From a virus, in the IMG/VR virus record IMGVR_UViG_3300042516_003753, positions 1 through 62,222 of that record: DNA of 62,222 nt. One strand, 5' to 3'. Positions 1 to 62,222 of the stretch are shown here, in pieces. The notes below the pieces were generated by a model. That model was given only the letters and a program-made list of their open reading frames with translations, was not told where the DNA came from and searched no databases. Each line of letters opens with the position of its first letter. Positions within the stretch are counted from its first letter, which is position 1. Position numbers and translations under genes: made by a program.

Positions 1-175
1 AGCTTGTAACAAACGTTGTGCCAGTAAGCCAGCCACCAAGGGCAAGATAAGCAGTGGGAAAAAGTAATAGTCCAGACCAACCCACAAATACAAAGCGATC
101 TCGTTTAAGCCAGTCATCCAGGACATCAAACCATCCTCGTTGTTGAATTGGTTGCGAAAGTGTAGAAGAAGTCAT
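1..175 (-). CDS. psbD: Photosystem II D2 protein, N-terminal fragment (cut by window edge)
   Basis: The first 58 codons of D2, a reaction-centre core protein of photosystem II in the thylakoid membrane. The peptide runs from a phage-specific start (MTSSTLSQP) into the conserved D2 segment [20 protein letters not shown] and [15 protein letters not shown]. The ATG is preceded by AGGAGG. The rest lies outside the window. Cyanophages carry psbD with psbA to keep PSII repaired in infected cells. Promoter elements lie just upstream at 196-229. Confidence 0.97.
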
Positions 176-195
176 AACCTCCTATGTATTTCTCA

Positions 196-229
196 TATTT
201 ATCTTAACATTACTTAACAAAGGAGTCAA
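196..229 (-). promoter_or_regulatory. psbD promoter (sigma-70-like, overlapping a late-type box)
   Basis: Minus-strand TTGACT (224-229), 17 bp spacer, TAAGAT (201-206). GATAAATA (196-203), which resembles a T4-type late box, overlaps the -10. It ends about 20 nt before the psbD ATG. Confidence 0.6.
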
Positions 230-242
230 TAAGCATTTGTGC

Positions 243-365
243 TTATCCCCAATAAATTACTGACAGAGTGAAGGCAACAAACACAACGATTGTGAAACCC
301 ATCATACCTACACCTACCCAGATGATCCAGGGTTCCATAGGATGATGTTGATTATTGTGAGACAT
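243..365 (-). CDS. Membrane micropeptide (40 aa)
   Basis: A 40-residue protein with a polar, His-rich N-terminus (MSHNNQHHPMEPW) and one hydrophobic helix, roughly residues 13-37 (IIWVGVGMMGF...). It sits between psbD and a thioredoxin gene. I do not recognise the family. The single-helix form and the photosystem-gene neighbourhood suggest a small membrane accessory peptide, but that is inference. Confidence 0.65.
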   Translation of the reverse strand: MSHNNQHHPMEPWIIWVGVGMMGFTIVVFVAFTLSVIYWG

Positions 366-371
366 AAAAAT

Positions 372-650
372 TCAGTTAATATATTGGTCCAATAATTTGG
401 TGATATTTTTTGTAATATCAACTCCACCAATATATTCTTCTACTTTTTCCCCATCTTCATTAACTACAATCAAGGTAGGAGTTGCATTAATTTTATATTG
501 TTTAGCGATAGAAAGATTTTCTTCATAACCATCATCAAGAAGAAGTTCTTTTACAGATTCTGTTCTTGAATCTGACATAGTATTAAAATACTTTTTGACA
601 AGAATGCAAGGTCCGCATTCTTTTTTAGAAAACAAAAGAAGATTAGACAT
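372..650 (-). CDS. Thioredoxin-like protein
   Basis: A 92-residue thioredoxin-fold protein. The redox motif CGPC lies near residues 12-15 (KKECGPCILVKKYF) and the cis-proline segment ATPTLIVV near residues 56-63. It would be a cytoplasmic dithiol reductant, perhaps serving the phage ribonucleotide reductase or redox-regulated host enzymes. It follows psbA, whose terminator lies at 651-675. Confidence 0.9.
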   Translation of the reverse strand: MSNLLLFSKKECGPCILVKKYFNTMSDSRTESVKELLLDDGYEENLSIAKQYKINATPTLIVVNEDGEKVEEYIGGVDITKNITKLLDQYIN

Positions 651-675
651 AAAAAAAGAGGGTTGTTACACCCTC
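651..675 (-). terminator. Intrinsic terminator after psbA
   Basis: On the minus strand GAGGGT-GTAACA-ACCCTC is followed by seven T. The T tract runs into TCTAAT, a possible weak -10 for the thioredoxin gene. Confidence 0.75.
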
Positions 676-701
676 TAATTATATCAGCTATTCAGTTTTT
701 A

Positions 702-1781
702 TCAACCAATAGCAGGAGCGCGAAGAGCAACAGGAGTGTTAGTAGCAGCAGCAAGATCCAGAGGGAAATTGTGTGCATTACGCTCGTGCATTACCTCCAT
801 GCCCAGTCCAGCACGGTTGAGCACATCTGCCCAAGTGTTGATCACTTTACCTTGTCCATCAACGATGGACTGGTTGAAGTTGAAACCGTTGAGGTTGAAC
901 GCCATCGTAGATACGCCCAGGGCAGTAAACCAGATACCGACAACAGGCCAAGCAGCAAGGAAGAAGTGTAGCGAACGAGAGTTGTTGAACGAAGCATATT
1001 GGAAGATCAGGCGACCAAAGTAACCATGAGCAGCAACGATGTTATAAGTCTCTTCTTCTTGACCGAACTTGTAACCATAGTTCTGCGACTCTTGCTCGGT
1101 AGTTTCACGAACCAGCGAAGAAGTAACCAAAGAACCGTGCATAGCACTGAACAGAGAACCACCGAACACACCAGCAACGCCGAGCATGTGGAAGGGGTGC
1201 ATCAGGATGTTGTGCTCTGCCTGGAACACAAGCATGTAGTTAAAAGTACCAGAGATACCCAGGGGCATCGCGTCAGAGAAAGAACCTTGACCGAAAGGAT
1301 AGACCAGGAACACTGCGCTTGCGGCAGCAACAGGTGCAGAGTAAGCAACACAGATCCAAGGACGCATACCAAGGCGGTAAGAAAGTTCCCACTCACGTCC
1401 CATGTAGGCGTAGATGCCGATGAGGAAGTGGAACACTACCAGTTGGAAAGGTCCACCGTTGTAAAGCCACTCATCAAGAGAGGCAGCTTCCCAGATGGGG
1501 TAGAAGTGCAGTCCAATAGCATTGGACGAAGGGATAACAGCACCAGAGATGATGTTGTTTCCGTACATGAGAGAACCAGCAACAGGTTCACGGATGCCAT
1601 CAATGTCCACTGGGGGAGCACCGATGAATGCAATGATGAAGCAAGTTGTAGCAGCAAGCAGGCATGGGATCATCAGAACGCCGAACCAACCCACATAGAG
1701 GCGGTTATCGGTTGAAGTCACCCAGTTGCAAAACTGTTCCCAAGTATTCGATTGTCGTTGTTGTGAAATTGTAGCAGTCAT
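702..1781 (-). CDS. psbA: Photosystem II D1 protein
   Basis: Full-length D1, 359 residues, the PSII reaction-centre protein that turns over fastest under light. Visible landmarks: Tyr161 (YPFGQG), Asp170, Glu189/His190, His198, and the C-terminal stretch HNFPLDLA where the precursor is normally cut after Ala344, followed by a 15-residue extension. Residue 130 is Glu (MGREWELS), the residue typical of the high-light D1 isoform in cyanobacteria. The gene is uninterrupted, with no intron. Its base composition is richer in GC than the polysaccharide island. A long structured leader lies upstream. Confidence 0.99.
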
Positions 1782-1804
1782 TTGTTTTAAAAGGGTAAGT
1801 AAAA

Positions 1805-1857
1805 GTTCGGGGGGACGAACGAGTTACAGTATGCTCCGCAACACCCTCCATTGCGGA
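1805..1857 (-). promoter_or_regulatory. Structured psbA 5' leader (two hairpins)
   Basis: Two perfect stems lie between the promoter and the psbA start: GTTCG/CGAAC (1805-1820, loop of six) and TCCGCAA/TTGCGGA (1835-1857, loop of nine). The leader from the predicted start site is about 160 nt, unusually long for this compact genome. A role in transcript stability or light-dependent translation is possible but not shown. Confidence 0.5.
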
Positions 1858-1942
1858 TATGAGAGATACTTTACTTCTCATGATCTCGGTTGGAGAAGAG
1901 CAAATGTTAAGAGAACTTTGCATTCCGTAACATTTGTTTACC

Positions 1943-1976
1943 TATTTATGATAGCACGCCCCCACTGCCCTGTCAA
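1943..1976 (-). promoter_or_regulatory. psbA promoter (sigma-70-like, overlapping a late-type box)
   Basis: Minus-strand TTGACA (1971-1976), 17 bp, TATCAT (1948-1953). CATAAATA (1943-1950) overlaps the -10, the same arrangement as at psbD. The -35 includes the stop codon of the upstream 54-aa gene. Confidence 0.75.
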
Positions 1977-2137
1977 GCCCTGTACTCATCCAATTTGTCC
2001 AGGACCTTGTTGAGGTAATGATGCGCTAACCATTTTGGATCATATCCAGATTTATTCATCCACTCTTTATCCAAATCATTTTTTATTTTGAGGACCTCAC
2101 ACTTTATAATGTCCTTTGTCAAATATCCTCTAGGCAT
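1973..2137 (-). CDS. Conserved-type small phage protein (54 aa)
   Basis: A 54-residue polar protein starting MPRGYLTKDIIKCEVLKIKN, rich in Lys/Asp, with an aromatic C-terminal half (YDPKWLAHHYLNKVLDKLDEY). No signal peptide or membrane segment. It ends inside the psbA promoter. It looks like the small soluble proteins common in cyanomyoviruses; I cannot assign a function. Confidence 0.7.
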   Translation of the reverse strand: MPRGYLTKDIIKCEVLKIKNDLDKEWMNKSGYDPKWLAHHYLNKVLDKLDEYRA

Positions 2138-2141
2138 ATAC

Positions 2142-2175
2142 AAAAAAACTCTGCCTCTTATTTAGAGACAGAGTT
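2142..2175 (-). terminator. Intrinsic terminator after peroxiredoxin
   Basis: A 12-bp stem AACTCTGTCTCT/AGAGGCAGAGTT (one G-T pair) with a 5-nt loop, then seven T on the minus strand. Confidence 0.85.
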
Positions 2176-2195
2176 GAATATTATTTCTTATTGTT

Positions 2196-2723
2196 TCAAA
2201 CTAGTTCTAATTCCAACACAGAAGAACGAATATAATTCAAAATATTCTCTGGAGTAGTCTCTTCATAAGGGTCGGTGTCGGCATTGTCCCGTTGCCCACC
2301 CTCAACGAATAGTTTTTGGATGATTCCGTTATCCACAACTGCAGCATAACGCCAAGAGCGACTACCGAAACCAAGGTTAGACTTATTGACGAGCATACCC
2401 ATAGAACGTGTGAAATATGCATTGCCATCTGGAATGAGTTTTACTTTCTCAATGTTCTGGTCTTGTGCCCAGGCATTCATTACAAACCCATCATTAACAG
2501 AGATGCAGTAAATATCGTCGATGCCCAAACTACGAAAGTCGTCATATTTCTCTTCGAATCCAGGTAACTGATAGGCACTGCAAGTAGGAGTGAAAGCACC
2601 AGGCAGACTAAAAATGACCACGCGCTTTCCATTGAAAAGTTCTGCAGATGTACGTGTTACAAACTCACCATTCTCACGGAATACAAATTCAACTTGAGGA
2701 ATTTGATATTGTTCTTTACGCAT
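2196..2723 (-). CDS. Peroxiredoxin (Prx5/AhpC-TSA type)
   Basis: A 175-residue thiol peroxidase that would reduce H2O2 or alkyl peroxides. The peroxidatic Cys motif is PGAFTPTCS; DDIYCISVND and MGMLVNKSNLGFG follow, as in Prx5-type enzymes. The start MRKEQYQIPQ was chosen rather than an upstream start because the longer reading frame overlaps hli and adds a non-homologous Cys/Trp-rich segment. It sits with hli and ferredoxin genes, consistent with oxidative-stress protection during light-driven infection. Confidence 0.9.
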   Translation of the reverse strand: MRKEQYQIPQVEFVFRENGEFVTRTSAELFNGKRVVIFSLPGAFTPTCSAYQLPGFEEKYDDFRSLGIDDIYCISVNDGFVMNAWAQDQNIEKVKLIPDGNAYFTRSMGMLVNKSNLGFGSRSWRYAAVVDNGIIQKLFVEGGQRDNADTDPYEETTPENILNYIRSSVLELELV

Positions 2724-2734
2724 TTTAACCTCTA

Positions 2735-2854
2735 TCACAGAATACCAGGAATAATTTGTCCAGTTACAAGATAAGATCCAGCAGCAGCAACGAAACCAAT
2801 CATCGCCGCCCAACCGTTAATACGTTCTGCTTTTTCAGTAAAAATTTTGTTCAT
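2735..2854 (-). CDS. hli: High-light inducible protein (Hli), 39 aa
   Basis: A single-helix chlorophyll-binding protein of the Hli/SCP family. The signature is AERINGWAAMIGFVAAAGSY, with the Glu-Arg-Asn/Gly-Ala pattern used to bind chlorophyll. At 39 residues it is a minimal Hli. Its ATGA overlaps the stop of the upstream gene, so the two are probably translationally coupled. Hli proteins help dissipate excess light energy in PSII. Confidence 0.95.
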   Translation of the reverse strand: MNKIFTEKAERINGWAAMIGFVAAAGSYLVTGQIIPGIL

Positions 2855-3051
2855 TTGTTTTCTCCTTGATATGGATGTTTTTGTTTAAGTTCAGGATCTG
2901 GATTAGATACCAATTTTTCTTTTACAGGTTTAATAACAATAAACTTGTCGCTTTTTAAGGTGCCAGCAATCTTAACTTCTAGTTCTACATTTCGGTCCCA
3001 GGCACCAGTTTCAACAAGTTCTTGTAGGGCAAGATTAAATTGCCCAAGCAT
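2851..3051 (-). CDS. Conserved-type hypothetical protein (66 aa)
   Basis: Soluble 66-residue protein starting MLGQFNLALQELVETGAWDR, with a beta-like middle (VELEVKIAGTLKSDKFIVIK) and a Lys/Pro-rich tail. The start was placed after the ferredoxin stop; a longer frame would run into petF. Its stop overlaps the hli start. Function unknown; the position between petF and hli suggests co-expression with electron-transport genes. Confidence 0.7.
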   Translation of the reverse strand: MLGQFNLALQELVETGAWDRNVELEVKIAGTLKSDKFIVIKPVKEKLVSNPDPELKQKHPYQGENK

Positions 3052-3059
3052 TTTAGCAC

Positions 3060-3350
3060 TCACAGATTTTCTTCCTGTTGAGTGAGAATTACACAATCGC
3101 TGGTGGGATATGCCACGCAAGTGAGAACCCAACCTTCGGCAATTTGATCATCATCAAGGAACGATTGCTCCTCGTTATCTACGGTGCCGCTAATCAGTTT
3201 ACCAGCACAAGCAGAGCAAGCACCAGCACGGCAGGACGAAGGAAGATCCACGCCTGCTTCTTCTGCTGCTTCAAGAATGTATTGATCGGGAGCACATTGA
3301 ATAGTAGTTTCGGTGCCGTCAGGAGATTGAAGTGTAACGTTGAATGTCAT
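3060..3350 (-). CDS. petF: Plant-type [2Fe-2S] ferredoxin
   Basis: A 96-residue ferredoxin starting [16 protein letters not shown]. The iron-sulfur ligands follow the plant-type pattern [12 protein letters not shown] plus a distal Cys ([13 protein letters not shown]). It would carry electrons from photosystem I to acceptors such as bilin reductases or ribonucleotide reductase. An in-frame TTG 15 nt upstream is possible but the ATG gives the normal ferredoxin N-terminus. Confidence 0.96.
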
Positions 3351-3361
3351 TGTTTTAAGAC

Positions 3362-3448
3362 TCAATAAGTTTCAGAGAGTTGATCAACAGCATAACCCAA
3401 AATCACGAAAAATGCAACTGTCGTGATTGTCCAGAGTGCCTCAGTCAT
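3362..3448 (-). CDS. Membrane micropeptide (28 aa)
   Basis: A 28-residue peptide, [20 protein letters not shown] plus VDQLSETY: one short hydrophobic helix with an acidic tail. Its ATG overlaps the TGA of the upstream hli gene (ATGA) and it precedes petF by 11 nt, so it lies within the hli-petF operon. The size recalls the small single-helix subunits of photosynthetic complexes, but I do not recognise a specific family. Confidence 0.6.
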
Positions 3449-3642
3449 CAGAAGATGCCGAAGAAGAAGTTACCAGTGCTAACATAAGAAATGATGCCAG
3501 CAACAAAACCGACCATTGCCCAGCGCCCATTGGTACGCTCCCTGATTTGATTAGGTGTCAACATCCCATAATTTTCGTAATACATTGTAGGTTCTTTGGC
3601 AAACATATTTTGTTGCCCATATTCATTAGTAGTTACAGTCAT
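3448..3642 (-). CDS. hli: High-light inducible protein (Hli), 64 aa
   Basis: A 64-residue Hli with an N-terminal extension ending YGMLTPNQIRE, followed by the chlorophyll-binding helix RTNGRWAMVGFVAGIISY. The start MTVTTNEYGQ was chosen over upstream codons that overlap the terminator. It differs from the 39-aa Hli at 2735-2854 in having the longer N-terminus. First gene of the unit transcribed from the promoter at 3670-3698. Confidence 0.95.
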   Translation of the reverse strand: MTVTTNEYGQQNMFAKEPTMYYENYGMLTPNQIRERTNGRWAMVGFVAGIISYVSTGNFFFGIF

Positions 3643-3669
3643 TGTAGATTTGTAAAGAACTGTTACAGA

Positions 3670-3706
3670 AGTATATAGCAAAAAGAAAGGGGCGTCAAGC
3701 CCCTTT
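3670..3706 (-). promoter_or_regulatory. Terminator/promoter composite upstream of hli
   Basis: The hairpin AAAGGGGC-TTGAC-GCCCCTTT (3686-3706) ends the polysaccharide island and is followed by a T-rich run. The same bases give TTGACG (3693-3698), 17 bp, TATACT (3670-3675): the -35 is made by the loop and 3' arm, and the T-rich tract is in the spacer. Confidence 0.7.
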
Positions 3707-3742
3707 GTTTTGATATTCTGATAATGTAAGTATAAATGCTTA

Positions 3743-4534
3743 CTATTTACCTTCCCAACCAGGTGGAAGGGTTCCAAAGAAAGGATCATAGTCAAATATA
3801 GAATTCCAATCATCTATTTCAGACGATTGGTTTTTCCAAAATTGCCACAATCCTTCATAACTGCTGCGATGAAAAACATCAACATGATCATGATGTATTG
3901 AAGAACCCAGTTCAATCTTATAAAGAAATAATGGTATAGCGTAAGTATTTCCCGAGTTATAAATTAAATCATCAGCAACTGCTCTTGGTTTAACACCAGT
4001 ATCTAATTTGTATTTTCCATCTCTTACATGCAAGTCAATTAATTTTTGAGCATGTCTCCTAGTTATTAAATAACAAGCAGTGGAAAAATCATTTACAAAT
4101 CTGCGATGAATTTTTAAATGAACTTGAGCAGGATTAATAATTGCCAATTGAATTACATCATAAGCGTAAGGAACTTTAGAAAAGAAATCTTTCCAAGTAA
4201 AAGACCAGTGCTTAACAGTATCCAAATCACAATCATCTTCCATAATTAAAGCACAAGGAGAATCAGAATTTTCCAAAAAATGTTTAAGTGCTTTTAAATG
4301 AGAAGTAACACATCCAACTTCACCCGAAGACATATTATCAGGGTATTTTCCTTTAATAATATGCCCTAAATCATCTTCCCTCCCATCATAGGCAGAAATC
4401 CTCGTATAATTTTCAATCTCCCAATATTTAAATTGGTCTTCCATATATTGAGATCTTTCTGGTTGATTATCAAGATTCAAATAATAAATTGGAGGAATAC
4501 CTTTGAGCTTATAAATTGATTTATTTTTATCCAT
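3743..4534 (-). CDS. Glycosyltransferase family 25-like (LPS biosynthesis)
   Basis: 263 residues. N-terminal PIYYLNLDNQPERSQYMEDQ and GEVGCVTSHLKALKHF with the acidic motif ALIMEDDCDL are the family-25 signatures found in LPS galactosyl/glucosyltransferases. A soluble GT-A fold enzyme acting at the inner membrane is expected. It is the last gene of the polysaccharide island and overlaps the next gene by 1 nt. Donor and acceptor cannot be told from sequence. Confidence 0.85.
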   Translation of the reverse strand: MDKNKSIYKLKGIPPIYYLNLDNQPERSQYMEDQFKYWEIENYTRISAYDGREDDLGHIIKGKYPDNMSSGEVGCVTSHLKALKHFLENSDSPCALIMEDDCDLDTVKHWSFTWKDFFSKVPYAYDVIQLAIINPAQVHLKIHRRFVNDFSTACYLITRRHAQKLIDLHVRDGKYKLDTGVKPRAVADDLIYNSGNTYAIPLFLYKIELGSSIHHDHVDVFHRSSYEGLWQFWKNQSSEIDDWNSIFDYDPFFGTLPPGWEGK

Positions 4535-5361
4535 TATTCTATAAAATCTTTAACAATCTTATTAAAAATATCCGCTTTAATTTTAAGAGGATCTTCTTTA
4601 GTTTTCCAATTCTTTTTAGTATGCCAATTAGTTCCAGCCCTATAATGCAAAAACTTTCCTTCCAAGTGAAGTTCAAATTGAAATCCATCTTTTGGTTGAG
4701 ACCACATATCAGGATTTAATAAAACAGGAATTTCAATGCCTTTATATTCTGTTGGATACTCTGGACAATCATCCGCAGTAGTTCCACCTTCATTAATGTT
4801 TTTAAACTTTATATTATTTCTTTTAAAATAATAATGTAAAGAACCACCAGTATCTGTAGTTTCACCATCAACAACACCATGAGAAAAATCTAAATTTGGA
4901 TCAATACTCATGATTTTTTCCATATCAAAAAACATTATTCCGTTCCAAATATATCTGACTTGTCCTCTAACTTGAAGATGACCTGCCACTATTTCTCCTT
5001 GCATGTATTCTTTTATTGAAAAATCTTCCAATAAAAACATGTCAGAATCTGTAAAAAATACTACTTCATTCGCGTGCTTCTTTTTAATAATTTCATCAAA
5101 AGTCCATTGAATTGTCTCATCTACATGGTCGGAACCCGAAATTGGAGCATCAAACTTTCTCTTTTCATCAACAGGTTTTTTATAATAAACAATATTATAT
5201 TTCTCTGCAATTTCTTTAAACTCTTTAGAAATATTATCATCAAGCGAATCATCAATTACATTAAATTGATACTCATCTTTTAAAAATTTTTTAAAAGATT
5301 TTGCTTGAATTTCCAAAAAATCTGGTCTATTTACAACAGATGTAAAAATTTGAACTGTCAT
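4534..5361 (-). CDS. Putative GT-A glycosyltransferase
   Basis: 275 residues, start MTVQIFTSVVNRPDFLE, reached by an ATGA overlap with the upstream epimerase. It has the GT-A layout: an N-terminal strand, then VVFFTDSDMFLLEDF, where DSD is a candidate metal-binding DxD. A C-terminal His/Trp-rich segment (FLHYRAGTNWHTKKNW) is also present. The exact family is not recognised; the setting supports a sugar transferase. Confidence 0.65.
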   Translation of the reverse strand: MTVQIFTSVVNRPDFLEIQAKSFKKFLKDEYQFNVIDDSLDDNISKEFKEIAEKYNIVYYKKPVDEKRKFDAPISGSDHVDETIQWTFDEIIKKKHANEVVFFTDSDMFLLEDFSIKEYMQGEIVAGHLQVRGQVRYIWNGIMFFDMEKIMSIDPNLDFSHGVVDGETTDTGGSLHYYFKRNNIKFKNINEGGTTADDCPEYPTEYKGIEIPVLLNPDMWSQPKDGFQFELHLEGKFLHYRAGTNWHTKKNWKTKEDPLKIKADIFNKIVKDFIE

Positions 5362-6257
5362 TTTAGTTGTTCTCCGATCCATTCTTCAAGTTTTACTTTT
5401 GGTTCCCATCCAAAAGTTTTTTTAAATTTTTGATTGTTTGCAAGACTTATCCTTGCTTCCCCAGGTCTAGGGGAAATGTTAATTTTTTCATGATCAAATA
5501 ATCTAGATATTTGATTAATAGAATAATTTGTTCCTGTTCCAATATTATAAACTTGTCCGAAAGAATCGGAATCAACATCTTTAGTTGCTGCGAGGATGTT
5601 TGCATTTACAACATCACCAACATAAGTAAAGTCCCTTCGTTGGTTTCCATCACCAACAATGGTTAGAGGTTCTCCTGCTGCTCTCTGGCGAAGGAAAATA
5701 CCAATCACAGGAGCATACTGTCCACGCAGAGGTTGGCGTTCTCCATAGACATTAAAGTAACGGAAACAAACAGTTTGAAGACCATATAAATTGGTGTACA
5801 TCTTACATAATTTTTCACCATTTACCTTTGAAACGGAATAAGGATTCAAACAATCATCAGGTTGAGTTTCCACATTCGGCGTTTGATTCATTCCATACCC
5901 CGAAGACGTGGAAGAATACATTACACGTTTAACACCTGCTTCACGGGCACATTGAAGAACAGTTACAGTACCAACAGAATTGATACTAACTGCTTCAATC
6001 GGATTTTGAATAGCAGGTTGAATACGTGCCTCTGCAGCAATGTGAAACACATAATCAACGCCATCATAGAGTGGACGTGTATTTTGATAATCACGAATAT
6101 CGTACTTATAGTTTTGCGCATTATCATTCCAGTAAAAATGATCATGAGCATCAGAATACTCATTATCAATCACAACAACTTCGTGACCAAGTTCAAGCAA
6201 ACGATCTACAAGATTTGATCCAATAAATCCAGCACCACCAGTAACTAAACTTTTCAT
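5358..6257 (-). CDS. NAD-dependent sugar-nucleotide epimerase/dehydratase
   Basis: 299-residue extended SDR enzyme. The Rossmann motif GGAGFIGSN is at residues 8-16, and the catalytic triad region is SSTSSGYG followed by NPYSVSK. It is most like UDP-glucose/GlcNAc 4-epimerases and NDP-heptose/uronate epimerases. It sits directly downstream of the heptose-type genes (HAD/NTase, gmhA, hddA), so an NDP-heptose modification is one reading; a simple 4-epimerase is the other. Confidence 0.85.
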   Translation of the reverse strand: MKSLVTGGAGFIGSNLVDRLLELGHEVVVIDNEYSDAHDHFYWNDNAQNYKYDIRDYQNTRPLYDGVDYVFHIAAEARIQPAIQNPIEAVSINSVGTVTVLQCAREAGVKRVMYSSTSSGYGMNQTPNVETQPDDCLNPYSVSKVNGEKLCKMYTNLYGLQTVCFRYFNVYGERQPLRGQYAPVIGIFLRQRAAGEPLTIVGDGNQRRDFTYVGDVVNANILAATKDVDSDSFGQVYNIGTGTNYSINQISRLFDHEKINISPRPGEARISLANNQKFKKTFGWEPKVKLEEWIGEQLK

Positions 6258-6258
6258 T

Positions 6259-6975
6259 TTATCTCCAAGATTTAACAATTTTTCTTTTTAACTCAGTAGT
6301 TGAATAATCATGTTCTCTATTAATAAAAATAATTTTTATAGGATTATCTTTTCCAGTATAGGATCCATTTTGATAATCATCACCTAAAAAACGAATATCA
6401 TAATTGTTAAGATAGGATAAAAACGTATCTTCTACTTGATAAACTACGATATCGTCAATGTATTTAATAGATTCCAAAATTTCTTTTCTGTCACTCAATG
6501 ATTGAACTGGAGAAAGTTTATTTGATCGTTCTATAGATGGATCTTCATGAAGAGCAACAGTAAGATGATTACAATATTCCCTACACTCCCTAAACATTCT
6601 AATATATCCAGGATGAATAAGATCAAATGCCCCAGCAATAATACCTTTTACTTTTGGTTGACTCGCTGCCCATTCTACTGCATTAACTGCTTTGTCATCA
6701 ATAAAAATGTCTGCAGTTGGTTTGCAAAACATGGGAAACAGTTCATGATACTTATATCCCCATTCCGCTAATTGGTTTTTAGTTAATTCGGTATGATCTA
6801 TTCCAGATCCTTTTCCTCGTGCAGTTTGGAAAATGATATAATTTCCTTCATTGTACAAACGATTTACTTGCTCAACCATGAAAGGATACGGTTTAGCATT
6901 TAAGTAATCAGGTTTACCTTTTTGATTATTTGGCGTATAACAAAGAGTTCCATCAATGTCAAAACAATATCTCAT
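6259..6975 (-). CDS. HAD phosphatase - cytidylyltransferase-like fusion
   Basis: 238 residues with two domains. Residues 1-105 are HAD-like: CFDIDGTLCYTP (nucleophile Asp), FQTARGKG, and DIFIDDKAVNA. Residues about 110-238 resemble the cytidylyltransferase fold: IIAGAFDLIHPGYIRMF, with HPGY in place of HxGH, and a C-terminal YSTTELKRK like the ISTT loop. With gmhA and hddA beside it, it could dephosphorylate heptose 1,7-bisphosphate and nucleotidylate the product. ATGA overlap with gmhA. The start MRYCFDIDG was chosen from the overlap. Confidence 0.75.
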   Translation of the reverse strand: MRYCFDIDGTLCYTPNNQKGKPDYLNAKPYPFMVEQVNRLYNEGNYIIFQTARGKGSGIDHTELTKNQLAEWGYKYHELFPMFCKPTADIFIDDKAVNAVEWAASQPKVKGIIAGAFDLIHPGYIRMFRECREYCNHLTVALHEDPSIERSNKLSPVQSLSDRKEILESIKYIDDIVVYQVEDTFLSYLNNYDIRFLGDDYQNGSYTGKDNPIKIIFINREHDYSTTELKRKIVKSWR

Positions 6976-7475
6976 ACAACTCCATGAAGAAAAATTTGAT
7001 GTACACATTCAACTACACCATAATCATTACTACTTATGTAGTAATTCCATAAAGCATTAGTTGCTAGTAAACGAATACTATTATCAGAGTTAAATCCAGT
7101 TAATACTCCATAATCAACTTTATTATCTTCACACCACTTCAAACAGTTTAACATATTTTTTGATTCTCCACCAGAGCTCATAATTACTACAAGAGTATTA
7201 TCTTCAACATAATATTCTAAAAATTTTTGGTAAGCATTTTCATAACCAAAATCATTCGTCAACATTGTTAGCATAGAAGGATCGGAAAGAATAGAAACTT
7301 TCTTTTTATGAAACTTCATATAATCTTGAGAAATGTGAGAAGCTACAGAATTACTTCCTCCATTACCAAGAATAATAATTCTTTCATGGGTATTAAATGC
7401 TTCTTTAAATTTTCTAAACTCATCACTAATATGAGCAGATTTAAGAGTTTTAATATATTCTTCAAATGGATTCAT
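6972..7475 (-). CDS. gmhA: Phosphoheptose isomerase-like SIS protein
   Basis: 167 residues, one SIS domain: IIILGNGGSNSVASHISQDY (phosphosugar-binding loop) and VVIMSSGGESKNMLNCL. GmhA converts sedoheptulose 7-phosphate to D-glycero-D-manno-heptose 7-phosphate. The neighbouring GHMP kinase and HAD/nucleotidyltransferase are the next steps of the same route, which strengthens the call. Sedoheptulose 7-phosphate comes from the Calvin/pentose phosphate cycle of the host. Confidence 0.85.
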   Translation of the reverse strand: MNPFEEYIKTLKSAHISDEFRKFKEAFNTHERIIILGNGGSNSVASHISQDYMKFHKKKVSILSDPSMLTMLTNDFGYENAYQKFLEYYVEDNTLVVIMSSGGESKNMLNCLKWCEDNKVDYGVLTGFNSDNSIRLLATNALWNYYISSNDYGVVECVHQIFLHGVV

Positions 7476-8419
7476 ATTTTACGTCCAGAAACACCTTCGG
7501 ATGATACATTTATTTTAACAGCATGATGAGGTATATTTAAATTATTTTTTTCAGAAAATACTAAGAAAAATCCCCCATTTCCAGCACCACAGAGTTTATG
7601 AGATAAAACAGTATTATTTTCATATAATTCTTTATCTATATTTTTGATTACTTCATTTTCAACAATTATAGAACTTGTCTTTTTTTTCTCTTCCCACGAT
7701 TTATTCAATAATTCAAATATTTTAAAATGATCATTATTGACAATAGCATCGTATGCTTCGTCAACAATTGGAAGTAAATTTTTTACTTTTTCTAAGTTAT
7801 CATTCACATCCTTCAAAACATTTTTAGAATTTCTAGTAACACCAGTAAATACCAAGTGCATGTCAAAGGGATCAAAAAATGATGATGGAAGATAATCATA
7901 TGTTACTCTATCATTTGGATAGAATTCAATTCGTTTAAATCCTCCTACTCCACACCCAAAAGGATCTTGATAACCACAATAAGGATTAAATTTTCTTTCC
8001 AACTTATATGCAAGAGAGCAGATTTCAACATCTGATAAAGATTTATCCAAGAACATGCATACAGATTTTATCAAACTAATAATATATGAAGATGATGAAG
8101 CCAATCCACTTCCTTGCGAATAAGCATCTCCGAATAAATTAATTTGAACCGGACCAATATTAAAATGCTCCAGAACAACTCTTATAACTTCGTTTTTAAT
8201 ATCAGAAACTTTACAAACATCCTCTCTATTTGAATAGTTTAATCGGTACTTATGATCTAAATTATTAACTCCAAAAATATCTCTACCTAAAGTAACATAA
8301 GTTTTCAAATTTGAAGCAAAACTAATAACAGATCCATATCCATATTTTTCAACAAAATATGGACTATCAGTTGATCCACCAAACAAAGAAATCCTAAGAG
8401 GGCAATATGAAATATACAT
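7472..8419 (-). CDS. hddA: GHMP kinase, heptose 7-phosphate kinase-like
   Basis: 315 residues starting MYISYCPLRISLFGGSTDSP, the HddA-type N-terminus (PLRIS-x-x-GGxTD). The GHMP ATP-binding loop is GSGLASSSSYIISLIK and the C-terminal motif is GAGNGGFFLVF. It should phosphorylate heptose 7-phosphate at C1. Overlaps gmhA by 4 nt. GHMP sugar kinases of other specificity (e.g. fucokinase-type) are the alternative, but the gmhA pairing favours heptose. Confidence 0.82.
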   Translation of the reverse strand: MYISYCPLRISLFGGSTDSPYFVEKYGYGSVISFASNLKTYVTLGRDIFGVNNLDHKYRLNYSNREDVCKVSDIKNEVIRVVLEHFNIGPVQINLFGDAYSQGSGLASSSSYIISLIKSVCMFLDKSLSDVEICSLAYKLERKFNPYCGYQDPFGCGVGGFKRIEFYPNDRVTYDYLPSSFFDPFDMHLVFTGVTRNSKNVLKDVNDNLEKVKNLLPIVDEAYDAIVNNDHFKIFELLNKSWEEKKKTSSIIVENEVIKNIDKELYENNTVLSHKLCGAGNGGFFLVFSEKNNLNIPHHAVKINVSSEGVSGRKI

Positions 8420-9087
8420 TAATAAATTTTTTCTGGCAAAAATAACTGAGGTATATATGAAAAACATTCCATTGTTCTTTGTGATGAAAGTTTTTCATAA
8501 GTTACTTTTTGATTTCCATCAGAACTAGTTTGGTAAAAATATGGATCATCTATAGCATAAACATTAAAAAACCTTTGAAGTTCTGCATATTGAATATCAA
8601 AAAAACTTTCAATAATATATCCAGCATGATAGGATGCACGTCTACATATTTCTACCCAGTCTGGAGTCAAATATACTATAGCATGTCCTCCAAGCATGTT
8701 ATAAACTCTAACGATTTTTTCATCAATATGCTTCCATTGCACAAACGGACCAGAGTGCCCATTCATTCTACCCCATCCAGATATTCCCAAATACAAGGCA
8801 TCAGCATCATCAGGAATTTCTATAATCGGATCCCAATTTTTAACATCAATATCATCTTCAACTATGACAAAAGGACCACTAGTAATATTATGTAAAAAAT
8901 CACTCACTGTTCTGGCACATCCAGCAAATCCATTTGAGTGTAAAGTTGCATCTAATCTATGAAATTCTTTAATACCTAAAGATTTAAATAAACTCTCAAC
9001 ATTTTTTTTCCTTTGTTCATCTCGTTTGAGATTAATATAATAAAAAGGTATTTCTCTAAGATCTAATTTCATTACCATCGTATCCAT
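8419..9087 (-). CDS. Glycosyltransferase family 25-like, short
   Basis: 222 residues with FYYINLKRDEQRKKNVESLF, GCARTVSDFLHNI and FVIVEDDIDVKNWD, which match GT25 enzymes but over a shorter length. The C-terminal half is aromatic and His-rich. Overlaps hddA by 1 nt. An extended -10 (TGCTATAAT on the minus strand, about 9097-9105) lies just upstream, so the heptose half of the island may have its own promoter. Confidence 0.7.
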   Translation of the reverse strand: MDTMVMKLDLREIPFYYINLKRDEQRKKNVESLFKSLGIKEFHRLDATLHSNGFAGCARTVSDFLHNITSGPFVIVEDDIDVKNWDPIIEIPDDADALYLGISGWGRMNGHSGPFVQWKHIDEKIVRVYNMLGGHAIVYLTPDWVEICRRASYHAGYIIESFFDIQYAELQRFFNVYAIDDPYFYQTSSDGNQKVTYEKLSSQRTMECFSYIPQLFLPEKIY

Positions 9088-9114
9088 TTACATTTAATTA
9101 TAGCATATTAAAAA

Positions 9115-10230
9115 TTAAACTGTTCTTATGACATTCATTTCTTCCATTTTTTTGTTAGTTTGCTCAATAATATCGTCCAATAAATCAATACCACTTAACC
9201 ATTTTTTATACTCATTAACACTATCATGTATTGACCTTTTTGGTTCCCATCCCAAAGATCTAAGTTTAGAAATATCAGAAACTATATGGCGGGTATCACC
9301 AAATCTATATCTGCCAGATGGTTTAGGAATATAGTTATCATATCCAAAAATACTAGCAACTACTTTAGCAAATTCATTGATAGTTATTGGTAAACCTCCA
9401 CCAACATTAAACATTTCATAGTTTGCCCTTTCATCATTCATTACTAAAATATTTGCATCAACAACATCATGGATATTTACAAAATCCCTAACTTGATTAC
9501 CATCTTCATAAATTTGAGGTTCTTTTCCCTGATAAAAAGAAAGTGAAAAAATTCTACAAGCACCGCTATAAGTATTATAAAAACTTTGTCTAGATCCTTG
9601 AACAATAGAATATCGCATAGCAACAGAAGGTATTTCATACCTTTTACCTAAAAATAATGCAAACATTTCTTCAGATATTTTACTCATTCCGTATGGATTT
9701 TGAGGATTAGATATAGTTTCATCAGTTTTCGTCCACTTAATAGGAGGATTAAAATTAGATGGACAATCTAATTCCCAAATACCTTGTTTAAGATCAGAAT
9801 CTTTTCTCATGTCAGGAAGAAATTTTTTACCATCTGCATCCAAATACAATCCTTCCCCCAAGGTTGCTTGACTACTAGCAACTATAACTTTTTTAATTGG
9901 TATTTTGTAATTATAAATCAATTCATATATCTTTGCAGTTGAAGAAACATTTACATCAACAAATTTACTAAAGATTGGCAAATAATCTTGAAAGGCAGCA
10001 AAATGAAATATAACATCACATCCCAAAATAGATTGCAACAAAATTTTTTCATCATTGACATTACCATATATAAATTCTATTCTAGAATCTAAGTATGATG
10101 GAACTATTTTATTTTTATGAACTGGTTCTTCTAAACTATCAAGAACACGAACAGAATGTCCTTCACTCAAAAGACGATCTGCAGTGTGAGATCCTATAAA
10201 TCCAGCTCCGCCAGTTATTAAAACTTTCAT
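9115..10230 (-). CDS. NAD-dependent sugar-nucleotide epimerase/dehydratase
   Basis: 371-residue extended SDR. GGAGFIGSHTADRL at residues 7-20 binds NAD; VASSQATLGEGLY and NPYGMSKISEE give the Ser/Tyr/Lys triad region. DTRHIVSDISKLRSLGWEP near the C-terminus is typical of UDP-glucose 4-epimerase or dTDP-glucose dehydratase relatives. The product could feed the GT6 transferase next door if it makes UDP-Gal or UDP-GalNAc; that is inference. Confidence 0.85.
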   Translation of the reverse strand: MKVLITGGAGFIGSHTADRLLSEGHSVRVLDSLEEPVHKNKIVPSYLDSRIEFIYGNVNDEKILLQSILGCDVIFHFAAFQDYLPIFSKFVDVNVSSTAKIYELIYNYKIPIKKVIVASSQATLGEGLYLDADGKKFLPDMRKDSDLKQGIWELDCPSNFNPPIKWTKTDETISNPQNPYGMSKISEEMFALFLGKRYEIPSVAMRYSIVQGSRQSFYNTYSGACRIFSLSFYQGKEPQIYEDGNQVRDFVNIHDVVDANILVMNDERANYEMFNVGGGLPITINEFAKVVASIFGYDNYIPKPSGRYRFGDTRHIVSDISKLRSLGWEPKRSIHDSVNEYKKWLSGIDLLDDIIEQTNKKMEEMNVIRTV

Positions 10231-10235
10231 TATAA

Positions 10236-10934
10236 TTAATTTCTTAGTTCTGAGTGATTTTTTTTCAAAGCAATTATTTTAGGTTCGTAAGGATAATTAG
10301 AATTTTCATAAAATTCTTCAGCCCAACAATAAGATGGTGTTAAACTTAAAGAGGGTTTATTATCAATAAGATACCTGTTCATTTGGGATTCATCATGCCA
10401 TAAAGCGATAACTCCATTCTCAAGATCTTTATTTACACGGTCTGCAATGATTTCAGACATTTTAATAAATTCTTCAGTCGTTCCGCCGTTGAATCCACCA
10501 GCATAATAATTTTCCCCTTCATGACCGAATGGAACATATGCTAATGATTTTGGATTTCTATCATAAGATCTTTGTTCCTTTGGATAGAAAGATTGATATG
10601 GGTGCATAGTAGCAACTATGCCATCAGTTAAAATTTCATCTCCAACAGAATTATCAATTCTCATATCAGCATCAAGATAAAAACAATAATCATGCTGGAG
10701 AATAAAATCTTTCTCTTTTACAAAATAATTATATCTTTTTAAAGTTGGCATTGGCCATGGTTCATGGTCAATATAATGAACTTTTATATTATCAGAAGTT
10801 TCAACTTCATGATCGGTAAACAACAAACAACTAATTTCATGTCCATTTAAAAAATTTTCCTCAATAGAATCATACAGTTTTTCAACAAACTGAAGATATT
10901 TGTTTGTAGCAATGGTTAATATACAGATTTTCAT
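10236..10934 (-). CDS. Glycosyltransferase family 6 (ABO blood-group-type)
   Basis: 232 residues matching family GT6, which includes the human ABO and alpha-1,3-galactosyltransferases. Seen in order: PWPMPTLKRYNYF (59-71), the DxD motif DAD (88-90), YYAGGFNGGTTEEF (143-156) in the donor pocket, WHDESQMNRYL (179-189), and IALKKNHSELRN at the C-terminus. No membrane anchor, as in bacterial GT6. Vertebrate enzymes use DxD, many bacterial ones NxN; this one keeps DxD. ABO enzymes act on alpha-1,2-fucosylated acceptors, and two GT11 genes lie 2-4 kb away in the same transcriptional direction. Confidence 0.92.
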   Translation of the reverse strand: MKICILTIATNKYLQFVEKLYDSIEENFLNGHEISCLLFTDHEVETSDNIKVHYIDHEPWPMPTLKRYNYFVKEKDFILQHDYCFYLDADMRIDNSVGDEILTDGIVATMHPYQSFYPKEQRSYDRNPKSLAYVPFGHEGENYYAGGFNGGTTEEFIKMSEIIADRVNKDLENGVIALWHDESQMNRYLIDNKPSLSLTPSYCWAEEFYENSNYPYEPKIIALKKNHSELRN

Positions 10935-10943
10935 TTTAATTAA

Positions 10944-11531
10944 TTAACAAATAGTACTACCCCGTTTCCCAATACATACGTATTTTGAATACAGACTTTC
11001 ATCAACAACAGTTGGATCAACATACCAATCTTCAAAAGGATCATCACCAACGTTATTTACATCACAAGCAACTAATACATAACCACGATCTATTAAATAT
11101 TCTCTAGAAGCATTTCTTACTTCTTCACCGCACGAATAATAATCAGTTTCAAATGTAATTACCGAGAATTTGTACTTATCAAACGGAACTGCAGTTAAGC
11201 ACTTATAAGTATTTTCTGCTGGTTCACAATCAACTTGAAGATAATCAATACGATCAATATCACCCCATATATTTTTAATGTGTTCATGATAATCAAATGA
11301 AGATCCATCTGCCAAAACACATTTATTTTTTCTTACCGAATTAAATTTATTAACATACTCACTTACAATGTCCAAAGAAAAACCTTCCCAAGAATAATCT
11401 TTTTCTAGTAAATAAGTATTGCTGATGTTAATAGGATCAAATGCTCCTATTTCAAGATACTTCCCACCCTTTTTATTTTGAAGCATGGTTAATACAAATT
11501 TATCTTGCCCAGCTTGAGAAAAACTTTCCAT
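10944..11531 (-). CDS. FkbM-like SAM methyltransferase
   Basis: 195 residues. N-terminal ESFSQAGQDKFVLTML, GGKYLEIGAFDPINISNT (SAM-binding loop) and IDYLQVDCEPAEN, FSVITFETDYY fit FkbM-type methyltransferases, which often O-methylate sugars in surface polysaccharide loci. It is 1 nt from the next methyltransferase gene. Substrate unknown. Confidence 0.7.
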   Translation of the reverse strand: MESFSQAGQDKFVLTMLQNKKGGKYLEIGAFDPINISNTYLLEKDYSWEGFSLDIVSEYVNKFNSVRKNKCVLADGSSFDYHEHIKNIWGDIDRIDYLQVDCEPAENTYKCLTAVPFDKYKFSVITFETDYYSCGEEVRNASREYLIDRGYVLVACDVNNVGDDPFEDWYVDPTVVDESLYSKYVCIGKRGSTIC

Positions 11532-11532
11532 T

Positions 11533-12312
11533 TTATTGAATCTCCTTTTTTATCATTGTTGTAAAATACAAATATCCATTAGGTGGCCAAAAATCAAGAA
11601 CTTTACTTACACTAACAGTAAAGTCTTTTTGGGCTCTTTCTAAAAGAATTTGTCTACTAACTTGTCCTTTATTAAGTATCATATAAACTCTTTTAGAATT
11701 TGCAATTACATTTTCATAATAAGCATTTTGAAGTTCTAAATTAAGTTCAGAATATGCATAATTGCTAATGAGAAGATCTACGTTATCAATCTTCTCTGGA
11801 GTTGAATGAGTAAAAACTTTATCACCTACATCAAAATTAGAAAGATATTTTTTCTGGAGTTTAGATGCTGGTTCCATGTCATAGATATGATATTCATCAA
11901 AATCACAAAGACAACTAATTGTTTTACACAACCCACCATATCCTCCACCTATTTCGACAATTTTATTAATTTCACATTCTCCAACAAAATGAGAAATATC
12001 TAATGTATTTTGAATATATCTTAACGTAGATGGGGAAATTTTACCAAATGGTTCATCATACTCAACAATTTGAGAACCACCGAATTTATCATTTTCTTTA
12101 AAAGAATCTATAATTTGAGGATCTAAATCATATTGTAGAATTCCTTTAATATATCTTTGCCCGTCTTCAGGAGATACATGCTCTAAGACTGGAGTGTATC
12201 TTGAATCTGTTTTAAATGTTTTAAAAACTTCATCATCTAAAACTGCTTCTCTGCAAATATCAGCATAAGAATCAGTTGCTGACATATCAACACATGTCCA
12301 ATTATCAATCAT
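11533..12312 (-). CDS. Putative sugar O-methyltransferase
   Basis: 259 residues. A SAM-binding motif VEIGGGYGGLCKTI lies mid-protein, followed by YHIYDMEPASKLQKKYL and LLISNYAYSELN. This layout matches a family annotated as putative sugar O-methyltransferases in O-antigen loci. The 7-nt overlap with the upstream glycosyltransferase suggests coupled translation and a role in methylating a terminal sugar. Confidence 0.7.
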   Translation of the reverse strand: MIDNWTCVDMSATDSYADICREAVLDDEVFKTFKTDSRYTPVLEHVSPEDGQRYIKGILQYDLDPQIIDSFKENDKFGGSQIVEYDEPFGKISPSTLRYIQNTLDISHFVGECEINKIVEIGGGYGGLCKTISCLCDFDEYHIYDMEPASKLQKKYLSNFDVGDKVFTHSTPEKIDNVDLLISNYAYSELNLELQNAYYENVIANSKRVYMILNKGQVSRQILLERAQKDFTVSVSKVLDFWPPNGYLYFTTMIKKEIQ

Positions 12313-13174
12313 TTATAATCTCCATTAATTTTTTTACAGATGCTTTAAAGGATAATTCCTTTTCAATATATTTTTTAGGGTTATATGAATTTATTTTAGC
12401 ACAGAATTTAGAAAAAGAAAATTCCATATCATTTTCATTATAAAAAACTTCACCACATTCATTAGACCAATAAGGAACAGAAGATGCAGGAACTCTGTAT
12501 TCTTCACCTTGATCTAACCATTCTTCAACATCCCAAACAAATAAAGGGGTGTTTGATTGCATTATTTCTTGAACTGCGATTCCCTGGCTTTCCGTTCCGT
12601 TTACCAAAAAACAAAACTTACACTGTTCTAATAATTCTTTTAATTTACTCTCATCATAATTGCCATAAGAAATTATAGTATAAGTAAGATTATTTTTTTT
12701 CAGTAATTGTATAGATTTTTCAAGATCCTCATCATTTCTTCTTTTAAAATAAATTAAACAATCATATGAAATATTTTTATTGATCGCAAATTCCTCAATC
12801 CCAACTGGCCATATTGAAATTTTATCAGGAGTAACATCAAACTTTGTAATAAGTTTATTCTTGACCCACAAAGAAGGAACTATTAATTTATTATAATACT
12901 GAGGATTTTCAATTAAAAACCTACCATATGGGCAGAATGGCCAAAACTGTGGTCCAATAAAACAAGTTTCGTGTTCTAGTGTTTCATGAATTTTATATTC
13001 ACGCTCAGAATAATCCAATAATAGATTTTTTTCGTAAACATTTTTATTAATTACATACTCAATACCATTTTCACTCAAAGATTTCTTTAAATTTTTTCTT
13101 ACTTTCAGAGGTCCACATGTTTTACCGTTCTGTAGGTAAGAGTATGCATTTTCATCATACCATATATTAATCAT
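12305..13174 (-). CDS. Glycosyltransferase, GT-B type (group 1-like)
   Basis: 289 residues starting MINIWYDENAYSYLQNGKTC (chosen because it makes an ATGA overlap with the GT11 gene). The middle carries KLIVPSLWVKNKL and ISIWPVGIEEF, and the C-terminal half CKFCFLVNGTESQGIAVQEI, the donor-binding Glu region of GT-B enzymes. A retaining transferase is likely; sugars unknown. Confidence 0.72.
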   Translation of the reverse strand: MINIWYDENAYSYLQNGKTCGPLKVRKNLKKSLSENGIEYVINKNVYEKNLLLDYSEREYKIHETLEHETCFIGPQFWPFCPYGRFLIENPQYYNKLIVPSLWVKNKLITKFDVTPDKISIWPVGIEEFAINKNISYDCLIYFKRRNDEDLEKSIQLLKKNNLTYTIISYGNYDESKLKELLEQCKFCFLVNGTESQGIAVQEIMQSNTPLFVWDVEEWLDQGEEYRVPASSVPYWSNECGEVFYNENDMEFSFSKFCAKINSYNPKKYIEKELSFKASVKKLMEIIND

Positions 13175-13974
13175 AAAACAATCCACTCATTTAAATATAA
13201 ATCTTGATAATATTTATTGGTATCTAAACCCCCTGCCCATTTTTTAGGTGCTATAGTTTTTTTACTTTTTGCTAACCACGATCCCCACCAACTGAAAGAA
13301 CTATTAGCAATAATATGATATTTGCACATAGTCTGTAGACAAAGATCTACGCCAGTATTATTGTCTTCAGAAAATAAAAATCTATCGTGAGAAAATATTT
13401 GTTGATTTTTACACCACTCAATATCATCAGAAAATATTAAAACTGGATTATTGTTAGGAAAATATTCTAGAGATTTTTTATAATAATTTATATCTTGAAT
13501 AGGGTGAACATCGGGGCAATTCAAATAATCGGTTCTACGAACATGCAAAGAAATAACATCAGAAATTCCAAAATTTTCTTTAAAAAATTGTTTACATGGA
13601 TCTAGTATGTCATCTACAAATGTAAATGCATTTCTAATTTCATTTTCAGCATTTTCAAAATAAGTTTTAAACTGATAATATCCAAACAAATTGATATTAT
13701 TTGGGCATTTATCCCAAATATAATTATGAAATTCGTTTGGTGGTTCCATTAATAATGGATAATTGGTAATTTTATATTCTACTTCTGGAAGATTAAAACA
13801 TTCGTATAAAGTTATATCTGTATTTTTTACTTTAGAATCGTACAGACCAAATACGGACCTTGGTGGTAAACAATATTCATAGTTGTGTTTTTTTGCTATT
13901 CCCCGAAGACTTGCATATTGAAACATTTGATTTCCAAGTCTACCAAGATTTCCAAGTTTGTCAAAAGAAATCAT
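13171..13974 (-). CDS. Glycosyltransferase family 11 (alpha-1,2-fucosyltransferase-like)
   Basis: 267 residues with the GT11 motifs: GRLGNQMFQYASLRGIA (about residues 11-27), VISLHVRRTDYLN (HxRRxDY, GDP-binding) and NSSFSWWGSWLAK. GT11 enzymes move L-fucose, or in some bacteria L-colitose, from the GDP donor to O2 of galactose. GDP-sugar genes (gmd, fcl, colD-like) are in the same operon. A paralogue follows immediately upstream (13971-14765). Confidence 0.92.
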   Translation of the reverse strand: MISFDKLGNLGRLGNQMFQYASLRGIAKKHNYEYCLPPRSVFGLYDSKVKNTDITLYECFNLPEVEYKITNYPLLMEPPNEFHNYIWDKCPNNINLFGYYQFKTYFENAENEIRNAFTFVDDILDPCKQFFKENFGISDVISLHVRRTDYLNCPDVHPIQDINYYKKSLEYFPNNNPVLIFSDDIEWCKNQQIFSHDRFLFSEDNNTGVDLCLQTMCKYHIIANSSFSWWGSWLAKSKKTIAPKKWAGGLDTNKYYQDLYLNEWIVL

Positions 13975-14765
13975 ACTCTAATCCACCCATCAACATATAA
14001 ATCACTAGCATTTATCGGATTAGAATCTGGGTTCCATAAAGAAGGAATAAAAATTTTCTTTGCATTTGACAAGTATGCTCCCCACCAACTATAAGTACTA
14101 TTAGCAGTAATTACATAATCACACAAAGACATGAGGCACAAATCAATATATGGGTCATTAACTTCAGAAACTAAAAATCTATCTTCAGAAAAAAGATCTT
14201 GCTTTTTACACCATTCAGGTTCATCAGAAAAAATTAAAACTTTACAAGTTTTTGGTAAATCAAGTAAACATTTTTCATAGTAACTCATATCTTGAGAAAC
14301 ATGATTATTATTGGTAACAAAATCCGTTCTTCTAATATGAATTCCGACCAACTCAGAGTTATCACTAAGTTGAGTTTTTAAATCAGAAGCAATATCGTAA
14401 TATTCAGATTTGAACTGAAAATCTTTTTTAATTTGATCATCAATATGCTTAAACCATTTATCAGATTGAAAGAATCCCAAAAGATCAACATTTCCTTTAG
14501 GTGGATTCTCATAAGTTTCTTTATCAAAATGAAAATGCCGTTCTTCATGTATTGGGAAATCACTAATTCCCCTAGAGCAATTAATATTAAAACAATCGTC
14601 AATATTACTTCTTAAAGTGGTATAATAATATTTACCAAAAACATCTTTTGGGGGTATCATAAAATCCCTATTGTGTTTAATAGAAAGAGATTTAATTGCA
14701 GAATATTGAAACATTTGATTTCCCAAATGCCCATGATTACCTAAACGATTAAAAGAAAAAGTCAT
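13971..14765 (-). CDS. Glycosyltransferase family 11 (second copy)
   Basis: 264 residues. The same motifs as its neighbour in variant form: GHLGNQMFQYSAIKSL, LVGIHIRRTDFV and NSTYSWWGAYLS. The two proteins are clearly paralogous but diverged, suggesting different acceptors or donors (fucose versus colitose is a testable split). ATGA overlaps on both sides. Confidence 0.92.
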   Translation of the reverse strand: MTFSFNRLGNHGHLGNQMFQYSAIKSLSIKHNRDFMIPPKDVFGKYYYTTLRSNIDDCFNINCSRGISDFPIHEERHFHFDKETYENPPKGNVDLLGFFQSDKWFKHIDDQIKKDFQFKSEYYDIASDLKTQLSDNSELVGIHIRRTDFVTNNNHVSQDMSYYEKCLLDLPKTCKVLIFSDEPEWCKKQDLFSEDRFLVSEVNDPYIDLCLMSLCDYVITANSTYSWWGAYLSNAKKIFIPSLWNPDSNPINASDLYVDGWIRV

Positions 14766-15925
14766 AATTGCTTAAATGTATTCTCCAGAAGATTCAATTC
14801 TTTATCACCAATAAAATGATTGTTACCCAAATAAATCCCATTATCATGAACAAAATCAACAGTCAAAGTATCTTTGTTACTAGTTACACTATAACCTTTC
14901 AAGAATGGTTGTCTTAATAGATTCCCACTTATAATTGGACGGTGTTCTATACCAACTTCAACAAACTTCTTCCTCAAATCATCTGCTATTTCTTTTGTTT
15001 TGCAAATTAAAGGAAAACAAAAATTACTACATGTAGGATAATATTTTGGAGCAATAAATTTATCAGGATATTTTTTAATGAGTTCTATAAAATTAATATA
15101 ATTTTTGTTTCTAATTTCAATATACTTATCTAACCTTTTGAGTTGAGATAGTCCAAGAACCGCACCAAGTTCATGATTTCTAAAATTATACCCGTCAGTT
15201 ACAAATAAAAACTGATCTGAAACATCTGGATATTTTTGAGCATACTCTTTATGTTTTGTAGATTCTCTTGCAAGTCCATGACTTCTCTTCATTCGCATGA
15301 GATCATACAATTCATAATTGTTAGTGGATACCATTCCACCTTCAATAGTAGACATATGGTGTCCAAAGTAAAAACTGAATGTAGAACCTAAACTATCGGA
15401 TCCACGACGAGTTCCATCTGGAGATTTGCATCCATGAGATTCACACACATCATCCAGTATCAAAGCATTTGGAAATAAGTTTTTATACCGTTCATTATTC
15501 GCAGAAAATCCAATTAAGTGTGTAACAAAAATTAGTTTAATGTCAGGATGTTCTTTGGAAATGTATTCGAGATCTTCTTCACAAAAACTAAAATTATTAA
15601 TATTAATATCACAAAAAATAGGAGTAAATCCTAATTGAATAACTGGTCCAATATTAGTAACCCAAGTACAAGAAGGAACTAATACTTTATCCCCATCTTT
15701 CAATCCGTATAGTTCTTTAACTGCAGATAGTAATAGATAATTTGCGGTACTTCCAGAAGAAACATAAAGTGAATATTTTGCACCTAACCATTTACTCCAT
15801 TCATCTTCAAACTTCCTAACCATTTTACCATTAGTAAAACGATCAGAAGTCAGAACAAACTTTGCAAGATTAAACCTATCACCAAAGGTGATATTGTTTT
15901 TCATCAAAGGCCATTTAAATTGCAT
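14762..15925 (-). CDS. colD: GDP-4-keto-6-deoxymannose 3-dehydratase-like (ColD-type)
   Basis: 387 residues (start [13 protein letters not shown]), DegT/DnrJ/EryC1 fold. PLP-pocket motifs SSGSTANYL and LILDDVCESHG are present, but where aminotransferases have the Schiff-base Lys this protein has FGHHMSTIEGG: His at about 189-190. A His there is the hallmark of ColD (His188 in E. coli) and of E1-type 3-dehydratases, which remove the C3 hydroxyl using PLP. With gmd upstream it would act on GDP-4-keto-6-deoxymannose in GDP-L-colitose synthesis. It starts inside the 3' end of fcl. Confidence 0.85.
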   Translation of the reverse strand: MQFKWPLMKNNITFGDRFNLAKFVLTSDRFTNGKMVRKFEDEWSKWLGAKYSLYVSSGSTANYLLLSAVKELYGLKDGDKVLVPSCTWVTNIGPVIQLGFTPIFCDININNFSFCEEDLEYISKEHPDIKLIFVTHLIGFSANNERYKNLFPNALILDDVCESHGCKSPDGTRRGSDSLGSTFSFYFGHHMSTIEGGMVSTNNYELYDLMRMKRSHGLARESTKHKEYAQKYPDVSDQFLFVTDGYNFRNHELGAVLGLSQLKRLDKYIEIRNKNYINFIELIKKYPDKFIAPKYYPTCSNFCFPLICKTKEIADDLRKKFVEVGIEHRPIISGNLLRQPFLKGYSVTSNKDTLTVDFVHDNGIYLGNNHFIGDKELNLLENTFKQL

Positions 15926-16841
15926 TTTTCTTATACCATTCGTAAGTTTTCTCAATACCTTCACGAAGACCAATTTTTGGTTCCCATCCCAAAGATTTAA
16001 TTTTATCTACATTCAATACTTTACGAGGAGTCCCATTTGGTTTACTAGTATCCCACTTAATTTCTCCTTCATAACCAACAACATCAGAAATTGTTTGAGC
16101 AAGTTCTTTGATTGTCATGTCTTCACCTGTACCAACGTTGATATGTTCAGGTTCATTATAGTTTTGCATACACATATAACATGCTTCTGCAAGATCATCA
16201 ACATGGAGAAATTCTCTCATAGGTGATCCATCCCCCCAACATTCTACTTGAGAAGAATTCAATTTTTTTGCATCATGAAATCTAGAAATAAATCCAGGAA
16301 GAACATGTGATGTTGCTAAATCAAAATTATCATTAGGACCATAAAGATTTGTAGGCATCAAAGAGATAGCATTAAATCCATGCTGTTCCCGATATGCTTG
16401 GCACATCTTCAGACCAACTATTTTTGCCAATGCATAAGCATCATTTGTTGGTTCCAGGGGACCACTCATTAACTGATCTTCAGTAATTGGTTGAGTTGCA
16501 AATTTTGGATAAATGCAAGAAGACCCAAGAAAAAGAAGTTTTTTAACACCAAACTTATAAGCAGTGTCAATAATGTTTGTTTGAATCTGAAGATTTTCTT
16601 TTAAAAAATCTGCTTTACTACTATTATTTGCCATAATGCCACCAACTTTAGCGGCAGCAACAAATACATATTCAGGTCTTTTATCTCTAAAAAAGTTTTT
16701 AGTTTCTTCTTGATCTGTAAAATCTACAAAATATCTAATACCTTTAATGATATTTTTGTATCCTTTATTTTGGAGATTTCTCGCAATTGCTGATCCAACC
16801 ATACCATGAGCACCAGCAACTAATACTCTTGAATTATTGTC
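15915..16841 (-). CDS. fcl: GDP-L-fucose synthase
   Basis: 308 residues, SDR epimerase-reductase. [14 protein letters not shown] binds [21 protein letters not shown] holds the catalytic Ser-Cys, and [11 protein letters not shown] the Tyr-x-x-x-Lys. [12 protein letters not shown] and the SHVLP segment are typical Fcl. It converts GDP-4-keto-6-deoxymannose to GDP-L-fucose. Since ColC (GDP-colitose synthase) is homologous, it might also serve the 3-deoxy branch created by the ColD-like enzyme next door. The start [11 protein letters not shown] overlaps gmd by 8 nt. Confidence 0.92.
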
Positions 16842-17835
16842 CATAAATGCACATATCCTCAACAAGTTGTTCAAATGAAATTTTAGGTTCCCAACCTAAC
16901 TTTTGTTTTGCCTTTGTGGCATCACCTAATAAGGTTTCTACTTCAGCAGGACGAAAATATTTAGGACTTACTTTAATAACGGTTCTTTTAGTAAGTTTGT
17001 CAATACCAACTTCATCAATACCTTCACCCTCCCAAGCAATACTCATTCCAAAATATGGTGCTGCTTTTTCAACAAACTCACGTACTGAGTATTGCTCTCC
17101 TGTGGCAATTACATAATCATCTGGTTCATCCTGCTGGAGCATCAACCACATCGCTTCTACAAAGTCTTTAGCATGACCCCAGTCACGTTTTGCATTCAGA
17201 TTCCCGAGATATAATATATCTTGTCTCCCAGTTGAAATAGATGATAATCCGCGAGTGATTTTTCTTGTGACAAAAGTTTCTCCTCTTCTAGGGGATTCGT
17301 GATTGAAAAGAATTCCAGAACTTGCATGTAGTCCATATGACTCTCTGTAGTTTTTGACGATCCAATATCCATAAACTTTTGCAACTCCATAAGGTGAGCG
17401 GGGATAAAACGGCGTAGTTTCTGATTGAGGAATTTCTTGAACCTTACCAAACATTTCCGAAGTTGATGCTTGATAAATTCGTGTTTTGTTTTCCATCCCC
17501 AATAAACGAACTGCTTCAAGAATACGAAGAGTTCCCAATCCATCAGTCTGACCAGTATATTCTGGAACTTCAAAAGACACTTTTACATGACTTTGGGCAC
17601 CAAGATTATATATTTCATCTGGTTGAACTTGCTGAATAACCCTTACAAGGTTGGTAGAGTCAGTAAGATCACCATAATGAAGTTTAATTTGATCATAGAT
17701 ATGATCAATCCTATGCGTATTAATTAACGAAGCACGTCGAATAATGCCGTGTACTTCATATCCTTTTTCTAGAAGTAATTCTGCAAGATAAGATCCATCT
17801 TGTCCAGTAATTCCAGTTATCAGTGCAGTTTTCAT
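16834..17835 (-). CDS. gmd: GDP-mannose 4,6-dehydratase
   Basis: 333 residues. [19 protein letters not shown] is the GMD N-terminus, [17 protein letters not shown] the arginine-rich GDP-mannose loop, and [12 protein letters not shown] contains the Tyr-x-x-x-Lys. It makes GDP-4-keto-6-deoxymannose, the branch point for GDP-fucose (fcl) and GDP-colitose (colD-like). GDP-heptose 4,6-dehydratases are close relatives, so a second substrate from the heptose module cannot be excluded. Confidence 0.94.
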
Positions 17836-18992
17836 GCCAATTCTTTTCTTAAATATTGGGATAATTTTTCATCAACAAATCTCCATGGAGATTTTCCAGA
17901 ATTAATAATTTTAGTCAAATTATGATTTTCTATAAAGTTTTTACTTTTTTCTTTACAAGATTTCCAATAATAACTATCATATACTGACCCATTTTGATAA
18001 TGGTAGTTTATAAAATGTATGACTTCTTCCATCAAAGAAAGATATGAATTATTAATTTCATTTTTATTTCCATATCCTTCAATATAAGAGACTATTAAAT
18101 CATTAACAATCTCAAAACATTCCATAGAAGTTGCTTGCAATGGTTCAAAGAAGAATAATGAATTTCCGTTTTTTATTATATTTTTATTTTCAGTTATTAA
18201 TTTTTTCCTATAAAAACTTTTAAAAGTATAGTCCATATGCTTGTCAAAGTCAATATCAGGATAACTAACTACATTATCAACATTTCTAGGATTTTTAAAT
18301 ATATCTTTCATATTATCCAATGCTTCTTCCTTAGAAATAAATCTATTATCATACAGATATCCCCAATTTTGCTTATCCATCAAAGGAATACCAAACATCC
18401 ATCCATATTGATGTGCATAATGATAAGTAAATTGCCAATTACCAGGTTTTTTTGAAGAGCAGACTATTGCAGAATTTACATAGATATTGTCCACAAAACA
18501 TGCATCATCATAATTTTCAGAAAATCCTCTACAATCAATCAAATAATCAAAAACATAAACATCATTATCCAGTATAACTTCAACATGAGAATCTTTTGAC
18601 GTAAATTTGGAAACATTTCCATGCTTGACAAAAAATCTTTTAGGATACTCTTTAGAAAATATAGGTAATAAAAATTGCCTAAGCTCCCTATTATTAAAAT
18701 GTATTCCATAATTTCCAGCAGGAAATCTAGAATAAAAATCTTCTTTTTTCCAATTAGTAAAAGTAACTTGATGCTTGAATGTACATCTTAAATTATGAAA
18801 ATGCTGATCAACATTAAACCCTATAGAATTATAAAGATTGTTTGGAAATCCAAGAAGTGTAGATTCCCCGACACCAATTATATCAATATTTGGATCATAT
18901 AATAGATAAATATCAGCATTTTTTATAGAACTAAGCAATGAAGATACTGTTAAAAGACCTGCAGTTCCTGAACCAATAATTCCAATTTTCAT
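17832..18992 (-). CDS. Tryptophan-halogenase-like flavoprotein
   Basis: 386 residues related to flavin-dependent tryptophan halogenases: [17 protein letters not shown] (FAD), [21 protein letters not shown] with Lys73 in the place of the active-site Lys, and [20 protein letters not shown]. Two key features are altered: the WxWxIP motif reads GWMFGIP, and the PLEST-type loop reads EPLQATS, so the catalytic Glu is Gln286. It is shorter than typical halogenases (about 500 aa). It may be a monooxygenase or an inactive relative. ATGA overlap with gmd. Confidence 0.75.
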
Positions 18993-19765
18993 ATAATTTT
19001 TTTGATAAATTCTTCTCTATTAAAATTAGACATTTCAATCCAAGCTCTGGTTTCCCATCCACATAAAGCATCCATCAAACTACCAAAATCAAATAAGAAA
19101 TAATTATCATGATTATCCCATATTTTTTTCTGCATTGCTCTTCCAGAACATCCCATAGAAGTCACAACAACAGAATACTCACTGTCATCCAATGATACCT
19201 TTTTAAATTCCTGATATATTTCTTCAAACTTAGAAAAAGAAGATTTTGATGGTGTTTTGATGTGAATAACATCTTTACCAAAAAGTTTTTCTAAAATTTC
19301 TTTAGGAATATTTTCATTACCTATAAAATACTTGACTTGATTAGAAATTTGTTTTAAAAACTGAGCGGCATAATTTGGATCTTGAATTGATATATGCGAT
19401 AAAGCAACATTACTATAAAGTTCTATCTCACTTAGTTCTCCAGTAATTTTTCTAAAATTATTTAAAATATCTTCACACCAATTTAAGGGAGCTTCATGAT
19501 TCCCCGGAAACATTCCAACTTCTAAAGTTTCCAGATCTTTACAATGCAAGGGCAAAGTTCTAAGTACATTTGGATGATTTAATCTCATAGCATCGGTCAT
19601 CATTACTTTTAACTTTTCATTGGATTCCTGCAAAAGTTCAGAAACTCCTAAAGCAAGATTTACGTCACCATCCCCAAATCTAAAATAAGCTCCTTTTTGT
19701 TTAGTTTTAATTATTAAAGAAATTTTGTCTAATGTTTCCTGGGTTGAATAAAATTTAACTTCCAT
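18989..19765 (-). CDS. GT-D fold glycosyltransferase-like (DUF1792-type)
   Basis: 258 residues. The N-terminal GAYFRFGDGDVNLALG matches the RFGDGE signature of GT-D (DUF1792) glucosyltransferases, and the C-terminal FDFGSLMDALCGWETRAW matches their end. The segment VVTSMGCSGRAM is consistent with the nucleotide-sugar site. Bacterial members extend O-glycans on surface proteins. Overlaps the halogenase-like gene by 4 nt. Confidence 0.72.
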   Translation of the reverse strand: MEVKFYSTQETLDKISLIIKTKQKGAYFRFGDGDVNLALGVSELLQESNEKLKVMMTDAMRLNHPNVLRTLPLHCKDLETLEVGMFPGNHEAPLNWCEDILNNFRKITGELSEIELYSNVALSHISIQDPNYAAQFLKQISNQVKYFIGNENIPKEILEKLFGKDVIHIKTPSKSSFSKFEEIYQEFKKVSLDDSEYSVVVTSMGCSGRAMQKKIWDNHDNYFLFDFGSLMDALCGWETRAWIEMSNFNREEFIKKII

Positions 19766-20355
19766 TACATTACAACTCTAATAAAGTTTCCATCACCAAA
19801 TACATTACAGTCCATGTGAATTAAATCCACATCATAACATTTTAACTTTTTATTTTTTGAAAATTGCCACAAAGATTTTTCAATATTTACCATATTATAA
19901 TTCATAAAATCCCAATCAGTATTTTTTAACCATTCAATCAAGTAATTTGTTTTCATAGCAAAACAACCAGTAAAATATTGATCATCAATATTTCTAGCAT
20001 ATAAATCATACCCAGGATTTTTTTCAATTAAATCAAAAAAATATTTATCGGTAAAATGATACCTTCCAGTTATTTGAACCGTCATATCATCATTAACATC
20101 ATTATTATCAAAAAATTTTTCGAGTGCTTTTCCTAAATTTGCACCTTTGTTGCGATAATTAAAATCATGGGTATTTGTACAATAACAAGAAAATTTTTTA
20201 TGCAGGTATGGAGGTTCTTGATTAGATATACATTCCAACCACATAATATTGTGTTGATACAAATTTTCAGATAACCATTTAATTGTTTTTAAATATTCAC
20301 CATGTCTCATATCACTCATAAGATCTATTTCTGCGCTGGTAGATAATATTAACAT
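19765..20355 (-). CDS. Unrecognised island protein, possibly a glycosyltransferase
   Basis: 196 residues. N-terminal LILSTSAEIDLMSDMRHGEY, a middle TVQITGRYHFTDKYFF and C-terminal MDCNVFGDGNFIRVV. No membrane segment or signal peptide. TGRYHF resembles the acceptor region of some capsule-related transferases, but this is weak. It is the first gene of the island in transcription order, with a terminator hairpin immediately upstream. Confidence 0.55.
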   Translation of the reverse strand: MLILSTSAEIDLMSDMRHGEYLKTIKWLSENLYQHNIMWLECISNQEPPYLHKKFSCYCTNTHDFNYRNKGANLGKALEKFFDNNDVNDDMTVQITGRYHFTDKYFFDLIEKNPGYDLYARNIDDQYFTGCFAMKTNYLIEWLKNTDWDFMNYNMVNIEKSLWQFSKNKKLKCYDVDLIHMDCNVFGDGNFIRVVM

Positions 20356-20386
20356 GGTTAAAATTTTTTGTTCAATTTAATTTATA

Positions 20387-20418
20387 CAAAAAAAGAGAGG
20401 GTAGACCTCTCTTTTTAA
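20387..20418. terminator. Bidirectional intrinsic terminator
   Basis: AAAAA-AGAGAGG-gtaga-CCTCTCT-TTTTT: a 7-bp stem flanked by A and T runs that work in both directions. It isolates the polysaccharide island from the upstream small genes. Confidence 0.85.
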
Positions 20419-20431
20419 GTTTATTTATTTT

Positions 20432-20506
20432 TTATTCAGAAATATTAAACTGAGCGGGAGAGAGTCCCATCCGCACCACTTGCCTTTTTAAGGGATGGCA
20501 AGAAAC
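20432..20506 (-). other. In-frame 24-codon extension after the TAG of the 20507-20716 gene
   Basis: Reading past the TAG in the same frame gives 24 sense codons (VSCHPLKRQVVRMGLSPAQF then NISE) before TAA. It also contains the hairpin-capable CTTGCC/GGCAAG. It may be a read-through tail, an eroded gene end, or chance. Confidence 0.3.
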
Positions 20507-20716
20507 CTATTTTACAGCAGAAACAAAATTATTAATTATTTCTGCTTGCTTTAGAACTTGATTAAGAGTTGGAAAATTTGGATATTCTAGTTCAAGTTTT
20601 TCAACTTTATCATTCCATTCTCTAGCCGTATCATATTTTACGCAAAACTCATCATTTAACATAGTATATGCTTGTTTGAAAATTTCAAATCGAAGCTCAT
20701 AAGGTGTTTTTGACAT
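20507..20716 (-). CDS. Conserved-type small phage protein (69 aa)
   Basis: 69 residues, MSKTPYELRFEIFKQAYTML, helical and charged, preceded by AGGAGA 7 nt upstream. Resembles small soluble cyanomyovirus proteins that may bind nucleic acid or protein; no motif identifies it. Its TAG stop is followed by an in-frame open stretch (20432-20506). Confidence 0.75.
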   Translation of the reverse strand: MSKTPYELRFEIFKQAYTMLNDEFCVKYDTAREWNDKVEKLELEYPNFPTLNQVLKQAEIINNFVSAVK

Positions 20717-20773
20717 GATTTGTCTCCTGTGTGTATGTGTGTTTATGGGTCATTTTGACTCCACCACTTGGTT

Positions 20774-21001
20774 TTACGAAACCAAGAAAAGTTGGGTTAA
20801 CTTTGATATTTCAGTAATACCAAAGAATGCTATCAGAAATAACACATCCCAGAGTTTAAGTTTGATTGCGAAAGGTATACCAAGGAGTCCCCCGATAAAC
20901 TTTATCATCAAACCGCTTTTAAAATCTCCCCATAACATGATTTGATAACCAAGTAAGAGAAGAAGGTTCCCAAGATACCTTAGGATACTAGATTTAGACA
21001 T
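20774..21001 (-). CDS. Small membrane protein (75 aa)
   Basis: Start MSKSSILRYLGNLLLLLGYQ. Two hydrophobic segments, about residues 9-20 and 52-63 (DVLFLIAFFGITE), with an amphipathic GGLLGIPFAIKLKLW between them. The pattern resembles small cyanobacterial membrane proteins, so a host origin is possible. No function assigned. A longer frame upstream overlaps the next gene and was not used. Confidence 0.7.
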   Translation of the reverse strand: MSKSSILRYLGNLLLLLGYQIMLWGDFKSGLMIKFIGGLLGIPFAIKLKLWDVLFLIAFFGITEISKLTQLFLVS

Positions 21002-21054
21002 AAGGGGTTTGCTCCCGACCAGTGCTGTTATAGACCATCCGTGTCTGTTTGTTT

Positions 21055-21270
21055 TCAAGCAACCTCAACTGCTTCAAGATCTTGGGCAACGTATTCCATA
21101 AGCATTTCATAGTCGTCAAGGGGGTCACCTGAAAATACCACTCCTTCGTTTTCGTAGAAGCGGCGAACCTTTTTATAAAGTTTCGGATTCTTCACATCAA
21201 GGTAGATTTCCCCGTTAGCAGCAAGTTGAAGAGTGCTAACATCTTTTTTGAACTTTTGAATCAGAGACAT
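21055..21270 (-). CDS. Conserved-type small phage protein (71 aa)
   Basis: 71 residues: MSLIQKFKKDVSTLQLAANG, then YKKVRRFYENEGVVFSGDPL and an acidic tail. Soluble, unrecognised. It has its own strong promoter (21294-21322). Confidence 0.75.
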   Translation of the reverse strand: MSLIQKFKKDVSTLQLAANGEIYLDVKNPKLYKKVRRFYENEGVVFSGDPLDDYEMLMEYVAQDLEAVEVA

Positions 21271-21293
21271 CGTTTTGAATTGTTTGCTCTAGT

Positions 21294-21322
21294 ATTATAA
21301 GTGTTAAGTCGTATTTGGTCAA
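21294..21322 (-). promoter_or_regulatory. Sigma-70-like promoter
   Basis: TTGACC (21317-21322), 17 bp, TATAAT (21294-21299) on the minus strand, about 24 nt before the ATG at 21270. Confidence 0.75.
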
Positions 21323-21347
21323 GTCGTCCAGTTTAGAAACTGGACAG

Positions 21348-21421
21348 TCGGGATGATAGGATTCGAACCTACGGCCCCTCGCTCCCAAAGCGAGTGCTCT
21401 ACCAAACTGAGCTACATCCCG
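21348..21421 (-). tRNA. tRNA-Pro(TGG), copy 1
   Basis: 74 nt. Acceptor CGGGATG/CATCCCG, anticodon stem CTCGC/GCGAG with loop TTTGGGA (anticodon TGG), T arm TAGG-TTCGAAT-CCTA. A second Pro(TGG) with the same D arm lies in the main array at 28466-28539. Confidence 0.95.
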
Positions 21422-21424
21422 TTA

Positions 21425-21868
21425 TTAAACATCACCACCATCAGTAAATACTATAGTTCCCCCCTTTCCCCACATAGCAGCATACGGAACATCATAATTA
21501 TAAACTAAAGTCCATTTATCGGCATTTAAAACATATGGAGTTGTTCCACTATTTGTAATCAAATCATTCCAAGTATTATCATTGACTGCAACAGCATTAT
21601 ACAATGTATCTGACCATATGTCAATACTCTTTCCAGTAGTTGGATATTGTGAAGAAGTTACATTATCTCTCCACGTTATATAACTGTTATTAGTAGCAGG
21701 AAAAGCTCTAAACTGAGCAGGAGTTAAAGATATATTATTTCCAGCATATGTAAAAGATGAACTGGTTGGTAAAGTACTTCTAACAACGTCAGTAAGAGCA
21801 GAAACTGTAAATGATCCGGTCCAGTCTTGATCATTTGTATTAATGTCTACATTAACAAGTCTTGGCAT
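21425..21868 (-). CDS. Putative virion or fibre-associated protein
   Basis: 147 residues starting MPRLVNVDINTNDQDWTG. Rich in Ser/Thr/Asn/Tyr with many short beta-like segments (YAGNNISLTPAQFRAFPATN), ending TIVFTDGGDV. The composition resembles phage fibre or baseplate accessory proteins. The start was moved from an upstream in-frame Met to avoid overlapping the micropeptide gene. Function uncertain. Confidence 0.6.
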   Translation of the reverse strand: MPRLVNVDINTNDQDWTGSFTVSALTDVVRSTLPTSSSFTYAGNNISLTPAQFRAFPATNNSYITWRDNVTSSQYPTTGKSIDIWSDTLYNAVAVNDNTWNDLITNSGTTPYVLNADKWTLVYNYDVPYAAMWGKGGTIVFTDGGDV

Positions 21869-21872
21869 TTTT

Positions 21873-21995
21873 TTATTCTTTATTTTCTTTATGTATATAT
21901 GCAATTCCCATAATAGGAACTACTATTATTCCAAATCCACAAAGACCTAACCAAATTGGACTTGAAGCAAGTGCTTCCACAACATGAAAAATCAT
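21873..21995 (-). CDS. Membrane micropeptide (40 aa)
   Basis: MIFHVVEALASSPIWLGLCG then FGIIVVPIMGIAYIHKENKE: one transmembrane helix with a charged C-terminus. Its start overlaps the upstream stop by ATGA and it ends 4 nt before the next gene. Family unknown. Confidence 0.65.
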   Translation of the reverse strand: MIFHVVEALASSPIWLGLCGFGIIVVPIMGIAYIHKENKE

Positions 21996-22219
21996 CTTCC
22001 TCTCCAATTCTTATACTCGTAATAAAAATATTGATCAACCTCATCTAAACCACTCAGAGGAGCATGAACATCCCAATAAGACCATTCCATACAAAACTGC
22101 TTAATATGTATATCATTCATTGCAGTTTTTACTCCATACATTCTGGAAAAAGAAGATGAGGCAAATTTATATTTTTGCTTAATGTGCGGTTCCATTTCCC
22201 TTATAGTCTTCGGAATCAT
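21992..22219 (-). CDS. Hypothetical protein (75 aa)
   Basis: Start MIPKTIREMEPHIKQKYKFA, with a near-perfect AGGAGG six bases upstream that fixes the start. Aromatic C-terminal half (WSYWDVHAPLSGLDEV, YFYYEYKNWRGR). It overlaps the upstream micropeptide gene by 41 nt in another frame. No recognised domain. Confidence 0.7.
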   Translation of the reverse strand: MIPKTIREMEPHIKQKYKFASSSFSRMYGVKTAMNDIHIKQFCMEWSYWDVHAPLSGLDEVDQYFYYEYKNWRGR

Positions 22220-22298
22220 AGTATCCTCCTCGTGTTCCGAAATAAAGTGTAGACAATACAAAAGGAATGGCAACAAAAATAAGTGCTTTACCTAACAT
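22179..22298 (-). CDS. Membrane micropeptide (39 aa)
   Basis: MLGKALIFVAIPFVLSTLYF plus GTRGGYYDSEDYKGNGTAH: a hydrophobic helix followed by a polar Tyr/Gly tail. Starts 11 nt inside the end of gnd and overlaps the next gene by 41 nt. The clear helix/tail design and the packing support a real gene; I believe similar peptides occur in other cyanophages but cannot verify it. Confidence 0.7.
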   Translation of the reverse strand: MLGKALIFVAIPFVLSTLYFGTRGGYYDSEDYKGNGTAH

Positions 22299-23322
22299 GA
22301 TGGCCTCCAAACATATAACGCATTCCGTTCAGAATTTTTGCCCCGAATGATCCGAGATTGCGTGAGTTAAATCTTTCAAATAGGGCAGTAGTAATAACAG
22401 GAGCGGGAACCCCCAGGTCCACAGCGGCAGAAACAGTCCAACGACCCTCACCGCTATCGGATACGCCTCCAGAGAACTGTTTAAGGCTACCATCCCTGCG
22501 TAGCACATCAGCAGTAAGATCGAGTAACCAACTGCCAACCACGCTACCGCGACGCCATAACTCAGCAACTTCAGCAACATCAATATCATAGCAATAAGAT
22601 TCTGGATCTGCCATGGGAGCAACTTCTGCGTCTCCTTCTCTGACATATTGAGCACCTAGATTAGCATTTTTGAGAATATTGAATCCTTCGGCATATGCCT
22701 GCATAATACCGTACTCAATTCCATTATGCACCATCTTTACAAAATGTCCAGCACCTGGACCACCGCAGTGTAACCAACCAAACTCTGCAGAGGTTACATC
22801 CGAGTCAAATTGAGTCCTTGGGGCAGCGGTGATCCCTGGGGCAAGGGCATCAAAAATGCTCGCACAAGTGGCGACCGCAGTATTTCCGCCACCAACCATA
22901 AGACAGTATCCACGATCCAAACCATAAACACCGCCGCTAGTGCCACAATCAATATATTGGATACCCAACTTTGCCAGACGTTCTGCTCTTTTCCGACTGT
23001 CTTTAAAATTGCTATTGCCATGATCAATAATAATATCTCCCTCACTACAATATCGTAGTAACTCATTTATTGTCTCCTCTACAGTTTCGGCAGGAACAAC
23101 CATCTGAAAAACTCCTGGTTGTGGTCTGCCATTTTTGTTTTGTTTAACTACTTTAACAAGATTTTCAATAGTAGTTGCAATTCCATCCACATATCCCTTT
23201 TCATATGCTTCGTTTGCTTTTTCATAATTCCTGCGATAACCCCAAACCTCTATTCCTGCCTTCATCATGCGGCGAGACATACCTTCGCCCATTCTTCCGA
23301 GTCCGATTAGTCCTACTTTCAT
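22288..23322 (-). CDS. gnd: 6-phosphogluconate dehydrogenase, decarboxylating
   Basis: 344 residues of the short NAD/NADP-linked 6PGDH type. GLIGLGRMGEGMSRRMM binds the nucleotide, DHGNSNFKDSRKR and CGTSGGVYGLDRGYCLMVGG form the substrate loop, and GPGAGHFVKMVHNGIEYG carries the catalytic Lys. It oxidises 6-phosphogluconate to ribulose 5-phosphate, giving NADPH and pentose for nucleotide synthesis by NrdAB. A known cyanophage auxiliary metabolic gene, probably host-derived. Confidence 0.96.
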   Translation of the reverse strand: MKVGLIGLGRMGEGMSRRMMKAGIEVWGYRRNYEKANEAYEKGYVDGIATTIENLVKVVKQNKNGRPQPGVFQMVVPAETVEETINELLRYCSEGDIIIDHGNSNFKDSRKRAERLAKLGIQYIDCGTSGGVYGLDRGYCLMVGGGNTAVATCASIFDALAPGITAAPRTQFDSDVTSAEFGWLHCGGPGAGHFVKMVHNGIEYGIMQAYAEGFNILKNANLGAQYVREGDAEVAPMADPESYCYDIDVAEVAELWRRGSVVGSWLLDLTADVLRRDGSLKQFSGGVSDSGEGRWTVSAAVDLGVPAPVITTALFERFNSRNLGSFGAKILNGMRYMFGGHHVR

Positions 23323-23332
23323 ATAATTACCT

Positions 23333-23419
23333 TTAGTAAGCGTGTGTAAGTCCCCAATGAATCCACAATCCCATAATACTAAAATATATTAATGCAAACA
23401 TAAAAACTGTTTTAATCAT
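23333..23419 (-). CDS. Membrane micropeptide (28 aa)
   Basis: MIKTVFMFALIYFSIMGLWI then HWGLTHAY: a single hydrophobic helix. Its start overlaps the stop of the 37-aa gene by 8 nt. Very short, so confidence is limited. Confidence 0.5.
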   Translation of the reverse strand: MIKTVFMFALIYFSIMGLWIHWGLTHAY

Positions 23420-23525
23420 CTTCTTCGTCCTCATAAGTAGATGGTTCTTCAAAAAGTTCTTCCATTTTTTGATGAAGAACTCTTTGATTTAGTTTTTGCA
23501 AATCTTCTTCTGTAATTGATACCAT
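23412..23525 (-). CDS. Acidic small protein (37 aa)
   Basis: MVSITEEDLQKLNQRVLHQK followed by MEELFEEPSTYEDEEDD. Helical and strongly acidic at the C-terminus. Overlaps its upstream neighbour by 1 nt. No family recognised. Confidence 0.55.
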   Translation of the reverse strand: MVSITEEDLQKLNQRVLHQKMEELFEEPSTYEDEEDD

Positions 23526-23731
23526 TAGTTTAAAGTAATTTTAAGGAATGGAAGTAAAGGAGGAATAACTCCAACCAACCTCAAAAGTCCTTCAGCAAAT
23601 AGAGCAAGAACCACCCAACCGACGCACATACTAATGATAGAAGCATTACGGTTGTGTCGTCGTATTGCTGCATCAATCATCTCCTGTACTTCTATACGAG
23701 ATACATAATCGTCATCAAAAGGTTCCATCAT
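23525..23731 (-). CDS. Small membrane protein (68 aa)
   Basis: N-terminal acidic helix (DDDYVSRIEVQEMIDAAIRR), then one transmembrane segment, about residues 32-52 (IISMCVGWVVLALFAEGLL). Two adjacent ATG codons could start it (23731 or 23728); both overlap the stop of the upstream gene. Unrecognised. Confidence 0.7.
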   Translation of the reverse strand: MMEPFDDDYVSRIEVQEMIDAAIRRHNRNASIISMCVGWVVLALFAEGLLRLVGVIPPLLPFLKITLN

Positions 23732-23877
23732 TTCTCATCTCCAAGAAACTTTGCAAGAGGATCTTTGCGGGTTTTTACAATTTCAACTGCTCTTTTGTAA
23801 AACATATTGTCTGTATTACCAGACTCCTCAAATGTTGCCTTGATCTTCACCCAGTTAAGGTAGGTGTGCTGATCCAT
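23728..23877 (-). CDS. Small soluble protein (49 aa)
   Basis: MDQHTYLNWVKIKATFEESG, then NMFYKRAVEIVKTRKDPLAK. Helical, with no motif I can name. First gene of the operon that leads to gnd; the promoter with a palindrome lies at 23898-23932. Confidence 0.65.
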   Translation of the reverse strand: MDQHTYLNWVKIKATFEESGNTDNMFYKRAVEIVKTRKDPLAKFLGDEK

Positions 23878-23897
23878 ACTCTTTAAGGTTGAATACT

Positions 23898-23932
23898 ACT
23901 AGTTATACTAGTCAGTATCTAAAGAATGTCAA
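23898..23932 (-). promoter_or_regulatory. Promoter overlapped by a palindromic operator-like site
   Basis: TTGACA (23927-23932) on the minus strand with TATAAC (23902-23907, 19 bp spacer) or TAGTAT (16 bp). The sequence ACTAGT-TAT-ACTAGT (23898-23912), a perfect dyad, covers the -10 region. It drives the operon ending in gnd. Confidence 0.5.
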
Positions 23933-23992
23933 CTATGTGTTGATACAAAAACACACATTAAGACAATCTTAAATTTTGTAATATTTCTTAAA

Positions 23993-24076
23993 CGGAAGTG
24001 GTTGGATTCGAACCAACGGTGCTATTAACACGCTTGTTTTCAAGACAAGTACCTTAAACCACTCGGTCACACTTCC
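23993..24076 (-). tRNA. tRNA-Ser(TGA)
   Basis: 84 nt, type II with a long variable arm. Acceptor GGAAGTG, anticodon loop CTTGAAA (TGA), T loop TTCGAAT, discriminator G. Confidence 0.95.
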
Positions 24077-24085
24077 AAAAAGTCC

Positions 24086-24343
24086 TCAACGGACTTCAAA
24101 ATCTAATCGTTTTACTTTACGCTGACGACGTGCCTCTTGCCAGGCGATGTCTTCGTTTGTAAGAACACCAGATTTCTTTTTGTTATTTATTAAGTTTAGC
24201 ATAATAACCTGGGATAAGTCAACTGCCGAAATAACTCCATTTCGAATTGTTGCCATATTAGAACAACCACATGATACAGTTTTTCCAGGAATGCCTTCTA
24301 ACTCTTTACCACAAGAGCGGCATCTAATTCTTAAATTTTCCAT
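24086..24343 (-). CDS. Zinc-ribbon-like small protein (85 aa)
   Basis: N-terminal IRCRSCGKELEGIPGKTVSC then GCSN gives a CxxC...CxC set that could bind zinc. Residues 35-85 are helical and basic (QEARRQRKVKRL). It resembles small cyanophage regulators, possibly nucleic-acid binding, but the target is unknown. Confidence 0.75.
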   Translation of the reverse strand: MENLRIRCRSCGKELEGIPGKTVSCGCSNMATIRNGVISAVDLSQVIMLNLINNKKKSGVLTNEDIAWQEARRQRKVKRLDFEVR

Positions 24344-24361
24344 AACATTATAAGTTTTATT

Positions 24362-24796
24362 TTATTCAGTAAACGATCTTAACATCCAAACAAATTTTCC
24401 ATGCGCTTCATTTAAATCATCAAGAAGATTAATTGTTCCTCTAGACTTTTGGTTCTCTGCTTCTACTGCAGCATCATTACACATAGAAATAATTTTTTTA
24501 TGATCTTCTAAAAGATCACTAATCATTTCCATAGAACTGATATTTGTTTTTGCTTCTCCTACACCAGAAACTTCAAGAACTCTTGATAAAGAACTTACAG
24601 GTTTAACACCAAGATATCTCATGTGTTCAGAAAGACGATCAATTTCTTCCTGAATTTGAGTATATTGATCCCCAAACAAATCATGAATCTGTTTGAAATC
24701 TGGACCAACAACGTGCCAGTGATAAACCCAAGTTTTTTGAAACAGCAAGAAAAGTGATGCTTGCGTATCACTTAAGAGTTTATAAAGGGTTTCCAT
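24362..24796 (-). CDS. Dps-like ferritin-fold protein
   Basis: 144 residues. The Dps signature is clear: TWVYHWHVVGPDFKQIHDLF followed by QEEIDRLSEHMRYLGVKP, giving the His, Asp and Glu of the intersubunit ferroxidase site. A role in iron sequestration, peroxide defence or DNA protection is expected. It may protect the phage genome or serve a virion or iron function. A TATAAATA box is 17 nt upstream. Confidence 0.88.
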   Translation of the reverse strand: METLYKLLSDTQASLFLLFQKTWVYHWHVVGPDFKQIHDLFGDQYTQIQEEIDRLSEHMRYLGVKPVSSLSRVLEVSGVGEAKTNISSMEMISDLLEDHKKIISMCNDAAVEAENQKSRGTINLLDDLNEAHGKFVWMLRSFTE

Positions 24797-24813
24797 TATA
24801 CTTCTTTTTGAAG

Positions 24814-24821
24814 TATTTATA
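24814..24821 (-). promoter_or_regulatory. T4-type late box upstream of dps-like gene
   Basis: TATAAATA on the minus strand, followed by the hairpin-capable ATACTTC/GAAGTAT (24798-24816). Confidence 0.5.
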
Positions 24822-24823
24822 AA

Positions 24824-24895
24824 TGGGAAATACCGGATTCGAACCAGTGACTTATTGCTTGTAAGGCAACCACTCTACCGCTGAGTTAATCTCCC
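24824..24895 (-). tRNA. tRNA-Val(TAC)
   Basis: 72 nt. Acceptor GGGAGAT/ATTTCCC, anticodon loop CTTACAA (TAC), T arm CTGG-TTCGAAT-CCGG. Confidence 0.93.
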
Positions 24896-24902
24896 AATAA
24901 AA

Positions 24903-25067
24903 TCAACCTTGTTTCATAAGATATTCTACAGTATTTGCTATATCGTTCATAGCATCACGAAGATTTTCTCTTTGACCAGATTCTTGTTTAATTATAGGGC
25001 GATGATCATCAGTTAAAGTCCAACGCCATTGTTTCATATCCTTACAATACCATAAATTAATTTTCAT
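24903..25067 (-). CDS. Small soluble protein (54 aa)
   Basis: MKINLWYCKDMKQWRWTLTD, then RPIIKQESGQRENLRDAMND. The Trp-rich beta-like start followed by a helix recalls small phage regulators. Overlaps the upstream gene by 11 nt. Unassigned. Confidence 0.65.
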   Translation of the reverse strand: MKINLWYCKDMKQWRWTLTDDHRPIIKQESGQRENLRDAMNDIANTVEYLMKQG

Positions 25068-25212
25068 TTTTCGAATGCTCCAGTTTAATCCAATTAATCA
25101 GAGCATTCAATTCCATTATCTTTTCTTCAGTAAAATCATTTTTTTTATTGAAAAGATAAAAATTAAGTGCTTCAAGAGCAACTTCTCTATCACGTTGGGA
25201 AATAAGAGACAT
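25057..25212 (-). CDS. Small soluble protein (51 aa)
   Basis: MSLISQRDREVALEALNFYL, then NKKNDFTEEKIMELNALINW. All helical and highly charged. Directly downstream of the promoter at 25234-25262. Unassigned. Confidence 0.65.
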   Translation of the reverse strand: MSLISQRDREVALEALNFYLFNKKNDFTEEKIMELNALINWIKLEHSKNEN

Positions 25213-25233
25213 AAAAATTTTAACTCGTTAGTT

Positions 25234-25268
25234 ATAATATCAGAAAAGGGGAGTTTTGTCAACCCCCC
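25234..25268 (-). promoter_or_regulatory. Terminator/promoter composite after the porin gene
   Basis: Minus-strand GGGG-gttgacaaaact-CCCC followed by TTTT (25244-25268) ends the porin transcript. TTGACA (25257-25262), 17 bp, TATTAT (25234-25239) uses the same bases. Confidence 0.7.
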
Positions 25269-25277
25269 ATATCTATA

Positions 25278-26744
25278 TCAGAACTTAAAGGTTGTCTGAA
25301 TTACCCCACCCCAGTTGGAGGAGTTGTCAGCAAGGCGCTGATTGTCGCTACCGTAGATGATAGCAGGAGTGACGCTGATGTTATCCGATACTTGATACTT
25401 GTAGAAGATTTCAAGAAGAGTGGACTTCTCAAGATTTTCACCAGTAGGTGCTTGACCGATAGCAACACCAGCAGAGTTACCATCAACAAACACATCATCC
25501 CAGGTCAGACCAGCAAACCATGACTGACTGTTAGTAGCAGCACTTTGAGTACCACTCACAGTGTTCCAACCATAACCACCAGAGATAGAAGGAACAATAC
25601 CTGATTTCTGAGGTTGCCAGTAAGCATTCAGTGCATAACCGTTAGAAGTTTGCCCAGGAACTAGAGCACCAGAAGCACCATTCAGACCGTTGTAGGTGCG
25701 AACACGAGTACCTTCAGTACCATAACGATAACCGAATGCAGCACCCCAGTTAGTACCACGATAACCGATTTGTGCAAGAGTATTCAGAGCACCAGTCTCA
25801 TCAAACACTCCAGTTTCACTATCATTACCACTTTGAGCAACATAGTTTACACCAGCAATAAGACCTTTCTTACCATACTGAGCACCGAAACCAGCACCAG
25901 TTGCTTTGTTGTAAACACCAGGAGCACCAGCAACAGCAAAGAAGTCAAGAATACCAGACTTATAAGCAGAAGGCATCCAAGCAATCTCAGTGTTACGAAC
26001 AGCAGCACCAGCAGTCAGAGTTGCTTTGTTATTAAAAGCAGGGAACTGATAGAACAGGCGGTCAATCACTACGTTGTTACCAACTTCACTGGTGGTGTTA
26101 TCTGCCTTATCCAGCTTGAACAGAGAAGAACTAGAACCGAAAGGATCACCACTAAAGTTAGATGAACGCAGACGAGTACGAAGCAGATCCTTACCAGTGA
26201 ACGAAGTGTCCAAATTCAGACGGAGATCGTAGTTAAATGCAGTATGAGTTACATCACCACCTTTGGTACGATAGTCATCAACGCCACCAAGAACAAAGTT
26301 TGCTTCACCACGGAGTTTGGTAGTAGTGGAGAACTGAGTTGCTTCCAGAGAAGCAACTTTAGTTTCCAGGTTTGCAACCTTACCTTGAATAACGGTAAGT
26401 TCATCACGGAACTCATTAGCAAGGCGCTTGAGTTCATCAGTTTGCTCAGTTACGCGATCAAGGCAAGCATTCAGAAGTGCTGCTGCCTCATAACGGGTCA
26501 TAGCACGTCCACCACCAAAGGTGCCGTTAGGATAACCAGCAACGCAACCATAACGCTCTACAAGGTTGCTGAGTGCTTGATACGCCCAATCACTAGGTTG
26601 CACATCAGAAAGTTGCGAAACGCTTGTAACCTGCTCTGTGGAGTATTGATTGACTGCTGACATATTAAGATCTGCAGCATTAGCAGCAACAGGAGCAACC
26701 ATTCCCAGAGCAACAGGTGCAAGCATCAGTTGTTTGAGTTTCAT
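25278..26744 (-). CDS. Cyanobacterial-type outer-membrane porin with SLH domain
   Basis: 488 residues. Signal peptide MKLKQLMLAPVALGMVAPVA cut near ANA-AD. An S-layer homology domain follows at about 45-95 (DWAYQALSNLVERYGCVAGY, FGGGRAMTRYEAAALL), then a short coiled coil (VIQGKVANLETKVASLEATQ), and a long OprB/Som-type beta-barrel to the C-terminal Phe (GVIQTTFKF). These are the features of marine Synechococcus outer-membrane porins. It is probably host-acquired; the likely effect is altered solute or iron entry, or changed receptors. Confidence 0.92.
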   Translation of the reverse strand: MKLKQLMLAPVALGMVAPVAANAADLNMSAVNQYSTEQVTSVSQLSDVQPSDWAYQALSNLVERYGCVAGYPNGTFGGGRAMTRYEAAALLNACLDRVTEQTDELKRLANEFRDELTVIQGKVANLETKVASLEATQFSTTTKLRGEANFVLGGVDDYRTKGGDVTHTAFNYDLRLNLDTSFTGKDLLRTRLRSSNFSGDPFGSSSSLFKLDKADNTTSEVGNNVVIDRLFYQFPAFNNKATLTAGAAVRNTEIAWMPSAYKSGILDFFAVAGAPGVYNKATGAGFGAQYGKKGLIAGVNYVAQSGNDSETGVFDETGALNTLAQIGYRGTNWGAAFGYRYGTEGTRVRTYNGLNGASGALVPGQTSNGYALNAYWQPQKSGIVPSISGGYGWNTVSGTQSAATNSQSWFAGLTWDDVFVDGNSAGVAIGQAPTGENLEKSTLLEIFYKYQVSDNISVTPAIIYGSDNQRLADNSSNWGGVIQTTFKF

Positions 26745-26841
26745 AAAATTGTTTTATGTACTATAGGACAATATAAAGATTTACAACAAAGTAAATCTTC
26801 GTTATTTAGGAGATCTTAAGCAAACCTTAAGATTGGATAGT

Positions 26842-26870
26842 ATCTTAGATCACTTTCAGTTTTTTGTCAA
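26842..26870 (-). promoter_or_regulatory. Porin promoter (sigma-70-like)
   Basis: TTGACA (26865-26870), 17 bp, TAAGAT (26842-26847). The leader to the ATG is about 90 nt. Confidence 0.75.
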
Positions 26871-26887
26871 CTAAGATTTGATTAAGA

Positions 26888-26959
26888 AGCGGGGTATCGG
26901 AATCGAACCGACGACATCTAACTTGGAAGGATAGCGTTCTACCGCTGAACTAACCCCGC
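26888..26959 (-). tRNA. tRNA-Gly(TCC)
   Basis: 72 nt. Acceptor GCGGGGT/ACCCCGC, loop CTTCCAA (TCC), discriminator T as usual for Gly. One T-T mismatch in the anticodon stem. Confidence 0.93.
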
Positions 26960-27008
26960 AAAGTGGGAGATTTCTCTCCCAGCACATTTCCTTCACACGG
27001 ATAGGAAA

Positions 27009-27037
27009 AGTATAAGACATAATTAATATTATGTCAA
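27009..27037 (-). promoter_or_regulatory. Sigma-70-like promoter for tRNA-Gly
   Basis: TTGACA (27032-27037), 17 bp, TATACT (27009-27014), starting transcription about 40 nt before tRNA-Gly. The -35 touches the 3' end of tRNA-Thr. Confidence 0.75.
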
Positions 27038-27109
27038 GCCCCCGACAAGACTTGAACTTGCGACAACCGCTTTACAAAAGCGGTGCTCTACCAGCTGAGC
27101 TACAAGGGC
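27037..27109 (-). tRNA. tRNA-Thr(TGT)
   Basis: 73 nt. Anticodon stem CCGCT/AGCGG with loop TTTGTAA (TGT); acceptor GC-rich with wobble pairs, T loop TTCAAGT. Confidence 0.93.
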
Positions 27110-27307
27110 GAAAGGTAGTGAGTGTCCACCACCCGCAGGAGACACTTCCTGCGATTTTTACTGCATTAGAAGGCAGTGATAAGAGAAAACACCAAACCTT
27201 ATTCTTCCTGTCTTCAGGAACGCACCAAATGGGTTGGGAGACTCTAGAGATTTTACCTCCGAAGTTTGTCCAGCATTTTCAATTTGAAAGAACTTATGCC
27301 CTTCCAA
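27110..27307 (-). ncRNA. Hairpin-rich spacer in tRNA array (candidate structured RNA)
   Basis: No gene or tRNA fits these 198 nt. Three stems are visible: CGCAGGA/TCCTGCG (27134-27153), ACTGC/GCAGT (27160-27177) and TTCCTG/CAGGAA (27205-27220). GTGTC (27122-27126) is complementary to the loop of the first stem (GACAC, 27141-27145), so a pseudoknot or an alternative fold is possible. Confidence 0.4.
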
Positions 27308-27379
27308 CTCCACAACCTGGATTCGAACCAGGGACCAAATGATTAACAGTCATCTGCGCTACCGCTGCGCCATTGTGGA
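27308..27379 (-). tRNA. tRNA-Asn(GTT)
   Basis: 72 nt. Acceptor TCCACAA/TTGTGGA, loop CTGTTAA (GTT), T loop TTCGAAT, discriminator G. Confidence 0.95.
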
Positions 27380-27387
27380 ATAAGTTG

Positions 27388-27505
27388 TCCCAGTATAAGG
27401 ATTCGAACCTTAAGTTTTTTAGTCACCTACCTCAGGAGATTAACTCCCTTCTGGAATGCGGGGGCACCACCCGACCACATGACCGTTACCTACGGCGTCA
27501 CTGGG
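27388..27505 (-). ncRNA. tRNA-like element 1 (118 nt, atypical)
   Basis: A 7-bp acceptor CCCAGTG/TACTGGG with discriminator A, a D-like arm GCCG-TAGGTAA-CGGT and a perfect T arm TAAGG-TTCGAAT-CCTTA. The middle is not canonical: an elongated arm ATGTGG...CCGCAT with an inner GGG/CCC, then a hairpin GGAG-TTAAT-CTCC and a long A-rich run. No normal 7-nt anticodon loop exists. It could be a decayed type II tRNA, a chimera, or a functional tRNA mimic. Confidence 0.5.
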
Positions 27506-27576
27506 AAGATATAGATGGAGTAAGCGTGATATACCTCATAAGGATATAACAGAGGCTTACCCTCTATCAGTATTAT

Positions 27577-27605
27577 ATAGTAACAAACTCCGAAGAATTT
27601 GTCAA
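27577..27605 (-). promoter_or_regulatory. Sigma-70-like promoter inside the tRNA array
   Basis: TTGACA (27600-27605), 17 bp, TACTAT (27577-27582), about 65 nt before tRNA-like element 1. Confidence 0.65.
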
Positions 27606-27606
27606 G

Positions 27607-27678
27607 TACCCTGAGGAGGATTTGAACCACCGTCTTCTTCGTTCGTAGTGAAGCACTCTTCCACTGAGTTACCAGGGC
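27607..27678 (-). tRNA. tRNA-Arg(ACG)
   Basis: 72 nt. Acceptor GCCCTGG/TCAGGGT, anticodon stem CTTCA/CGAAG (one mismatch), loop CTACGAA (ACG), T loop TTCAAAT. Confidence 0.88.
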
Positions 27679-27684
27679 ATTTGG

Positions 27685-27756
27685 CGAAGGGTGAGGGATT
27701 TGAACCCCCATCGCAAGGTTTTGGAGACCTGCATCTTACCATTAGACTAACCCGAC
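27685..27756 (-). tRNA. tRNA-Trp(CCA)
   Basis: 72 nt. Loop CTCCAAA (CCA); discriminator G followed by encoded CCA. Two mismatches near the end of the acceptor stem (GTCGGGT/ACCCTTC). Confidence 0.85.
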
Positions 27757-27759
27757 TGG

Positions 27760-27831
27760 TTCTGAGGGTAGGATTCGAACCCACGAATGGCGGGACCAAA
27801 ACCCGCTGCCTTACCACTTGGCGACCTCAGA
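27760..27831 (-). tRNA. tRNA-Gln(TTG)
   Basis: 72 nt. Acceptor TCTGAGG/CCTCAGA, stem GCGGG/CCCGC with loop TTTTGGT (TTG), T loop TTCGAAT. Confidence 0.95.
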
Positions 27832-27835
27832 ATGG

Positions 27836-27906
27836 GGTGACGTATGGGAATTGAACCCATGTAGGCGGTTCCACAAACCGCTGCCTTACCACTAGGCTAA
27901 CGTCAC
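27836..27906 (-). tRNA. tRNA-His(GTG)
   Basis: 71 nt. Acceptor GTGACGT/ACGTCAC, loop TTGTGGA (GTG), discriminator C and encoded CCA. The base before position 1 is T, so the usual G-1 of tRNA-His is not encoded. Confidence 0.93.
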
Positions 27907-27907
27907 A

Positions 27908-27981
27908 AGGCAGTAGATAGATTTGAACTATCGTCCATAGGCATATGAGACCCGTGCTCTACCAGACTGAGCTATACTGCC
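27908..27981 (-). tRNA. tRNA-Met(CAT)
   Basis: 74 nt. Acceptor GGCAGTA/TACTGCC, loop CTCATAT (CAT), T loop TTCAAAT. Read as elongator Met because an Ile(TAT) exists in the array; a lysidine-modified Ile tRNA is the alternative. Discriminator T is unusual. Confidence 0.8.
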
Positions 27982-27985
27982 AAGG

Positions 27986-28075
27986 CGGAAGTGATAGGAT
28001 TTGAACCTATGGATGTCCATATAGGACATCGGGAGATTAGCAATCTCCTGCATTAAACCACTCTGCCACACTTCC
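27986..28075 (-). tRNA. tRNA-Ser(GCT)
   Basis: 90 nt, type II. Acceptor GGAAGTG/CACTTCC, stem GGAGA/TCTCC with loop TTGCTAA (GCT), long variable arm GATGTCC/GGACATC. Confidence 0.95.
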
Positions 28076-28093
28076 TAGTTTCCCTTACGGGAA

Positions 28094-28167
28094 TTGGAAT
28101 GGTCGGACTTGAACCGACGACCTCACGATTATCAGTCGTGCTCTCTAACCAACTGAGATACATTCCA
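28094..28167 (-). tRNA. tRNA-Ile(GAT)
   Basis: 74 nt. Acceptor TGGAATG/CATTCCA, stem CACGA/TCGTG with loop CTGATAA (GAT), T arm GTCGG-TTCAAGT-CCGAC. Confidence 0.95.
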
Positions 28168-28175
28168 ATAATGAA

Positions 28176-28301
28176 TTGTTGTCTCTTCCCTTTACCTTAC
28201 CTCAATTCTCATCCCGAAGAGAGCGGGCAGAGGTAATTCCGATTTTTCACAACCATAGTCACTAGCTAGGTGACGGAAGTGTTTTTCATATCGGGCAACA
28301 A
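28176..28301 (-). ncRNA. Candidate three-way-junction RNA in tRNA array
   Basis: 126 nt between tRNA-Ile and tRNA-Phe with no ORF or T arm. Closing stem TTGTTG/CAACAA (28176-28181 with 28296-28301). Arm A: ACCTC/GAGGT enclosing CCCG-aagagag-CGGG (28199-28234). Arm B: TTCC/GGAA enclosing GTCAC-tagctag-GTGAC (28237-28278). The nested complementarity is more than expected by chance. Confidence 0.45.
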
Positions 28302-28307
28302 CCCAAG

Positions 28308-28380
28308 CCGAAGAGGGTGGAATTGAACCACCGACACCAGGATCTTCAATCCCGTGCTCTACCATCTGAGCTACTCCCCG
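28308..28380 (-). tRNA. tRNA-Phe(GAA)
   Basis: 73 nt. Acceptor CGGGGAG/CTCTTCG (two G-T pairs), stem CGGGA/TCCTG, loop TTGAAGA (GAA), T arm GGTGG-TTCAATT-CCACC. Discriminator G instead of the usual A. Confidence 0.9.
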
Positions 28381-28386
28381 TTTGGT

Positions 28387-28463
28387 TTGGAAATTCAGGA
28401 ATTGAACCTGTCGGACAGTAGAGGCGATCAACTCTCCACTCTCCTGTGCTCCACACATTTCCA
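28387..28463 (-). ncRNA. tRNA-like element 2 (77 nt, atypical)
   Basis: Perfect 7-bp acceptor TGGAAAT/ATTTCCA, discriminator A, and T arm CAGG-TTCAATT-CCTG. The D region can form only TGTG-gag-CACA. The centre forms one long arm of about 10 bp (AGAG/CTCT, AGT/ACT, GGA/TCC with bulges) around an 8-nt loop TTGATCGC rather than a 5-bp anticodon stem. Isotype cannot be assigned. Confidence 0.5.
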
Positions 28464-28465
28464 AG

Positions 28466-28539
28466 TCGGAATGACAGGATTCGAACCTGCGACAACTGGT
28501 TCCCAAAACCAGAGCTCTACCAAACTGAGCTACATTCCG
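28466..28539 (-). tRNA. tRNA-Pro(TGG), copy 2
   Basis: 74 nt. Acceptor CGGAATG/CATTCCG, stem CTGGT/ACCAG, loop TTTGGGA (TGG). Its D arm and most of its T arm match copy 1 at 21348-21421, while the anticodon stem differs. Confidence 0.95.
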
Positions 28540-28542
28540 TGG

Positions 28543-28614
28543 TATTCCTAACGGGATTCGAACCCGTGCTGCCACCTTGAAAGGGTGGTGACCTAACCGC
28601 TAGTCGATAGGAAC
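28543..28614 (-). tRNA. tRNA-Glu(TTC)
   Basis: 72 nt. Stem CCACC/GGTGG, loop CTTTCAA (TTC), T arm ACGGG-TTCGAAT-CCCGT, discriminator A with encoded CCA. Confidence 0.95.
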
Positions 28615-28620
28615 TTGATA

Positions 28621-28663
28621 TGCTACAACCGCCAAGGAGGGATTCTCCATAGGCAGCGTAGCA
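28621..28663 (-). ncRNA. Long hairpin spacer in tRNA array
   Basis: A 43-nt hairpin between tRNA-Glu and tRNA-Asp: TGCTAC/GTAGCA continued by GCTGCC/GGCGGT (with G-U pairs) and an inner GGAG/CTCC. It has no T arm. It could be an RNase processing signal. Confidence 0.4.
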
Positions 28664-28664
28664 A

Positions 28665-28738
28665 CGACCCATACGGGATTTGAACCCGTGTTCTCCACCG
28701 TGACAGGGTGGCGTGATAGACCGCTACACTAATGGGTC
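28665..28738 (-). tRNA. tRNA-Asp(GTC)
   Basis: 74 nt. Acceptor GACCCAT/ATGGGTC, stem CCACC/GGTGG, loop CTGTCAC (GTC), discriminator G. Confidence 0.95.
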
Positions 28739-28742
28739 AAGG

Positions 28743-28824
28743 TGGGAGGAGCAGGATTCGAACCTGCGAAGGCAGAGCCGTCTGATTTACAGTCAGATTC
28801 CTTTAACCACTCGGAAATCCTCCC
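28743..28824 (-). tRNA. tRNA-Tyr(GTA)
   Basis: 82 nt, type II. Acceptor GGGAGGA/TCCTCCC, stem TCTGA/TCAGA, loop CTGTAAA (GTA), T arm GCAGG-TTCGAAT-CCTGC. Confidence 0.95.
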
Positions 28825-28863
28825 AGAACAGTTTATGTTTAATGACCGAACTGTGGCGGTCTA

Positions 28864-28935
28864 TGGGTCTGGTGGGACTCGAACCCACAACTTCCAGGTT
28901 AAAAGCCCGTTACTCTACCATTGAGTTACAGACCC
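28864..28935 (-). tRNA. tRNA-Lys(TTT)
   Basis: 72 nt. Acceptor GGGTCTG/CAGACCC, loop CTTTTAA (TTT), T arm GTGGG-TTCGAGT-CCCAC. Confidence 0.95.
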
Positions 28936-29052
28936 ATTAAAGGTTTAAATTTTCAAGGTGCGGTGTGGTCTCTCTCAACCACTTGATTAGAATACCACCA
29001 TTTGATCTCTTGGGGAGTGGATGGTGGACACTTAGGAAACTGTCACAGACAA

Positions 29053-29092
29053 CAAAAAAGGGGAGGAAACTTTTGGTTTCTCTCCCCTTTAT
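29053..29092 (-). terminator. Intrinsic terminator after the 33-aa ORF
   Basis: AAAGGGGAG(A)GAAAC-caaaa-GTTTCCTCCCC then TTTTTT on the minus strand. About 120 nt between here and tRNA-Lys hold a further hairpin (GTGGT/ACCAC) but no gene. Confidence 0.8.
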
Positions 29093-29112
29093 TTGCTTTT
29101 ATGGATTACATC

Positions 29113-29214
29113 TTACATATGTCTTTCCATATCCGCAAACAGGGGAGTACCCTCAATATGCCAATAGCGGCAATCGAGATTGCTAAACTGTTTTGTGGGC
29201 ATTTGGTAAGACAT
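29113..29214 (-). CDS. Small ORF inside the tRNA array (33 aa)
   Basis: MSYQMPTKQFSNLDCRYWHI then EGTPLFADMERHM. It has its own upstream promoter (29235-29265) and a terminator 20 nt downstream, which argues it is expressed. No family recognised. Confidence 0.55.
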   Translation of the reverse strand: MSYQMPTKQFSNLDCRYWHIEGTPLFADMERHM

Positions 29215-29234
29215 TGTTTCGACCTAAGTAGTTT

Positions 29235-29265
29235 TATTTATAAGACTTTTTCGTAAAAAAGTCAA
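29235..29265 (-). promoter_or_regulatory. Promoter for the 33-aa ORF
   Basis: TTGACT (29260-29265), 17 bp, TATAAA (29237-29242). The -10 is also part of TATAAATA (29235-29242), a late-type box. Confidence 0.65.
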
Positions 29266-29266
29266 G

Positions 29267-29339
29267 TGGAAAATAGGAGACTCGAACTCCTAACCTCCGC
29301 CTTGCAAAGGCGCTGCTCTACCAATTGAGCTAATTCCCC
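29267..29339 (-). tRNA. tRNA-Ala(TGC), copy 1
   Basis: 73 nt. Acceptor GGGGAAT/ATTTTCC with the G3-U70 pair that identifies Ala, stem GCGCC/GGCGG, loop TTTGCAA (TGC). Confidence 0.95.
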
Positions 29340-29342
29340 TGG

Positions 29343-29416
29343 CGTCTCAGGTTGGATTCGAACCAACGGCCGACCGCTTAGAAGGCGGTTGCTCTATTCC
29401 ACTGAGCTACTGAGAC
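29343..29416 (-). tRNA. tRNA-Arg(TCT)
   Basis: 74 nt. Acceptor GTCTCAG/CTGAGAC, stem ACCGC/GCGGT, loop CTTCTAA (TCT), discriminator G and encoded CCA. Confidence 0.95.
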
Positions 29417-29443
29417 AATAAGATAATCATAAAGATTATCAAG

Positions 29444-29515
29444 TAGGACTGCAGGGAATTGAACCCCGTTCACACCGTTATAAGCAGTGGGCCTTAACCA
29501 ATAGGCGACAATCCC
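29444..29515 (-). tRNA. tRNA-Ile(TAT)
   Basis: 72 nt. Acceptor GGGATTG/CAGTCCT, stem CACTG/CGGTG, loop CTTATAA (TAT). Reads AUA directly, unlike the usual bacterial CAT/lysidine tRNA. Confidence 0.88.
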
Positions 29516-29600
29516 ATAACCTCCTGGTTTGTGCATCGCTGAGAGGCATAGGAGGGGCGGGTCTTACAGGAGGGTTGGAACCTCGCCTGCCCATGAGAGT
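29516..29600 (-). other. Gene-free, hairpin-rich leader of the tRNA array
   Basis: Between the array promoter and the first tRNA. Holds a GGGCAGG/CCCGCCC-type stem (about 29554-29593) and CCTCC/GGAGG (29520-29555). No ORF. It may be a processing signal. Confidence 0.4.
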
Positions 29601-29629
29601 ATTATAGAGGATGGTAGCAACCTTGTCAA
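29601..29629 (-). promoter_or_regulatory. Consensus sigma-70 promoter of the tRNA array
   Basis: Perfect TTGACA (29624-29629), exactly 17 bp, perfect TATAAT (29601-29606), reading into tRNA-Ile(TAT) and the array. Confidence 0.9.
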
Positions 29630-29638
29630 GTCATTTTT

Positions 29639-30214
29639 TTACCTGAGTGGTGGACCAGCATACCATCCAACTAAAGATATTCTTTTTCCACTCTTAAGAG
29701 GTCTAACTCTATGAAGAGCATCAGATGGAAAAATAATAACATCACCAACGTCCATATCAACAGTTTGCATTTTGTTATTATCAACCATTATCTGAAATTG
29801 CCCTCCTTCAAAATCATTTTTAGAAGATAAAAGAAGAGTTATACTCAATTTTCTTATGAGTTTTTTGTCTTTACCAAAAGAAGATTCACTAGTGTCATAA
29901 TGCCAGGTATAATGAGATCCTTTTCCTTCATAAACAGTATACTGTATTCCATCAGCCCACTGCTCTAAATCATAATTAAAGTATTCATTATTTGCAGAAT
30001 GTATGAAATGACTCATCATTCCAGCAACCCAAGAATCAGTCTCTAACCAAATATTTCTAGATTTTCTAGTTTTTTCATCAATAAGTTGCGTTTTTTTACT
30101 ACCATAAACAGTAGAATCTTCAAATTCTTCACGTAAATATTGGTTTATTATTATTTCAGAAACTTCTTTCGGCAATCCAGAAGGAATATGATAATATCCT
30201 AAATTATTAGCCAT
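29639..30214 (-). CDS. 2-oxoglutarate/Fe(II) oxygenase (prolyl hydroxylase-like)
   Basis: 191 residues. The double-stranded beta-helix ligands are visible: HYTWHYDTSESS (HxD), LSITLLLSSKNDFEGGQFQI, and ALHRVRPLKSGKRISLVGWY with the distal His and the 2OG-binding Arg. Enzymes of this PKHD type hydroxylate proteins or small molecules; cyanomyoviruses carry several. Substrate unknown. Confidence 0.88.
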   Translation of the reverse strand: MANNLGYYHIPSGLPKEVSEIIINQYLREEFEDSTVYGSKKTQLIDEKTRKSRNIWLETDSWVAGMMSHFIHSANNEYFNYDLEQWADGIQYTVYEGKGSHYTWHYDTSESSFGKDKKLIRKLSITLLLSSKNDFEGGQFQIMVDNNKMQTVDMDVGDVIIFPSDALHRVRPLKSGKRISLVGWYAGPPLR

Positions 30215-30248
30215 AATAAAAGTTTTTTATTTTAGTTTTTTAAAATTC

Positions 30249-30446
30249 TCAAGATGCTGTTTTTGCCTCTTTGCGAGAATTTTTTTCTTCCGAAATTTCT
30301 AACCTTCTTTGTTTGGCCAATTTTGCAATTTCTTGAAGTGCTTTTCTAGCTCTTGTACCTGCAGCACTATTGCCACCCACAAATTTTTCGTCTTCTGCTT
30401 TCCATGCACTCACAGCATCAGAAATTTGTTGTATAGTTTCAGTCAT
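30249..30446 (-). CDS. Basic helical protein, histone-like (65 aa)
   Basis: MTETIQQISDAVSAWKAEDE, then SAAGTRARKALQEIAKLAKQ and a Lys/Arg-rich tail. A short helical DNA-binding-type protein, reminiscent of the small basic Hc1-like proteins of cyanophages. Preceded by a TATAAATA box. Confidence 0.7.
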   Translation of the reverse strand: MTETIQQISDAVSAWKAEDEKFVGGNSAAGTRARKALQEIAKLAKQRRLEISEEKNSRKEAKTAS

Positions 30447-30477
30447 AAAAATCTCCGTTAAAAAAATATATTTTGTT

Positions 30478-30485
30478 TATTTATA
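30478..30485 (-). promoter_or_regulatory. T4-type late box
   Basis: TATAAATA on the minus strand, 31 nt before the 30446 start and overlapping the stop of the upstream gene. Confidence 0.6.
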
Positions 30486-30690
30486 GTTTATCAGATTCTT
30501 CAAAAACTTCTTCTTGATTTTCTGTTTCGTCTAAACTTACTCCAATTTGCGAAAGATATTCCAGGGCACCTTGAACTTTCAAATAAAGTTCTTTTTTTGC
30601 CACTAATTGATTTTGTAACGTATCAATTTCTTGGAATAAATTTTGCTTTTGCTGGAACAAATTTTTTAAATGATTTTTTTGTTCTTCCAT
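30481..30690 (-). CDS. Coiled-coil small protein (69 aa)
   Basis: MEEQKNHLKNLFQQKQNLFQ followed by EIDTLQNQLVAKKELYLKVQ: a heptad-like coiled coil, then an acidic tail (EEVFEESDKL). Likely a structural or scaffold accessory; no family recognised. Confidence 0.7.
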   Translation of the reverse strand: MEEQKNHLKNLFQQKQNLFQEIDTLQNQLVAKKELYLKVQGALEYLSQIGVSLDETENQEEVFEESDKL

Positions 30691-30714
30691 TTTATTATCA
30701 ATTTATAGTAATTT

Positions 30715-30740
30715 AAAAAAGGAGGATTAATACCTCCTTT
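30715..30740 (-). terminator. Intrinsic terminator after the tail lysozyme gene
   Basis: Minus-strand AAAGGAGG-tattaat-CCTCCTTT followed by TTT. Confidence 0.8.
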
Positions 30741-30762
30741 GCATATTTATTATTCTATTGTA

Positions 30763-31416
30763 TCAAACTTCTACCGCGATCAGTCGGTTAGCATATTCAT
30801 GTGCATAAGATGTGCGGGCACCATGAATGCCCCAACCAATCCAACTATACGCATAGTTCATGTAACGATCAATAGACTTACCAGGGGTTTTCATTCTGTC
30901 TACGATACGTTGCCATTGAACTTCATTCGTAAGATAACGTAATTGCGTTTGAAGTGATGATGGATCTCCACCATACTTTTTAGCAAAATCACCCAATCCA
31001 TAATAACGATCGGCAGATGTCCATTGGATCAGACCATATCCACGCCAGCAGTTATGGTATCTGGTCCTGCTACCACCTTCACAAATATTAGGCACGAACA
31101 TAGATTCTTGCTTAATATTGCCCATGATAGTAGCAAGGGCGTTTCTGTCTTTAATTCCTTGATCTTGAAAAAATTCAAGAGCAAGTTGTTCATGTTCTGA
31201 ACACCCTTTACAAATTAGCCTTTTCTCTTTTGGTTTTGGAATTGCAACCTCGCGGATTGCTGTCGTCTCTGGTTCAAACTCTTTAATAATTGAGTAAGGT
31301 TTTGCATCCACGGGAGGAGGCGGACCTTGCAGTTTATAACTAGAGAATGGCAGTGTTGCCGTACTGGTTGTAACCGTTGCCAGAAGAGGCAGGGCTACAG
31401 TAAAGATGTTTTGCAT
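30763..31416 (-). CDS. Exported phage tail-lysozyme-like protein
   Basis: 217 residues. A signal-like N-terminus (MQNIFTVALPLLATVTTSTA), a Pro/Lys linker, then a Phage_lysozyme2-type domain: ALATIMGNIKQESMFVPNIC (the conserved Glu in QES), GYGLIQWTSADRYYGL, and a C-terminal YSWIGWGIHGART. Such domains cut peptidoglycan during DNA entry or release. It has a strong promoter of its own (31547-31575) and a terminator. Confidence 0.85.
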   Translation of the reverse strand: MQNIFTVALPLLATVTTSTATLPFSSYKLQGPPPPVDAKPYSIIKEFEPETTAIREVAIPKPKEKRLICKGCSEHEQLALEFFQDQGIKDRNALATIMGNIKQESMFVPNICEGGSRTRYHNCWRGYGLIQWTSADRYYGLGDFAKKYGGDPSSLQTQLRYLTNEVQWQRIVDRMKTPGKSIDRYMNYAYSWIGWGIHGARTSYAHEYANRLIAVEV

Positions 31417-31546
31417 TAAGGATTAATTGAACTCTACATCCGTATAGAAAGGGGGTACACCCTTTTCTCAAAGGGCACTTTCCACGGCTCTAAATGTCAC
31501 TTCACAGACTCATAATAATTACCCTACTCATAATAGGGATTTTTCC

Positions 31547-31575
31547 ATCATAAGTTTTTATTTAGGTTTTGTCAA
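31547..31575 (-). promoter_or_regulatory. Sigma-70-like promoter of the tail-lysozyme-like gene
   Basis: TTGACA (31570-31575), 17 bp, TATGAT (31547-31552). The leader of about 120 nt contains a CCCTA/TAGGG hairpin (31512-31528). Confidence 0.8.
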
Positions 31576-31582
31576 GAAAGTA

Positions 31583-32272
31583 TCACATAAGTTCTCTATT
31601 CAATGGATATCCATGTCCACCAACATTTAGTTCAGTACAAAAAAATACTTGAGTTAATCTTTTTTTATTTTTACTACCAAATGTTTGAGCTGCATGATGA
31701 CCAGATCTACCATCAAATAAAATGCAACGATTATAAACATTTTGAATTTTTATTGTTTCATAAAAATTATTATTATTTTTTTCCCATGCAGAAATAAATT
31801 CCTCATCATCAACATTTTCTCCACGATATACTTTTTGTTTTACATCAATATTAGATTTTTCGTATTTTACAATTCCATTTTTTGGTGTGTATATAGAAGT
31901 ACCAGTATCATTTTCAGGATCTTTTGTCAAATATATCAACCCTGCAAAAACACATCCATCACTATGAACCCATCCCATATTTCTTGGATGATATTTTTCA
32001 TCATGTCTAGGAGAAATTAATTGAAAAGAACTATACATATAATAATTTAATTCAGTATCTTCATTATAAAATATTGACAACAAACTTTTAGAAAAATAAT
32101 GATAAATTTCTGGAGATATCTCTTCCAATACAGAACTTCTAATTCCAGGCCAATGACCACCTTCTGCTTTATGAGAAAAATCGGAAATACTTTCTAATCC
32201 AACTTTTCTAACATAATCAGGATCTTGATAAAAATTATCAATAACAGTAACTGGAAAAAGAGATGATTTCAT
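31583..32272 (-). CDS. DUF6445-like/2OG-oxygenase-fold protein
   Basis: 229 residues from MKSSLFPVTVIDNFYQDPDY. MGWVHSDGCVFAGLIYLT (HxD) and CILFDGRSGHHAAQTFG with a later Arg suggest a double-stranded beta-helix oxygenase fold. It is distantly like the gene at 50326-51144. Substrate unknown. Confidence 0.7.
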   Translation of the reverse strand: MKSSLFPVTVIDNFYQDPDYVRKVGLESISDFSHKAEGGHWPGIRSSVLEEISPEIYHYFSKSLLSIFYNEDTELNYYMYSSFQLISPRHDEKYHPRNMGWVHSDGCVFAGLIYLTKDPENDTGTSIYTPKNGIVKYEKSNIDVKQKVYRGENVDDEEFISAWEKNNNNFYETIKIQNVYNRCILFDGRSGHHAAQTFGSKNKKRLTQVFFCTELNVGGHGYPLNRELM

Positions 32273-32327
32273 TATTATCAAAATTATATTATTTGTTATT
32301 ATTTAATGCACTATCATCTAAGCATTC

Positions 32328-32335
32328 TATAAATA
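32328..32335 (+). promoter_or_regulatory. T4-type late promoter of the plus-strand cassette
   Basis: TATAAATA with no -35 at the right distance, 28 nt upstream of the ATG at 32364. It is the only promoter of this class on the plus strand. Confidence 0.75.
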
Positions 32336-32363
32336 GATTTAGTGTTTATCACAATATAAGAAA

Positions 32364-32828
32364 ATGAAAAGACTCCTATTAGCCTTTTCGTTATTCTTCG
32401 CAATCCCAGTTAATGCTGCTGAAATCACATCAAAAATCACTGATTCTGTTCAATTGAAAGTTGATGGTGCTGCTGTTCAATCAACTCGAATTGGTGCTTC
32501 CTATTCAGCGTCAGGAACCAATATCCAATCTACATCTTTTGGTGGTGTAGGTGGTGCTGGAACCTATGATATCAATACTCCAGGTCAAGCATTTACTTTC
32601 TCAGAAAGTTTTAATGCTGCCGATACCCCTGTTACTACCCAAACACGTTCTAACCAAGGAACAATTGATTCACCAAATCTTTATGGAGATAGTGTAACTC
32701 AGATTGGTGGAGAGAAAGGAACTCTTGCAGGTACTCTTTCTCCAACTGGTGTTCCTACTGTTACTGCTGGTGGTGCTGGTACAAGTGCTACTGCTCAAAG
32801 ATCCATTGAACTAAGTGTATTCAAATGA
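32364..32828 (+). CDS. Secreted-type virion protein A (154 aa)
   Basis: Signal peptide MKRLLLAFSLFFAIPVNA-AE, then a Gly/Ser/Thr/Ala-rich chain (SASGTNIQSTSFGGVGGAGT), with little charge and ending SIELSVFK. It shares the layout of the next protein (signal peptide, TSxxSVF end, SGTNI/TGTNI and F-F-SE motifs), so the two look like diverged paralogues. First gene of the only plus-strand operon. Probably a virion or outer-membrane-associated protein; no known family. Confidence 0.72.
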   Translation: MKRLLLAFSLFFAIPVNAAEITSKITDSVQLKVDGAAVQSTRIGASYSASGTNIQSTSFGGVGGAGTYDINTPGQAFTFSESFNAADTPVTTQTRSNQGTIDSPNLYGDSVTQIGGEKGTLAGTLSPTGVPTVTAGGAGTSATAQRSIELSVFK

Positions 32829-33190
32829 GACATTTAACTCCCGTTTTGCTTTTAGCAACGGGAGTCATCTGTACTCCCGTTTATGCTGAGAGCGTTGTGC
32901 CCAATTTCACTAGGGGTACAATTAATGCGACAACAGAATCTGCGACAAAAATTGTAGAAACTATTCGTCAAGTTGAATATACAACTGGTGAATCTTACAC
33001 CGTGACTGGAACAAACATTAACATTCCTGGAAATCCTCAAAAAGGATCTAGTTACAGCATTATGACTCAAGGTGCTCCATTTCAATTTAGTGAAACGTAT
33101 CTTGGCCCTGGAGTGGCAAAAGAAACATGGATAGACCGTACTACAGAAACCCAATCAACTACTACATCAATATCTGTCTTTACGCAATAA
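32825..33190 (+). CDS. Secreted-type virion protein B (121 aa)
   Basis: Signal peptide MRHLTPVLLLATGVICTPVY-AES. YTVTGTNINIPGNPQKGSSY and PFQFSETY recall the SGTNI and FTFSES segments of protein A; it ends TTTSISVFTQ. ATGA overlap with protein A, so translation is coupled. Function unknown. Confidence 0.72.
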   Translation: MRHLTPVLLLATGVICTPVYAESVVPNFTRGTINATTESATKIVETIRQVEYTTGESYTVTGTNINIPGNPQKGSSYSIMTQGAPFQFSETYLGPGVAKETWIDRTTETQSTTTSISVFTQ

Positions 33191-33711
33191 TTTCAACGGG
33201 TTCTGCATTTGCCCAAAGCACTCCTGCACCTAGTAATACAAACATTGCTGGTCCAAGTGCAAGTGCTACAGGAAATGTAACTAATCAAGCAGTCCAAGTC
33301 CTTCAAGGACCATACGCACTCAATACTTATGGTGGTGGAGTAAGTTGTCAGGGTGCTACATTTTCAATATCTCCATTCGCTATGAGTAGTAACAATAGTA
33401 GTGATGATCCAGAATCTTTTGCATCACGCAATGGAAACTGGGGAATTTCTGCTGGTTTTAATATTCCTTTAGATGGCAACCTAATGGATTTGTGCAAAAA
33501 AAGAGCGGCAACTGAAATTGCTAGACAACAAGCAGAGACTGATAAAGCAAGATTAGATTTTGAACTCGTGAGATTATTAAAATGTGGTGAAGCTTACAAG
33601 AATGGAGTTATGTTCCACCCCGATAGTCCTTACTATAAGGTTTGTGCAGATGTTGTTGTGAAGTACCCAAAAGTTGAGGATGTAGTGAATGGAACCAATA
33701 GAACTAATTGA
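33127..33711 (+). CDS. Secreted-type virion protein C (194 aa)
   Basis: The ATG used gives MDRPYYRNPINYYINICLYA, with a hydrophobic signal region ending near STGSAFAQ. The mature part is Asn/Ser-rich (SNTNIAGPSASATGNVTNQA), then Cys-containing (LMDLCKKRAATEIARQQAET) and helical. It overlaps protein B by 64 nt; a shorter start is not obvious. Likely exported. Confidence 0.68.
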   Translation: MDRPYYRNPINYYINICLYAIISTGSAFAQSTPAPSNTNIAGPSASATGNVTNQAVQVLQGPYALNTYGGGVSCQGATFSISPFAMSSNNSSDDPESFASRNGNWGISAGFNIPLDGNLMDLCKKRAATEIARQQAETDKARLDFELVRLLKCGEAYKNGVMFHPDSPYYKVCADVVVKYPKVEDVVNGTNRTN

Positions 33712-34573
33712 TAACCCAAATTTAAAACCCATAATCGGAAATAATCCGATTAACGTTCCAAATTCAAACATCAATAAAATTGCTGGTCCGTCTATAATTT
33801 CAACCATAGATAGACCAGCAATTCGTGATGTTGAACAACCAGTTGTTCGTGGTCTAGAGGTTCCTGTTATTGATGTTCCAAATACTACAATTAAATATCC
33901 AGTTATTAATGTACCAACTCAAGCAGAGTTTGATGCTGCGGTAAATGCAGAACGTCAAAAGCAATCACAAGAAGAAAAACCAAAAGAAAGGGGATTACCT
34001 GATACGACTCCCCCTCCTCAATTGCCACAAGTTACCCAAACCCCCTTTACTCAACCTGCAACATCTACACCAGTTGCAGAAATCCCAGCAGATAAACCTC
34101 AACCTACTTTTTCTGTTTATGGAGTCGATATTAATTTACCTGACCCTTCTCTTGTTGCTACGGCTGGTGCTGTCGCAGTAGTTACCACAGCATCCACTAT
34201 GGTTGCAACAACTGCACTAAACGCCCTTAAAAACGCCGCAGAACCAATCATTAAAGAAGCAACAAAGAATAAGTTCAAAATCAAAATCAAACAGGTTAAA
34301 CCCGTTCTTCACTACGTTCTTGCAGAAGAAGGGCACGTTGATATTTTTGAGTACTCTTCAGAAGGAACTCGTTTCATAGAGAAAGTATCTAATGTAGAGC
34401 AGTACATCCGCGATCAAGTTGAAATTAATGCTCTCTACGAAATAGACAACAAAATTATTATTGATGATGTGATAAAAGATAAATTTACAAAAGAGGGGCA
34501 ACAAAGATTTAAACCTTTATTCTCCCCTGCTAAAAAGGTTGCAAAAAAACTTGCTGCTAGATTATCATTCTAA
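33689..34573 (+). CDS. Virion/membrane-associated protein D (294 aa)
   Basis: Proline-rich N-terminal half with repeats like VEQPVVRGLEVPVIDVPNTT, a hydrophobic Ala/Thr/Val segment at about 153-180 (LVATAGAVAVVTTASTMVAT), and a basic C-terminal domain (KFKIKIKQVKPVLHYVLAEE). It ends FSPAKKVAKKLAARLSF. A membrane-anchored structural protein is the best guess. It converges on, and overlaps by 9 nt, the next minus-strand gene. Confidence 0.7.
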   Translation: MEPIELIDNPNLKPIIGNNPINVPNSNINKIAGPSIISTIDRPAIRDVEQPVVRGLEVPVIDVPNTTIKYPVINVPTQAEFDAAVNAERQKQSQEEKPKERGLPDTTPPPQLPQVTQTPFTQPATSTPVAEIPADKPQPTFSVYGVDINLPDPSLVATAGAVAVVTTASTMVATTALNALKNAAEPIIKEATKNKFKIKIKQVKPVLHYVLAEEGHVDIFEYSSEGTRFIEKVSNVEQYIRDQVEINALYEIDNKIIIDDVIKDKFTKEGQQRFKPLFSPAKKVAKKLAARLSF

Positions 34574-34726
34574 GTCTAAACTTGATACAACCCAAGATAT
34601 AACCATAACTGGTATATAAGTTATTACATTATAAAGAGCATCAAAAAAGAAATTATCAAATCTAGATTCTTTTCTTTTCTTTTCTTGATGCTTTATTTCT
34701 TCGACTTTTTGTGGTGCGTGAGTCAT
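34565..34726 (-). CDS. Small membrane protein (53 aa)
   Basis: Charged start MTHAPQKVEEIKHQEKKRKE, then a hydrophobic end (ALYNVITYIPVMVISWVVSS). One C-terminal helix. Starts by ATGA overlap with its neighbour. Unassigned. Confidence 0.6.
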   Translation of the reverse strand: MTHAPQKVEEIKHQEKKRKESRFDNFFFDALYNVITYIPVMVISWVVSSLDLE

Positions 34727-34932
34727 TCCAACACCGTAAAGTAATCTTTACTATTTAACAAAAATGCATCATATTGTAAAGATTTTTTACGACCTCTTCG
34801 TGCTGGTCTCCTAACAAAACGAATAACTTCTGGTGGTTGACGCTTGGGGATAGGTCTTCTATTCTCAAGCATCATACCATCGTTGGTAAGTAATCTTAAA
34901 ACTATTAAAATATCAAGAAGTACGAGTTTCAT
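34723..34932 (-). CDS. Basic small protein (69 aa)
   Basis: MKLVLLDILIVLRLLTNDGM, then a strongly basic Pro/Arg stretch (PIPKRQPPEVIRFVRRPARR, GRKK). Hydrophobic N-terminus and basic core. Overlaps SNase by 20 nt. Unassigned. Confidence 0.55.
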   Translation of the reverse strand: MKLVLLDILIVLRLLTNDGMMLENRRPIPKRQPPEVIRFVRRPARRGRKKSLQYDAFLLNSKDYFTVLE

Positions 34933-35338
34933 TCCTCTTTGCTAATAGTTGGGAGAAGTCTTTTTTCTTTGTACCCCCATCATATTCCCAAGCATATCCT
35001 TCAGCAATCATTTGATTATTGATTGATATTTCTTCCCCATTAATATACAAGTGTCCAATAATACGTCCGTATTTCTCTGTGCTATCTGGAAGTTCGGTTT
35101 TGATAATAATATCTTTAGCAAATTGCAATCTATGCTTCAACCACTCTTTTGATTCCAATCCCAGTTTCTTTTCATAAGCATCGGTAGTTCTACTCTCTGG
35201 AGTATCTACTGCTGCAAGACGAATTCTTTTGGTGAGTGAAATATCAAATCCAAGATCAATATCAGCATCAATAGTATCACCATCAACTACTTTATGAACT
35301 GAACGAATACGATAAACGTAAGGATCTTTTTCTTGCAT
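34913..35338 (-). CDS. Thermonuclease-like (SNase) endonuclease
   Basis: 141 residues, staphylococcal-nuclease fold. VHKVVDGDTIDADIDLGF (Asp ligands), IRLAAVDTPESRTTD (Arg/Asp/Glu active site), EKYGRIIGHLYINGEEIS (second Arg) and MIAEGYAWEY. No signal peptide, so it would act in the cytoplasm on host DNA/RNA or on recombination intermediates. Confidence 0.9.
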   Translation of the reverse strand: MQEKDPYVYRIRSVHKVVDGDTIDADIDLGFDISLTKRIRLAAVDTPESRTTDAYEKKLGLESKEWLKHRLQFAKDIIIKTELPDSTEKYGRIIGHLYINGEEISINNQMIAEGYAWEYDGGTKKKDFSQLLAKRNETRTS

Positions 35339-35550
35339 CAGAATGGTAATTTAAACTCTTTGGTATTTAGTTTAGGAATAGGCAATTTTTGAAATGCTTT
35401 ATTCACTTGATTCTCTACAACCTTACCAACAAACTCCTCTGGATTGTTCAGAATTACTTCTGCTTTTTTATAAGTCACATAAGCACCATAACAAAGTGCT
35501 CCACTAATGAGAAGACTTGTCGTTGATAGAATGATTGCTAGGTTCTTCAT
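35338..35550 (-). CDS. Small membrane-anchored protein (70 aa)
   Basis: MKNLAIILSTTSLLISGALC then YGAYVTYKKAEVILNNPEEF: an N-terminal anchor and a polar tail with PIPKLNTKEFKLPF. Shares a 1-nt overlap with SNase. Unassigned. Confidence 0.65.
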   Translation of the reverse strand: MKNLAIILSTTSLLISGALCYGAYVTYKKAEVILNNPEEFVGKVVENQVNKAFQKLPIPKLNTKEFKLPF

Positions 35551-35653
35551 TTTTCATTTCCTCGTGTGCTAGTTTTAGTATGTAGTAAATTACATACAAA
35601 GTAAAAATAAGTCCACAACCCAATATAATTACAACTCCCCAAGGAAATTCCAT
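35477..35653 (-). CDS. Small membrane protein (58 aa)
   Basis: MEFPWGVVIILGCGLIFTLY, then VIYYILKLAHEEMKNEEPSN: one helix plus a polar tail whose end overlaps the next gene's start by 74 nt in another frame. The start overlaps the upstream stop by 1 nt. The last 20 residues may not be conserved. Confidence 0.5.
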
Positions 35654-36399
35654 TAGTACTTACCTTCTGTACAATACTCTACTTTCTTGTTTGGATAATA
35701 AGGATACTTACCTTCTTGTGGTTTCATCCATCCACATCCAATCAACCAATCCATAGTCATTGGTGTAGGACGAATTTGATCCCATAATGGACCCTTTGCA
35801 CACATTTCAAGTTTTTCTGCCGTTTGATTTGATTGCTCTTCTGCCCAGTTAGCATCTGCTTCCCAAGGAATTGCACGACTTTGCATCATTGATTCATAAG
35901 TTAAACGAGTCTGCTTCATTACCCAAGCAGGTATCTCACTATCCTGATGAACCTGTGCCATAAAGGATGTTTGTAATCCACCACCCATACAATCTTGAAC
36001 TACATGCCACCCCTCATGTCTCATCGTTCCGAGAAATTCTCTAGGATCTTTGAGAAGTTGTTCGTTCACAAAGAAACGATTATAGTTTGGTTTATATAAT
36101 CCTACTGTTCTTGGAGTAAAATATCTTTCTGGTGCAACATACACAGGTACATTTACACTATCAAGAGCAGTAATAATTCTTTTTAATTCTTCTCTGAATG
36201 GATCAAAGTCTGGATCCTTTAGTAGTTCAGAATCTACCGTGAGTTTTTCAACTCCTTCAGTGCATTCTAGGAGAATCATACAACCCATTGCCTCTGCACT
36301 ATAAGGTCTTACTGTTGGTTGTTTGGGTTCTAATGATGATGCTATAGCAGGAAATGCTAAAGATAAAATTAGACCAAATGAGGTGAGTAACTTTTTCAT
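35653..36399 (-). CDS. Exported HExxH metallopeptidase-like protein
   Basis: 248 residues from MKKLLTSFGLILSLAFPAIA, a clear signal peptide. The mature chain contains LGTMRHEGWHVVQDCMGGGL, where HEGWH fits the HExxH zinc motif; a downstream WEADANWAEEQ may supply the third ligand. Several Cys suggest disulfides. Probably periplasmic; a role in lysis or virion processing is possible. ATGA overlap upstream. Confidence 0.7.
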   Translation of the reverse strand: MKKLLTSFGLILSLAFPAIASSLEPKQPTVRPYSAEAMGCMILLECTEGVEKLTVDSELLKDPDFDPFREELKRIITALDSVNVPVYVAPERYFTPRTVGLYKPNYNRFFVNEQLLKDPREFLGTMRHEGWHVVQDCMGGGLQTSFMAQVHQDSEIPAWVMKQTRLTYESMMQSRAIPWEADANWAEEQSNQTAEKLEMCAKGPLWDQIRPTPMTMDWLIGCGWMKPQEGKYPYYPNKKVEYCTEGKY

Positions 36400-36596
36400 T
36401 CGTTCCACCAACCTTCTTCTTTGTGAATCCAGACTTTCAAATCCCGTACATACTTTCTCAAAATCTGGGCCTGTTCTTCATGCCAAATATCACCCGTCTC
36501 CATGTGAAGACGGGTGTGATTATCTATGGCTTTGAGTATGTTGTGGATGGGAGCGTTCCAACACTCCCTTTTTGGAGTGTTCCATTCTCTTGGCAT
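36396..36596 (-). CDS. Hypothetical protein (66 aa)
   Basis: MPREWNTPKRECWNAPIHNI, then DIWHEEQAQILRKYVRDLKV and WIHKEEGWWNE. Helical, Trp-rich, soluble. Overlaps the upstream 57-aa gene by 73 nt. Unassigned. Confidence 0.6.
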   Translation of the reverse strand: MPREWNTPKRECWNAPIHNILKAIDNHTRLHMETGDIWHEEQAQILRKYVRDLKVWIHKEEGWWNE

Positions 36597-36697
36597 TTGT
36601 ACTCAACTGTATAAAGTTGTCCTTTATGTATAAAATCAACTGCACATAAATTAGGTCCAATTATTAAGTTACCTGCAATAAGAATTTCAAGTAACAT
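36524..36697 (-). CDS. Hypothetical protein (57 aa)
   Basis: MLLEILIAGNLIIGPNLCAV, then DFIHKGQLYTVEYKCQENGT. Hydrophobic N-terminus. It overlaps its neighbours by 1 nt upstream and 73 nt downstream. Either this or the 66-aa frame may be shorter in reality. Confidence 0.5.
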   Translation of the reverse strand: MLLEILIAGNLIIGPNLCAVDFIHKGQLYTVEYKCQENGTLQKGSVGTLPSTTYSKP

Positions 36698-36804
36698 TAT
36701 TTTTTCTTACCTCCATTTTTAGCTTTCTTTGCAGTTGCGTTACCAGAATTCTGCTTTTTATTATTCGCAGATCCTTTTTTGCTTTTATTTGGTGATTTAG
36801 ACAT
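36697..36804 (-). CDS. Very basic small protein (35 aa)
   Basis: MSKSPNKSKKGSANNKKQNS followed by GNATAKKAKNGGKKK: 14 Lys and almost no hydrophobic residues. Its start and stop overlap both neighbours by 1 nt. Could bind nucleic acid or act as a small regulator. Confidence 0.6.
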   Translation of the reverse strand: MSKSPNKSKKGSANNKKQNSGNATAKKAKNGGKKK

Positions 36805-37124
36805 TATGCTCCACCTGTGCGAGGTTGTACTTGGCCTTCTAAAACTTCAACTCTTTCTTCAAGAGTTGGTTCAGTAGTTGCAGAAACTACTGGTACTACT
36901 GGTTCTGGTGGTGCTCCCGCAACCACTTCTTCTCTACGTGGTTCTTCTTTTTTTTCATCATCATCCCCACCTTTCTTCATAGTATTAATACCAAAAGTAG
37001 CAGCAGATGCTGTGAAAACAGTTGCAATAAAAGTTGGGTCCATCTTAGATAGAGCCCCAGCATAACTAGCAGTGAGAAGAGCAGCAGACCAACCCAAAAT
37101 AGCGATACGAATTACAGTACTCAT
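36804..37124 (-). CDS. Holin candidate (106 aa, two membrane helices)
   Basis: Start MSTVIRIAILGWSAALLTAS. Two hydrophobic segments (about 4-24 and 28-46, DPTFIATVFTASAATFGINT), then a highly charged tail (KKGGDDDEKKEEPRREEVVA). That is the layout of class II holins. It directly follows, in transcription, a GH24 lysozyme. The start was chosen at the second Met; a longer frame begins at 37154. Not proven. Confidence 0.6.
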   Translation of the reverse strand: MSTVIRIAILGWSAALLTASYAGALSKMDPTFIATVFTASAATFGINTMKKGGDDDEKKEEPRREEVVAGAPPEPVVPVVSATTEPTLEERVEVLEGQVQPRTGGA

Positions 37125-37172
37125 ACACTTTTCTCTTTTGTTTGGCGTTTCCATTTGTTCCTTAGTTTGAGG

Positions 37173-37844
37173 TTAACCTTTTTTCCAAGCTTCACCTTCT
37201 GCTTTTCTTCTACGTGCTAAACCTGCCTCTACATTTGAACCAGGATTGCGATAGAGATATAAAGCATCGGGAACCATGTCCCATTCTTTATTCTTCAGGC
37301 GTTTAGTAATAGTATTAAAGTTATCACCACCGTAAAAACCGGCACCAAGATTATAAGCAAAGCTGAGCAGAGCGCCTCTTTTTCCATCTGACATTTCACT
37401 CCAATGAGGGATTTTACGCAAGGCAGGAAGGAACTCTTTTTTGCATTGTTCGATAAGAAGTTCATCTGCTTCTTGTTGAGTTAAAGTATCACCCATTTGA
37501 AAAGGTGAACCATCTTTTTTACGTGTTGAACCCCAACCGATTGTGATTGGAAGTCCACCAGTTAGAGGATCGGGATATGCCTTTAAATGGCATCCTTCAA
37601 ACTCTTTGATTAATTTCAAACCCATCATTGGAACATCATCACCACCAACTACAGGCGCTGCAGCAGCAGGGGCAGATGCTGGTGCAGCGTTACCCTTTTT
37701 TCCTCTATAAATCTCCGCCCAATCAATATTATCTTCTAGATATTTGACTGGAAGATTATCTTCCAACCACTGAACTGCCTTAACGTGATTAGGATTTTTC
37801 TCGTCATAAAACTTAAAAAAGTTATGAAGATCAATTCTTGCCAT
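37173..37844 (-). CDS. GH24-type lysozyme with N-terminal module
   Basis: 223 residues. Residues 1-47 (IDLHNFFKFYDEKNPNHVKA, VQWLEDNLP) form a module shared with the C39-like protein upstream. An Ala/Pro linker follows, then a T4-lysozyme-like domain: LKLIKEFEGCHLKAYPDPLT (catalytic Glu), ITIGWGSTRKKDGS, and AYNLGAGFYGGDNFNTITKR. No signal peptide, so export would need a holin. Candidate endolysin. Confidence 0.88.
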   Translation of the reverse strand: MARIDLHNFFKFYDEKNPNHVKAVQWLEDNLPVKYLEDNIDWAEIYRGKKGNAAPASAPAAAAPVVGGDDVPMMGLKLIKEFEGCHLKAYPDPLTGGLPITIGWGSTRKKDGSPFQMGDTLTQQEADELLIEQCKKEFLPALRKIPHWSEMSDGKRGALLSFAYNLGAGFYGGDNFNTITKRLKNKEWDMVPDALYLYRNPGSNVEAGLARRRKAEGEAWKKG

Positions 37845-37968
37845 TGTTACCTCCGAAATACTTTGTATAAAGTTGTTGCGCTTCTATATGTTTTCCATGA
37901 TTTGTAAGATCTTTTATTCTTTGTAAGATCTTTCTTTTAAAATTAATCGAAAATTCTTCCCCATCCAT
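37831..37968 (-). CDS. Small basic protein between endolysin genes (45 aa)
   Basis: MDGEEFSINFKRKILQRIKD, then LTNHGKHIEAQQLYTKYFGG. Starts inside the end of the C39-like gene and ends inside the start of the lysozyme gene in another frame. Helical and basic. The overlaps suggest a real coupled gene. Confidence 0.5.
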   Translation of the reverse strand: MDGEEFSINFKRKILQRIKDLTNHGKHIEAQQLYTKYFGGNNGKN

Positions 37969-38617
37969 CGTTGCCTCCTGGACACCAACGGTGCTTAAGA
38001 ACTGCTTTAGTATAAATTGTTTTCTTGCCGTTGGTTACGGGACCAGTATAGTTATCATTTAGAGATCCGTATGGATCATTGACATAGTATCCCTTACCAT
38101 CTGGTGTTTTGCCAATTACAACACACATGTGCCCACCAGTAGGTGCAGAAAGAGAACCCCTATGAAGGATACCAATAACAACAGGTTTCCCAGCATCAAG
38201 ACTCTTATCAATATCAGCGAAAGAAAGATTGTAACTAAAGTGTGACTTAACTCCATAACCTGCCAGAACTTTCGTCTGTACCGCATGGTCAGTAGTGTCA
38301 CCAATCGCAAATACTTTTTTGACGTATTCATCATCGCCTTTGATGCTTCCTGGCTTGAGGAAAGCAAGGCACATAGCGCATGATGAACTGTTACAAGTTC
38401 TATGTGCATCTCTATAGTTATCTACTTGATTGAAGTATGGAACATTTAGAACTGCTGGTGTGGGTGGTTTTGTTCTAAAAATTCCAATCCAATCAGATTC
38501 GGAATCATCAAGAAACTGTGCAGGTAGGTTATCTTCTAACCATTGAACTGCTGCCACATGATTCGCATTACTATCATCATAAAATTTAAAAAAGTTATGA
38601 AGATCTAAGGTCATCAT
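37943..38617 (-). CDS. C39-like cysteine peptidase with N-terminal module
   Basis: 224 residues. The first 50 residues (LDLHNFFKFYDDSNANHVAA, VQWLEDNLP) are homologous to the N-terminus of the lysozyme at 37173-37844. The rest is C39-like: YFNQVDNYRDAHRTCNSSSC (catalytic Cys), PTGGHMCVVIGKTPDGKGYY (His) and VNDPYGSLNDNY (Asp). It could cleave peptide cross-links or process virion proteins. Two adjacent ATG codons are possible starts. Confidence 0.82.
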   Translation of the reverse strand: MMTLDLHNFFKFYDDSNANHVAAVQWLEDNLPAQFLDDSESDWIGIFRTKPPTPAVLNVPYFNQVDNYRDAHRTCNSSSCAMCLAFLKPGSIKGDDEYVKKVFAIGDTTDHAVQTKVLAGYGVKSHFSYNLSFADIDKSLDAGKPVVIGILHRGSLSAPTGGHMCVVIGKTPDGKGYYVNDPYGSLNDNYTGPVTNGKKTIYTKAVLKHRWCPGGNDGWGRIFD

Positions 38618-38792
38618 CCTCTCCTATGTACTCTAATGAATAGATATCATGATCAAGAATATTTGGATTCAACCATTCACTAAACTCGGATTGAATCGCG
38701 TGGGCATTTTCAATATCTTTTTTAGATAGAGTATGAATACGGTCAATTGCCCAATCATGGGTATTCCGAAGAGTTTGTTCCAAAGTTACCAT
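38595..38792 (-). CDS. Hypothetical protein (65 aa)
   Basis: MVTLEQTLRNTHDWAIDRIH, then TLSKKDIENAHAIQSEFSEW and an acidic end. Helical, soluble. Overlaps the C39-like gene by 23 nt and the endonuclease-like gene by 38 nt. Unassigned. Confidence 0.6.
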   Translation of the reverse strand: MVTLEQTLRNTHDWAIDRIHTLSKKDIENAHAIQSEFSEWLNPNILDHDIYSLEYIGEDDDLRSS

Positions 38793-39204
38793 AATCTTTT
38801 CGCATGTAGCGTCCTAGAATGTTGCTATTGTAGTACGCTGGGGTTCCATCGTCAAGAGACTCTTTCAACACATTATTTAGGAAAAGCTGTCTTGTTTCTT
38901 CGTAGTTACATTGTCCTTTGGTTTTATGGAGACTGATGATTGTTCTACTGAAGGAACTTTTACCCCAAAGGTTAACATCGACTTTGAGTTCAGGGCATGA
39001 TCCGTAGTACTTTTTCCAATCAGACTCTGACTTAACTTTTCTAGATTTTCCTGCTGGTGTGCGGTATGACCAGAAATACTTTCTACCAATATACTTGCGA
39101 TTAGTCGGAATGCAGTATATAAGATAAACAAACCCAAAATTATCTTGAATATCACTTGAATCAAATACTTGTCCATTATAGATCCAAGGGTTCTCATAGC
39201 TCAT
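38755..39204 (-). CDS. GIY-YIG-like endonuclease
   Basis: 149 residues. FGFVYLIYCIPTNRKYIGRK matches the VYxI...YIG(R) core of GIY-YIG nucleases, followed by KKYYGSCPELKVDVNLWGKS and a C-terminal Asn-rich tail. It may be a DNA-nicking enzyme. It is not embedded in another gene or intron, so mobility is not indicated. GATAAATA (39226-39233) and a promoter at 39253-39281 lie upstream. Confidence 0.72.
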   Translation of the reverse strand: MSYENPWIYNGQVFDSSDIQDNFGFVYLIYCIPTNRKYIGRKYFWSYRTPAGKSRKVKSESDWKKYYGSCPELKVDVNLWGKSSFSRTIISLHKTKGQCNYEETRQLFLNNVLKESLDDGTPAYYNSNILGRYMRKDYGNFGTNSSEYP

Positions 39205-39225
39205 ATAGTCATCTTTAAGAGCTAT

Positions 39226-39233
39226 TATTTATC
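39226..39233 (-). promoter_or_regulatory. Late-type box
   Basis: GATAAATA on the minus strand, 21 nt upstream of the 39204 start. Confidence 0.45.
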
Positions 39234-39252
39234 CTTCAACCCTAACAAAGGT

Positions 39253-39289
39253 ATTCTAGCAATAAAAAAGAGGGTTGTCAACCCTCTAA
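39253..39289 (-). promoter_or_regulatory. Terminator/promoter composite
   Basis: Hairpin AGAGGGT-TGACA-ACCCTCT then TTTTTT (39263-39287) ends the 40299 transcript. TTGACA (39276-39281), 17 bp, TAGAAT (39253-39258) reads into the endonuclease-like gene. Confidence 0.75.
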
Positions 39290-39309
39290 AGAATTATGTA
39301 AAGTTTATA

Positions 39310-39378
39310 TCAGCCTTTGTACTTTGATTTTGCTCTTGCCTTTGCTGCTTCTCCCTCTGGATCTTTAATATCAAAGGA
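39310..39378 (-). other. In-frame 22-codon extension after the TAA of the 39379-40299 gene
   Basis: After TAA the same frame continues SFDIKDPEGEAAKARAKSKY and KG to TGA. Its Lys/Ala/Glu bias matches the preceding protein, suggesting a recent nonsense mutation, a sequencing error or read-through. Confidence 0.4.
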
Positions 39379-40299
39379 TTATTTTTGATCTTTTTTATTC
39401 CCAGAGTGAGTTTGAGATAACCTTTCATGATTTGCGCGATATTCTGGATCATTCGCCATTCTTTCCTGATGCTTTCTCACACGATCCATAAAAGCGGATT
39501 GTTCTTGGTCTTTTCTATACTGAGTAGCCCTTCTACCCATGGAACGAGTAACTCTTGCTTCATCAAGAACTTCTTCAAGAATTTCTTCTCTCCACTCTTC
39601 GCTCATGTTTGCCATGATAACGAGAGCATTCTCATTAGTATCTGCATAACCTTCAGCAACTAAATGCTCAAGGATGTAATCAAATACCTCTACGCTTTCA
39701 CCAAGTCTTTCAGCATATTTACCAGCAGCAGAACCTGCTTTACGTGCCTTCTGGGCAACGAAACCAGCAGCGCCTTGTGCCTTGCGTAAACCCCTTCCAA
39801 GCAGGCTCTTAACGCCTTTCTTAACTTCTGCCTTCTTCTCCTTTGCAGCACCGTAGGCTGCCTTTGCTGCCCCTGTAACGGCGCTTCCAGCGGCACTAGC
39901 AGCTTTACCTACTTCGTGCTTTACCTTACGTCCTGCTCTCCTTGCCTCATCTTTAGCGATTGAGGCAGGAATACCAACAGCAGCCTTCGCGGTTTGTAGA
40001 CCACGCTTAATCGCTGCCTTACGTGCCTCTCCACGCTTTGTAGCAGTAGTAGATTTCTGATATGCTCTTGCTGCCGTTGATCCTGCAGGAGCATATGGAT
40101 TGAGTTCCATTAGATATTCAGTTGCTGCATCTTCTACAAGGTCAGCAGCTTCGTCTAGATCGTATCCGAATTCTAAACACTCTTCGACAAGTTCTTCTAC
40201 AACTTCTTCAATCATCACATCTGTGATGTCGTCAACTTCACCAAGATAAAGTTGTTTGTAAGTTTCAGTAAGTTCTCTATGTTGCGATGGTAATAACAT
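39379..40299 (-). CDS. Ala/Lys-rich phage protein, possibly prohead/DNA-associated
   Basis: 306 residues in three parts: an acidic helical N-terminus (MIEEVVEELVEECLEFGYDL), a basic Ala/Lys-rich middle with histone-like repeats (KKAEVKKGVKSLLGRGLRKA, QKARKAGSAAGKYA), and a charged C-terminal region (RATQYRKDQEQSAFMDRVRK). The architecture is seen in cyanomyovirus scaffold-type proteins. A TATAAATA box upstream supports late expression. Confidence 0.7.
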   Translation of the reverse strand: MLLPSQHRELTETYKQLYLGEVDDITDVMIEEVVEELVEECLEFGYDLDEAADLVEDAATEYLMELNPYAPAGSTAARAYQKSTTATKRGEARKAAIKRGLQTAKAAVGIPASIAKDEARRAGRKVKHEVGKAASAAGSAVTGAAKAAYGAAKEKKAEVKKGVKSLLGRGLRKAQGAAGFVAQKARKAGSAAGKYAERLGESVEVFDYILEHLVAEGYADTNENALVIMANMSEEWREEILEEVLDEARVTRSMGRRATQYRKDQEQSAFMDRVRKHQERMANDPEYRANHERLSQTHSGNKKDQK

Positions 40300-40323
40300 T
40301 TGTTTTACAAATACTTTTAGAAA

Positions 40324-40331
40324 TATTTATA
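40324..40331 (-). promoter_or_regulatory. T4-type late box
   Basis: TATAAATA on the minus strand, 24 nt before the 40299 start, directly abutting the T tract of the terminator at 40331-40357. Confidence 0.7.
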
Positions 40332-40357
40332 AAAAAAGAGGACCCAAAGGTCCTCTT
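40331..40357 (-). terminator. Intrinsic terminator after nrdB and the 53-aa gene
   Basis: Minus-strand AAGAGGACC-tttg-GGTCCTCTT then a T run. Confidence 0.85.
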
Positions 40358-40517
40358 ACTTCACATCATCGGTTGTCTTACCTAACCATTCTTTTTCGTA
40401 ATCATAATCACCAAACAGAAACTCATCTGCTTCTGCTGCTTCTCTATATGCTTTTACGATTTCTTGTTCCACCCATTCATCATAGTTGGAATCCTGAGAA
40501 AGTATCTTTGGTAACAT
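40356..40517 (-). CDS. Acidic small protein following nrdB (53 aa)
   Basis: MLPKILSQDSNYDEWVEQEI, then VKAYREAAEADEFLFGDYDY. Helical, acidic, no membrane segment. It starts 38 nt inside the end of nrdB in another frame. Possibly co-regulated with ribonucleotide reductase; unassigned. Confidence 0.6.
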   Translation of the reverse strand: MLPKILSQDSNYDEWVEQEIVKAYREAAEADEFLFGDYDYEKEWLGKTTDDVK

Positions 40518-41622
40518 CTTGTTTAATCCCACCTACTATGTAGGACTCAACTTCTGTTTCTTGGGGAGCAACTTGAAGTCCTTTAGAGGAAATCCAATGC
40601 TCTGTCCAAGGAAGAGGATTATTCTTTGCAGGAATATCATAAAGTGGTTTCAAACCAATCGCTTTCATTCTACGATTAGCAATCCATTCAACATACTGCT
40701 GCAACAGTTTGTCATTCAGACCAATCATAGAACCATCTTTGAACAGATACTCTGCCCAAAGTTTTTCCTGATTCACAGCATTCTCAAAGGTCTTATAAAC
40801 CCACTGCTCCTCTTCTTTAGCGATACGTGCCATTTCAGGATCATCACCTTCCTTCCACTTGTTCATAATATTTTGAGTGATGACCAAGTGCTGATTCTCA
40901 TCACGAGCAATCAGTGAGATGATCTTTGCACTTCCTTCCATAAGCTTGAGTTCGCCAAATGCAAAACTGCAAGCAAAACTGACGTAAAAGCGAATACCTT
41001 CAAGAATATTAACGTTTGCAACTGCTCTGAACAATTTGCGCTTGAGTTCATACCTTGCCTCTTGTGCGTAGGGTACTTGTTCTAATGCATGAACCCATTC
41101 GTGCGAAGTTCCGTATTGTTGAGCACTATTAATAAAATCATTATATGCCTGTGTAACGCTCACAGCACGTTCCATGATACGATCCTCCTTGAGAATTGTA
41201 TCGAATACTTCTGATGGGTCAGAATAAACATTCTTGATGATGTAAGTATATGAACGAGAATGGATCATCTCCATAAACTCCCACACTTTCATACACGCTT
41301 CCAGTTCAGGAAGTGAGCAGTAAGGCGCGAACGCCATACCAGGACCACGACCCTGAACGGAGTCCAGCATAACCTGATATTTCAGGTTGCTAGTGAAGAT
41401 GTGTTTTTGCTCTGGGCGTAGCATATGATAATCGCTACGATCTTTTTGAAGAGATACTTCTTCGGGTCTCCAGAAATAACCCAGTTGCTGTGTTGTTAGT
41501 TTATCGAAAATTGGATACTTGTAAGAATCGTATCTCTGTATTCCTAGTGGTTGTCCAAAAAACATGGGTTGCTTTTTGGTATCTACTTCTTGAGAATTAA
41601 AAACAGTCATTGATTCGACCAT
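40480..41622 (-). CDS. nrdB: Ribonucleotide reductase class I, beta subunit
   Basis: 380 residues. The R2 signatures are visible: LEACMKVWEFMEMIHSRSYT (Glu/His iron ligands), RIMERAVSVTQAYNDF and ISLIARDENQHLVITQNIM (second Glu-x-x-His). The start at MVESMTVFNSQEV was chosen for GAGG seven bases upstream; a longer frame runs into nrdA. It makes the radical cofactor for NrdA to give dNTPs for phage DNA synthesis. Confidence 0.96.
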   Translation of the reverse strand: MVESMTVFNSQEVDTKKQPMFFGQPLGIQRYDSYKYPIFDKLTTQQLGYFWRPEEVSLQKDRSDYHMLRPEQKHIFTSNLKYQVMLDSVQGRGPGMAFAPYCSLPELEACMKVWEFMEMIHSRSYTYIIKNVYSDPSEVFDTILKEDRIMERAVSVTQAYNDFINSAQQYGTSHEWVHALEQVPYAQEARYELKRKLFRAVANVNILEGIRFYVSFACSFAFGELKLMEGSAKIISLIARDENQHLVITQNIMNKWKEGDDPEMARIAKEEEQWVYKTFENAVNQEKLWAEYLFKDGSMIGLNDKLLQQYVEWIANRRMKAIGLKPLYDIPAKNNPLPWTEHWISSKGLQVAPQETEVESYIVGGIKQDVTKDTFSGFQL

Positions 41623-41644
41623 CTTTTTATCCTCTAAACCTGTT

Positions 41645-43942
41645 TTAAATCTTACAAGACTCACAATCTTCCTCCTCTGATTCTAGAATTTCGGACATTA
41701 AATTTTCTAATGTTTGACGGGTTTCTTCAACCTCATCATTTTTCATGTCATTTGTATTTTGATAATAACTGGTTTTCCAACCGTACTTATATGTAGTCAA
41801 AAGGTCTTGTGCCATTACTGAAGTAGGAACTTCATTATCGGCATAATTTTCTGGATTATATGACCAGTTTCCAGAAATCGCTTGATCGAAGAATTTCTGC
41901 ATAACTGCAACAATATGAATATACCCACGATTGCTAGGCATATCCCACAGAAGCGTATAATTGTTCTTAAGTGTTTGATATTGTGGAACAATTTGCTTAA
42001 GTGGACCTTTTTTCGACTTTTTAATGGACAAGTATCCGCGAGGTGGTTCAATTCCATTTGTTGCGTTTGACACAACGGAACTGCTCTCCGATGGCATCTG
42101 TGCGGACAATGTTGAGTTCCGTACACCATACCGCTTAACCTGCTCCCTAAGGCTATCCCAATCATACTTTAATTCGTTCGGAACGATTTCATCAACATCC
42201 TTCTTGTATGTATCAATCGGCAAAATACCTTGCCCATACTTTGTACGATGTGAATATTCGCAAGCACCTTTTTCTTTTGCAAGATTAACCGTTGCTTTAA
42301 TAAGATAATATTGGAATGCTTCGGTCAAATCATGAACAAGTTTCCATGCACGGGGGTCTTCATAATGTTCCCCATGTTTGGCAAGATAATGAGCAAGACC
42401 AATAAATCCTACTCCAAGTGAACGGCGTGCTCTGGTGGCGATTTCTGCTGCTTTAACGGGGTATCCCTGGAAATCAATGAGTTCATCAAGACTCCTAACA
42501 GCAAGATCACAAAGAACTTCAAGATCTTCGTTATCCCTAATTTTTCCAACGTTAATAGCACTAAGAATGCAGAGAGCAATTTCTCCATCAGTATCATCAA
42601 TATGTTGAAGTGGTTTAGTTGGAAGAGTAATTTCCTGACATAGGTTACTCATCTCTACTTTATCAATGAAGGATGAGTGAGAATTGCAGTGGTCAATATT
42701 CATAATGTAAATACGACCTGTTTCTGCACGTTCTTTTAGAAGATCCAAAAAGAGTTCTTGAGCTCCGATAGTTTTTCTTGGAATAGATGCATCTCGTTCA
42801 TAAGATACATATAACTCGTCAAATCCATCAGTGCCAAAAGCATCATAAAGACCAGGAACGTCGTGCGGAGAGAAGAGAGAGATTTCTCCGTTCTGAATGA
42901 ATCGTTCATAGAAGATTTTAGAAATTTGGATACTATAGTCTAACTTACGAACACGATTATCTTCAGTTCCTTTGTTATTTTTTAATACTAGGATATCTTC
43001 GATTTCTTGGTGCCAGATTGGGAAGTGGACAGTTGCTGATCCACCACGGATGCCATTTTGAGTGCAGCATCGGACAGTTGCTTCAAACTTTTTGAGGAAT
43101 GGAACAACACCCGTGTGCTGAACTTCTCCGCCTCTGATCTTACTGTTGATGCCACGGATGCGACCTGCGTTGATGCCGATACCCGCCCTTTGTGCAACGT
43201 ATCTGCCAATAGCCATATCACTAGTAAAGATGCTATCGAGGGTGTCATCAACATCAACAAGGACACAACTAGCATATTGTCGAAGTGGCGTCCGCACTCC
43301 TGCCATGATTGGTGTTGGGATGTTGATTCTGTGCCTGGAGATTGCATCGTAATACTTCCTAACGTAATCTAAACGTGTTTCTTTTGGATACTTGGAAAAA
43401 ATAGTTGCCGCAATCAAAAGGTACATAAACTGTGGCGTTTCGTAAAGTGCTCCAGTGCTTCTATCTTGCACTAGATACTTATCAACGACTTGACGTAAAC
43501 CTGCGTAAGTGAACAAATAGTCACGACTATGATCAATGAACGACTGAAGTTTTTCAAACTCTTCATCACTATAAAGGTCCGCAATTTCTGCATCATAAAC
43601 TCCTTTTTTTATGCATTGATCAACATGCTGCTTTACAGTAGGGCACTCATGCATTCTCCCGAATAATTGCTTACGGAGGGCAAACAGCAGCAGACGGGCA
43701 GCAACAAACTGATAGTTAGGATGGTCTAAATCAATTAAATCTGAAGCAGAACGAATCAGAATTTCCTGAATCTCTGCGGTTGTAATACCATCATAAAATT
43801 GAATGCCAGATTGCATTTCAACTTGAGATGCGGATACCCCAGCAAGATCCTTACATGCTTCTTCCACCATGATGTGGAGTTTGTTCAGATCAAGGGGTTC
43901 AGTTTTGCCATTTCTTTTAACGACTTTTGTTCCGTTGCTCAT
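41645..43942 (-). CDS. nrdA: Ribonucleotide reductase class I, alpha subunit
   Basis: 765 residues. N-terminal ATP-cone-like region (KVVKRNGKTEPLDLNKLHIM), RQYASCVLVDVDDTLDSIFT, NLCQEITLPTKPLQ (active-site loop with Cys) and SLGVGFIGLAHYLAKHG. It ends ESEEEDCESCKI, the CxxC pair that re-reduces the active site. It starts by ATGA overlap with the primase gene, so the two are translationally coupled. Transcribed from the consensus promoter at 44939-44967. Confidence 0.97.
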   Translation of the reverse strand: MSNGTKVVKRNGKTEPLDLNKLHIMVEEACKDLAGVSASQVEMQSGIQFYDGITTAEIQEILIRSASDLIDLDHPNYQFVAARLLLFALRKQLFGRMHECPTVKQHVDQCIKKGVYDAEIADLYSDEEFEKLQSFIDHSRDYLFTYAGLRQVVDKYLVQDRSTGALYETPQFMYLLIAATIFSKYPKETRLDYVRKYYDAISRHRINIPTPIMAGVRTPLRQYASCVLVDVDDTLDSIFTSDMAIGRYVAQRAGIGINAGRIRGINSKIRGGEVQHTGVVPFLKKFEATVRCCTQNGIRGGSATVHFPIWHQEIEDILVLKNNKGTEDNRVRKLDYSIQISKIFYERFIQNGEISLFSPHDVPGLYDAFGTDGFDELYVSYERDASIPRKTIGAQELFLDLLKERAETGRIYIMNIDHCNSHSSFIDKVEMSNLCQEITLPTKPLQHIDDTDGEIALCILSAINVGKIRDNEDLEVLCDLAVRSLDELIDFQGYPVKAAEIATRARRSLGVGFIGLAHYLAKHGEHYEDPRAWKLVHDLTEAFQYYLIKATVNLAKEKGACEYSHRTKYGQGILPIDTYKKDVDEIVPNELKYDWDSLREQVKRYGVRNSTLSAQMPSESSSVVSNATNGIEPPRGYLSIKKSKKGPLKQIVPQYQTLKNNYTLLWDMPSNRGYIHIVAVMQKFFDQAISGNWSYNPENYADNEVPTSVMAQDLLTTYKYGWKTSYYQNTNDMKNDEVEETRQTLENLMSEILESEEEDCESCKI

Positions 43943-44910
43943 ATTTTCTTCCAGTTGTTAAACTTAATTTTTGCTTCTAAACCTGTGTATGTACTTGATT
44001 TTAACACATCCATAACATTAAGTCCAGCGAGCACCATGTCATTAATATCTTTCTGCTCGATGGTTGATGGCCAAATCACTACTTGTTCGCCTCTGTTAAT
44101 TGTTTTTGATATTCGGTTGACGATTTCTCTATTGCGAGGTTCGTTATCAAAAACGTAAATATAATCGCTCCAACCAAACGACCTAATATCAACGTCGGAC
44201 CCACACATAGCAACAGAATTTTGTACAAACGTGGAATCGAAGGGTCCTTCAACAATGTAAATGGATTGCGAAGAATTGACTTGGTCAAGACCGTAAATTT
44301 TTGGAGCATCATCCGAAAGCATCACAGTAATATATTTAACAGAGTTCGGAACTAGCGATCTTCCTTGAAATCCAATTAGATTATTTTCAAAATCAAATAA
44401 TGGTATAATAATGCGACTTTCATCATTCTTAATTGATTCAAAAGTAGGTTTTTGATTGTTTGTCCACTCTTTAAATTTGTTAGCAAAATAAAACTTTTCT
44501 GGATTCAGTTTTCTTTTTTCCAGATATTCCCTAGCAAGAGGAACTTCAGATGCTTTGGGAAGATCTAGTTTTTTTTTAAAAACTGGTTTAGCAAATTCAA
44601 ACTTTGGTTCTTCTGCAACAAAGTTTTTACCTGTATGCCCTTCTTTGAACTTCTCTAAAGTATATTGTTTATGAAGATTTAAATCTATTTCCTTGAGAAA
44701 GTTATTGAATGATAAACTAGCACCACAGTTATGGCACTTAAAATTAGTGTTATTTTTTACCGTGTAAATATAACCCCTTGTTTTGTTTTTGTTTTTTTGA
44801 GAATCACCACAAATAGGGCAGCGGAAGTTGTAGAGATCCGATTTAACCCTTTTAAATTTTTGCAGACGTGATGAAACTAAACCAATATACTTGAAATCAA
44901 CAAAATCCAT
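43939..44910 (-). CDS. gp61: DNA primase (gp61-like)
   Basis: 323 residues. Zinc-binding N-terminus FRCPICGDSQKNKNKTRGYI and NFKCHNCGASLSFNNFLKEI (two CxxC), then a TOPRIM-like core with SIYIVEGPFDSTFVQNSVAM (Glu-Gly) and DYIYVFDNEPRNREIVNRIS (Asp). It makes RNA primers with the gp41 helicase encoded at 51868-53247. Starts 29 nt after the strong promoter. Confidence 0.9.
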   Translation of the reverse strand: MDFVDFKYIGLVSSRLQKFKRVKSDLYNFRCPICGDSQKNKNKTRGYIYTVKNNTNFKCHNCGASLSFNNFLKEIDLNLHKQYTLEKFKEGHTGKNFVAEEPKFEFAKPVFKKKLDLPKASEVPLAREYLEKRKLNPEKFYFANKFKEWTNNQKPTFESIKNDESRIIIPLFDFENNLIGFQGRSLVPNSVKYITVMLSDDAPKIYGLDQVNSSQSIYIVEGPFDSTFVQNSVAMCGSDVDIRSFGWSDYIYVFDNEPRNREIVNRISKTINRGEQVVIWPSTIEQKDINDMVLAGLNVMDVLKSSTYTGLEAKIKFNNWKKI

Positions 44911-44922
44911 TACAAGGCGGTG

Positions 44923-45339
44923 TTACTTGGTGCGCTCTATTATAACCTGTTGAGGGGATGCTGTCAAGAGCTTGGGGACAAAAGCATTAATGATTCCAAT
45001 ACCAACTACTGCAAATGCAAGAACCCCTCCTACTTGCCATCTAAATTTTTTAAGATCTTCTATTTTTTCTTCAATCTTACCAAATCTTTCTTCTATTTTT
45101 TTATGTTCTTTATCATTATTTTCTTTCATCTCATCTATCATTTTCACAATAAGATCATCATTTTTCATACTTTGCTCTATTCTTTCGTCGTGTTTTGCAA
45201 GAATTGTAGCAATACGCGAATTGCCTTCGGAAATTTTATCTACTGCTGTTTCTAATTTAGAAAGCATTTCGCGGGATAAGTCTTCGTAAATACCAAGTTT
45301 AGATTCAAGAACCGCTAATTTTGATTCTTGAGAAAACAT
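44923..45339 (-). CDS. Coiled-coil protein with C-terminal membrane helix (138 aa)
   Basis: Long charged helices (DEMKENNDKEHKKIEERFGK) then a hydrophobic helix (GVLAFAVVGIGIINAFVPKL) and a polar tail. Looks like a membrane-tethered coiled coil. The primase promoter lies inside its 3' end. Unassigned. Confidence 0.7.
   Translation of the reverse strand: MFSQESKLAVLESKLGIYEDLSREMLSKLETAVDKISEGNSRIATILAKHDERIEQSMKNDDLIVKMIDEMKENNDKEHKKIEERFGKIEEKIEDLKKFRWQVGGVLAFAVVGIGIINAFVPKLLTASPQQVIIERTK
44939..44967 (-). promoter_or_regulatory. Consensus sigma-70 promoter for primase-nrdA-nrdB
   Basis: Perfect TTGACA (44962-44967), 17 bp, perfect TATAAT (44939-44944) on the minus strand, inside the coding end of the upstream gene. 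Confidence 0.9.
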
Positions 45340-45340
45340 A

Positions 45341-45574
45341 TTATTTCTCCTTTAAATATTTTAACCATGGGGCACGTGATCCACGTCCACCTGTAGCATA
45401 ATTATTTCTACGTTGGGTCTTTCCAAGTTTTGGTGTCCATCCAGCATGTGGTCCTTCTGATGGAGATTTTTCAGAATATCCAGCAATAGGACCAGAACTA
45501 CCAGTTGTCATCCCACCAACAACGGCATCTTCTTTTAATTTATGAACAATTTGTATAATTTTGTCTACATTCAT
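45341..45574 (-). CDS. Gly/Ser-rich small protein (77 aa)
   Basis: MNVDKIIQIVHKLKEDAVVG, then GMTTGSSGPIAGYSEKSPSE and RGSRAPWLKYLKEK. A low-complexity middle between a short helix and a basic end. Starts by 1-nt overlap with the upstream stop. Virion-type, unassigned. Confidence 0.65.
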   Translation of the reverse strand: MNVDKIIQIVHKLKEDAVVGGMTTGSSGPIAGYSEKSPSEGPHAGWTPKLGKTQRRNNYATGGRGSRAPWLKYLKEK

Positions 45575-45945
45575 TAGATTGAATTTAAAACAGTTGTACA
45601 ATATTCATCTTTTTTAATATTATCAATTTTAGTTTTTGGAAATTCTGGCAACCTATTCAAAAAAACTAAAAAGCTTTTTAATGCTGGCCAAAGATCCTGT
45701 TCCAAATTATAGAATAATAATGGAATAGCGGCATCATCAAAAACATTAAACAAAAGAATAAGATGATTTAAAATTAAATGAGTTTTTAAAATATTATCTT
45801 TTTTATATTTTTTCAGTAATTTTTTAATATATCTTATTCGCTTCAAATCATCCTCAAAGTCTTCTTTAGTTACAGACTGTGGGTTATTATAGAATTTTAT
45901 AGCGAAGAGCATATAATTGTCTTCATTCAATTCGTCAAATCTCAT
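45574..45945 (-). CDS. Helical phage protein (123 aa)
   Basis: MRFDELNEDNYMLFAIKFYN, DLKRIRYIKKLLKKYKKDNI and LILNHLILLFNVFDDAAIPL. All-helical; I recall similar conserved cyanomyovirus proteins of unknown function beside virion genes. No catalytic motif. Confidence 0.7.
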   Translation of the reverse strand: MRFDELNEDNYMLFAIKFYNNPQSVTKEDFEDDLKRIRYIKKLLKKYKKDNILKTHLILNHLILLFNVFDDAAIPLLFYNLEQDLWPALKSFLVFLNRLPEFPKTKIDNIKKDEYCTTVLNSI

Positions 45946-45951
45946 ATATTA

Positions 45952-46533
45952 TCAGCTATCTGGCAATCTAGTGTCATCTCCAGCATCACCATAAGTTCCC
46001 GCTGCAGGAGTTCCTGAACTAATTCCACTCATGGCAACAAGAACTTCAGATTTGACTCTGAAATTACCCTGTGCATCTACGTAAGTTGTTACCCCAACCC
46101 AACCTGCATGAGAAACTCCATATGCACCTGCTTTTCCACCAACTGTTGTTGTGCGAGCAGCAGCAGTTTCGTAAGTATCAACACCAAACACTGCAGAATA
46201 TCTATTTGATTTTACATCAGGAGCAAAATATTGCCCGTCTTCTAAAGTATATTTTGGTTTTTGTGAAATGGTATATGCAACACCAACCAATCTACCATAA
46301 CCTATAGTTCCTATTCCGGTAATGAATTGTGTTGATGCAATAGAAACATAAGTATTAGATGTAATACCAGAAATTACTGCTTGCCCAAAAGTATTACCAA
46401 CACCGATTGAAATTACATCACCTACCGAAGCATTGGTAAAAGTTGTACCAGATCCAGTAATTGTCTTATTAGACAAATCTACAGTAACTGTTCCTGTCGC
46501 ATATACAGCGTCTGCTTTGCCCCAAAGAGCCAT
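45952..46533 (-). CDS. Virion structural protein-like (193 aa)
   Basis: N-terminal Gly/Thr/Val beta repeats (GTVTVDLSNKTITGSGTTFT, IGVGNTFGQAVISGITSNTY), then KPKYTLEDGQYFAPDVKSNR and AYGVSHAGWVGVTTYVDAQG. Beta-rich, low Lys/Glu. Resembles cyanophage neck or baseplate accessory proteins. A late box is 31 nt upstream. Confidence 0.7.
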   Translation of the reverse strand: MALWGKADAVYATGTVTVDLSNKTITGSGTTFTNASVGDVISIGVGNTFGQAVISGITSNTYVSIASTQFITGIGTIGYGRLVGVAYTISQKPKYTLEDGQYFAPDVKSNRYSAVFGVDTYETAAARTTTVGGKAGAYGVSHAGWVGVTTYVDAQGNFRVKSEVLVAMSGISSGTPAAGTYGDAGDDTRLPDS

Positions 46534-46564
46534 GTGCTTTACCTATAAATTCTTTTTCTATTGA

Positions 46565-46603
46565 TATTTATAAAAAAAGGAGACTTTTAATTTTTGTCTC
46601 CTT
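46565..46603 (-). promoter_or_regulatory. Late box fused to a terminator
   Basis: Stem AAAGGAGAC/GTCTCCTTT then TTTTTTT (46572-46603) flows directly into TATAAATA (46565-46572). It ends the 54-aa gene transcript and starts the structural gene. Confidence 0.75.
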
Positions 46604-46751
46604 TCTGCAGAATAGTTTTTAAAAAATGAGTAATTAGGTCAAGTAATCCATTCTCCTCAAATCTTTTTGTTTTTGCTAACCATTCAGAAGCAGTTAACAG
46701 TAGACCAAGAAGAATAGTTACTCCCCAATTAGTTACTAAACACGTAATCAT
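46587..46751 (-). CDS. Small membrane-associated protein (54 aa)
   Basis: MITCLVTNWGVTILLGLLLT, then ASEWLAKTKRFEENGLLDLI. N-terminal helix, amphipathic C-terminus. Its 3' end forms part of the terminator stem. Starts by ATGA overlap. Confidence 0.6.
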   Translation of the reverse strand: MITCLVTNWGVTILLGLLLTASEWLAKTKRFEENGLLDLITHFLKTILQKGDKN

Positions 46752-46921
46752 TCTTGTGGTTTAAAGAGAAGTTCTTTAACTGTAGCAAGAACCATATCAT
46801 CAATACTATTGTCAGTTGTTTTTACATATTTTTCAAGAAGTTCAATCACAAGATTTTTAACTGCTGGATGTGTGGCCAACTTAAGAATAAGTGGTTTTAC
46901 CACCGCAACTAATGCATCCAT
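46748..46921 (-). CDS. Small helical protein (57 aa)
   Basis: MDALVAVVKPLILKLATHPA, then VKNLVIELLEKYVKTTDNSI. Amphipathic helices. GATAAATA (46952-46959) lies 30 nt upstream. Unassigned. Confidence 0.62.
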   Translation of the reverse strand: MDALVAVVKPLILKLATHPAVKNLVIELLEKYVKTTDNSIDDMVLATVKELLFKPQE

Positions 46922-46950
46922 GACATTCTCCCTATAAAGAGTATCCTGGG

Positions 46951-48105
46951 TTATTTATCTTTGCCAGTTTTAGTTTTGTGACTCTTAAAACCTTTATTCT
47001 TCATAAACCAAGCAAGAGCATAAATGTTCTTGTCCTTTCCTTCTGGGGTTTTACCTCTAGAAAGTTCAGGATATTTTTTCATCGCTTTCACGGTTCCTTC
47101 AAATCCAGGAGGTGCAACTTCCTGAATATCGTCCCCTTCCTGATTATTATCTTCAGAATAATTTAAAGGAAGTCTGCCAGATCTTTGCAATTGCATAGTT
47201 TGGCGTTGGCGTGTTAAAGCAGCTTGGACTTGTTGCTGTCTAATTTTAAGTTTTTTCTTTTGCTCCTCATCTTGTGAAGAATTTTTTACTGGGGCATCAG
47301 TTTCAGTTTGCTCCATAGTTGGTTTTAAATTAATATACTTAGAGTTATTAACTTTTTCACCAGTTATTGTATCATTTTTCTTTTTTGTCTTTTTTGCTTC
47401 GTTAACAACTTCACCATCTAGATCAAAACTATTATTCAATCCTGTACGATTAGCAATAGCCTTACCAACAGCAGCACGACGCTTTAAAAGATACTTATCG
47501 GATTTATCATTCTTAACACCGTTATTGTTTAGATCGGCATCTTCTTTACCAACAGGATCTAAACCTTTACCTGCTTTTACTTTTGAAGTTTTTTGTCCTT
47601 GCTTATCCTCAGTTTCTTTTGGATGATAACCAGTCATTTCAACTCTTCTAATATTTGGATTTGCACGAAGTTCTGCAATTTTTGCACGAGTTGCCTGGCG
47701 ACGATAGGTATTGCCAGTCTTCTTATCGGTAACAACTACCCAATACTTCTTTTCATCCGCTTCTGCAATATCCTCAACTTCTTCTTCAACAGTAACACCT
47801 TCAACGAAAACTTTAATTAAGGCATTTACTGTAGATTGCTTTGCAAGTTCACCAATTCCATATTCTTCTTTTACGCCACCAGAAAGCTTTTTCTTTGCAA
47901 GTGCTTTAACTGGACCTGGTGCAGGAGAACTTGCTAATTGTGCCAAATATGCTCTAACAACTTGAGCTGGGTTCATATCAGTATGAGCACCCATTTTTTG
48001 TTTAACTTTATATTTTACGTCCGAAGCAAGTTGAGATGCTGCCTTTTCAATATCAGTATCACCAGCGGCATGTCCGCGATGAGGACCAACTGTAGTTTGA
48101 GCCAT
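46951..48105 (-). CDS. Large charged phage protein (384 aa), possibly scaffold-related
   Basis: N-terminal helical region (KAASQLASDVKYKVKQKMGA), a KYWVVVTDKKTGNTYRRQAT module, an EF-hand-like DADLNNNGVKNDKSDKYLLK stretch, a Gln/Lys/Glu-rich linker (RQQQVQAALTRQRQTMQLQR), and a C-terminal PPGFEGTVKAMKKYPELSRG. The acidic Asp/Asn loop might bind Ca2+. Similar multi-module proteins occur near cyanophage capsid genes. Late boxes flank it. Confidence 0.68.
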   Translation of the reverse strand: MAQTTVGPHRGHAAGDTDIEKAASQLASDVKYKVKQKMGAHTDMNPAQVVRAYLAQLASSPAPGPVKALAKKKLSGGVKEEYGIGELAKQSTVNALIKVFVEGVTVEEEVEDIAEADEKKYWVVVTDKKTGNTYRRQATRAKIAELRANPNIRRVEMTGYHPKETEDKQGQKTSKVKAGKGLDPVGKEDADLNNNGVKNDKSDKYLLKRRAAVGKAIANRTGLNNSFDLDGEVVNEAKKTKKKNDTITGEKVNNSKYINLKPTMEQTETDAPVKNSSQDEEQKKKLKIRQQQVQAALTRQRQTMQLQRSGRLPLNYSEDNNQEGDDIQEVAPPGFEGTVKAMKKYPELSRGKTPEGKDKNIYALAWFMKNKGFKSHKTKTGKDK

Positions 48106-48119
48106 GGAATTTTTCTAAT

Positions 48120-48719
48120 TTACTTTTTTCTATACTTATTTATGAATTCCCTACCGTATGTAATTAAATCTTGGTTGTAATCAAGAGATCCTGGAGTCTT
48201 ATCAATTACATTTTTAAGATATCCTTCTGTTCCGATTAAAGTATTAGAATGTTTTTCATCTCTCATTTTTGAAGACATATGCTTTTCACTATATGCTTCA
48301 GTAACATCCTTTATCCAAGATTTAAACATAACACCATCTTCAGTTACACAAATCAAATGATTGGTTCCTCTGCGGATTATTTTTCCAACCATTTCATTAA
48401 CTAAACTTTGAACCATATCACCTTCTTTAAATATCTCCCCACTAATGTATTTCTCTCTCAATTCCTGTTCATTAATTGGAGGTGAATTTTGTGGCGTCGA
48501 TACTGATAAATTTTTCTCTTTGGGAGTTTGACGTGGATCTTGCTGTCCAAGTCTCTGCCTCTTGTTATAAAAATGTAATCTACCACCTATGGTTTTTGCT
48601 TCAAATTCACCAGTTTTATTGTTATGCCATCCACCATGCCCATCTCCAACTAACCCAGATCTTTTTGCCTGAAGAGTTGCTAAAGATAAACCTTCAACAA
48701 ATTGAGAAAAATTTTTCAT
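48120..48719 (-). CDS. Phage protein with KOW-like segment (199 aa)
   Basis: MKNFSQFVEGLSLATLQAKR, GWHNNKTGEFEAKTIGGRLH, then FKEGDMVQSLVNEMVGKIIR and TNHLICVTEDGVMFKSWIKD, a beta-rich part reminiscent of SH3/KOW-like folds. Related in N-terminal style (MKNFSQF-) to cyanophage structural-accessory proteins. Starts by 1-nt overlap. Function unknown. Confidence 0.65.
   Translation of the reverse strand: MKNFSQFVEGLSLATLQAKRSGLVGDGHGGWHNNKTGEFEAKTIGGRLHFYNKRQRLGQQDPRQTPKEKNLSVSTPQNSPPINEQELREKYISGEIFKEGDMVQSLVNEMVGKIIRRGTNHLICVTEDGVMFKSWIKDVTEAYSEKHMSSKMRDEKHSNTLIGTEGYLKNVIDKTPGSLDYNQDLITYGREFINKYRKK
48137..48144 (-). promoter_or_regulatory. Late-type box
   Basis: CATAAATA on the minus strand, 31 nt upstream of the 48105 start. 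Confidence 0.5.
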
Positions 48720-48949
48720 TACTTATGTTTACAGATTTCTGTTGTTATTTCTTTTTCGTTTGCTATTATGTATTGTAAAACACTTAATCTTATCTTTTTA
48801 TATTTATTCTTTGTCTTTTTTTCTCTAGAAGAAATTATCTTATTTTCAAATGTTTTGTAAACGTAAGCAAGAAAATCTTTATATCTAGAGGTTCTTGTTT
48901 TAGAATTACTTTCAAATGAATTAATAATATCAGAAATTATTGAATTCAT
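48719..48949 (-). CDS. Helical small protein (76 aa)
   Basis: MNSIISDIINSFESNSKTRT, SRYKDFLAYVYKTFENKIIS, then a Lys-rich stretch. Basic and soluble; unassigned. Follows the tRNA pair. Confidence 0.62.
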   Translation of the reverse strand: MNSIISDIINSFESNSKTRTSRYKDFLAYVYKTFENKIISSREKKTKNKYKKIRLSVLQYIIANEKEITTEICKHK

Positions 48950-48972
48950 ATTAATGTTTTATTTTTATTTAG

Positions 48973-49045
48973 TGCCCGTGAGAAGATTCGAACTTCCACT
49001 GTATGGATTCTAAGTCCACTCTCTCTACCGTTGGAGTACACGGGC
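48973..49045 (-). tRNA. tRNA-Leu(TAG), short variable arm
   Basis: 73 nt. Acceptor GCCCGTG/CACGGGC, stem GTGGA/TCCAT, loop CTTAGAA (TAG), T arm GGAAG-TTCGAAT-CTTCT. The variable loop is only about five bases, while Leu tRNAs are normally type II. Confidence 0.85.
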
Positions 49046-49048
49046 AAA

Positions 49049-49119
49049 TGGAAAATAGGAGAATCGAACTCCTAATAAGTGCTTGCAAAGCACCCGTTAT
49101 ACCGTTTAACTAATTCCCC
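49049..49119 (-). tRNA. tRNA-Ala(TGC), copy 2
   Basis: 71 nt. The acceptor stem (GGGGAAT/ATTTTCC, with G3-U70) matches copy 1 at 29267-29339 and the T arm nearly so, but the D arm (GTTA/TAAC) and anticodon stem differ. Loop TTTGCAA (TGC). Confidence 0.93.
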
Positions 49120-49141
49120 AGAAAACCCCAAAAGGGTCAAT

Positions 49142-49149
49142 TATTTATA
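49142..49149 (-). promoter_or_regulatory. Late-type box upstream of the tRNA pair
   Basis: TATAAATA on the minus strand, 22 nt before tRNA-Ala copy 2. Confidence 0.45.
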
Positions 49150-49153
49150 TAAT

Positions 49154-49672
49154 TTAACGAACGTCTCCCCAAATTTGTATAGTATACCGATAATCATTTG
49201 AATTTGGGGAAACTAGAGTAACCATATGTTTTTCATAATTATCATTAATAATCATCATATTTTCTTGTGGACATATTGCTTTGTAAACTTCATTTGGACA
49301 ATCTCCATCTTTCCAGAGAAAAATTCCACCATCATGCAAATGCCACTCATCATTTAGATATATTGTTGCACCAAAAGCGTGTCCTTCATCGGTATGTAAG
49401 GATATCCCAGAATTACTTTGCCATATGTAATAAAGATATGTTAAAGTCTTATATTTTTTTATAAAATGTTCTTCTGTTTGTTCTATTAGTTGATTGAGAA
49501 TTTTTTCATTAGAAATTTTAGTATAGATACAAGTTCCAGAAGTTCCTTTTAAAAGATTACTATCCCAATTAAAAACATTTGATCTCCAAACATTTTGATT
49601 AATTAAATTTGAAATATCATCTTTACATTCTTCAATTAAACTATCACTTAAAACTTCTTTATATATTCTCAT
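49154..49672 (-). CDS. 2-oxoglutarate/Fe(II) oxygenase-like protein
   Basis: 172 residues. ISLHTDEGHAFGATIYLNDE carries the HxD and DGGIFLWKDGDCP follows; ENMMIINDNYEKHMVTLVSP gives the distal His, and DYRYTIQIWG the Arg. A prolyl 4-hydroxylase-type fold. Its substrate is unknown. Confidence 0.8.
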   Translation of the reverse strand: MRIYKEVLSDSLIEECKDDISNLINQNVWRSNVFNWDSNLLKGTSGTCIYTKISNEKILNQLIEQTEEHFIKKYKTLTYLYYIWQSNSGISLHTDEGHAFGATIYLNDEWHLHDGGIFLWKDGDCPNEVYKAICPQENMMIINDNYEKHMVTLVSPNSNDYRYTIQIWGDVR

Positions 49673-49851
49673 GTTAAGATATTTTCAATTTGATTATCTA
49701 GTGATAAAATAACATTCCTAATATCATTAATTCGGGGAGGTACACTTAATTCATCATAAGTATATCCTTTTTGAGCATCAAAAAGAATTTGACGAACTGC
49801 CGCAGCAGAGCGAACATCCATTTTAATAGTTACTTGTTTTTCTTTAGTCAT
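49669..49851 (-). CDS. Small soluble protein (60 aa)
   Basis: MTKEKQVTIKMDVRSAAAVR, then QILFDAQKGYTYDELSVPPR. Short beta-helix design with ATGA overlaps on both sides, between mazG-like and oxygenase genes. Unassigned. Confidence 0.7.
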   Translation of the reverse strand: MTKEKQVTIKMDVRSAAAVRQILFDAQKGYTYDELSVPPRINDIRNVILSLDNQIENILT

Positions 49852-50321
49852 CGGTCATCAGCAGCACGGTTTTCGGAGAAATAAACATCAAAAGCACCTT
49901 CAGGATAACGCTTAAGAAGTTTTTGAACATTTTTGGCAACAACATCATCAATAGAAATATCAAGTGCCATACATGCCTGAGCAACATACCACATAATATC
50001 ACCAAGTTCAATAATTAAATGCTCCCTATTGTCCTCATTATAAGGTTTTCCTTGAAAAACCATTTTCTTGACAATTTCCATGAACTCTCCACCTTCGGCA
50101 TTGATACCCACAGCAGCAGTAAGAAGTCTTTCAATGTTTGCACCTTTCTCATCAAGGGCAACTAAACGATCAGATAAAGCGAGAAAGTCTTTAGATGCAT
50201 CAGAAGTTACAGCATCTACAAACTCAGCATACTTATCAAAATCAACGTGTTTTGCAGTTTCAGTCATAGTGTATTCGGCGTATCCGTTATCTAGTGTTTT
50301 TTTATCGGTTGAAATTGTCAT
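49848..50321 (-). CDS. MazG-like nucleotide pyrophosphohydrolase
   Basis: 157 residues. GGEFMEIVKKMVFQGKPYNE and HLIIELGDIMWYVAQACMAL give the Glu/Asp metal ligands of the all-alpha NTP-PPase (MazG) superfamily. Cyanophages carry mazG as an auxiliary gene; proposed roles include altering (p)ppGpp or cleaning modified dNTPs. The C-terminus is YPEGAFDVYFSENRA. Confidence 0.85.
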   Translation of the reverse strand: MTISTDKKTLDNGYAEYTMTETAKHVDFDKYAEFVDAVTSDASKDFLALSDRLVALDEKGANIERLLTAAVGINAEGGEFMEIVKKMVFQGKPYNEDNREHLIIELGDIMWYVAQACMALDISIDDVVAKNVQKLLKRYPEGAFDVYFSENRAADDR

Positions 50322-50325
50322 AGAT

Positions 50326-51144
50326 TTAAAATTGTTGATTAAAAATAGTATCTAATTTTAAATTATTCCAAATTTGTTTGTGGAAATCATTAAATTCAGA
50401 ATGATTAATATCATTTGGAGTAACATCAATAAAAGTTGCTATTGAAATTCTATCTTTGTCAATATACCATTCTGGATTCATATATAAACTATGAAAATTT
50501 GTCGAGGAGTATAGAACATAAGAATTATACTCTAAAGGGCAAATAAATTCAAGTTTCCAAGGTCCTTCGTTTATTATTTGCCTCCATTTTTTTGGTTGAT
50601 TTGCAGAAGTATTTTCATATACTACAGAACTAAAGAAATTTTTATAATCATAAAATTCGGATACATTCATATCCAATATACTTATTTTATCATTAAAAGA
50701 CCAAAATCCAGTTCCACTTTTATTTTCTGGTGTTAATCCTATATTACCTGCGATATGAGAATTACTTTTTGAAGTATCAAAATCCACAACATCAGTATGA
50801 GGATATTCATACCACGTTTTCATATCACCATTAAAACAATTTACTATAATATCAGAAAAATTTACATCAAAACATCCTAGTGTTTTAGATAAAAAATTTC
50901 CAATATTAATTCCGTAGTTGTTCAAATAATCGGGATATAATGGAAATGATTTTCCAGGTCTAATTATATCTTTTGTTGAAGAAGTATAAAAAGATAATTT
51001 TTTACACAAGTCTAGAAGTTTATCTGGATATTTTAAAAAATCATTTACGATTAAAACTTTTCCAATACCATAATCAATACTTTCAACTATAGTATTATTA
51101 ACTTCAGTGTATTTTTTCCAATCTTGTTCAAAAGAAAAAATCAT
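50326..51144 (-). CDS. DUF6445-like/oxygenase-fold protein
   Basis: 272 residues. YPHTDVVDFDTSKSNSHIAG (HTD), NIGLTPENKSGTGFWSFNDK, and NSYVLYSSTNFHSLYMNPEW with DRISIATFIDV give His/Asp/His/Arg candidates. It shares its layout with the gene at 31583-32272 although the sequences are diverged. Substrate unknown. Confidence 0.65.
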   Translation of the reverse strand: MIFSFEQDWKKYTEVNNTIVESIDYGIGKVLIVNDFLKYPDKLLDLCKKLSFYTSSTKDIIRPGKSFPLYPDYLNNYGINIGNFLSKTLGCFDVNFSDIIVNCFNGDMKTWYEYPHTDVVDFDTSKSNSHIAGNIGLTPENKSGTGFWSFNDKISILDMNVSEFYDYKNFFSSVVYENTSANQPKKWRQIINEGPWKLEFICPLEYNSYVLYSSTNFHSLYMNPEWYIDKDRISIATFIDVTPNDINHSEFNDFHKQIWNNLKLDTIFNQQF

Positions 51145-51147
51145 AAT

Positions 51148-51855
51148 TTACACAAAAAAATCTTTTGCTTGATATTCCCAAATTTGATTTGATTTATAAA
51201 ATACTATAATATTTGGATAAAATGAAATACAATTCAAATTTGAATAGATGTTTTCAGAAACTCCATAAGACTTATATTTTTCAATATCCATTTTATTTGG
51301 ATGCCAAACACCATCTGAAGATTGGTATCCTTTCAACCAAGACCAATAATTTATAAGATCACTTAATTTTTTAGAATAATTTACAAAAGAATTTGAATTA
51401 TATCCACCACCACAAACACTCCAATATGATGTATGAATATCTTCAACTATATAAATCCCACCAGGATTCATTTTTGGAAATAAGTATTCAAAAGTTTTTA
51501 TTTGATCCCTGTTTTGATGACTTCCATCATCAATAACAATATCAAATGGTCCATTTTCAAAATTAACAATATCTAAGAGTTTTTCATCTTTTTGATCTCC
51601 AATATAAACTTTACCAATATTGGAAGTTACTGGTAAAATATCAATTCCACATATTTTTGAATTGGGAAATATTTTTTGGTATGCTTGCATACCAGTTCCA
51701 TTATCAACTCCAATTTCAAGAATATTAATTTTTTTGTTTAGATTAAATCCTTTAAAAATATTTTTATAGATATCCCAATAAACTATATGTTTACTAGAAT
51801 ATCCAGGAGTTTTATAAAACTCTTTTATTTCATCAAAGACATTAATTTTAGTCAT
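51148..51855 (-). CDS. Class I SAM-dependent methyltransferase
   Basis: 235 residues. INILEIGVDNGTGMQAYQKI (motif I), SKICGIDILPVTSNIGKVYI, and PFDIVIDDGSHQNRDQIKTF place it near macrocin/mycinamicin-type O-methyltransferases and cephalosporin-hydroxylase relatives. It is outside the polysaccharide island but could modify the same glycans. It has a consensus promoter inside the end of gp41 upstream. Confidence 0.8.
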   Translation of the reverse strand: MTKINVFDEIKEFYKTPGYSSKHIVYWDIYKNIFKGFNLNKKINILEIGVDNGTGMQAYQKIFPNSKICGIDILPVTSNIGKVYIGDQKDEKLLDIVNFENGPFDIVIDDGSHQNRDQIKTFEYLFPKMNPGGIYIVEDIHTSYWSVCGGGYNSNSFVNYSKKLSDLINYWSWLKGYQSSDGVWHPNKMDIEKYKSYGVSENIYSNLNCISFYPNIIVFYKSNQIWEYQAKDFFV

Positions 51856-51867
51856 ACTTATTAGTTT

Positions 51868-53247
51868 TTAAAACTTAAATCCTTCAAAAGATTTTTTAGG
51901 TTTTTTATCTTCATAATCATTATACTCGTCATCCTGCCCACTGTCAAGTATATCTTTTTGAGCAGTTTGTTCACAATCGTACAATCTCATTTTGGCACGA
52001 TCAATACCAACAATAAAGCGTTTATATACTGTTGGATCATTATAACGATTTTTCAATTGCTTCACCATAATCTGTCCCAACTGTTCCAATTCTTCTGTGC
52101 TAATAAGGGCAAACATAAGATCAGCAGTAGCAGGCAGACCAAATGATTCAGAAGTATCAGTAAGTTCAACATCAGAGTTACCATAACCACTACGAGTAGT
52201 TTGGGTAGCAGAGACAATTGGTACATTAAATTCAACTGCCAATCCACGAAGTTCTTCTGCAATTGCTTTAATATAAGAATAAGAATTAACAGAAAGGTTT
52301 GATTTATACCTACTAGAAGCACAAATATTGAGATAATCAATAAAAATAATATCAGGTCTAAATGACTTCTTAAGTGCAAGTTCATTAAGAAGAGATTTAA
52401 AGTGTCCACTGTGTGCAGATGCAGTTGGATATTCCTTAATTATAAGAGTTCCCTGAGTTTTCTTCGAGAGGTTTGTAACCTTATTCTCAAACGTTTGCCG
52501 AGGAAGTTCTACCAATTGTTGAATAGGAACATTCAGAAGGTTTGCATCAATACGTTCAGCAATTTTCTCCTCTGCCATCTCCAATGTAATGTAAAGCACA
52601 TTATGTCCGTTAAGCACACAGGAGCTCGCCATGTGACACATGAAAAGAGATTTACCAACACCTGTCCCAGCAAGAGCGATATTAAGAGTCTTGTTAGGAA
52701 GACCACCTTTTGTAACTTTGTTGAAATATTCCAAATCAAACGGAATACGATCTTCTTTGCGGTGATAAGCATCATAACGTTCCTCATAATCTTGAAGATA
52801 ATCATGACCAACATGATTATCAAACGATACTGCTAGGGCATTTGAAAGAATAGTTGGAATAGCATCTCTGTTTTTCTTTTCATCATTTCCATCGGCAATA
52901 TGGATAGATTCTATTAGGGCAAGATAAATTGCACGATCACGGCACCATTTTTCAGTAGTATCAAGCAACCACTGATTTTCTACTGGTGCATTATGAAAAA
53001 GTTGAGATGTTTCTCTAATTTCTTTGATTTCCGTTTCGGATAAATCCGTGCGATTCTCTATTTCAATGTTTAAAACTTCTGGCGTAATTGCAGACCCATA
53101 TTTGATAATGAATTTAGCAACCTCATCAAAAATGATTTTTTCCGACCTTTTCTCAAAATAATCTGGTTGTATGAATGGTATAACTTTGCGCGAGTAAGTT
53201 TCATTAAAAATCAAATTTCGTAGAATGGTTGTTTCAATTCGTTCCAT
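51868..53247 (-). CDS. gp41: Replicative DNA helicase (gp41-like)
   Basis: 459 residues from MERIETTILRNLIFNETYSR; a longer start adds ten residues inside uvsX. DnaB-type RecA fold: NIALAGTGVGKSLFMCHMAS (Walker A), ITLEMAEEKIAERIDANLLN, PDIIFIDYLNICASSRY (Walker B) and VPIVSATQTTRSGYGN. It unwinds DNA 5' to 3' with the gp61 primase. An acidic tail (GQDDEYNDYEDKKPKKSF) overlies a promoter. Confidence 0.95.
   Translation of the reverse strand: MERIETTILRNLIFNETYSRKVIPFIQPDYFEKRSEKIIFDEVAKFIIKYGSAITPEVLNIEIENRTDLSETEIKEIRETSQLFHNAPVENQWLLDTTEKWCRDRAIYLALIESIHIADGNDEKKNRDAIPTILSNALAVSFDNHVGHDYLQDYEERYDAYHRKEDRIPFDLEYFNKVTKGGLPNKTLNIALAGTGVGKSLFMCHMASSCVLNGHNVLYITLEMAEEKIAERIDANLLNVPIQQLVELPRQTFENKVTNLSKKTQGTLIIKEYPTASAHSGHFKSLLNELALKKSFRPDIIFIDYLNICASSRYKSNLSVNSYSYIKAIAEELRGLAVEFNVPIVSATQTTRSGYGNSDVELTDTSESFGLPATADLMFALISTEELEQLGQIMVKQLKNRYNDPTVYKRFIVGIDRAKMRLYDCEQTAQKDILDSGQDDEYNDYEDKKPKKSFEGFKF
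51919..51947 (-). promoter_or_regulatory. Consensus sigma-70 promoter inside gp41
   Basis: TTGACA (51942-51947), 17 bp, TATAAT (51919-51924) within the last codons of gp41, about 60 nt before the methyltransferase start. Confidence 0.75.
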
Positions 53248-54241
53248 AGGAGAATTCACGTTTGGCAATATCATCAAGTTGTTGCATTACTTCTTCGGTA
53301 AAATACACTTCAGGTTCTTTAAGAATCTGTTTAGCATATAATTTCTTTCCATCAATTTCATAACGACCTGCTGTATTTTTCCAAAGACCACCGATTTCGC
53401 CAAGTTCAAGTAATCCATAATAACGATCCAAACCACGTTCATCATAAAACAAACGTACTTCAACATCTTTATTCTCCTTACTCAAACGCGACTTAGCAGT
53501 CTTTGCTTTGATAATGTTTCCAACCACTTCCGTTCCATCTTTTTCTTTTTTCTTTGAGAGATAAATGATACTAGAAGCAGCATACTTAAGACCACTACCT
53601 CCACCCATTTCTTTAGTAGGAACGTAAGCACCAATAACATCATAAGTATGATTGGTTACAATCATTGGAATTTTTGCTTGCCCAAGTTTAAGGGTAAGCA
53701 TACGGAATGCGCCTTTAATAAGTTGCGATTTAGTCATGTCCCGAACTTCTTTATCATTCAAGGCATCATTAATTTCCTTACTTGTGGAAAGCATTCCCAA
53801 AGAGTCTAGCACAAAAATGCAAGGTTTGCGCTCACCTTCGGGTTTTTTCATATACAGGTCTACTGCCTTGAGCGCCGTTCCGCGAAACTCTTCAACAGTA
53901 ACAACATTGACAACCACAAGACGAGAAGTATCAATTCCACGCGATTCTACAAGACCTTTGGTAATAGCAGCCTCAGTATCAAAGTAGAGGCAATAACCAT
54001 CGGGATGAATATCCAGAAAATTCTTAACAACGGCGAGGCTGAAGAAAGTTTTTCCAGTACTAGACTCTCCAGCAATAGCAGTAATCTTATTGCCAGATAC
54101 GCCGCCAAATATGCTACCTGAAACCAGTGCATTAAAAATATATGAACCCGTGTCAACATAACTTTCAGTCTCATCAATATCTGAAGCAAGTTGCGTATAC
54201 TCGCCACCAATTTCTTTTACAATATCTTTAAGAAAATCCAT
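53234..54241 (-). CDS. uvsX: UvsX recombinase (RecA-like)
   Basis: 335 residues from MDFLKDIVKEIGGEYTQLAS. Walker A is TAIAGESSTGKTFFSLAVVK, Walker B KPCIFVLDSLGMLS, and IPMIVTNHTYDVIGAYVPTK plus GGGSGLKYAASSII complete the RecA core. It catalyses strand exchange for recombination-dependent replication. The start was placed after the 46-aa upstream gene rather than at an earlier in-frame codon. Confidence 0.96.
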   Translation of the reverse strand: MDFLKDIVKEIGGEYTQLASDIDETESYVDTGSYIFNALVSGSIFGGVSGNKITAIAGESSTGKTFFSLAVVKNFLDIHPDGYCLYFDTEAAITKGLVESRGIDTSRLVVVNVVTVEEFRGTALKAVDLYMKKPEGERKPCIFVLDSLGMLSTSKEINDALNDKEVRDMTKSQLIKGAFRMLTLKLGQAKIPMIVTNHTYDVIGAYVPTKEMGGGSGLKYAASSIIYLSKKKEKDGTEVVGNIIKAKTAKSRLSKENKDVEVRLFYDERGLDRYYGLLELGEIGGLWKNTAGRYEIDGKKLYAKQILKEPEVYFTEEVMQQLDDIAKREFSYGTN

Positions 54242-54368
54242 TTTTTGTATTCCTTTGAAATTTAAACGACCACAATTTTGCATACAAGTCTTTATGCTTG
54301 TCTTTATGTTTTTCCAATAATTCCATAATGACAATTAAATCTTTATCTGTTATTGGTAATGTTATCAT
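54228..54368 (-). CDS. Small basic protein between gp43 and uvsX (46 aa)
   Basis: MITLPITDKDLIVIMELLEK, then HKDKHKDLYAKLWSFKFQRN. Helical and Lys/His-rich. ATGA-type overlap upstream and a 14-nt overlap with uvsX. Possibly a small recombination or replication accessory; unassigned. Confidence 0.65.
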   Translation of the reverse strand: MITLPITDKDLIVIMELLEKHKDKHKDLYAKLWSFKFQRNTKNGFS

Positions 54369-54529
54369 GCCACCATACCATACTCTTCACGAAGTATTTT
54401 TTTATAGGGCAAACCTTGCTCTTTAAGATTCTTAACTAATTTTAACTTTTGATAGAGTGCAGTATCCCCACCCAAAGTTAATGCACTAATAATAGTGTTT
54501 AGTTCTTCGTCGTTAATAGGTAAATCCAT
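54365..54529 (-). CDS. Small protein following gp43 (54 aa)
   Basis: MDLPINDEELNTIISALTLG, then GDTALYQKLKLVKNLKEQGL. Two short helices. Its start overlaps the gp43 stop by 1 nt. This position is often occupied by a small conserved protein in cyanomyoviruses. Confidence 0.7.
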   Translation of the reverse strand: MDLPINDEELNTIISALTLGGDTALYQKLKLVKNLKEQGLPYKKILREEYGMVA

Positions 54530-57033
54530 CAGAAAAAAAATGATTCAAGGTTTGCAGTTTTTTCTTCTTTCCATCCAATAATATTCAGAATTGTTTTGAG
54601 TGGATCCAAGAATGCTTTTTCAAATTGTAGTTCATAGTCAATATATTTGTCAAGACCAAGTTCGGTAGGAAACTGCTGAATAAAAGAAATTACATTTTCC
54701 TGAATAGTGTTTGGTTTCTTCAAAAATAAAAACTTTACCTTTTCACCATTATTAATTAGCGAATATTTATTAGTAAGATTTTTCTGCTTTATATAATGAT
54801 TAAACAATAATGCACCACGAACTTGAATTGGAGTTTTAGGAGCGTAGATACTAGAAGATGAATAATATTTCCGAACATCAGAAGCAGTTCTGGGAAACGC
54901 AATCTGTTCTGGAGGAAGAGATTTAAACTCTTCACGACATTTATCAATAAAATGAATCATGTCATCTTCAGTTCCACTCATTAAGATATTAAAAGATTCT
55001 TTCAACATCTTACGACAAGGTGCAGGTGTAGAAGATTTGATTGCTTCAATCCCTTTGATCTTCAGTTTAGATTCTTCATAACGAACACCTTCACTATCCC
55101 ATACACTTAAAATGTATCGCTTCTTTGCAGTCCAGATACCACGTTCCGCAATACACTCACGCTTCATGATCATCTTCTGTTCATAAGCATTCACATACTC
55201 TGCCAATTCTTGGTAAGAACTTTCAATATATTTTTCAAATTCCACCTTACAGACCTTATCAAGGAACGAAACAACGCCTTGAGTAGTTTTCTCTCTTCCT
55301 TTGAATACAGTTTCCACCAGAGGACCCATATTAACGTAAAGAGAATCGGTATCTGAAGCAATAACATAATCTACATCTCCACTTTTAAGAATCTTGTTCA
55401 AGTAAGAATTTACTTTATTCATAATCCAGTTAATTGAAACTTGACCAGATAAAGTAATTGCTTCAGCATTTGCGAGTTTAAAGTAACGAAAATACTGATT
55501 ACCGATGGCACCATAAGCAGAGTTCAATTGAATCTTACGTGCCATCTGGATGTTGTTGCAACGAGCAATCTCTTTAACCAATTCTTTGTTCTTGGTCTTT
55601 TCATATTCTTGCTCTGCCGCAAGCATTTTCTTCTTAAAGATCACACGTTCATTATAAATCTTCTCCATCAACTCTGGAAGAAATCCACGAATATCTTTAC
55701 GATACATCGCTCCGTTTGCACAAACCGCATAATCCTTATACATCTCAAAGTTAATAGTCTGATTTAAAATTTTATCTACATTAACTGTTGGATGCTTCTC
55801 TTCAACAAGTGTTTCTGGAGAGATGTTGTACTGCATGATCAGGTGAGGATACAGCGAGTTAAGGTCAAAACTCACAACCCAATCATACATTCCTGGAATA
55901 GGTTCTTTTACATAAGCACCCTCATACTTGGAATCTTTATCAGAACGCTCTTTAGGAGGAATAACGATATTCCTTTTCTTCAGATAGTTATAGATGATTG
56001 TATCCCACATGCGAACTTGAGAAAATACATCCTCATAGTTTGCCTTGGCATCGTATGCCATAGTAAGAGCAAGTTCAATCAGTTTCATCTTGTCTTCCAA
56101 ACGGTCAACAAGTTCCACGTCCTTGATGTTGTACTCTACAAACTTCTGCCAACCTTTAGTGTAGAAGTCTTTAAACGTATCAAACTCGGAGTGATCCAGT
56201 TTCTTTTGCTTGAGTTCAACTTCGGCAATATAATCCAAGCGATAGGATTCCTGTGCTTTATAAGTAAATTTCTTATAAAGATCAAGATAGTCTAACTGCG
56301 AGATTCCACCAATATCATAACAAAGGTGCTTACGTCCAGAGATATAAGTTTCATCTTCAGTAACAAGACCCCATGGCGACAACCGCTTCATGAGTTTTTC
56401 ACCAAGAACCCTATCAATTCTACGAACAAGATATGGAATATCATACAGTTTGCTATTCCACCCAGTTACAACTTCAGGAGTATTTGATTCAATCATCCAC
56501 CAATTAATAAAATCATTTAAGAGATCATATTCATTAGAAAAAGAACGATAATCAACATTCTTCTGTTTGTTTTGAAAAGGACCTTTTCCCCAAGTACGAA
56601 TTTGCTTTGAAGAATAATCCTGAATAGTAATCAAAAGAACTTCCTCTGCAGCAGATTCTACATCGGGGAATCCATTTTCAGAAGCAACCTCAATATCAAT
56701 AGTGGTTACTTTAATCTTACTAATGTCAAACTTCAGTTCCTCTTCTGGATAAATGTCAGAAATATACTGATAGATGTATTGTGTATTTCCGAAGATTTTA
56801 AAGTTTTCTACATTCTCATATTTTTTAACGAACTCCCTACAGTCACGTACAGATCCAGGTTGAACTGATTCTACATATTCTCCAGTTAATGTTTGGTATT
56901 TAGTTTTTTTATTCGCAGGGACAAAAAGAGTCGGGTTGAACTTCTCACGGGTCATAAAATGTTTACCATCTTCATAACCACGGACCAAGAAGTGATCCCC
57001 GACCATTTGAACGTTAGTGTAAAATCGCATCAT
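54529..57033 (-). CDS. gp43: DNA polymerase, family B (gp43-like)
   Basis: 834 residues. The exonuclease site is KVTTIDIEVASENGFPDVES; the polymerase motifs are SFDLNSLYPHLIMQYNISPE (motif A), MARKIQLNSAYGAIGNQYFR (motif B) and DYVIASDTDSLYVNMG (motif C). The C-terminus ends NLESFFF, resembling a sliding-clamp-binding tail. Either of two adjacent ATG codons could start it. The main replicative polymerase of the phage. Confidence 0.97.
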   Translation of the reverse strand: MMRFYTNVQMVGDHFLVRGYEDGKHFMTREKFNPTLFVPANKKTKYQTLTGEYVESVQPGSVRDCREFVKKYENVENFKIFGNTQYIYQYISDIYPEEELKFDISKIKVTTIDIEVASENGFPDVESAAEEVLLITIQDYSSKQIRTWGKGPFQNKQKNVDYRSFSNEYDLLNDFINWWMIESNTPEVVTGWNSKLYDIPYLVRRIDRVLGEKLMKRLSPWGLVTEDETYISGRKHLCYDIGGISQLDYLDLYKKFTYKAQESYRLDYIAEVELKQKKLDHSEFDTFKDFYTKGWQKFVEYNIKDVELVDRLEDKMKLIELALTMAYDAKANYEDVFSQVRMWDTIIYNYLKKRNIVIPPKERSDKDSKYEGAYVKEPIPGMYDWVVSFDLNSLYPHLIMQYNISPETLVEEKHPTVNVDKILNQTINFEMYKDYAVCANGAMYRKDIRGFLPELMEKIYNERVIFKKKMLAAEQEYEKTKNKELVKEIARCNNIQMARKIQLNSAYGAIGNQYFRYFKLANAEAITLSGQVSINWIMNKVNSYLNKILKSGDVDYVIASDTDSLYVNMGPLVETVFKGREKTTQGVVSFLDKVCKVEFEKYIESSYQELAEYVNAYEQKMIMKRECIAERGIWTAKKRYILSVWDSEGVRYEESKLKIKGIEAIKSSTPAPCRKMLKESFNILMSGTEDDMIHFIDKCREEFKSLPPEQIAFPRTASDVRKYYSSSSIYAPKTPIQVRGALLFNHYIKQKNLTNKYSLINNGEKVKFLFLKKPNTIQENVISFIQQFPTELGLDKYIDYELQFEKAFLDPLKTILNIIGWKEEKTANLESFFF

Positions 57034-57757
57034 TTACCTCAGTATACCGAAATTCTAACTCAAATTTTTTATTTTTATTTGTAATTATAACTGGTTGATT
57101 ACCAGTAAATTCCTCATAAGCATTCAAAAACATTCGAAAATAATGCCAGTGATTCTTTGGAACATATTGTGGCGATAAACACAAAAACACATGATCAAAA
57201 TTATAATCTTGAAATGTTATTTCATGCCGTTCTATATCATAGAATTTTGGAATATATTTTAAAATTATATTAGATTTTCCTCTATGTGAACTATCTGGAT
57301 TTGTTATCCACACACAAGATTTTAGTTTTCCTTTACTGGCCAACCATCCTATCCAATTTCCTTCATTGACATAATTACATTTTTTGATATTTTCATATTC
57401 ATAATCCATTGATTTTTCATTGCTTCCAAATAAATCAAATGAGTTATTCATGAAAACATCATCATGATGGTCAACATTAATCAATTCAATATTACTATAA
57501 TCGGAAATAGAATGTAAAATATCATCATGTTCATATCCAAATGAAAACGATTTAGAATTTTTTAATGATTTTAGAAAAATATCAAAACAAAATAATAAAG
57601 CAGATTGATCAATATAAAAATGGCTTTCAGAAAAATCACTAAATTCAAATATTTTTTTCCACCTAACAGATGGATTTTCGTCATGAAACAATGAATTATA
57701 TAATAACAATGATGATCCCATTATATAATCAAGATCAATGCTCAATACTTTCATCAA
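57014..57757 (-). CDS. UPF0489/arginase-like-fold hypothetical protein
   Basis: 247 residues. VLSIDLDYIMGSSLLLYNSL and LINVDHHDDVFMNNSFDLFG have DxDY and DHHDD motifs that recall metal-binding loops of UPF0489 and arginase/deacetylase relatives; HVFLCLSPQYVPKNHWHYFR follows. A metal-dependent hydrolase is possible but unproven. Overlaps gp43 by 20 nt. Confidence 0.6.
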   Translation of the reverse strand: MMKVLSIDLDYIMGSSLLLYNSLFHDENPSVRWKKIFEFSDFSESHFYIDQSALLFCFDIFLKSLKNSKSFSFGYEHDDILHSISDYSNIELINVDHHDDVFMNNSFDLFGSNEKSMDYEYENIKKCNYVNEGNWIGWLASKGKLKSCVWITNPDSSHRGKSNIILKYIPKFYDIERHEITFQDYNFDHVFLCLSPQYVPKNHWHYFRMFLNAYEEFTGNQPVIITNKNKKFELEFRYTEVNDAILH

Positions 57758-58026
57758 TTATTCTCCAAAAAATCTAAATAAGATTTCAAAACATTAATTT
57801 TAACATCCATAATTGTAATGATATTTTCAGATTGTATCATAAATGTTTTTTGATCGCTAATACTATTCATCCAAAATTTAAAACTTAATTCTTGCCCCTG
57901 ATCATTGATTTCGCATGGATTAATTAGTTTACAATTAGGTTCCCCGAGTTCAGAATCCATTTCTATAATTTGAGATATTAAGATAACGTTATTTCTTAAT
58001 AATAGAGATTTAATTGGTGCTTCCAT
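57754..58026 (-). CDS. Sm-like/OB-like small protein A (90 aa)
   Basis: MEAPIKSLLLRNNVILISQI, then IEMDSELGEPNCKLINPCEI and FMIQSENIITIMDVKINVLK. The beta-strand pattern and motif order match the neighbouring protein at 58010-58330, suggesting a tandem duplication. ATGA overlap with the next gene. Confidence 0.62.
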   Translation of the reverse strand: MEAPIKSLLLRNNVILISQIIEMDSELGEPNCKLINPCEINDQGQELSFKFWMNSISDQKTFMIQSENIITIMDVKINVLKSYLDFLENN

Positions 58027-58330
58027 TTGTCTGCTCAGCGTACATTTTTTCTAAAGTTTCTATTGGATTCACTACAGTAACAACCCAATCAATTGGAATA
58101 AGAACATCTTCATCATTCGTCAAAATTATCCATGGGGACAATGATACTTTGACAGAAGGTTTTTCGGAATCTTTACTAGATTCCATCAAAAACATGCTGT
58201 TATCATAAGATATTATTTGTGGTTTATTAAGCAAATACCCATAAGTTTTTTGGGTATCTGGAATTACAAGTTCTTTTACTTCAGATACTAAATTTTCTCC
58301 AGATTTCAATATCAATAATTTGATTGACAT
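58010..58330 (-). CDS. Sm-like/OB-like small protein B (106 aa)
   Basis: MSIKLLILKSGENLVSEVKE, YGYLLNKPQIISYDNSMFLM and SPWIILTNDEDVLIPIDWVV. A small beta-barrel-type protein like the Sm/Hfq-type or nucleic-acid-binding cyanophage conserved proteins. Overlaps protein A by 17 nt. Transcribed from the composite promoter at 58354-58382. Confidence 0.7.
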   Translation of the reverse strand: MSIKLLILKSGENLVSEVKELVIPDTQKTYGYLLNKPQIISYDNSMFLMESSKDSEKPSVKVSLSPWIILTNDEDVLIPIDWVVTVVNPIETLEKMYAEQTNGSTN

Positions 58331-58353
58331 AAATTACTACATGCTCTCCTGCC

Positions 58354-58405
58354 ATTATAGCAATAAAAAAGAGGGGAGTCAACTGGATTTTGCCAGTCTC
58401 CCCTC
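58354..58405 (-). promoter_or_regulatory. Terminator/promoter composite after hsp20
   Basis: Hairpin GAGGGGAG/CTCCCCTC with inner CTGG/CCAG (58371-58405) and TTTTTT end the hsp20 transcript. TTGACT (58377-58382), 17 bp, TATAAT (58354-58359) overlap it. Confidence 0.75.
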
Positions 58406-58428
58406 GCGCCGACGATATTCAAAAGTAT

Positions 58429-58863
58429 TTATAGATAATCTTTGCGCTTGTGATGATCAGGAACAATTCTACCAAGAGTCACAGTTAAAAGCCCATCCTC
58501 AAAATCAACTGATCGTACTTCCGTATCATCAGAGAGTGTCCACGCTCTCTTAAAACTCCGTTGAGCCAAACCTTTGTGGATATAGTTGGACTCCGTTTCT
58601 TTGTCTTCTTTTTGGCCCTCCACAAAGAGTTTGCCGTCTTGCGTGTAGACATAAACTTCTTTTTTCTTAAATCCAGCAAGTGCAAGCTCTAGTCGAGATT
58701 CTACGTTACTAACTTGAACTAGATTGTAAGGAGGGTAATTGGTGGTAGTTTCATGAAGATGAAAAATACGATCAAAATACTCATCCATTCCAATACTATA
58801 CTTGTTGATCCTTTCCATCAGAGCAGGAAGATCTGCAGCAGTATACCTTGTAAGGTTAGTCAT
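58429..58863 (-). CDS. hsp20: Small heat-shock protein (Hsp20/IbpA type)
   Basis: 144 residues with an alpha-crystallin domain: YNLVQVSNVESRLELALAGF, VYTQDGKLFVEGQKED, GLAQRSFKRAWTLSDDTEVR and FEDGLLTVTLGRIVPDHHKR. A molecular chaperone very common in cyanomyoviruses, thought to stabilise phage or photosystem proteins. TATAAT is seen upstream, but without a clear -35. Confidence 0.95.
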   Translation of the reverse strand: MTNLTRYTAADLPALMERINKYSIGMDEYFDRIFHLHETTTNYPPYNLVQVSNVESRLELALAGFKKKEVYVYTQDGKLFVEGQKEDKETESNYIHKGLAQRSFKRAWTLSDDTEVRSVDFEDGLLTVTLGRIVPDHHKRKDYL

Positions 58864-58941
58864 TATGGTAGCTCCTTTTTAAAGCGAGTTTGTGTTGTGT
58901 GGACCCTTTCGGCATCCGTATATAATTATAACACTTCCAAT

Positions 58942-58966
58942 AAAAAAGCGGGTCGTAAAACCCGCA
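58942..58966 (-). terminator. Intrinsic terminator after regA
   Basis: Minus-strand GCGGGT-tttacg-ACCCGC followed by TTTTTTATT. Confidence 0.85.
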
Positions 58967-58971
58967 CTTTA

Positions 58972-59412
58972 TTATTCGGCGTCTTCTACCTTTTTCTTTT
59001 TAGACCCAATATTGTACTTGGTTTCTAAGATCCATTCTCCCTTATCTTTGTAAGAAAGAACTTTAATTTGATTAAGGGGTGCAATATCTTGAATTTTTTC
59101 AAGATCAACAATCGTAATTAGACCCCAATCCGCAAGAAGTTGGGCAATACGATTGCGGCGCTGAACATCATTCACAGTCAGGTTAGCGTGTTTACCGTCC
59201 AAAGCAAACAGTTCCTTAAAGTGAACGAGATAATATCTACCTTGCTTGTGCAAAATATGGCAAGACTGATAGATTTTCTTTTCCTTTCTTGAAGCGACTC
59301 CGATACGAGTCAAAGTTTCACGCACTTTCAAAAAGTCATCTGGTTCATTTAGAACCACTTCAACCATTTGACTTGGCGTCCACTTCACTTCAGGTTCTTG
59401 AACGACACTCAT
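58972..59412 (-). CDS. regA: RegA translational repressor
   Basis: 146 residues. MVEVVLNEPDDFLKVRETLT, RIGVASRKEKKIYQSCHILH and YLVHFKELFALDGKHANLTV, DVQRRNRIAQLLADWGLI match T4 RegA, which binds AU-rich initiation regions of early mRNAs, including those of gp44 and gp45. The gene lies in the same order as in T4 (44-62-regA-43), but here with dam and others inserted. Its start overlaps gp62. Confidence 0.94.
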   Translation of the reverse strand: MSVVQEPEVKWTPSQMVEVVLNEPDDFLKVRETLTRIGVASRKEKKIYQSCHILHKQGRYYLVHFKELFALDGKHANLTVNDVQRRNRIAQLLADWGLITIVDLEKIQDIAPLNQIKVLSYKDKGEWILETKYNIGSKKKKVEDAE

Positions 59413-59786
59413 TTTGATCCTCCAGTTTCAAATTTTGATTTAATAAAAGTAAGTTGTTCTTTTGTAAGAATCCTCAAAGCTTGTTTTGCCTTTTCATTAC
59501 TATAACCATAGTAACGTTTAACATAATCAAGGTCTTTGATTTTATCTTGACGGAGCCAGGGAGAAAATCTCTTCTTTTTCCTCAGACTATTTATAAAAAA
59601 GTCATATTGCATCTTTTTTGGAAGAAAATGGCACATATTCATTTCATTCGCAAACATAATGCAATCAATATGCCCAGAAAAACAACGATTGATAATATAA
59701 GGTGCATATTCCTTCTCAAGCGAAGGATCTTCATCAATTAGATGTTTCTTCGTCTGATTGATTGAGTTTAACCAGTCCTTCAATTC
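59409..59786 (-). CDS. gp62: Clamp-loader small subunit (gp62-like)
   Basis: 125 residues from MELKDWLNSINQTKKHLIDE, IINRCFSGHIDCIMFANEMN and MCHFLPKKMQYDFFINSLRK, SPWLRQDKI. Helical, matching gp62, which with gp44 loads the gp45 sliding clamp. An upstream start would extend into dam; it begins 53 nt before the end of dam, an unusually long overlap. Confidence 0.88.
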   Translation of the reverse strand, partial: ELKDWLNSINQTKKHLIDEDPSLEKEYAPYIINRCFSGHIDCIMFANEMNMCHFLPKKMQYDFFINSLRKKKRFSPWLRQDKIKDLDYVKRYYGYSNEKAKQALRILTKEQLTFIKSKFETGGSK

Positions 59787-60606
59787 CATAATTAAAAAGC
59801 AGAAGTTCTTTACGTTGTTTTTGCTCACGCATGTATTCACCAACAGAACGCATTGTGTAAGTTAGATCAAATTCTGCAGCGTTCCAATTCTTAAAACGAT
59901 CCTTTACAAGTTGATCAGAATTATAACTTACCAATTGATCCATCTTATTAGAATCACAATCAGCAGCAAACTTATCGTGATCAAATCCTTTGTGCATTGA
60001 TCCCTTGTTCCCATAGAGATTATCCTTAATATCATAAGGAGGGTCCAGATACATAAAAGCACCCATGTTTCCATCCATCAGATAGTCGTATGAGTAATTA
60101 GTTATACGCCACTTTGAAATTAGCGAAGAATACTCAGGCAGTTTCTCAATTCCCCGCAAACTGAAATTGGAATTAGATGCTTGTTCTGAAAATGATGAAC
60201 TCTCTGTGAGACCACTGAAACTGCACTTATTGATAATATAGAAAGCCACAGCACGATCAATGCTTGGCAAATCTTTGTCATTAACTTGCTCCTTTGCTTC
60301 AAGAAAAAGTTCTTTCGCCAGGACTGGAGTATTATTTGTCGTCTTAAGATCTACAAGTTTATCTTTAAGATCAGTGCCAAACATCTGGAGTTGTTGCCAG
60401 AAGTTTACAAGAGGTTCATAAAGATCATTTACCCAAATATCTAGGTTGGGATATTTTTTAGTGATATAAATCGCAACACTTCCACCACCAAGGAATGGTT
60501 CGCGGAACTCGTCATAGTTACGAAGATCTGGAAAATAAGGTCCCATTTTTTCACAGGCACGGGACTTTCCGCCTGGATACCTAAGGGGTGTTTTTAACGA
60601 TTTCAT
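59734..60606 (-). CDS. dam: DNA adenine methyltransferase (Dam/D12 class)
   Basis: 290 residues. LRYPGGKSRACEKMGPYFPD and EFREPFLGGGSVAIYITKKY bind SAM; the catalytic motif AFMYLDPPYDIKDNLY is DPPY (Asn6-adenine type). It may protect phage DNA from host endonucleases. It is inserted between regA/gp62 and gp44, and its start overlaps the gene at 60581-61120. Confidence 0.92.
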   Translation of the reverse strand: MKSLKTPLRYPGGKSRACEKMGPYFPDLRNYDEFREPFLGGGSVAIYITKKYPNLDIWVNDLYEPLVNFWQQLQMFGTDLKDKLVDLKTTNNTPVLAKELFLEAKEQVNDKDLPSIDRAVAFYIINKCSFSGLTESSSFSEQASNSNFSLRGIEKLPEYSSLISKWRITNYSYDYLMDGNMGAFMYLDPPYDIKDNLYGNKGSMHKGFDHDKFAADCDSNKMDQLVSYNSDQLVKDRFKNWNAAEFDLTYTMRSVGEYMREQKQRKELLLFNYGIEGLVKLNQSDEETSN

Positions 60607-61120
60607 GAGGAACGCTCCGTATAAAATTCATAATAAATTCATCTTTTTCTCCAAAATAGTTCCTATTCCATACAGGACCACCATAAAGAAAAAAATGTTC
60701 GTGTTTTGGATCACAAGAAGCAGTAATGTCATTACTGTTAGACTTCTTAAAATTATACAACATTGATCCAGGAACACAACAAGCTTTCAACTTATCTGGA
60801 TCACTAAAGATATAATAATCGGCAGGTACAAAATCAGTCTTCCCACTCCCTCTTGCATTCTTTACAACGACACCCCTAACTGCCATTTCATTTTTATTTT
60901 TGAAAGTTACCTTTTTACTTTCATATGTTTTACCATTTAAATCAATCAAATCTTTACCTGTTTGATTAATTCTTTTTAATTTACCACCACTATATTCTTC
61001 ATATGCAAATTCAATCATCCTACCAACATCAAAATATTGAGTTGGATCAGTATTTCCAGACAGGCTGGAAAAAAAGAAGGACAATCGCATTAAATCAATT
61101 GTTTTAATAAAATCAATCAT
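60581..61120 (-). CDS. Possible PD-(D/E)xK nuclease paired with Dam (179 aa)
   Basis: RINQTGKDLIDLNGKTYESK then KVTFKNKNEMAVRGVVVKNA: an Asp followed by Glu-Ser-Lys could be a PD-(D/E)xK core, and FVPADYYIFSDPDKLKACCV follows as a later strand. It overlaps the dam start by 26 nt, a coupling often used by restriction-modification pairs. No domain was confirmed; a general phage protein is the alternative. Confidence 0.45.
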   Translation of the reverse strand: MIDFIKTIDLMRLSFFFSSLSGNTDPTQYFDVGRMIEFAYEEYSGGKLKRINQTGKDLIDLNGKTYESKKVTFKNKNEMAVRGVVVKNARGSGKTDFVPADYYIFSDPDKLKACCVPGSMLYNFKKSNSNDITASCDPKHEHFFLYGGPVWNRNYFGEKDEFIMNFIRSVPHEIVKNTP

Positions 61121-61322
61121 TACAATAATCAGGTTTGTTGTACTTCAGGTATTCAAGAAAGGTCATTTTCATTTCTTTCTGCGTCATGCCACAGTGTTTG
61201 GCAGCAGCAGGAAGAGTCATTTTAGCACGAAACAACGCTTCGTTTGCTTCCTTTACGTTTTCTGGGGTGGTTTTTATTGGCGATTCATAAAGATTTGCCT
61301 TGTTAATTTTATAAGGATTCAT
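61113..61322 (-). CDS. Helix-turn-helix-like small protein (69 aa)
   Basis: MNPYKINKANLYESPIKTTP, then RAKMTLPAAAKHCGMTQKEM, which has the AAxxxGMTQ pattern of a helix-turn-helix, and MTFLEYLKYNKPD. A small DNA-binding regulator is a reasonable guess. Confidence 0.65.
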   Translation of the reverse strand: MNPYKINKANLYESPIKTTPENVKEANEALFRAKMTLPAAAKHCGMTQKEMKMTFLEYLKYNKPDYCND

Positions 61323-61513
61323 TCTATTCCCTCAACCAATTCAATTTCTTCAAATTGATCAGAGGATACTTCATGTATTCCACCAAAAAGATACCAATGT
61401 TTCCCATCATCACGAAGACCAAGATATTTCATTTGTTCTTCATCAAAAGTGTTTTCTCGCATAAGTGCTTGAAGTTGATAATGCATCAAGTCAGATTTAC
61501 TTGGAACTTTCAT
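61319..61513 (-). CDS. Small soluble protein (64 aa)
   Basis: MKVPSKSDLMHYQLQALMRE, then EEQMKYLGLRDDGKHWYLFG. Helix then beta-like region; ATGA overlaps on both sides of the gp44 operon. Unassigned. Confidence 0.65.
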   Translation of the reverse strand: MKVPSKSDLMHYQLQALMRENTFDEEQMKYLGLRDDGKHWYLFGGIHEVSSDQFEEIELVEGIE

Positions 61514-62222
61514 TTGAATTCACACTCCACCATAATTTCAGTTAATGCTGCTAGGAGGTTAATTTCCTGATCAGCCACGAACGCACATTGGTATTGATAC
61601 TTAGCAATAACAAGAACGGCAGCAGGGATAGACTGGGGCGAAAGGCAATCATAACAGGCGTCATACACCCTGCGGAGTAAACTAGAAGCATCGTTGTCCA
61701 AGTTGGAGACCACCCACTTGCGGACTTCTGAAAAGTTTTTGTCTTTGAGATTCTTAATGAGTTCATTTACAGAAATATCGGAGAAAGATGCAAGAATGCC
61801 AGAATCAATTTTTCCTCCAGTAGAGTACCTCTGGCATTCATTAAGAACCCTACGAAAATCAGGAAAGTGTTTAGCAACTAGTTCAACAACAACCTTTTCA
61901 TCATACTCAATTTTCTCCTGATCCAAGATTTGGAGAACTCTTTTGAAGAAACTTCCCGCAAGTTGCTGCTTTTGCTTTCCTTTGATGCTGAAGTCGATGA
62001 CTGCACATCGAGAGTGAAGAGGTTCAATAATTTTGTTTTTGTAGTTGCAGGTGAAGATGAATCGGCAGTTGTTATAAAATGCCTCAATATTCGCCCGTAG
62101 TAGGAGTTGTACGTCGTTGCCTGTGTTATCCGCCTCATCGATGATGATGACTTTGTGTTTAGAAGATCCCGTAAGTGAGACGGTCGAAGCGAAGTTCTTT
62201 GCTTGGTTCCGTACAGTATCCA
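61510..62222 (-). CDS. gp44: Clamp-loader ATPase (gp44-like), C-terminal part (cut by window edge)
   Basis: About 236 residues of the AAA+ subunit of the clamp loader. KHKVIIIDEADNTGNDVQLL is Walker B with the DEAD box, FIFTCNYKNKIIEPLHSRC carries sensor 1 and the SRC motif, and the helical C-terminal collar ends LLAALTEIMVECEFK. The N-terminus with Walker A lies beyond the right edge. Confidence 0.95.
   Translation of the reverse strand, partial: DTVRNQAKNFASTVSLTGSSKHKVIIIDEADNTGNDVQLLLRANIEAFYNNCRFIFTCNYKNKIIEPLHSRCAVIDFSIKGKQKQQLAGSFFKRVLQILDQEKIEYDEKVVVELVAKHFPDFRRVLNECQRYSTGGKIDSGILASFSDISVNELIKNLKDKNFSEVRKWVVSNLDNDASSLLRRVYDACYDCLSPQSIPAAVLVIAKYQYQCAFVADQEINLLAALTEIMVECEFK

Follow-up and report, generated by a model that had tools for sequence, protein, structure and literature searches.

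Putative dual-function terminator/promoter signals at gene junctions of T4-like cyanophages (Kyanoviridae)

Introduction

Intrinsic (rho-independent) terminators consist of a GC-rich hairpin with a U-tract directly after it and lie at operon ends. The elements described here (composites) share these properties, but their loop or bulge is held to TTGAC and their U-tract lies inside a promoter spacer. They likewise resemble the SigA/sigma-70 promoters of cyanophage early genes (TTGACN-17-TANNNT with a short leader to the start codon), from which they differ in that the bases of the -35 element and spacer also form a terminator hairpin, the spacer of the hairpin-bearing form at SegE-type genes often being 18 bp. 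T4-type late promoters (TATAAATA, gp55) also abut U-tracts (19/136 in cyanophages, 2/32 in T4); they have no -35 element, so that the U-tract end alone is shared, and they occur in this arrangement outside cyanophages.

In single-molecule experiments in vitro, E. coli RNA polymerase was mostly retained on the DNA after intrinsic termination and reinitiated at nearby promoters, from which gene coupling was proposed (PMC6978322, PMC6978380). A terminator near a sense promoter, the geometry proposed for such coupling, is also that of the composites, which overlap naturally, whereas the published work used constructs in vitro and the E. coli enzyme. Reported synthetic modules (PMC4731013) similarly combine terminator and promoter in one part, but with an antisense promoter; the composite promoter has the same orientation as the transcript that ends there and shares bases with it. 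The composite design was not found reported for cyanophages in the literature searched, a scope that did not include the Syn9 transcriptome paper, which may mention it.

Results and discussion

Composite sites in the window

The DNA analysed (the window) was a 62-kb IMG/VR virus record of 62,222 nucleotides, with genes including psbA, hli, hsp20, a gp43-type DNA polymerase and NrdA/NrdB, and with S-SRM01, DSL-LC02, DSL-LC03 and S-SM2 as its nearest DNA and protein matches. Gene content and these matches make it, on sequence grounds, a T4-like cyanophage of the Kyanoviridae; its origin was probably fresh water. The following sites were located, all on the minus strand, the strand that also encodes the neighbouring genes.

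S1, 3706-3670, minus: hairpin 3706-3686 with -35 TTGACG 3698-3693 (loop = TTGAC); U-tract 3685-3680; -10 TATACT 3675-3670; predicted driven gene hli, ATG 3642. Sequence AAAGGGGC-TTGAC-GCCCCTTT, then CTTTTT, then TATACT.
S2, 25268-25234, minus: hairpin 25268-25248 with -35 TTGACA 25262-25257; short U-tract 25247-25244; -10 TATTAT 25239-25234; porin gene on one side, 51-aa ORF (25212-25057) on the other. Sequence GGGGGGTTGACAAAACTCCCC, then TTTT, then TATTAT.
S3, 39287-39253, minus: hairpin 39287-39269 with -35 TTGACA 39281-39276; U-tract 39268-39264; -10 TAGAAT 39258-39253; next gene SegE-type GIY-YIG, ATG 39204. Sequence AGAGGGTTGACAACCCTCT, then TTTTT, then TAGAAT.
S4, 58405-58354, minus: two-part hairpin 58405-58371 with -35 TTGACT 58382-58377 in bulge and 3' arm; U-tract 58370-58365; -10 TATAAT 58359-58354; hsp20 on one side, DUF6561 gene and DNA polymerase cluster on the other. 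Sequence GAGGGGAG-ACTGGCAAAATCCAGTTGA-CTCCCCTC, then TTTTTT, then TATAAT.
S5, 676-651, minus: psbA terminator 676-657 with U-tract; not a composite.

The four composites of the preliminary description were thus all placed to the base, compared with a mean of 0.02 in dinucleotide shuffles of the window (n = 60, maximum 1) and none in the reversed sequence. S1 to S4 form stable GC-rich RNA hairpins as expected of intrinsic terminators, judged by folding energy (-13.0, -13.6, -10.4 and -21.4 kcal/mol, respectively), z (-3.4 to -4.1) and covariation, and their hexamers match the sigma-70/SigA consensus at 10-11 of 12 positions with a spacer of 17 bp, as in near-consensus promoters. That the hairpin supplies TTGACN held at each site; the -35 element of S4 lies in an asymmetric bulge beside the inner hairpin rather than in an apical loop. 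The U-tract was also correctly described as lying within a 17-bp spacer, the T-run directly after the stem being 5-6 T at S1, S3 and S4 and only 4 T at S2. The genes after S1 to S4 are hli, the 51-aa ORF, the SegE-type gene and the DUF6561 gene, respectively. Perfect TTGAC-N18-TANNNT matches numbered 20 in the window, 17 of them on the minus strand, and four overlap terminators. A weaker composite had been claimed after psbA (S5); its terminator is good (-11.5 kcal/mol), but a promoter is unsupported, since the best -35 candidate, GTAACA, stands 18 bp from TAATCT, and the site was rejected as a composite because these hexamers are below promoter quality.

The porin gene beside S2 (25278-26744) is a host-like SLH/OprB gene in a phage, for which a full-length relative among deposited phages was found only in S-SRM01 (70%). 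In that phage the porin gene lies at 184913-186388 and a composite follows at 186414.

Proposed mechanism and polymerase recycling

Once transcribed with the upstream operon, the element would fold as an intrinsic terminator and release the transcript at its U-tract. As DNA, these bases would also act as a SigA/sigma-70 promoter, in which the hairpin loop or bulge is the -35, the 3' arm and U-tract make up a spacer of 17 bp (sometimes 18 bp), and the -10 element comes after the U-tract; a new transcript would start 5-8 nt past the -10. Upstream (often late) readthrough would be blocked, and the downstream gene would receive its own host-sigma start at minimal cost in DNA. This stop-and-restart, already put forward in the preliminary description, appears to be the reading that best fits the anatomy. 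Our main reading, that the composites are lineage-wide, selected dual-function junction signals of Kyanoviridae in which a terminator and a host-type promoter occupy the same bases, is given a probability of about 0.82. Sequence comparison establishes that the two signals share bases, that both are conserved and that the stem evolves around the promoter; that both work in infected cells, and that the benefit is isolation of the downstream gene, is what we infer from this.

Termination would leave the polymerase positioned over the promoter; it is therefore plausible both that upstream transcription occludes the promoter and that retained polymerase reinitiates there. The preliminary description suggested that polymerase paused at the hairpin may influence initiation; reinitiation at nearby promoters after termination has been demonstrated in vitro (PMC6978322, PMC6978380). 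According to one alternative, a polymerase that has terminated is not released from the DNA but initiates again at the promoter beneath it, which would couple downstream expression to upstream transcription instead of insulating the two. The anatomy of the preferred explanation accommodates this recycling model, the difference being one of function; the model draws on the retention and nearby reinitiation of the E. coli enzyme (PMC6978322, PMC6978380), and the terminator-promoter distance in the composites is zero. However, those demonstrations concern E. coli polymerase in vitro and not the cyanobacterial enzyme, restarts were mainly antisense in one study, the 2020 papers did not establish recycling at sense promoters in vivo, and recycling and simple stop-and-restart give the same sequence picture. 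As the main function, recycling is regarded as rather unlikely; coupling alongside insulation is possible, since RNA polymerase usually stays on the DNA after intrinsic termination (PMC6978322, PMC6978380). The composites form a natural set of terminator/promoter pairs at zero distance, some orthologues have the hairpin and others lack it, and laboratory phages are at hand (S-PM2, S-SM2, Bellamy); recycling of the polymerase after termination, and occlusion of the promoter, could therefore be tested in living cells.

Spacing across cyanophage genomes

Ten cyanophages (the window, S-SRM01, S-SM2, DSL-LC02, DSL-LC03, Syn9, S-PM2, SynMITS9220M01, Syn33 and Bellamy) yielded 429 terminator-like hairpins, each of which was examined for a -35/-10 pair lying across its end. 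With a spacer of 17 bp, 25 pairs were obtained against 3.4 expected (maximum 9 in 300 swaps of the downstream sequences); spacers of 14, 15, 16 and 18 bp gave 1, 0, 1 and 2 pairs, respectively, and 19 bp gave 8 against 2.9 expected. The -10 element mostly lay +7 to +11 nt from the start of the U-tract. A scan for strict composites returned 24 over the ten genomes, and none in any of the ten genomes when reversed. Strict composites were absent from T4, HTVC008M and P-SSP7, and no convincing composite was found in Syn9. Composites in laboratory phages include one at hli03 of S-PM2, near 124301, and two in S-SM2, at 167141 and downstream of hsp20 near 121650. Phage T5 is rich in terminators and promoters; it was considered as a precedent and rejected, as the scan gave one poor site.

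Orthologous junctions

Upstream of hli, the promoter was present in 53 of 58 distinct viral loci and the hairpin in 43 of 58, with stems such as AAAGGGGC/GCCCCTTT, AGGGGTG/CACCCCT and GAGGGGAG/CTCCCCTT around a constant TTGAC. The second family precedes the gene of the following entry.

SegE-type GIY-YIG gene, 39204-38755; orthologues L314-L393; near-invariant promoter TTGACA..TAGAMT.

Here the promoter was found in 61 of 70 distinct loci and the hairpin in 40 of 70, the stems being very unlike one another (AAGCACCTCT/AGGGGTGCTT, GGGGGTT/AACCCCC, AGAGAGGACTT/AGGTCCTCTTT). At both junctions the -35 and -10 elements are near invariant and many stem positions hold 1-2 bits, and the arms are more complementary within a locus than when swapped between loci (z 8.0 and 10.7). 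At the hsp20 junction, 46 aligned relatives carry changes on both sides in 6 of 7 outer pairs, compensating cells number 48 against 21 in shuffles (0/500), and the inner CTGG/CCAG is unchanged throughout; TTGAC and a -10 at spacer 17 occur in 64 of 70 loci. The claimed double use of the same bases is accordingly borne out by spacing, orthologues and arm complementarity as real, recurrent and selected for both signals.

Twenty SegE-type orthologues (about one-third of the promoters) have the same promoter without a hairpin, and no substitute terminator was found within 300 nt upstream of these, which suggests that insulation is optional at this gene. Stem and U-run were gained or lost jointly (39/9/1/11, p = 5e-6, with a hairpin score independent of T; an alternative table of 40/0 versus 0/20 is partly circular, its score having required T), a coupling that favours a terminator over an operator. 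An 18-bp spacer was seen in 19 of 40 hairpin-bearing SegE-type promoters versus 1 of 20 hairpin-less ones (p = 0.001), as if the stem pushed on the promoter.

Ordinary terminators and promoters might adjoin merely through short intergenic space, the overlap being functionless and the register unselected. Intergenic gaps of cyanomyoviruses are indeed short (median 6 bp in S-PM2d; PMC5931967), and about a third of SegE-type promoters manage without a hairpin; however, the offsets are concentrated, mainly at a spacer of exactly 17 and a -10 position of +7 to +11 relative to where the U-tract starts, and at each of three independent junctions with orthologues the stems have been rebuilt while TTGAC stayed constant. 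Given the swap tests and the spacing, chance adjacency is disfavoured and we consider it improbable. That the inverted repeat is instead a DNA operator for a regulator covering the -35 is hardly credible: repeats across the -35 do occupy a classical operator position and the inner CTGG/CCAG of S4 is sequence-invariant, but the repeats differ wholly between and within junction families with compensating pair changes, the stems are tied to U-tracts (p = 5e-6) and the RNA folds are stable.

Under the preferred reading of stop-and-restart signals, a compact phage genome would have evolved a pair of signals in a single stretch by keeping the promoter and rewriting the stem around it. By sequence, the composite design is some 45 bases long, occurs at several gene borders in freshwater and marine cyanobacterial viruses, and is kept while the hairpin bases change; as such it characterizes the cyanophage family and not a single genome, which goes beyond the preliminary description, as do the predicted late-promoter version, the hairpin-less orthologous promoters and the role of S4 in also closing a conserved RNA element.

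In S-SRM01 (W01), near-identical composites GGGCACTTG..CAGGTGCCC-TTTCTGGTATAAT are repeated at 52015, 52419 and 56767, and others, AGGTGCTTTCGGGCACCT-TTCTTGTATAAATA, at 51289, 55999 and 62450; this near-identical recurrence suggests that whole terminator/promoter modules may have been duplicated there.

Pattern search blind to the 5' arm

The pattern TTGAC-N(1-4)-CCCCTTTTTT-N(2-6)-TATAAT leaves the 5' stem arm unspecified. In 85,000 cellular species it gave 83 distinct sites, 15 of which (18%) had a stem of 5 bp or longer. Such a stem was present in 102 of 111 distinct sites (92%) in viral contigs, and a spacer of 17 in 82 of 111, among the matches listed, which were the first 120 and not a random sample, the distinct loci being mutually related so that the counts are not independent events. 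The difference in stem frequency, with the viral side again taken among the matches listed, gave a Fisher p of 4.5e-27, and 113 of the 120 viral stretches listed matched Kyanoviridae proteins over at least 10% of their length. Cellular genomes were rejected as the source of the design, the pattern there being mostly without a stem; the arrangement is not unique to phages, since 15 of the 83 cellular sites pass the same stem test. A further scan of viral contigs for AGAGGG-stem terminators was dropped, as this stem was too specific and few informative loops were obtained.

Late-promoter version

Two sites in the window join a terminator to a T4-type late promoter.

Late-type composite, 40357-40324, minus: terminator 40357-40336; U-tract running into TATAAATA 40331-40324.
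Late-type composite, 46604-46565, minus: terminator 46604-46576; U-tract running into TATAAATA 46572-46565.

Of the 19 cyanophage sites (among 136) at which TATAAATA abuts a terminator U-tract, 10 belong to S-SRM01; two control words gave about 2/340. This form is not limited to cyanophages, since it is also present in T4 (2/32).

A candidate small RNA at the hsp20 junction

S4 also forms the end of a second conserved unit.

Candidate small RNA of about 56 nt, 58420-58365, minus: predicted +1 G 58420, 5' GAATATCGTCGGCGC, CTGG/CCAG hairpin and U-tract; closed by S4.
Putative T4-type late promoter TATAAATA, 58433-58426, minus: overlaps the stop codon of hsp20 and lies 5 nt ahead of the G that is conserved in the RNA element.

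The layout is TAAATA-N5-GAATATCGTCG...hairpin...UUUUUU with a conserved 5' block GAATATCGTCGGCGC (GAAUAUCGUCG as RNA), and the TAAATA-N5-G spacing is constant in 50 of 65 loci. T4 late promoters have TATAAATA at -13 to -6, so that the conserved G is the expected start of a late transcript; the window copy fits this promoter in sequence, but relatives often have C at the third base (CTAAATA in 30 of 70). A covariance model of the element found one strong copy in nine of the ten cyanophages, the exception being DSL-LC02. In Syn9, S-PM2 and Syn33 the copy follows hli or other genes and not hsp20, and the copies of Syn9, S-PM2 and DSL-LC03 have no TTGAC/sigma-70 promoter. A search of IMG/VR with the RNA core alone gave at least 116 distinct copies; among the matches listed, 95 had terminator and promoter, 15 had a T-tract without TTGAC, and at least 12 had no hsp20 directly upstream. 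From the sites away from hsp20 in Syn9, S-PM2, Syn33 and IMG/VR contigs, the candidate RNA is a conserved unit independent of its neighbour genes. Neither gathering-threshold nor E-value searches gave an Rfam match at 58365-58420.

The simplest reading would be a small late RNA gene, the terminator of which was later co-opted as a -35 region. The fuller proposal is tentative, and we rate it somewhat short of even odds: that the hsp20-junction composite closes a candidate late small RNA that is family-wide in T4-like cyanophages and so far undescribed (some 56-64 nt, with a TAAATA-N5-G gp55-type promoter, 5' GAAUAUCGUCG, a CUGG..CCAG hairpin and an intrinsic terminator), that in most phages this terminator became the -35 region of the next operon, and that late synthesis and host-sigma initiation meet on the same bases, where they may interfere or couple via polymerase recycling. 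The composites would in this way point to a widely conserved phage RNA.

Further positions of the candidate element are L064:4123, L071:4959 and L102:1457. A 10-nt complement of its 5' end in the window's peroxiredoxin-like gene (2511-2520) was not retained, being gene-internal and close to chance.

Minor observations

Two phages have a rearranged junction downstream of hsp20: in S-T4 (L013:1933-2030), TTGACA begins in the 5' arm and the -10 stands right after the stem, the U-tract being missing; in S-CAM9 (L017:1933-2030), TTGCCT lies inside the hairpin with TATAAT 17 bp further. The hsp20 leader gave recurrent weak, sub-threshold matches to the ROSE_3 RNA thermometer in three phages (window 58921-58858, L016:1445-1506 and L012:1445-1506), and its sequence GGATGCC..GGGTCCAC..ACTCGCTT..AAGGAG is conserved across cyanophages. 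Rfam matches elsewhere in the window were wcaG RNA at 20510-20413, with a terminator (20415-20391) directly after it, PhotoRC-II at 1909-1821, upstream of psbA, and an abiF-type RNA at 29555-29519, beside the tRNA cluster.
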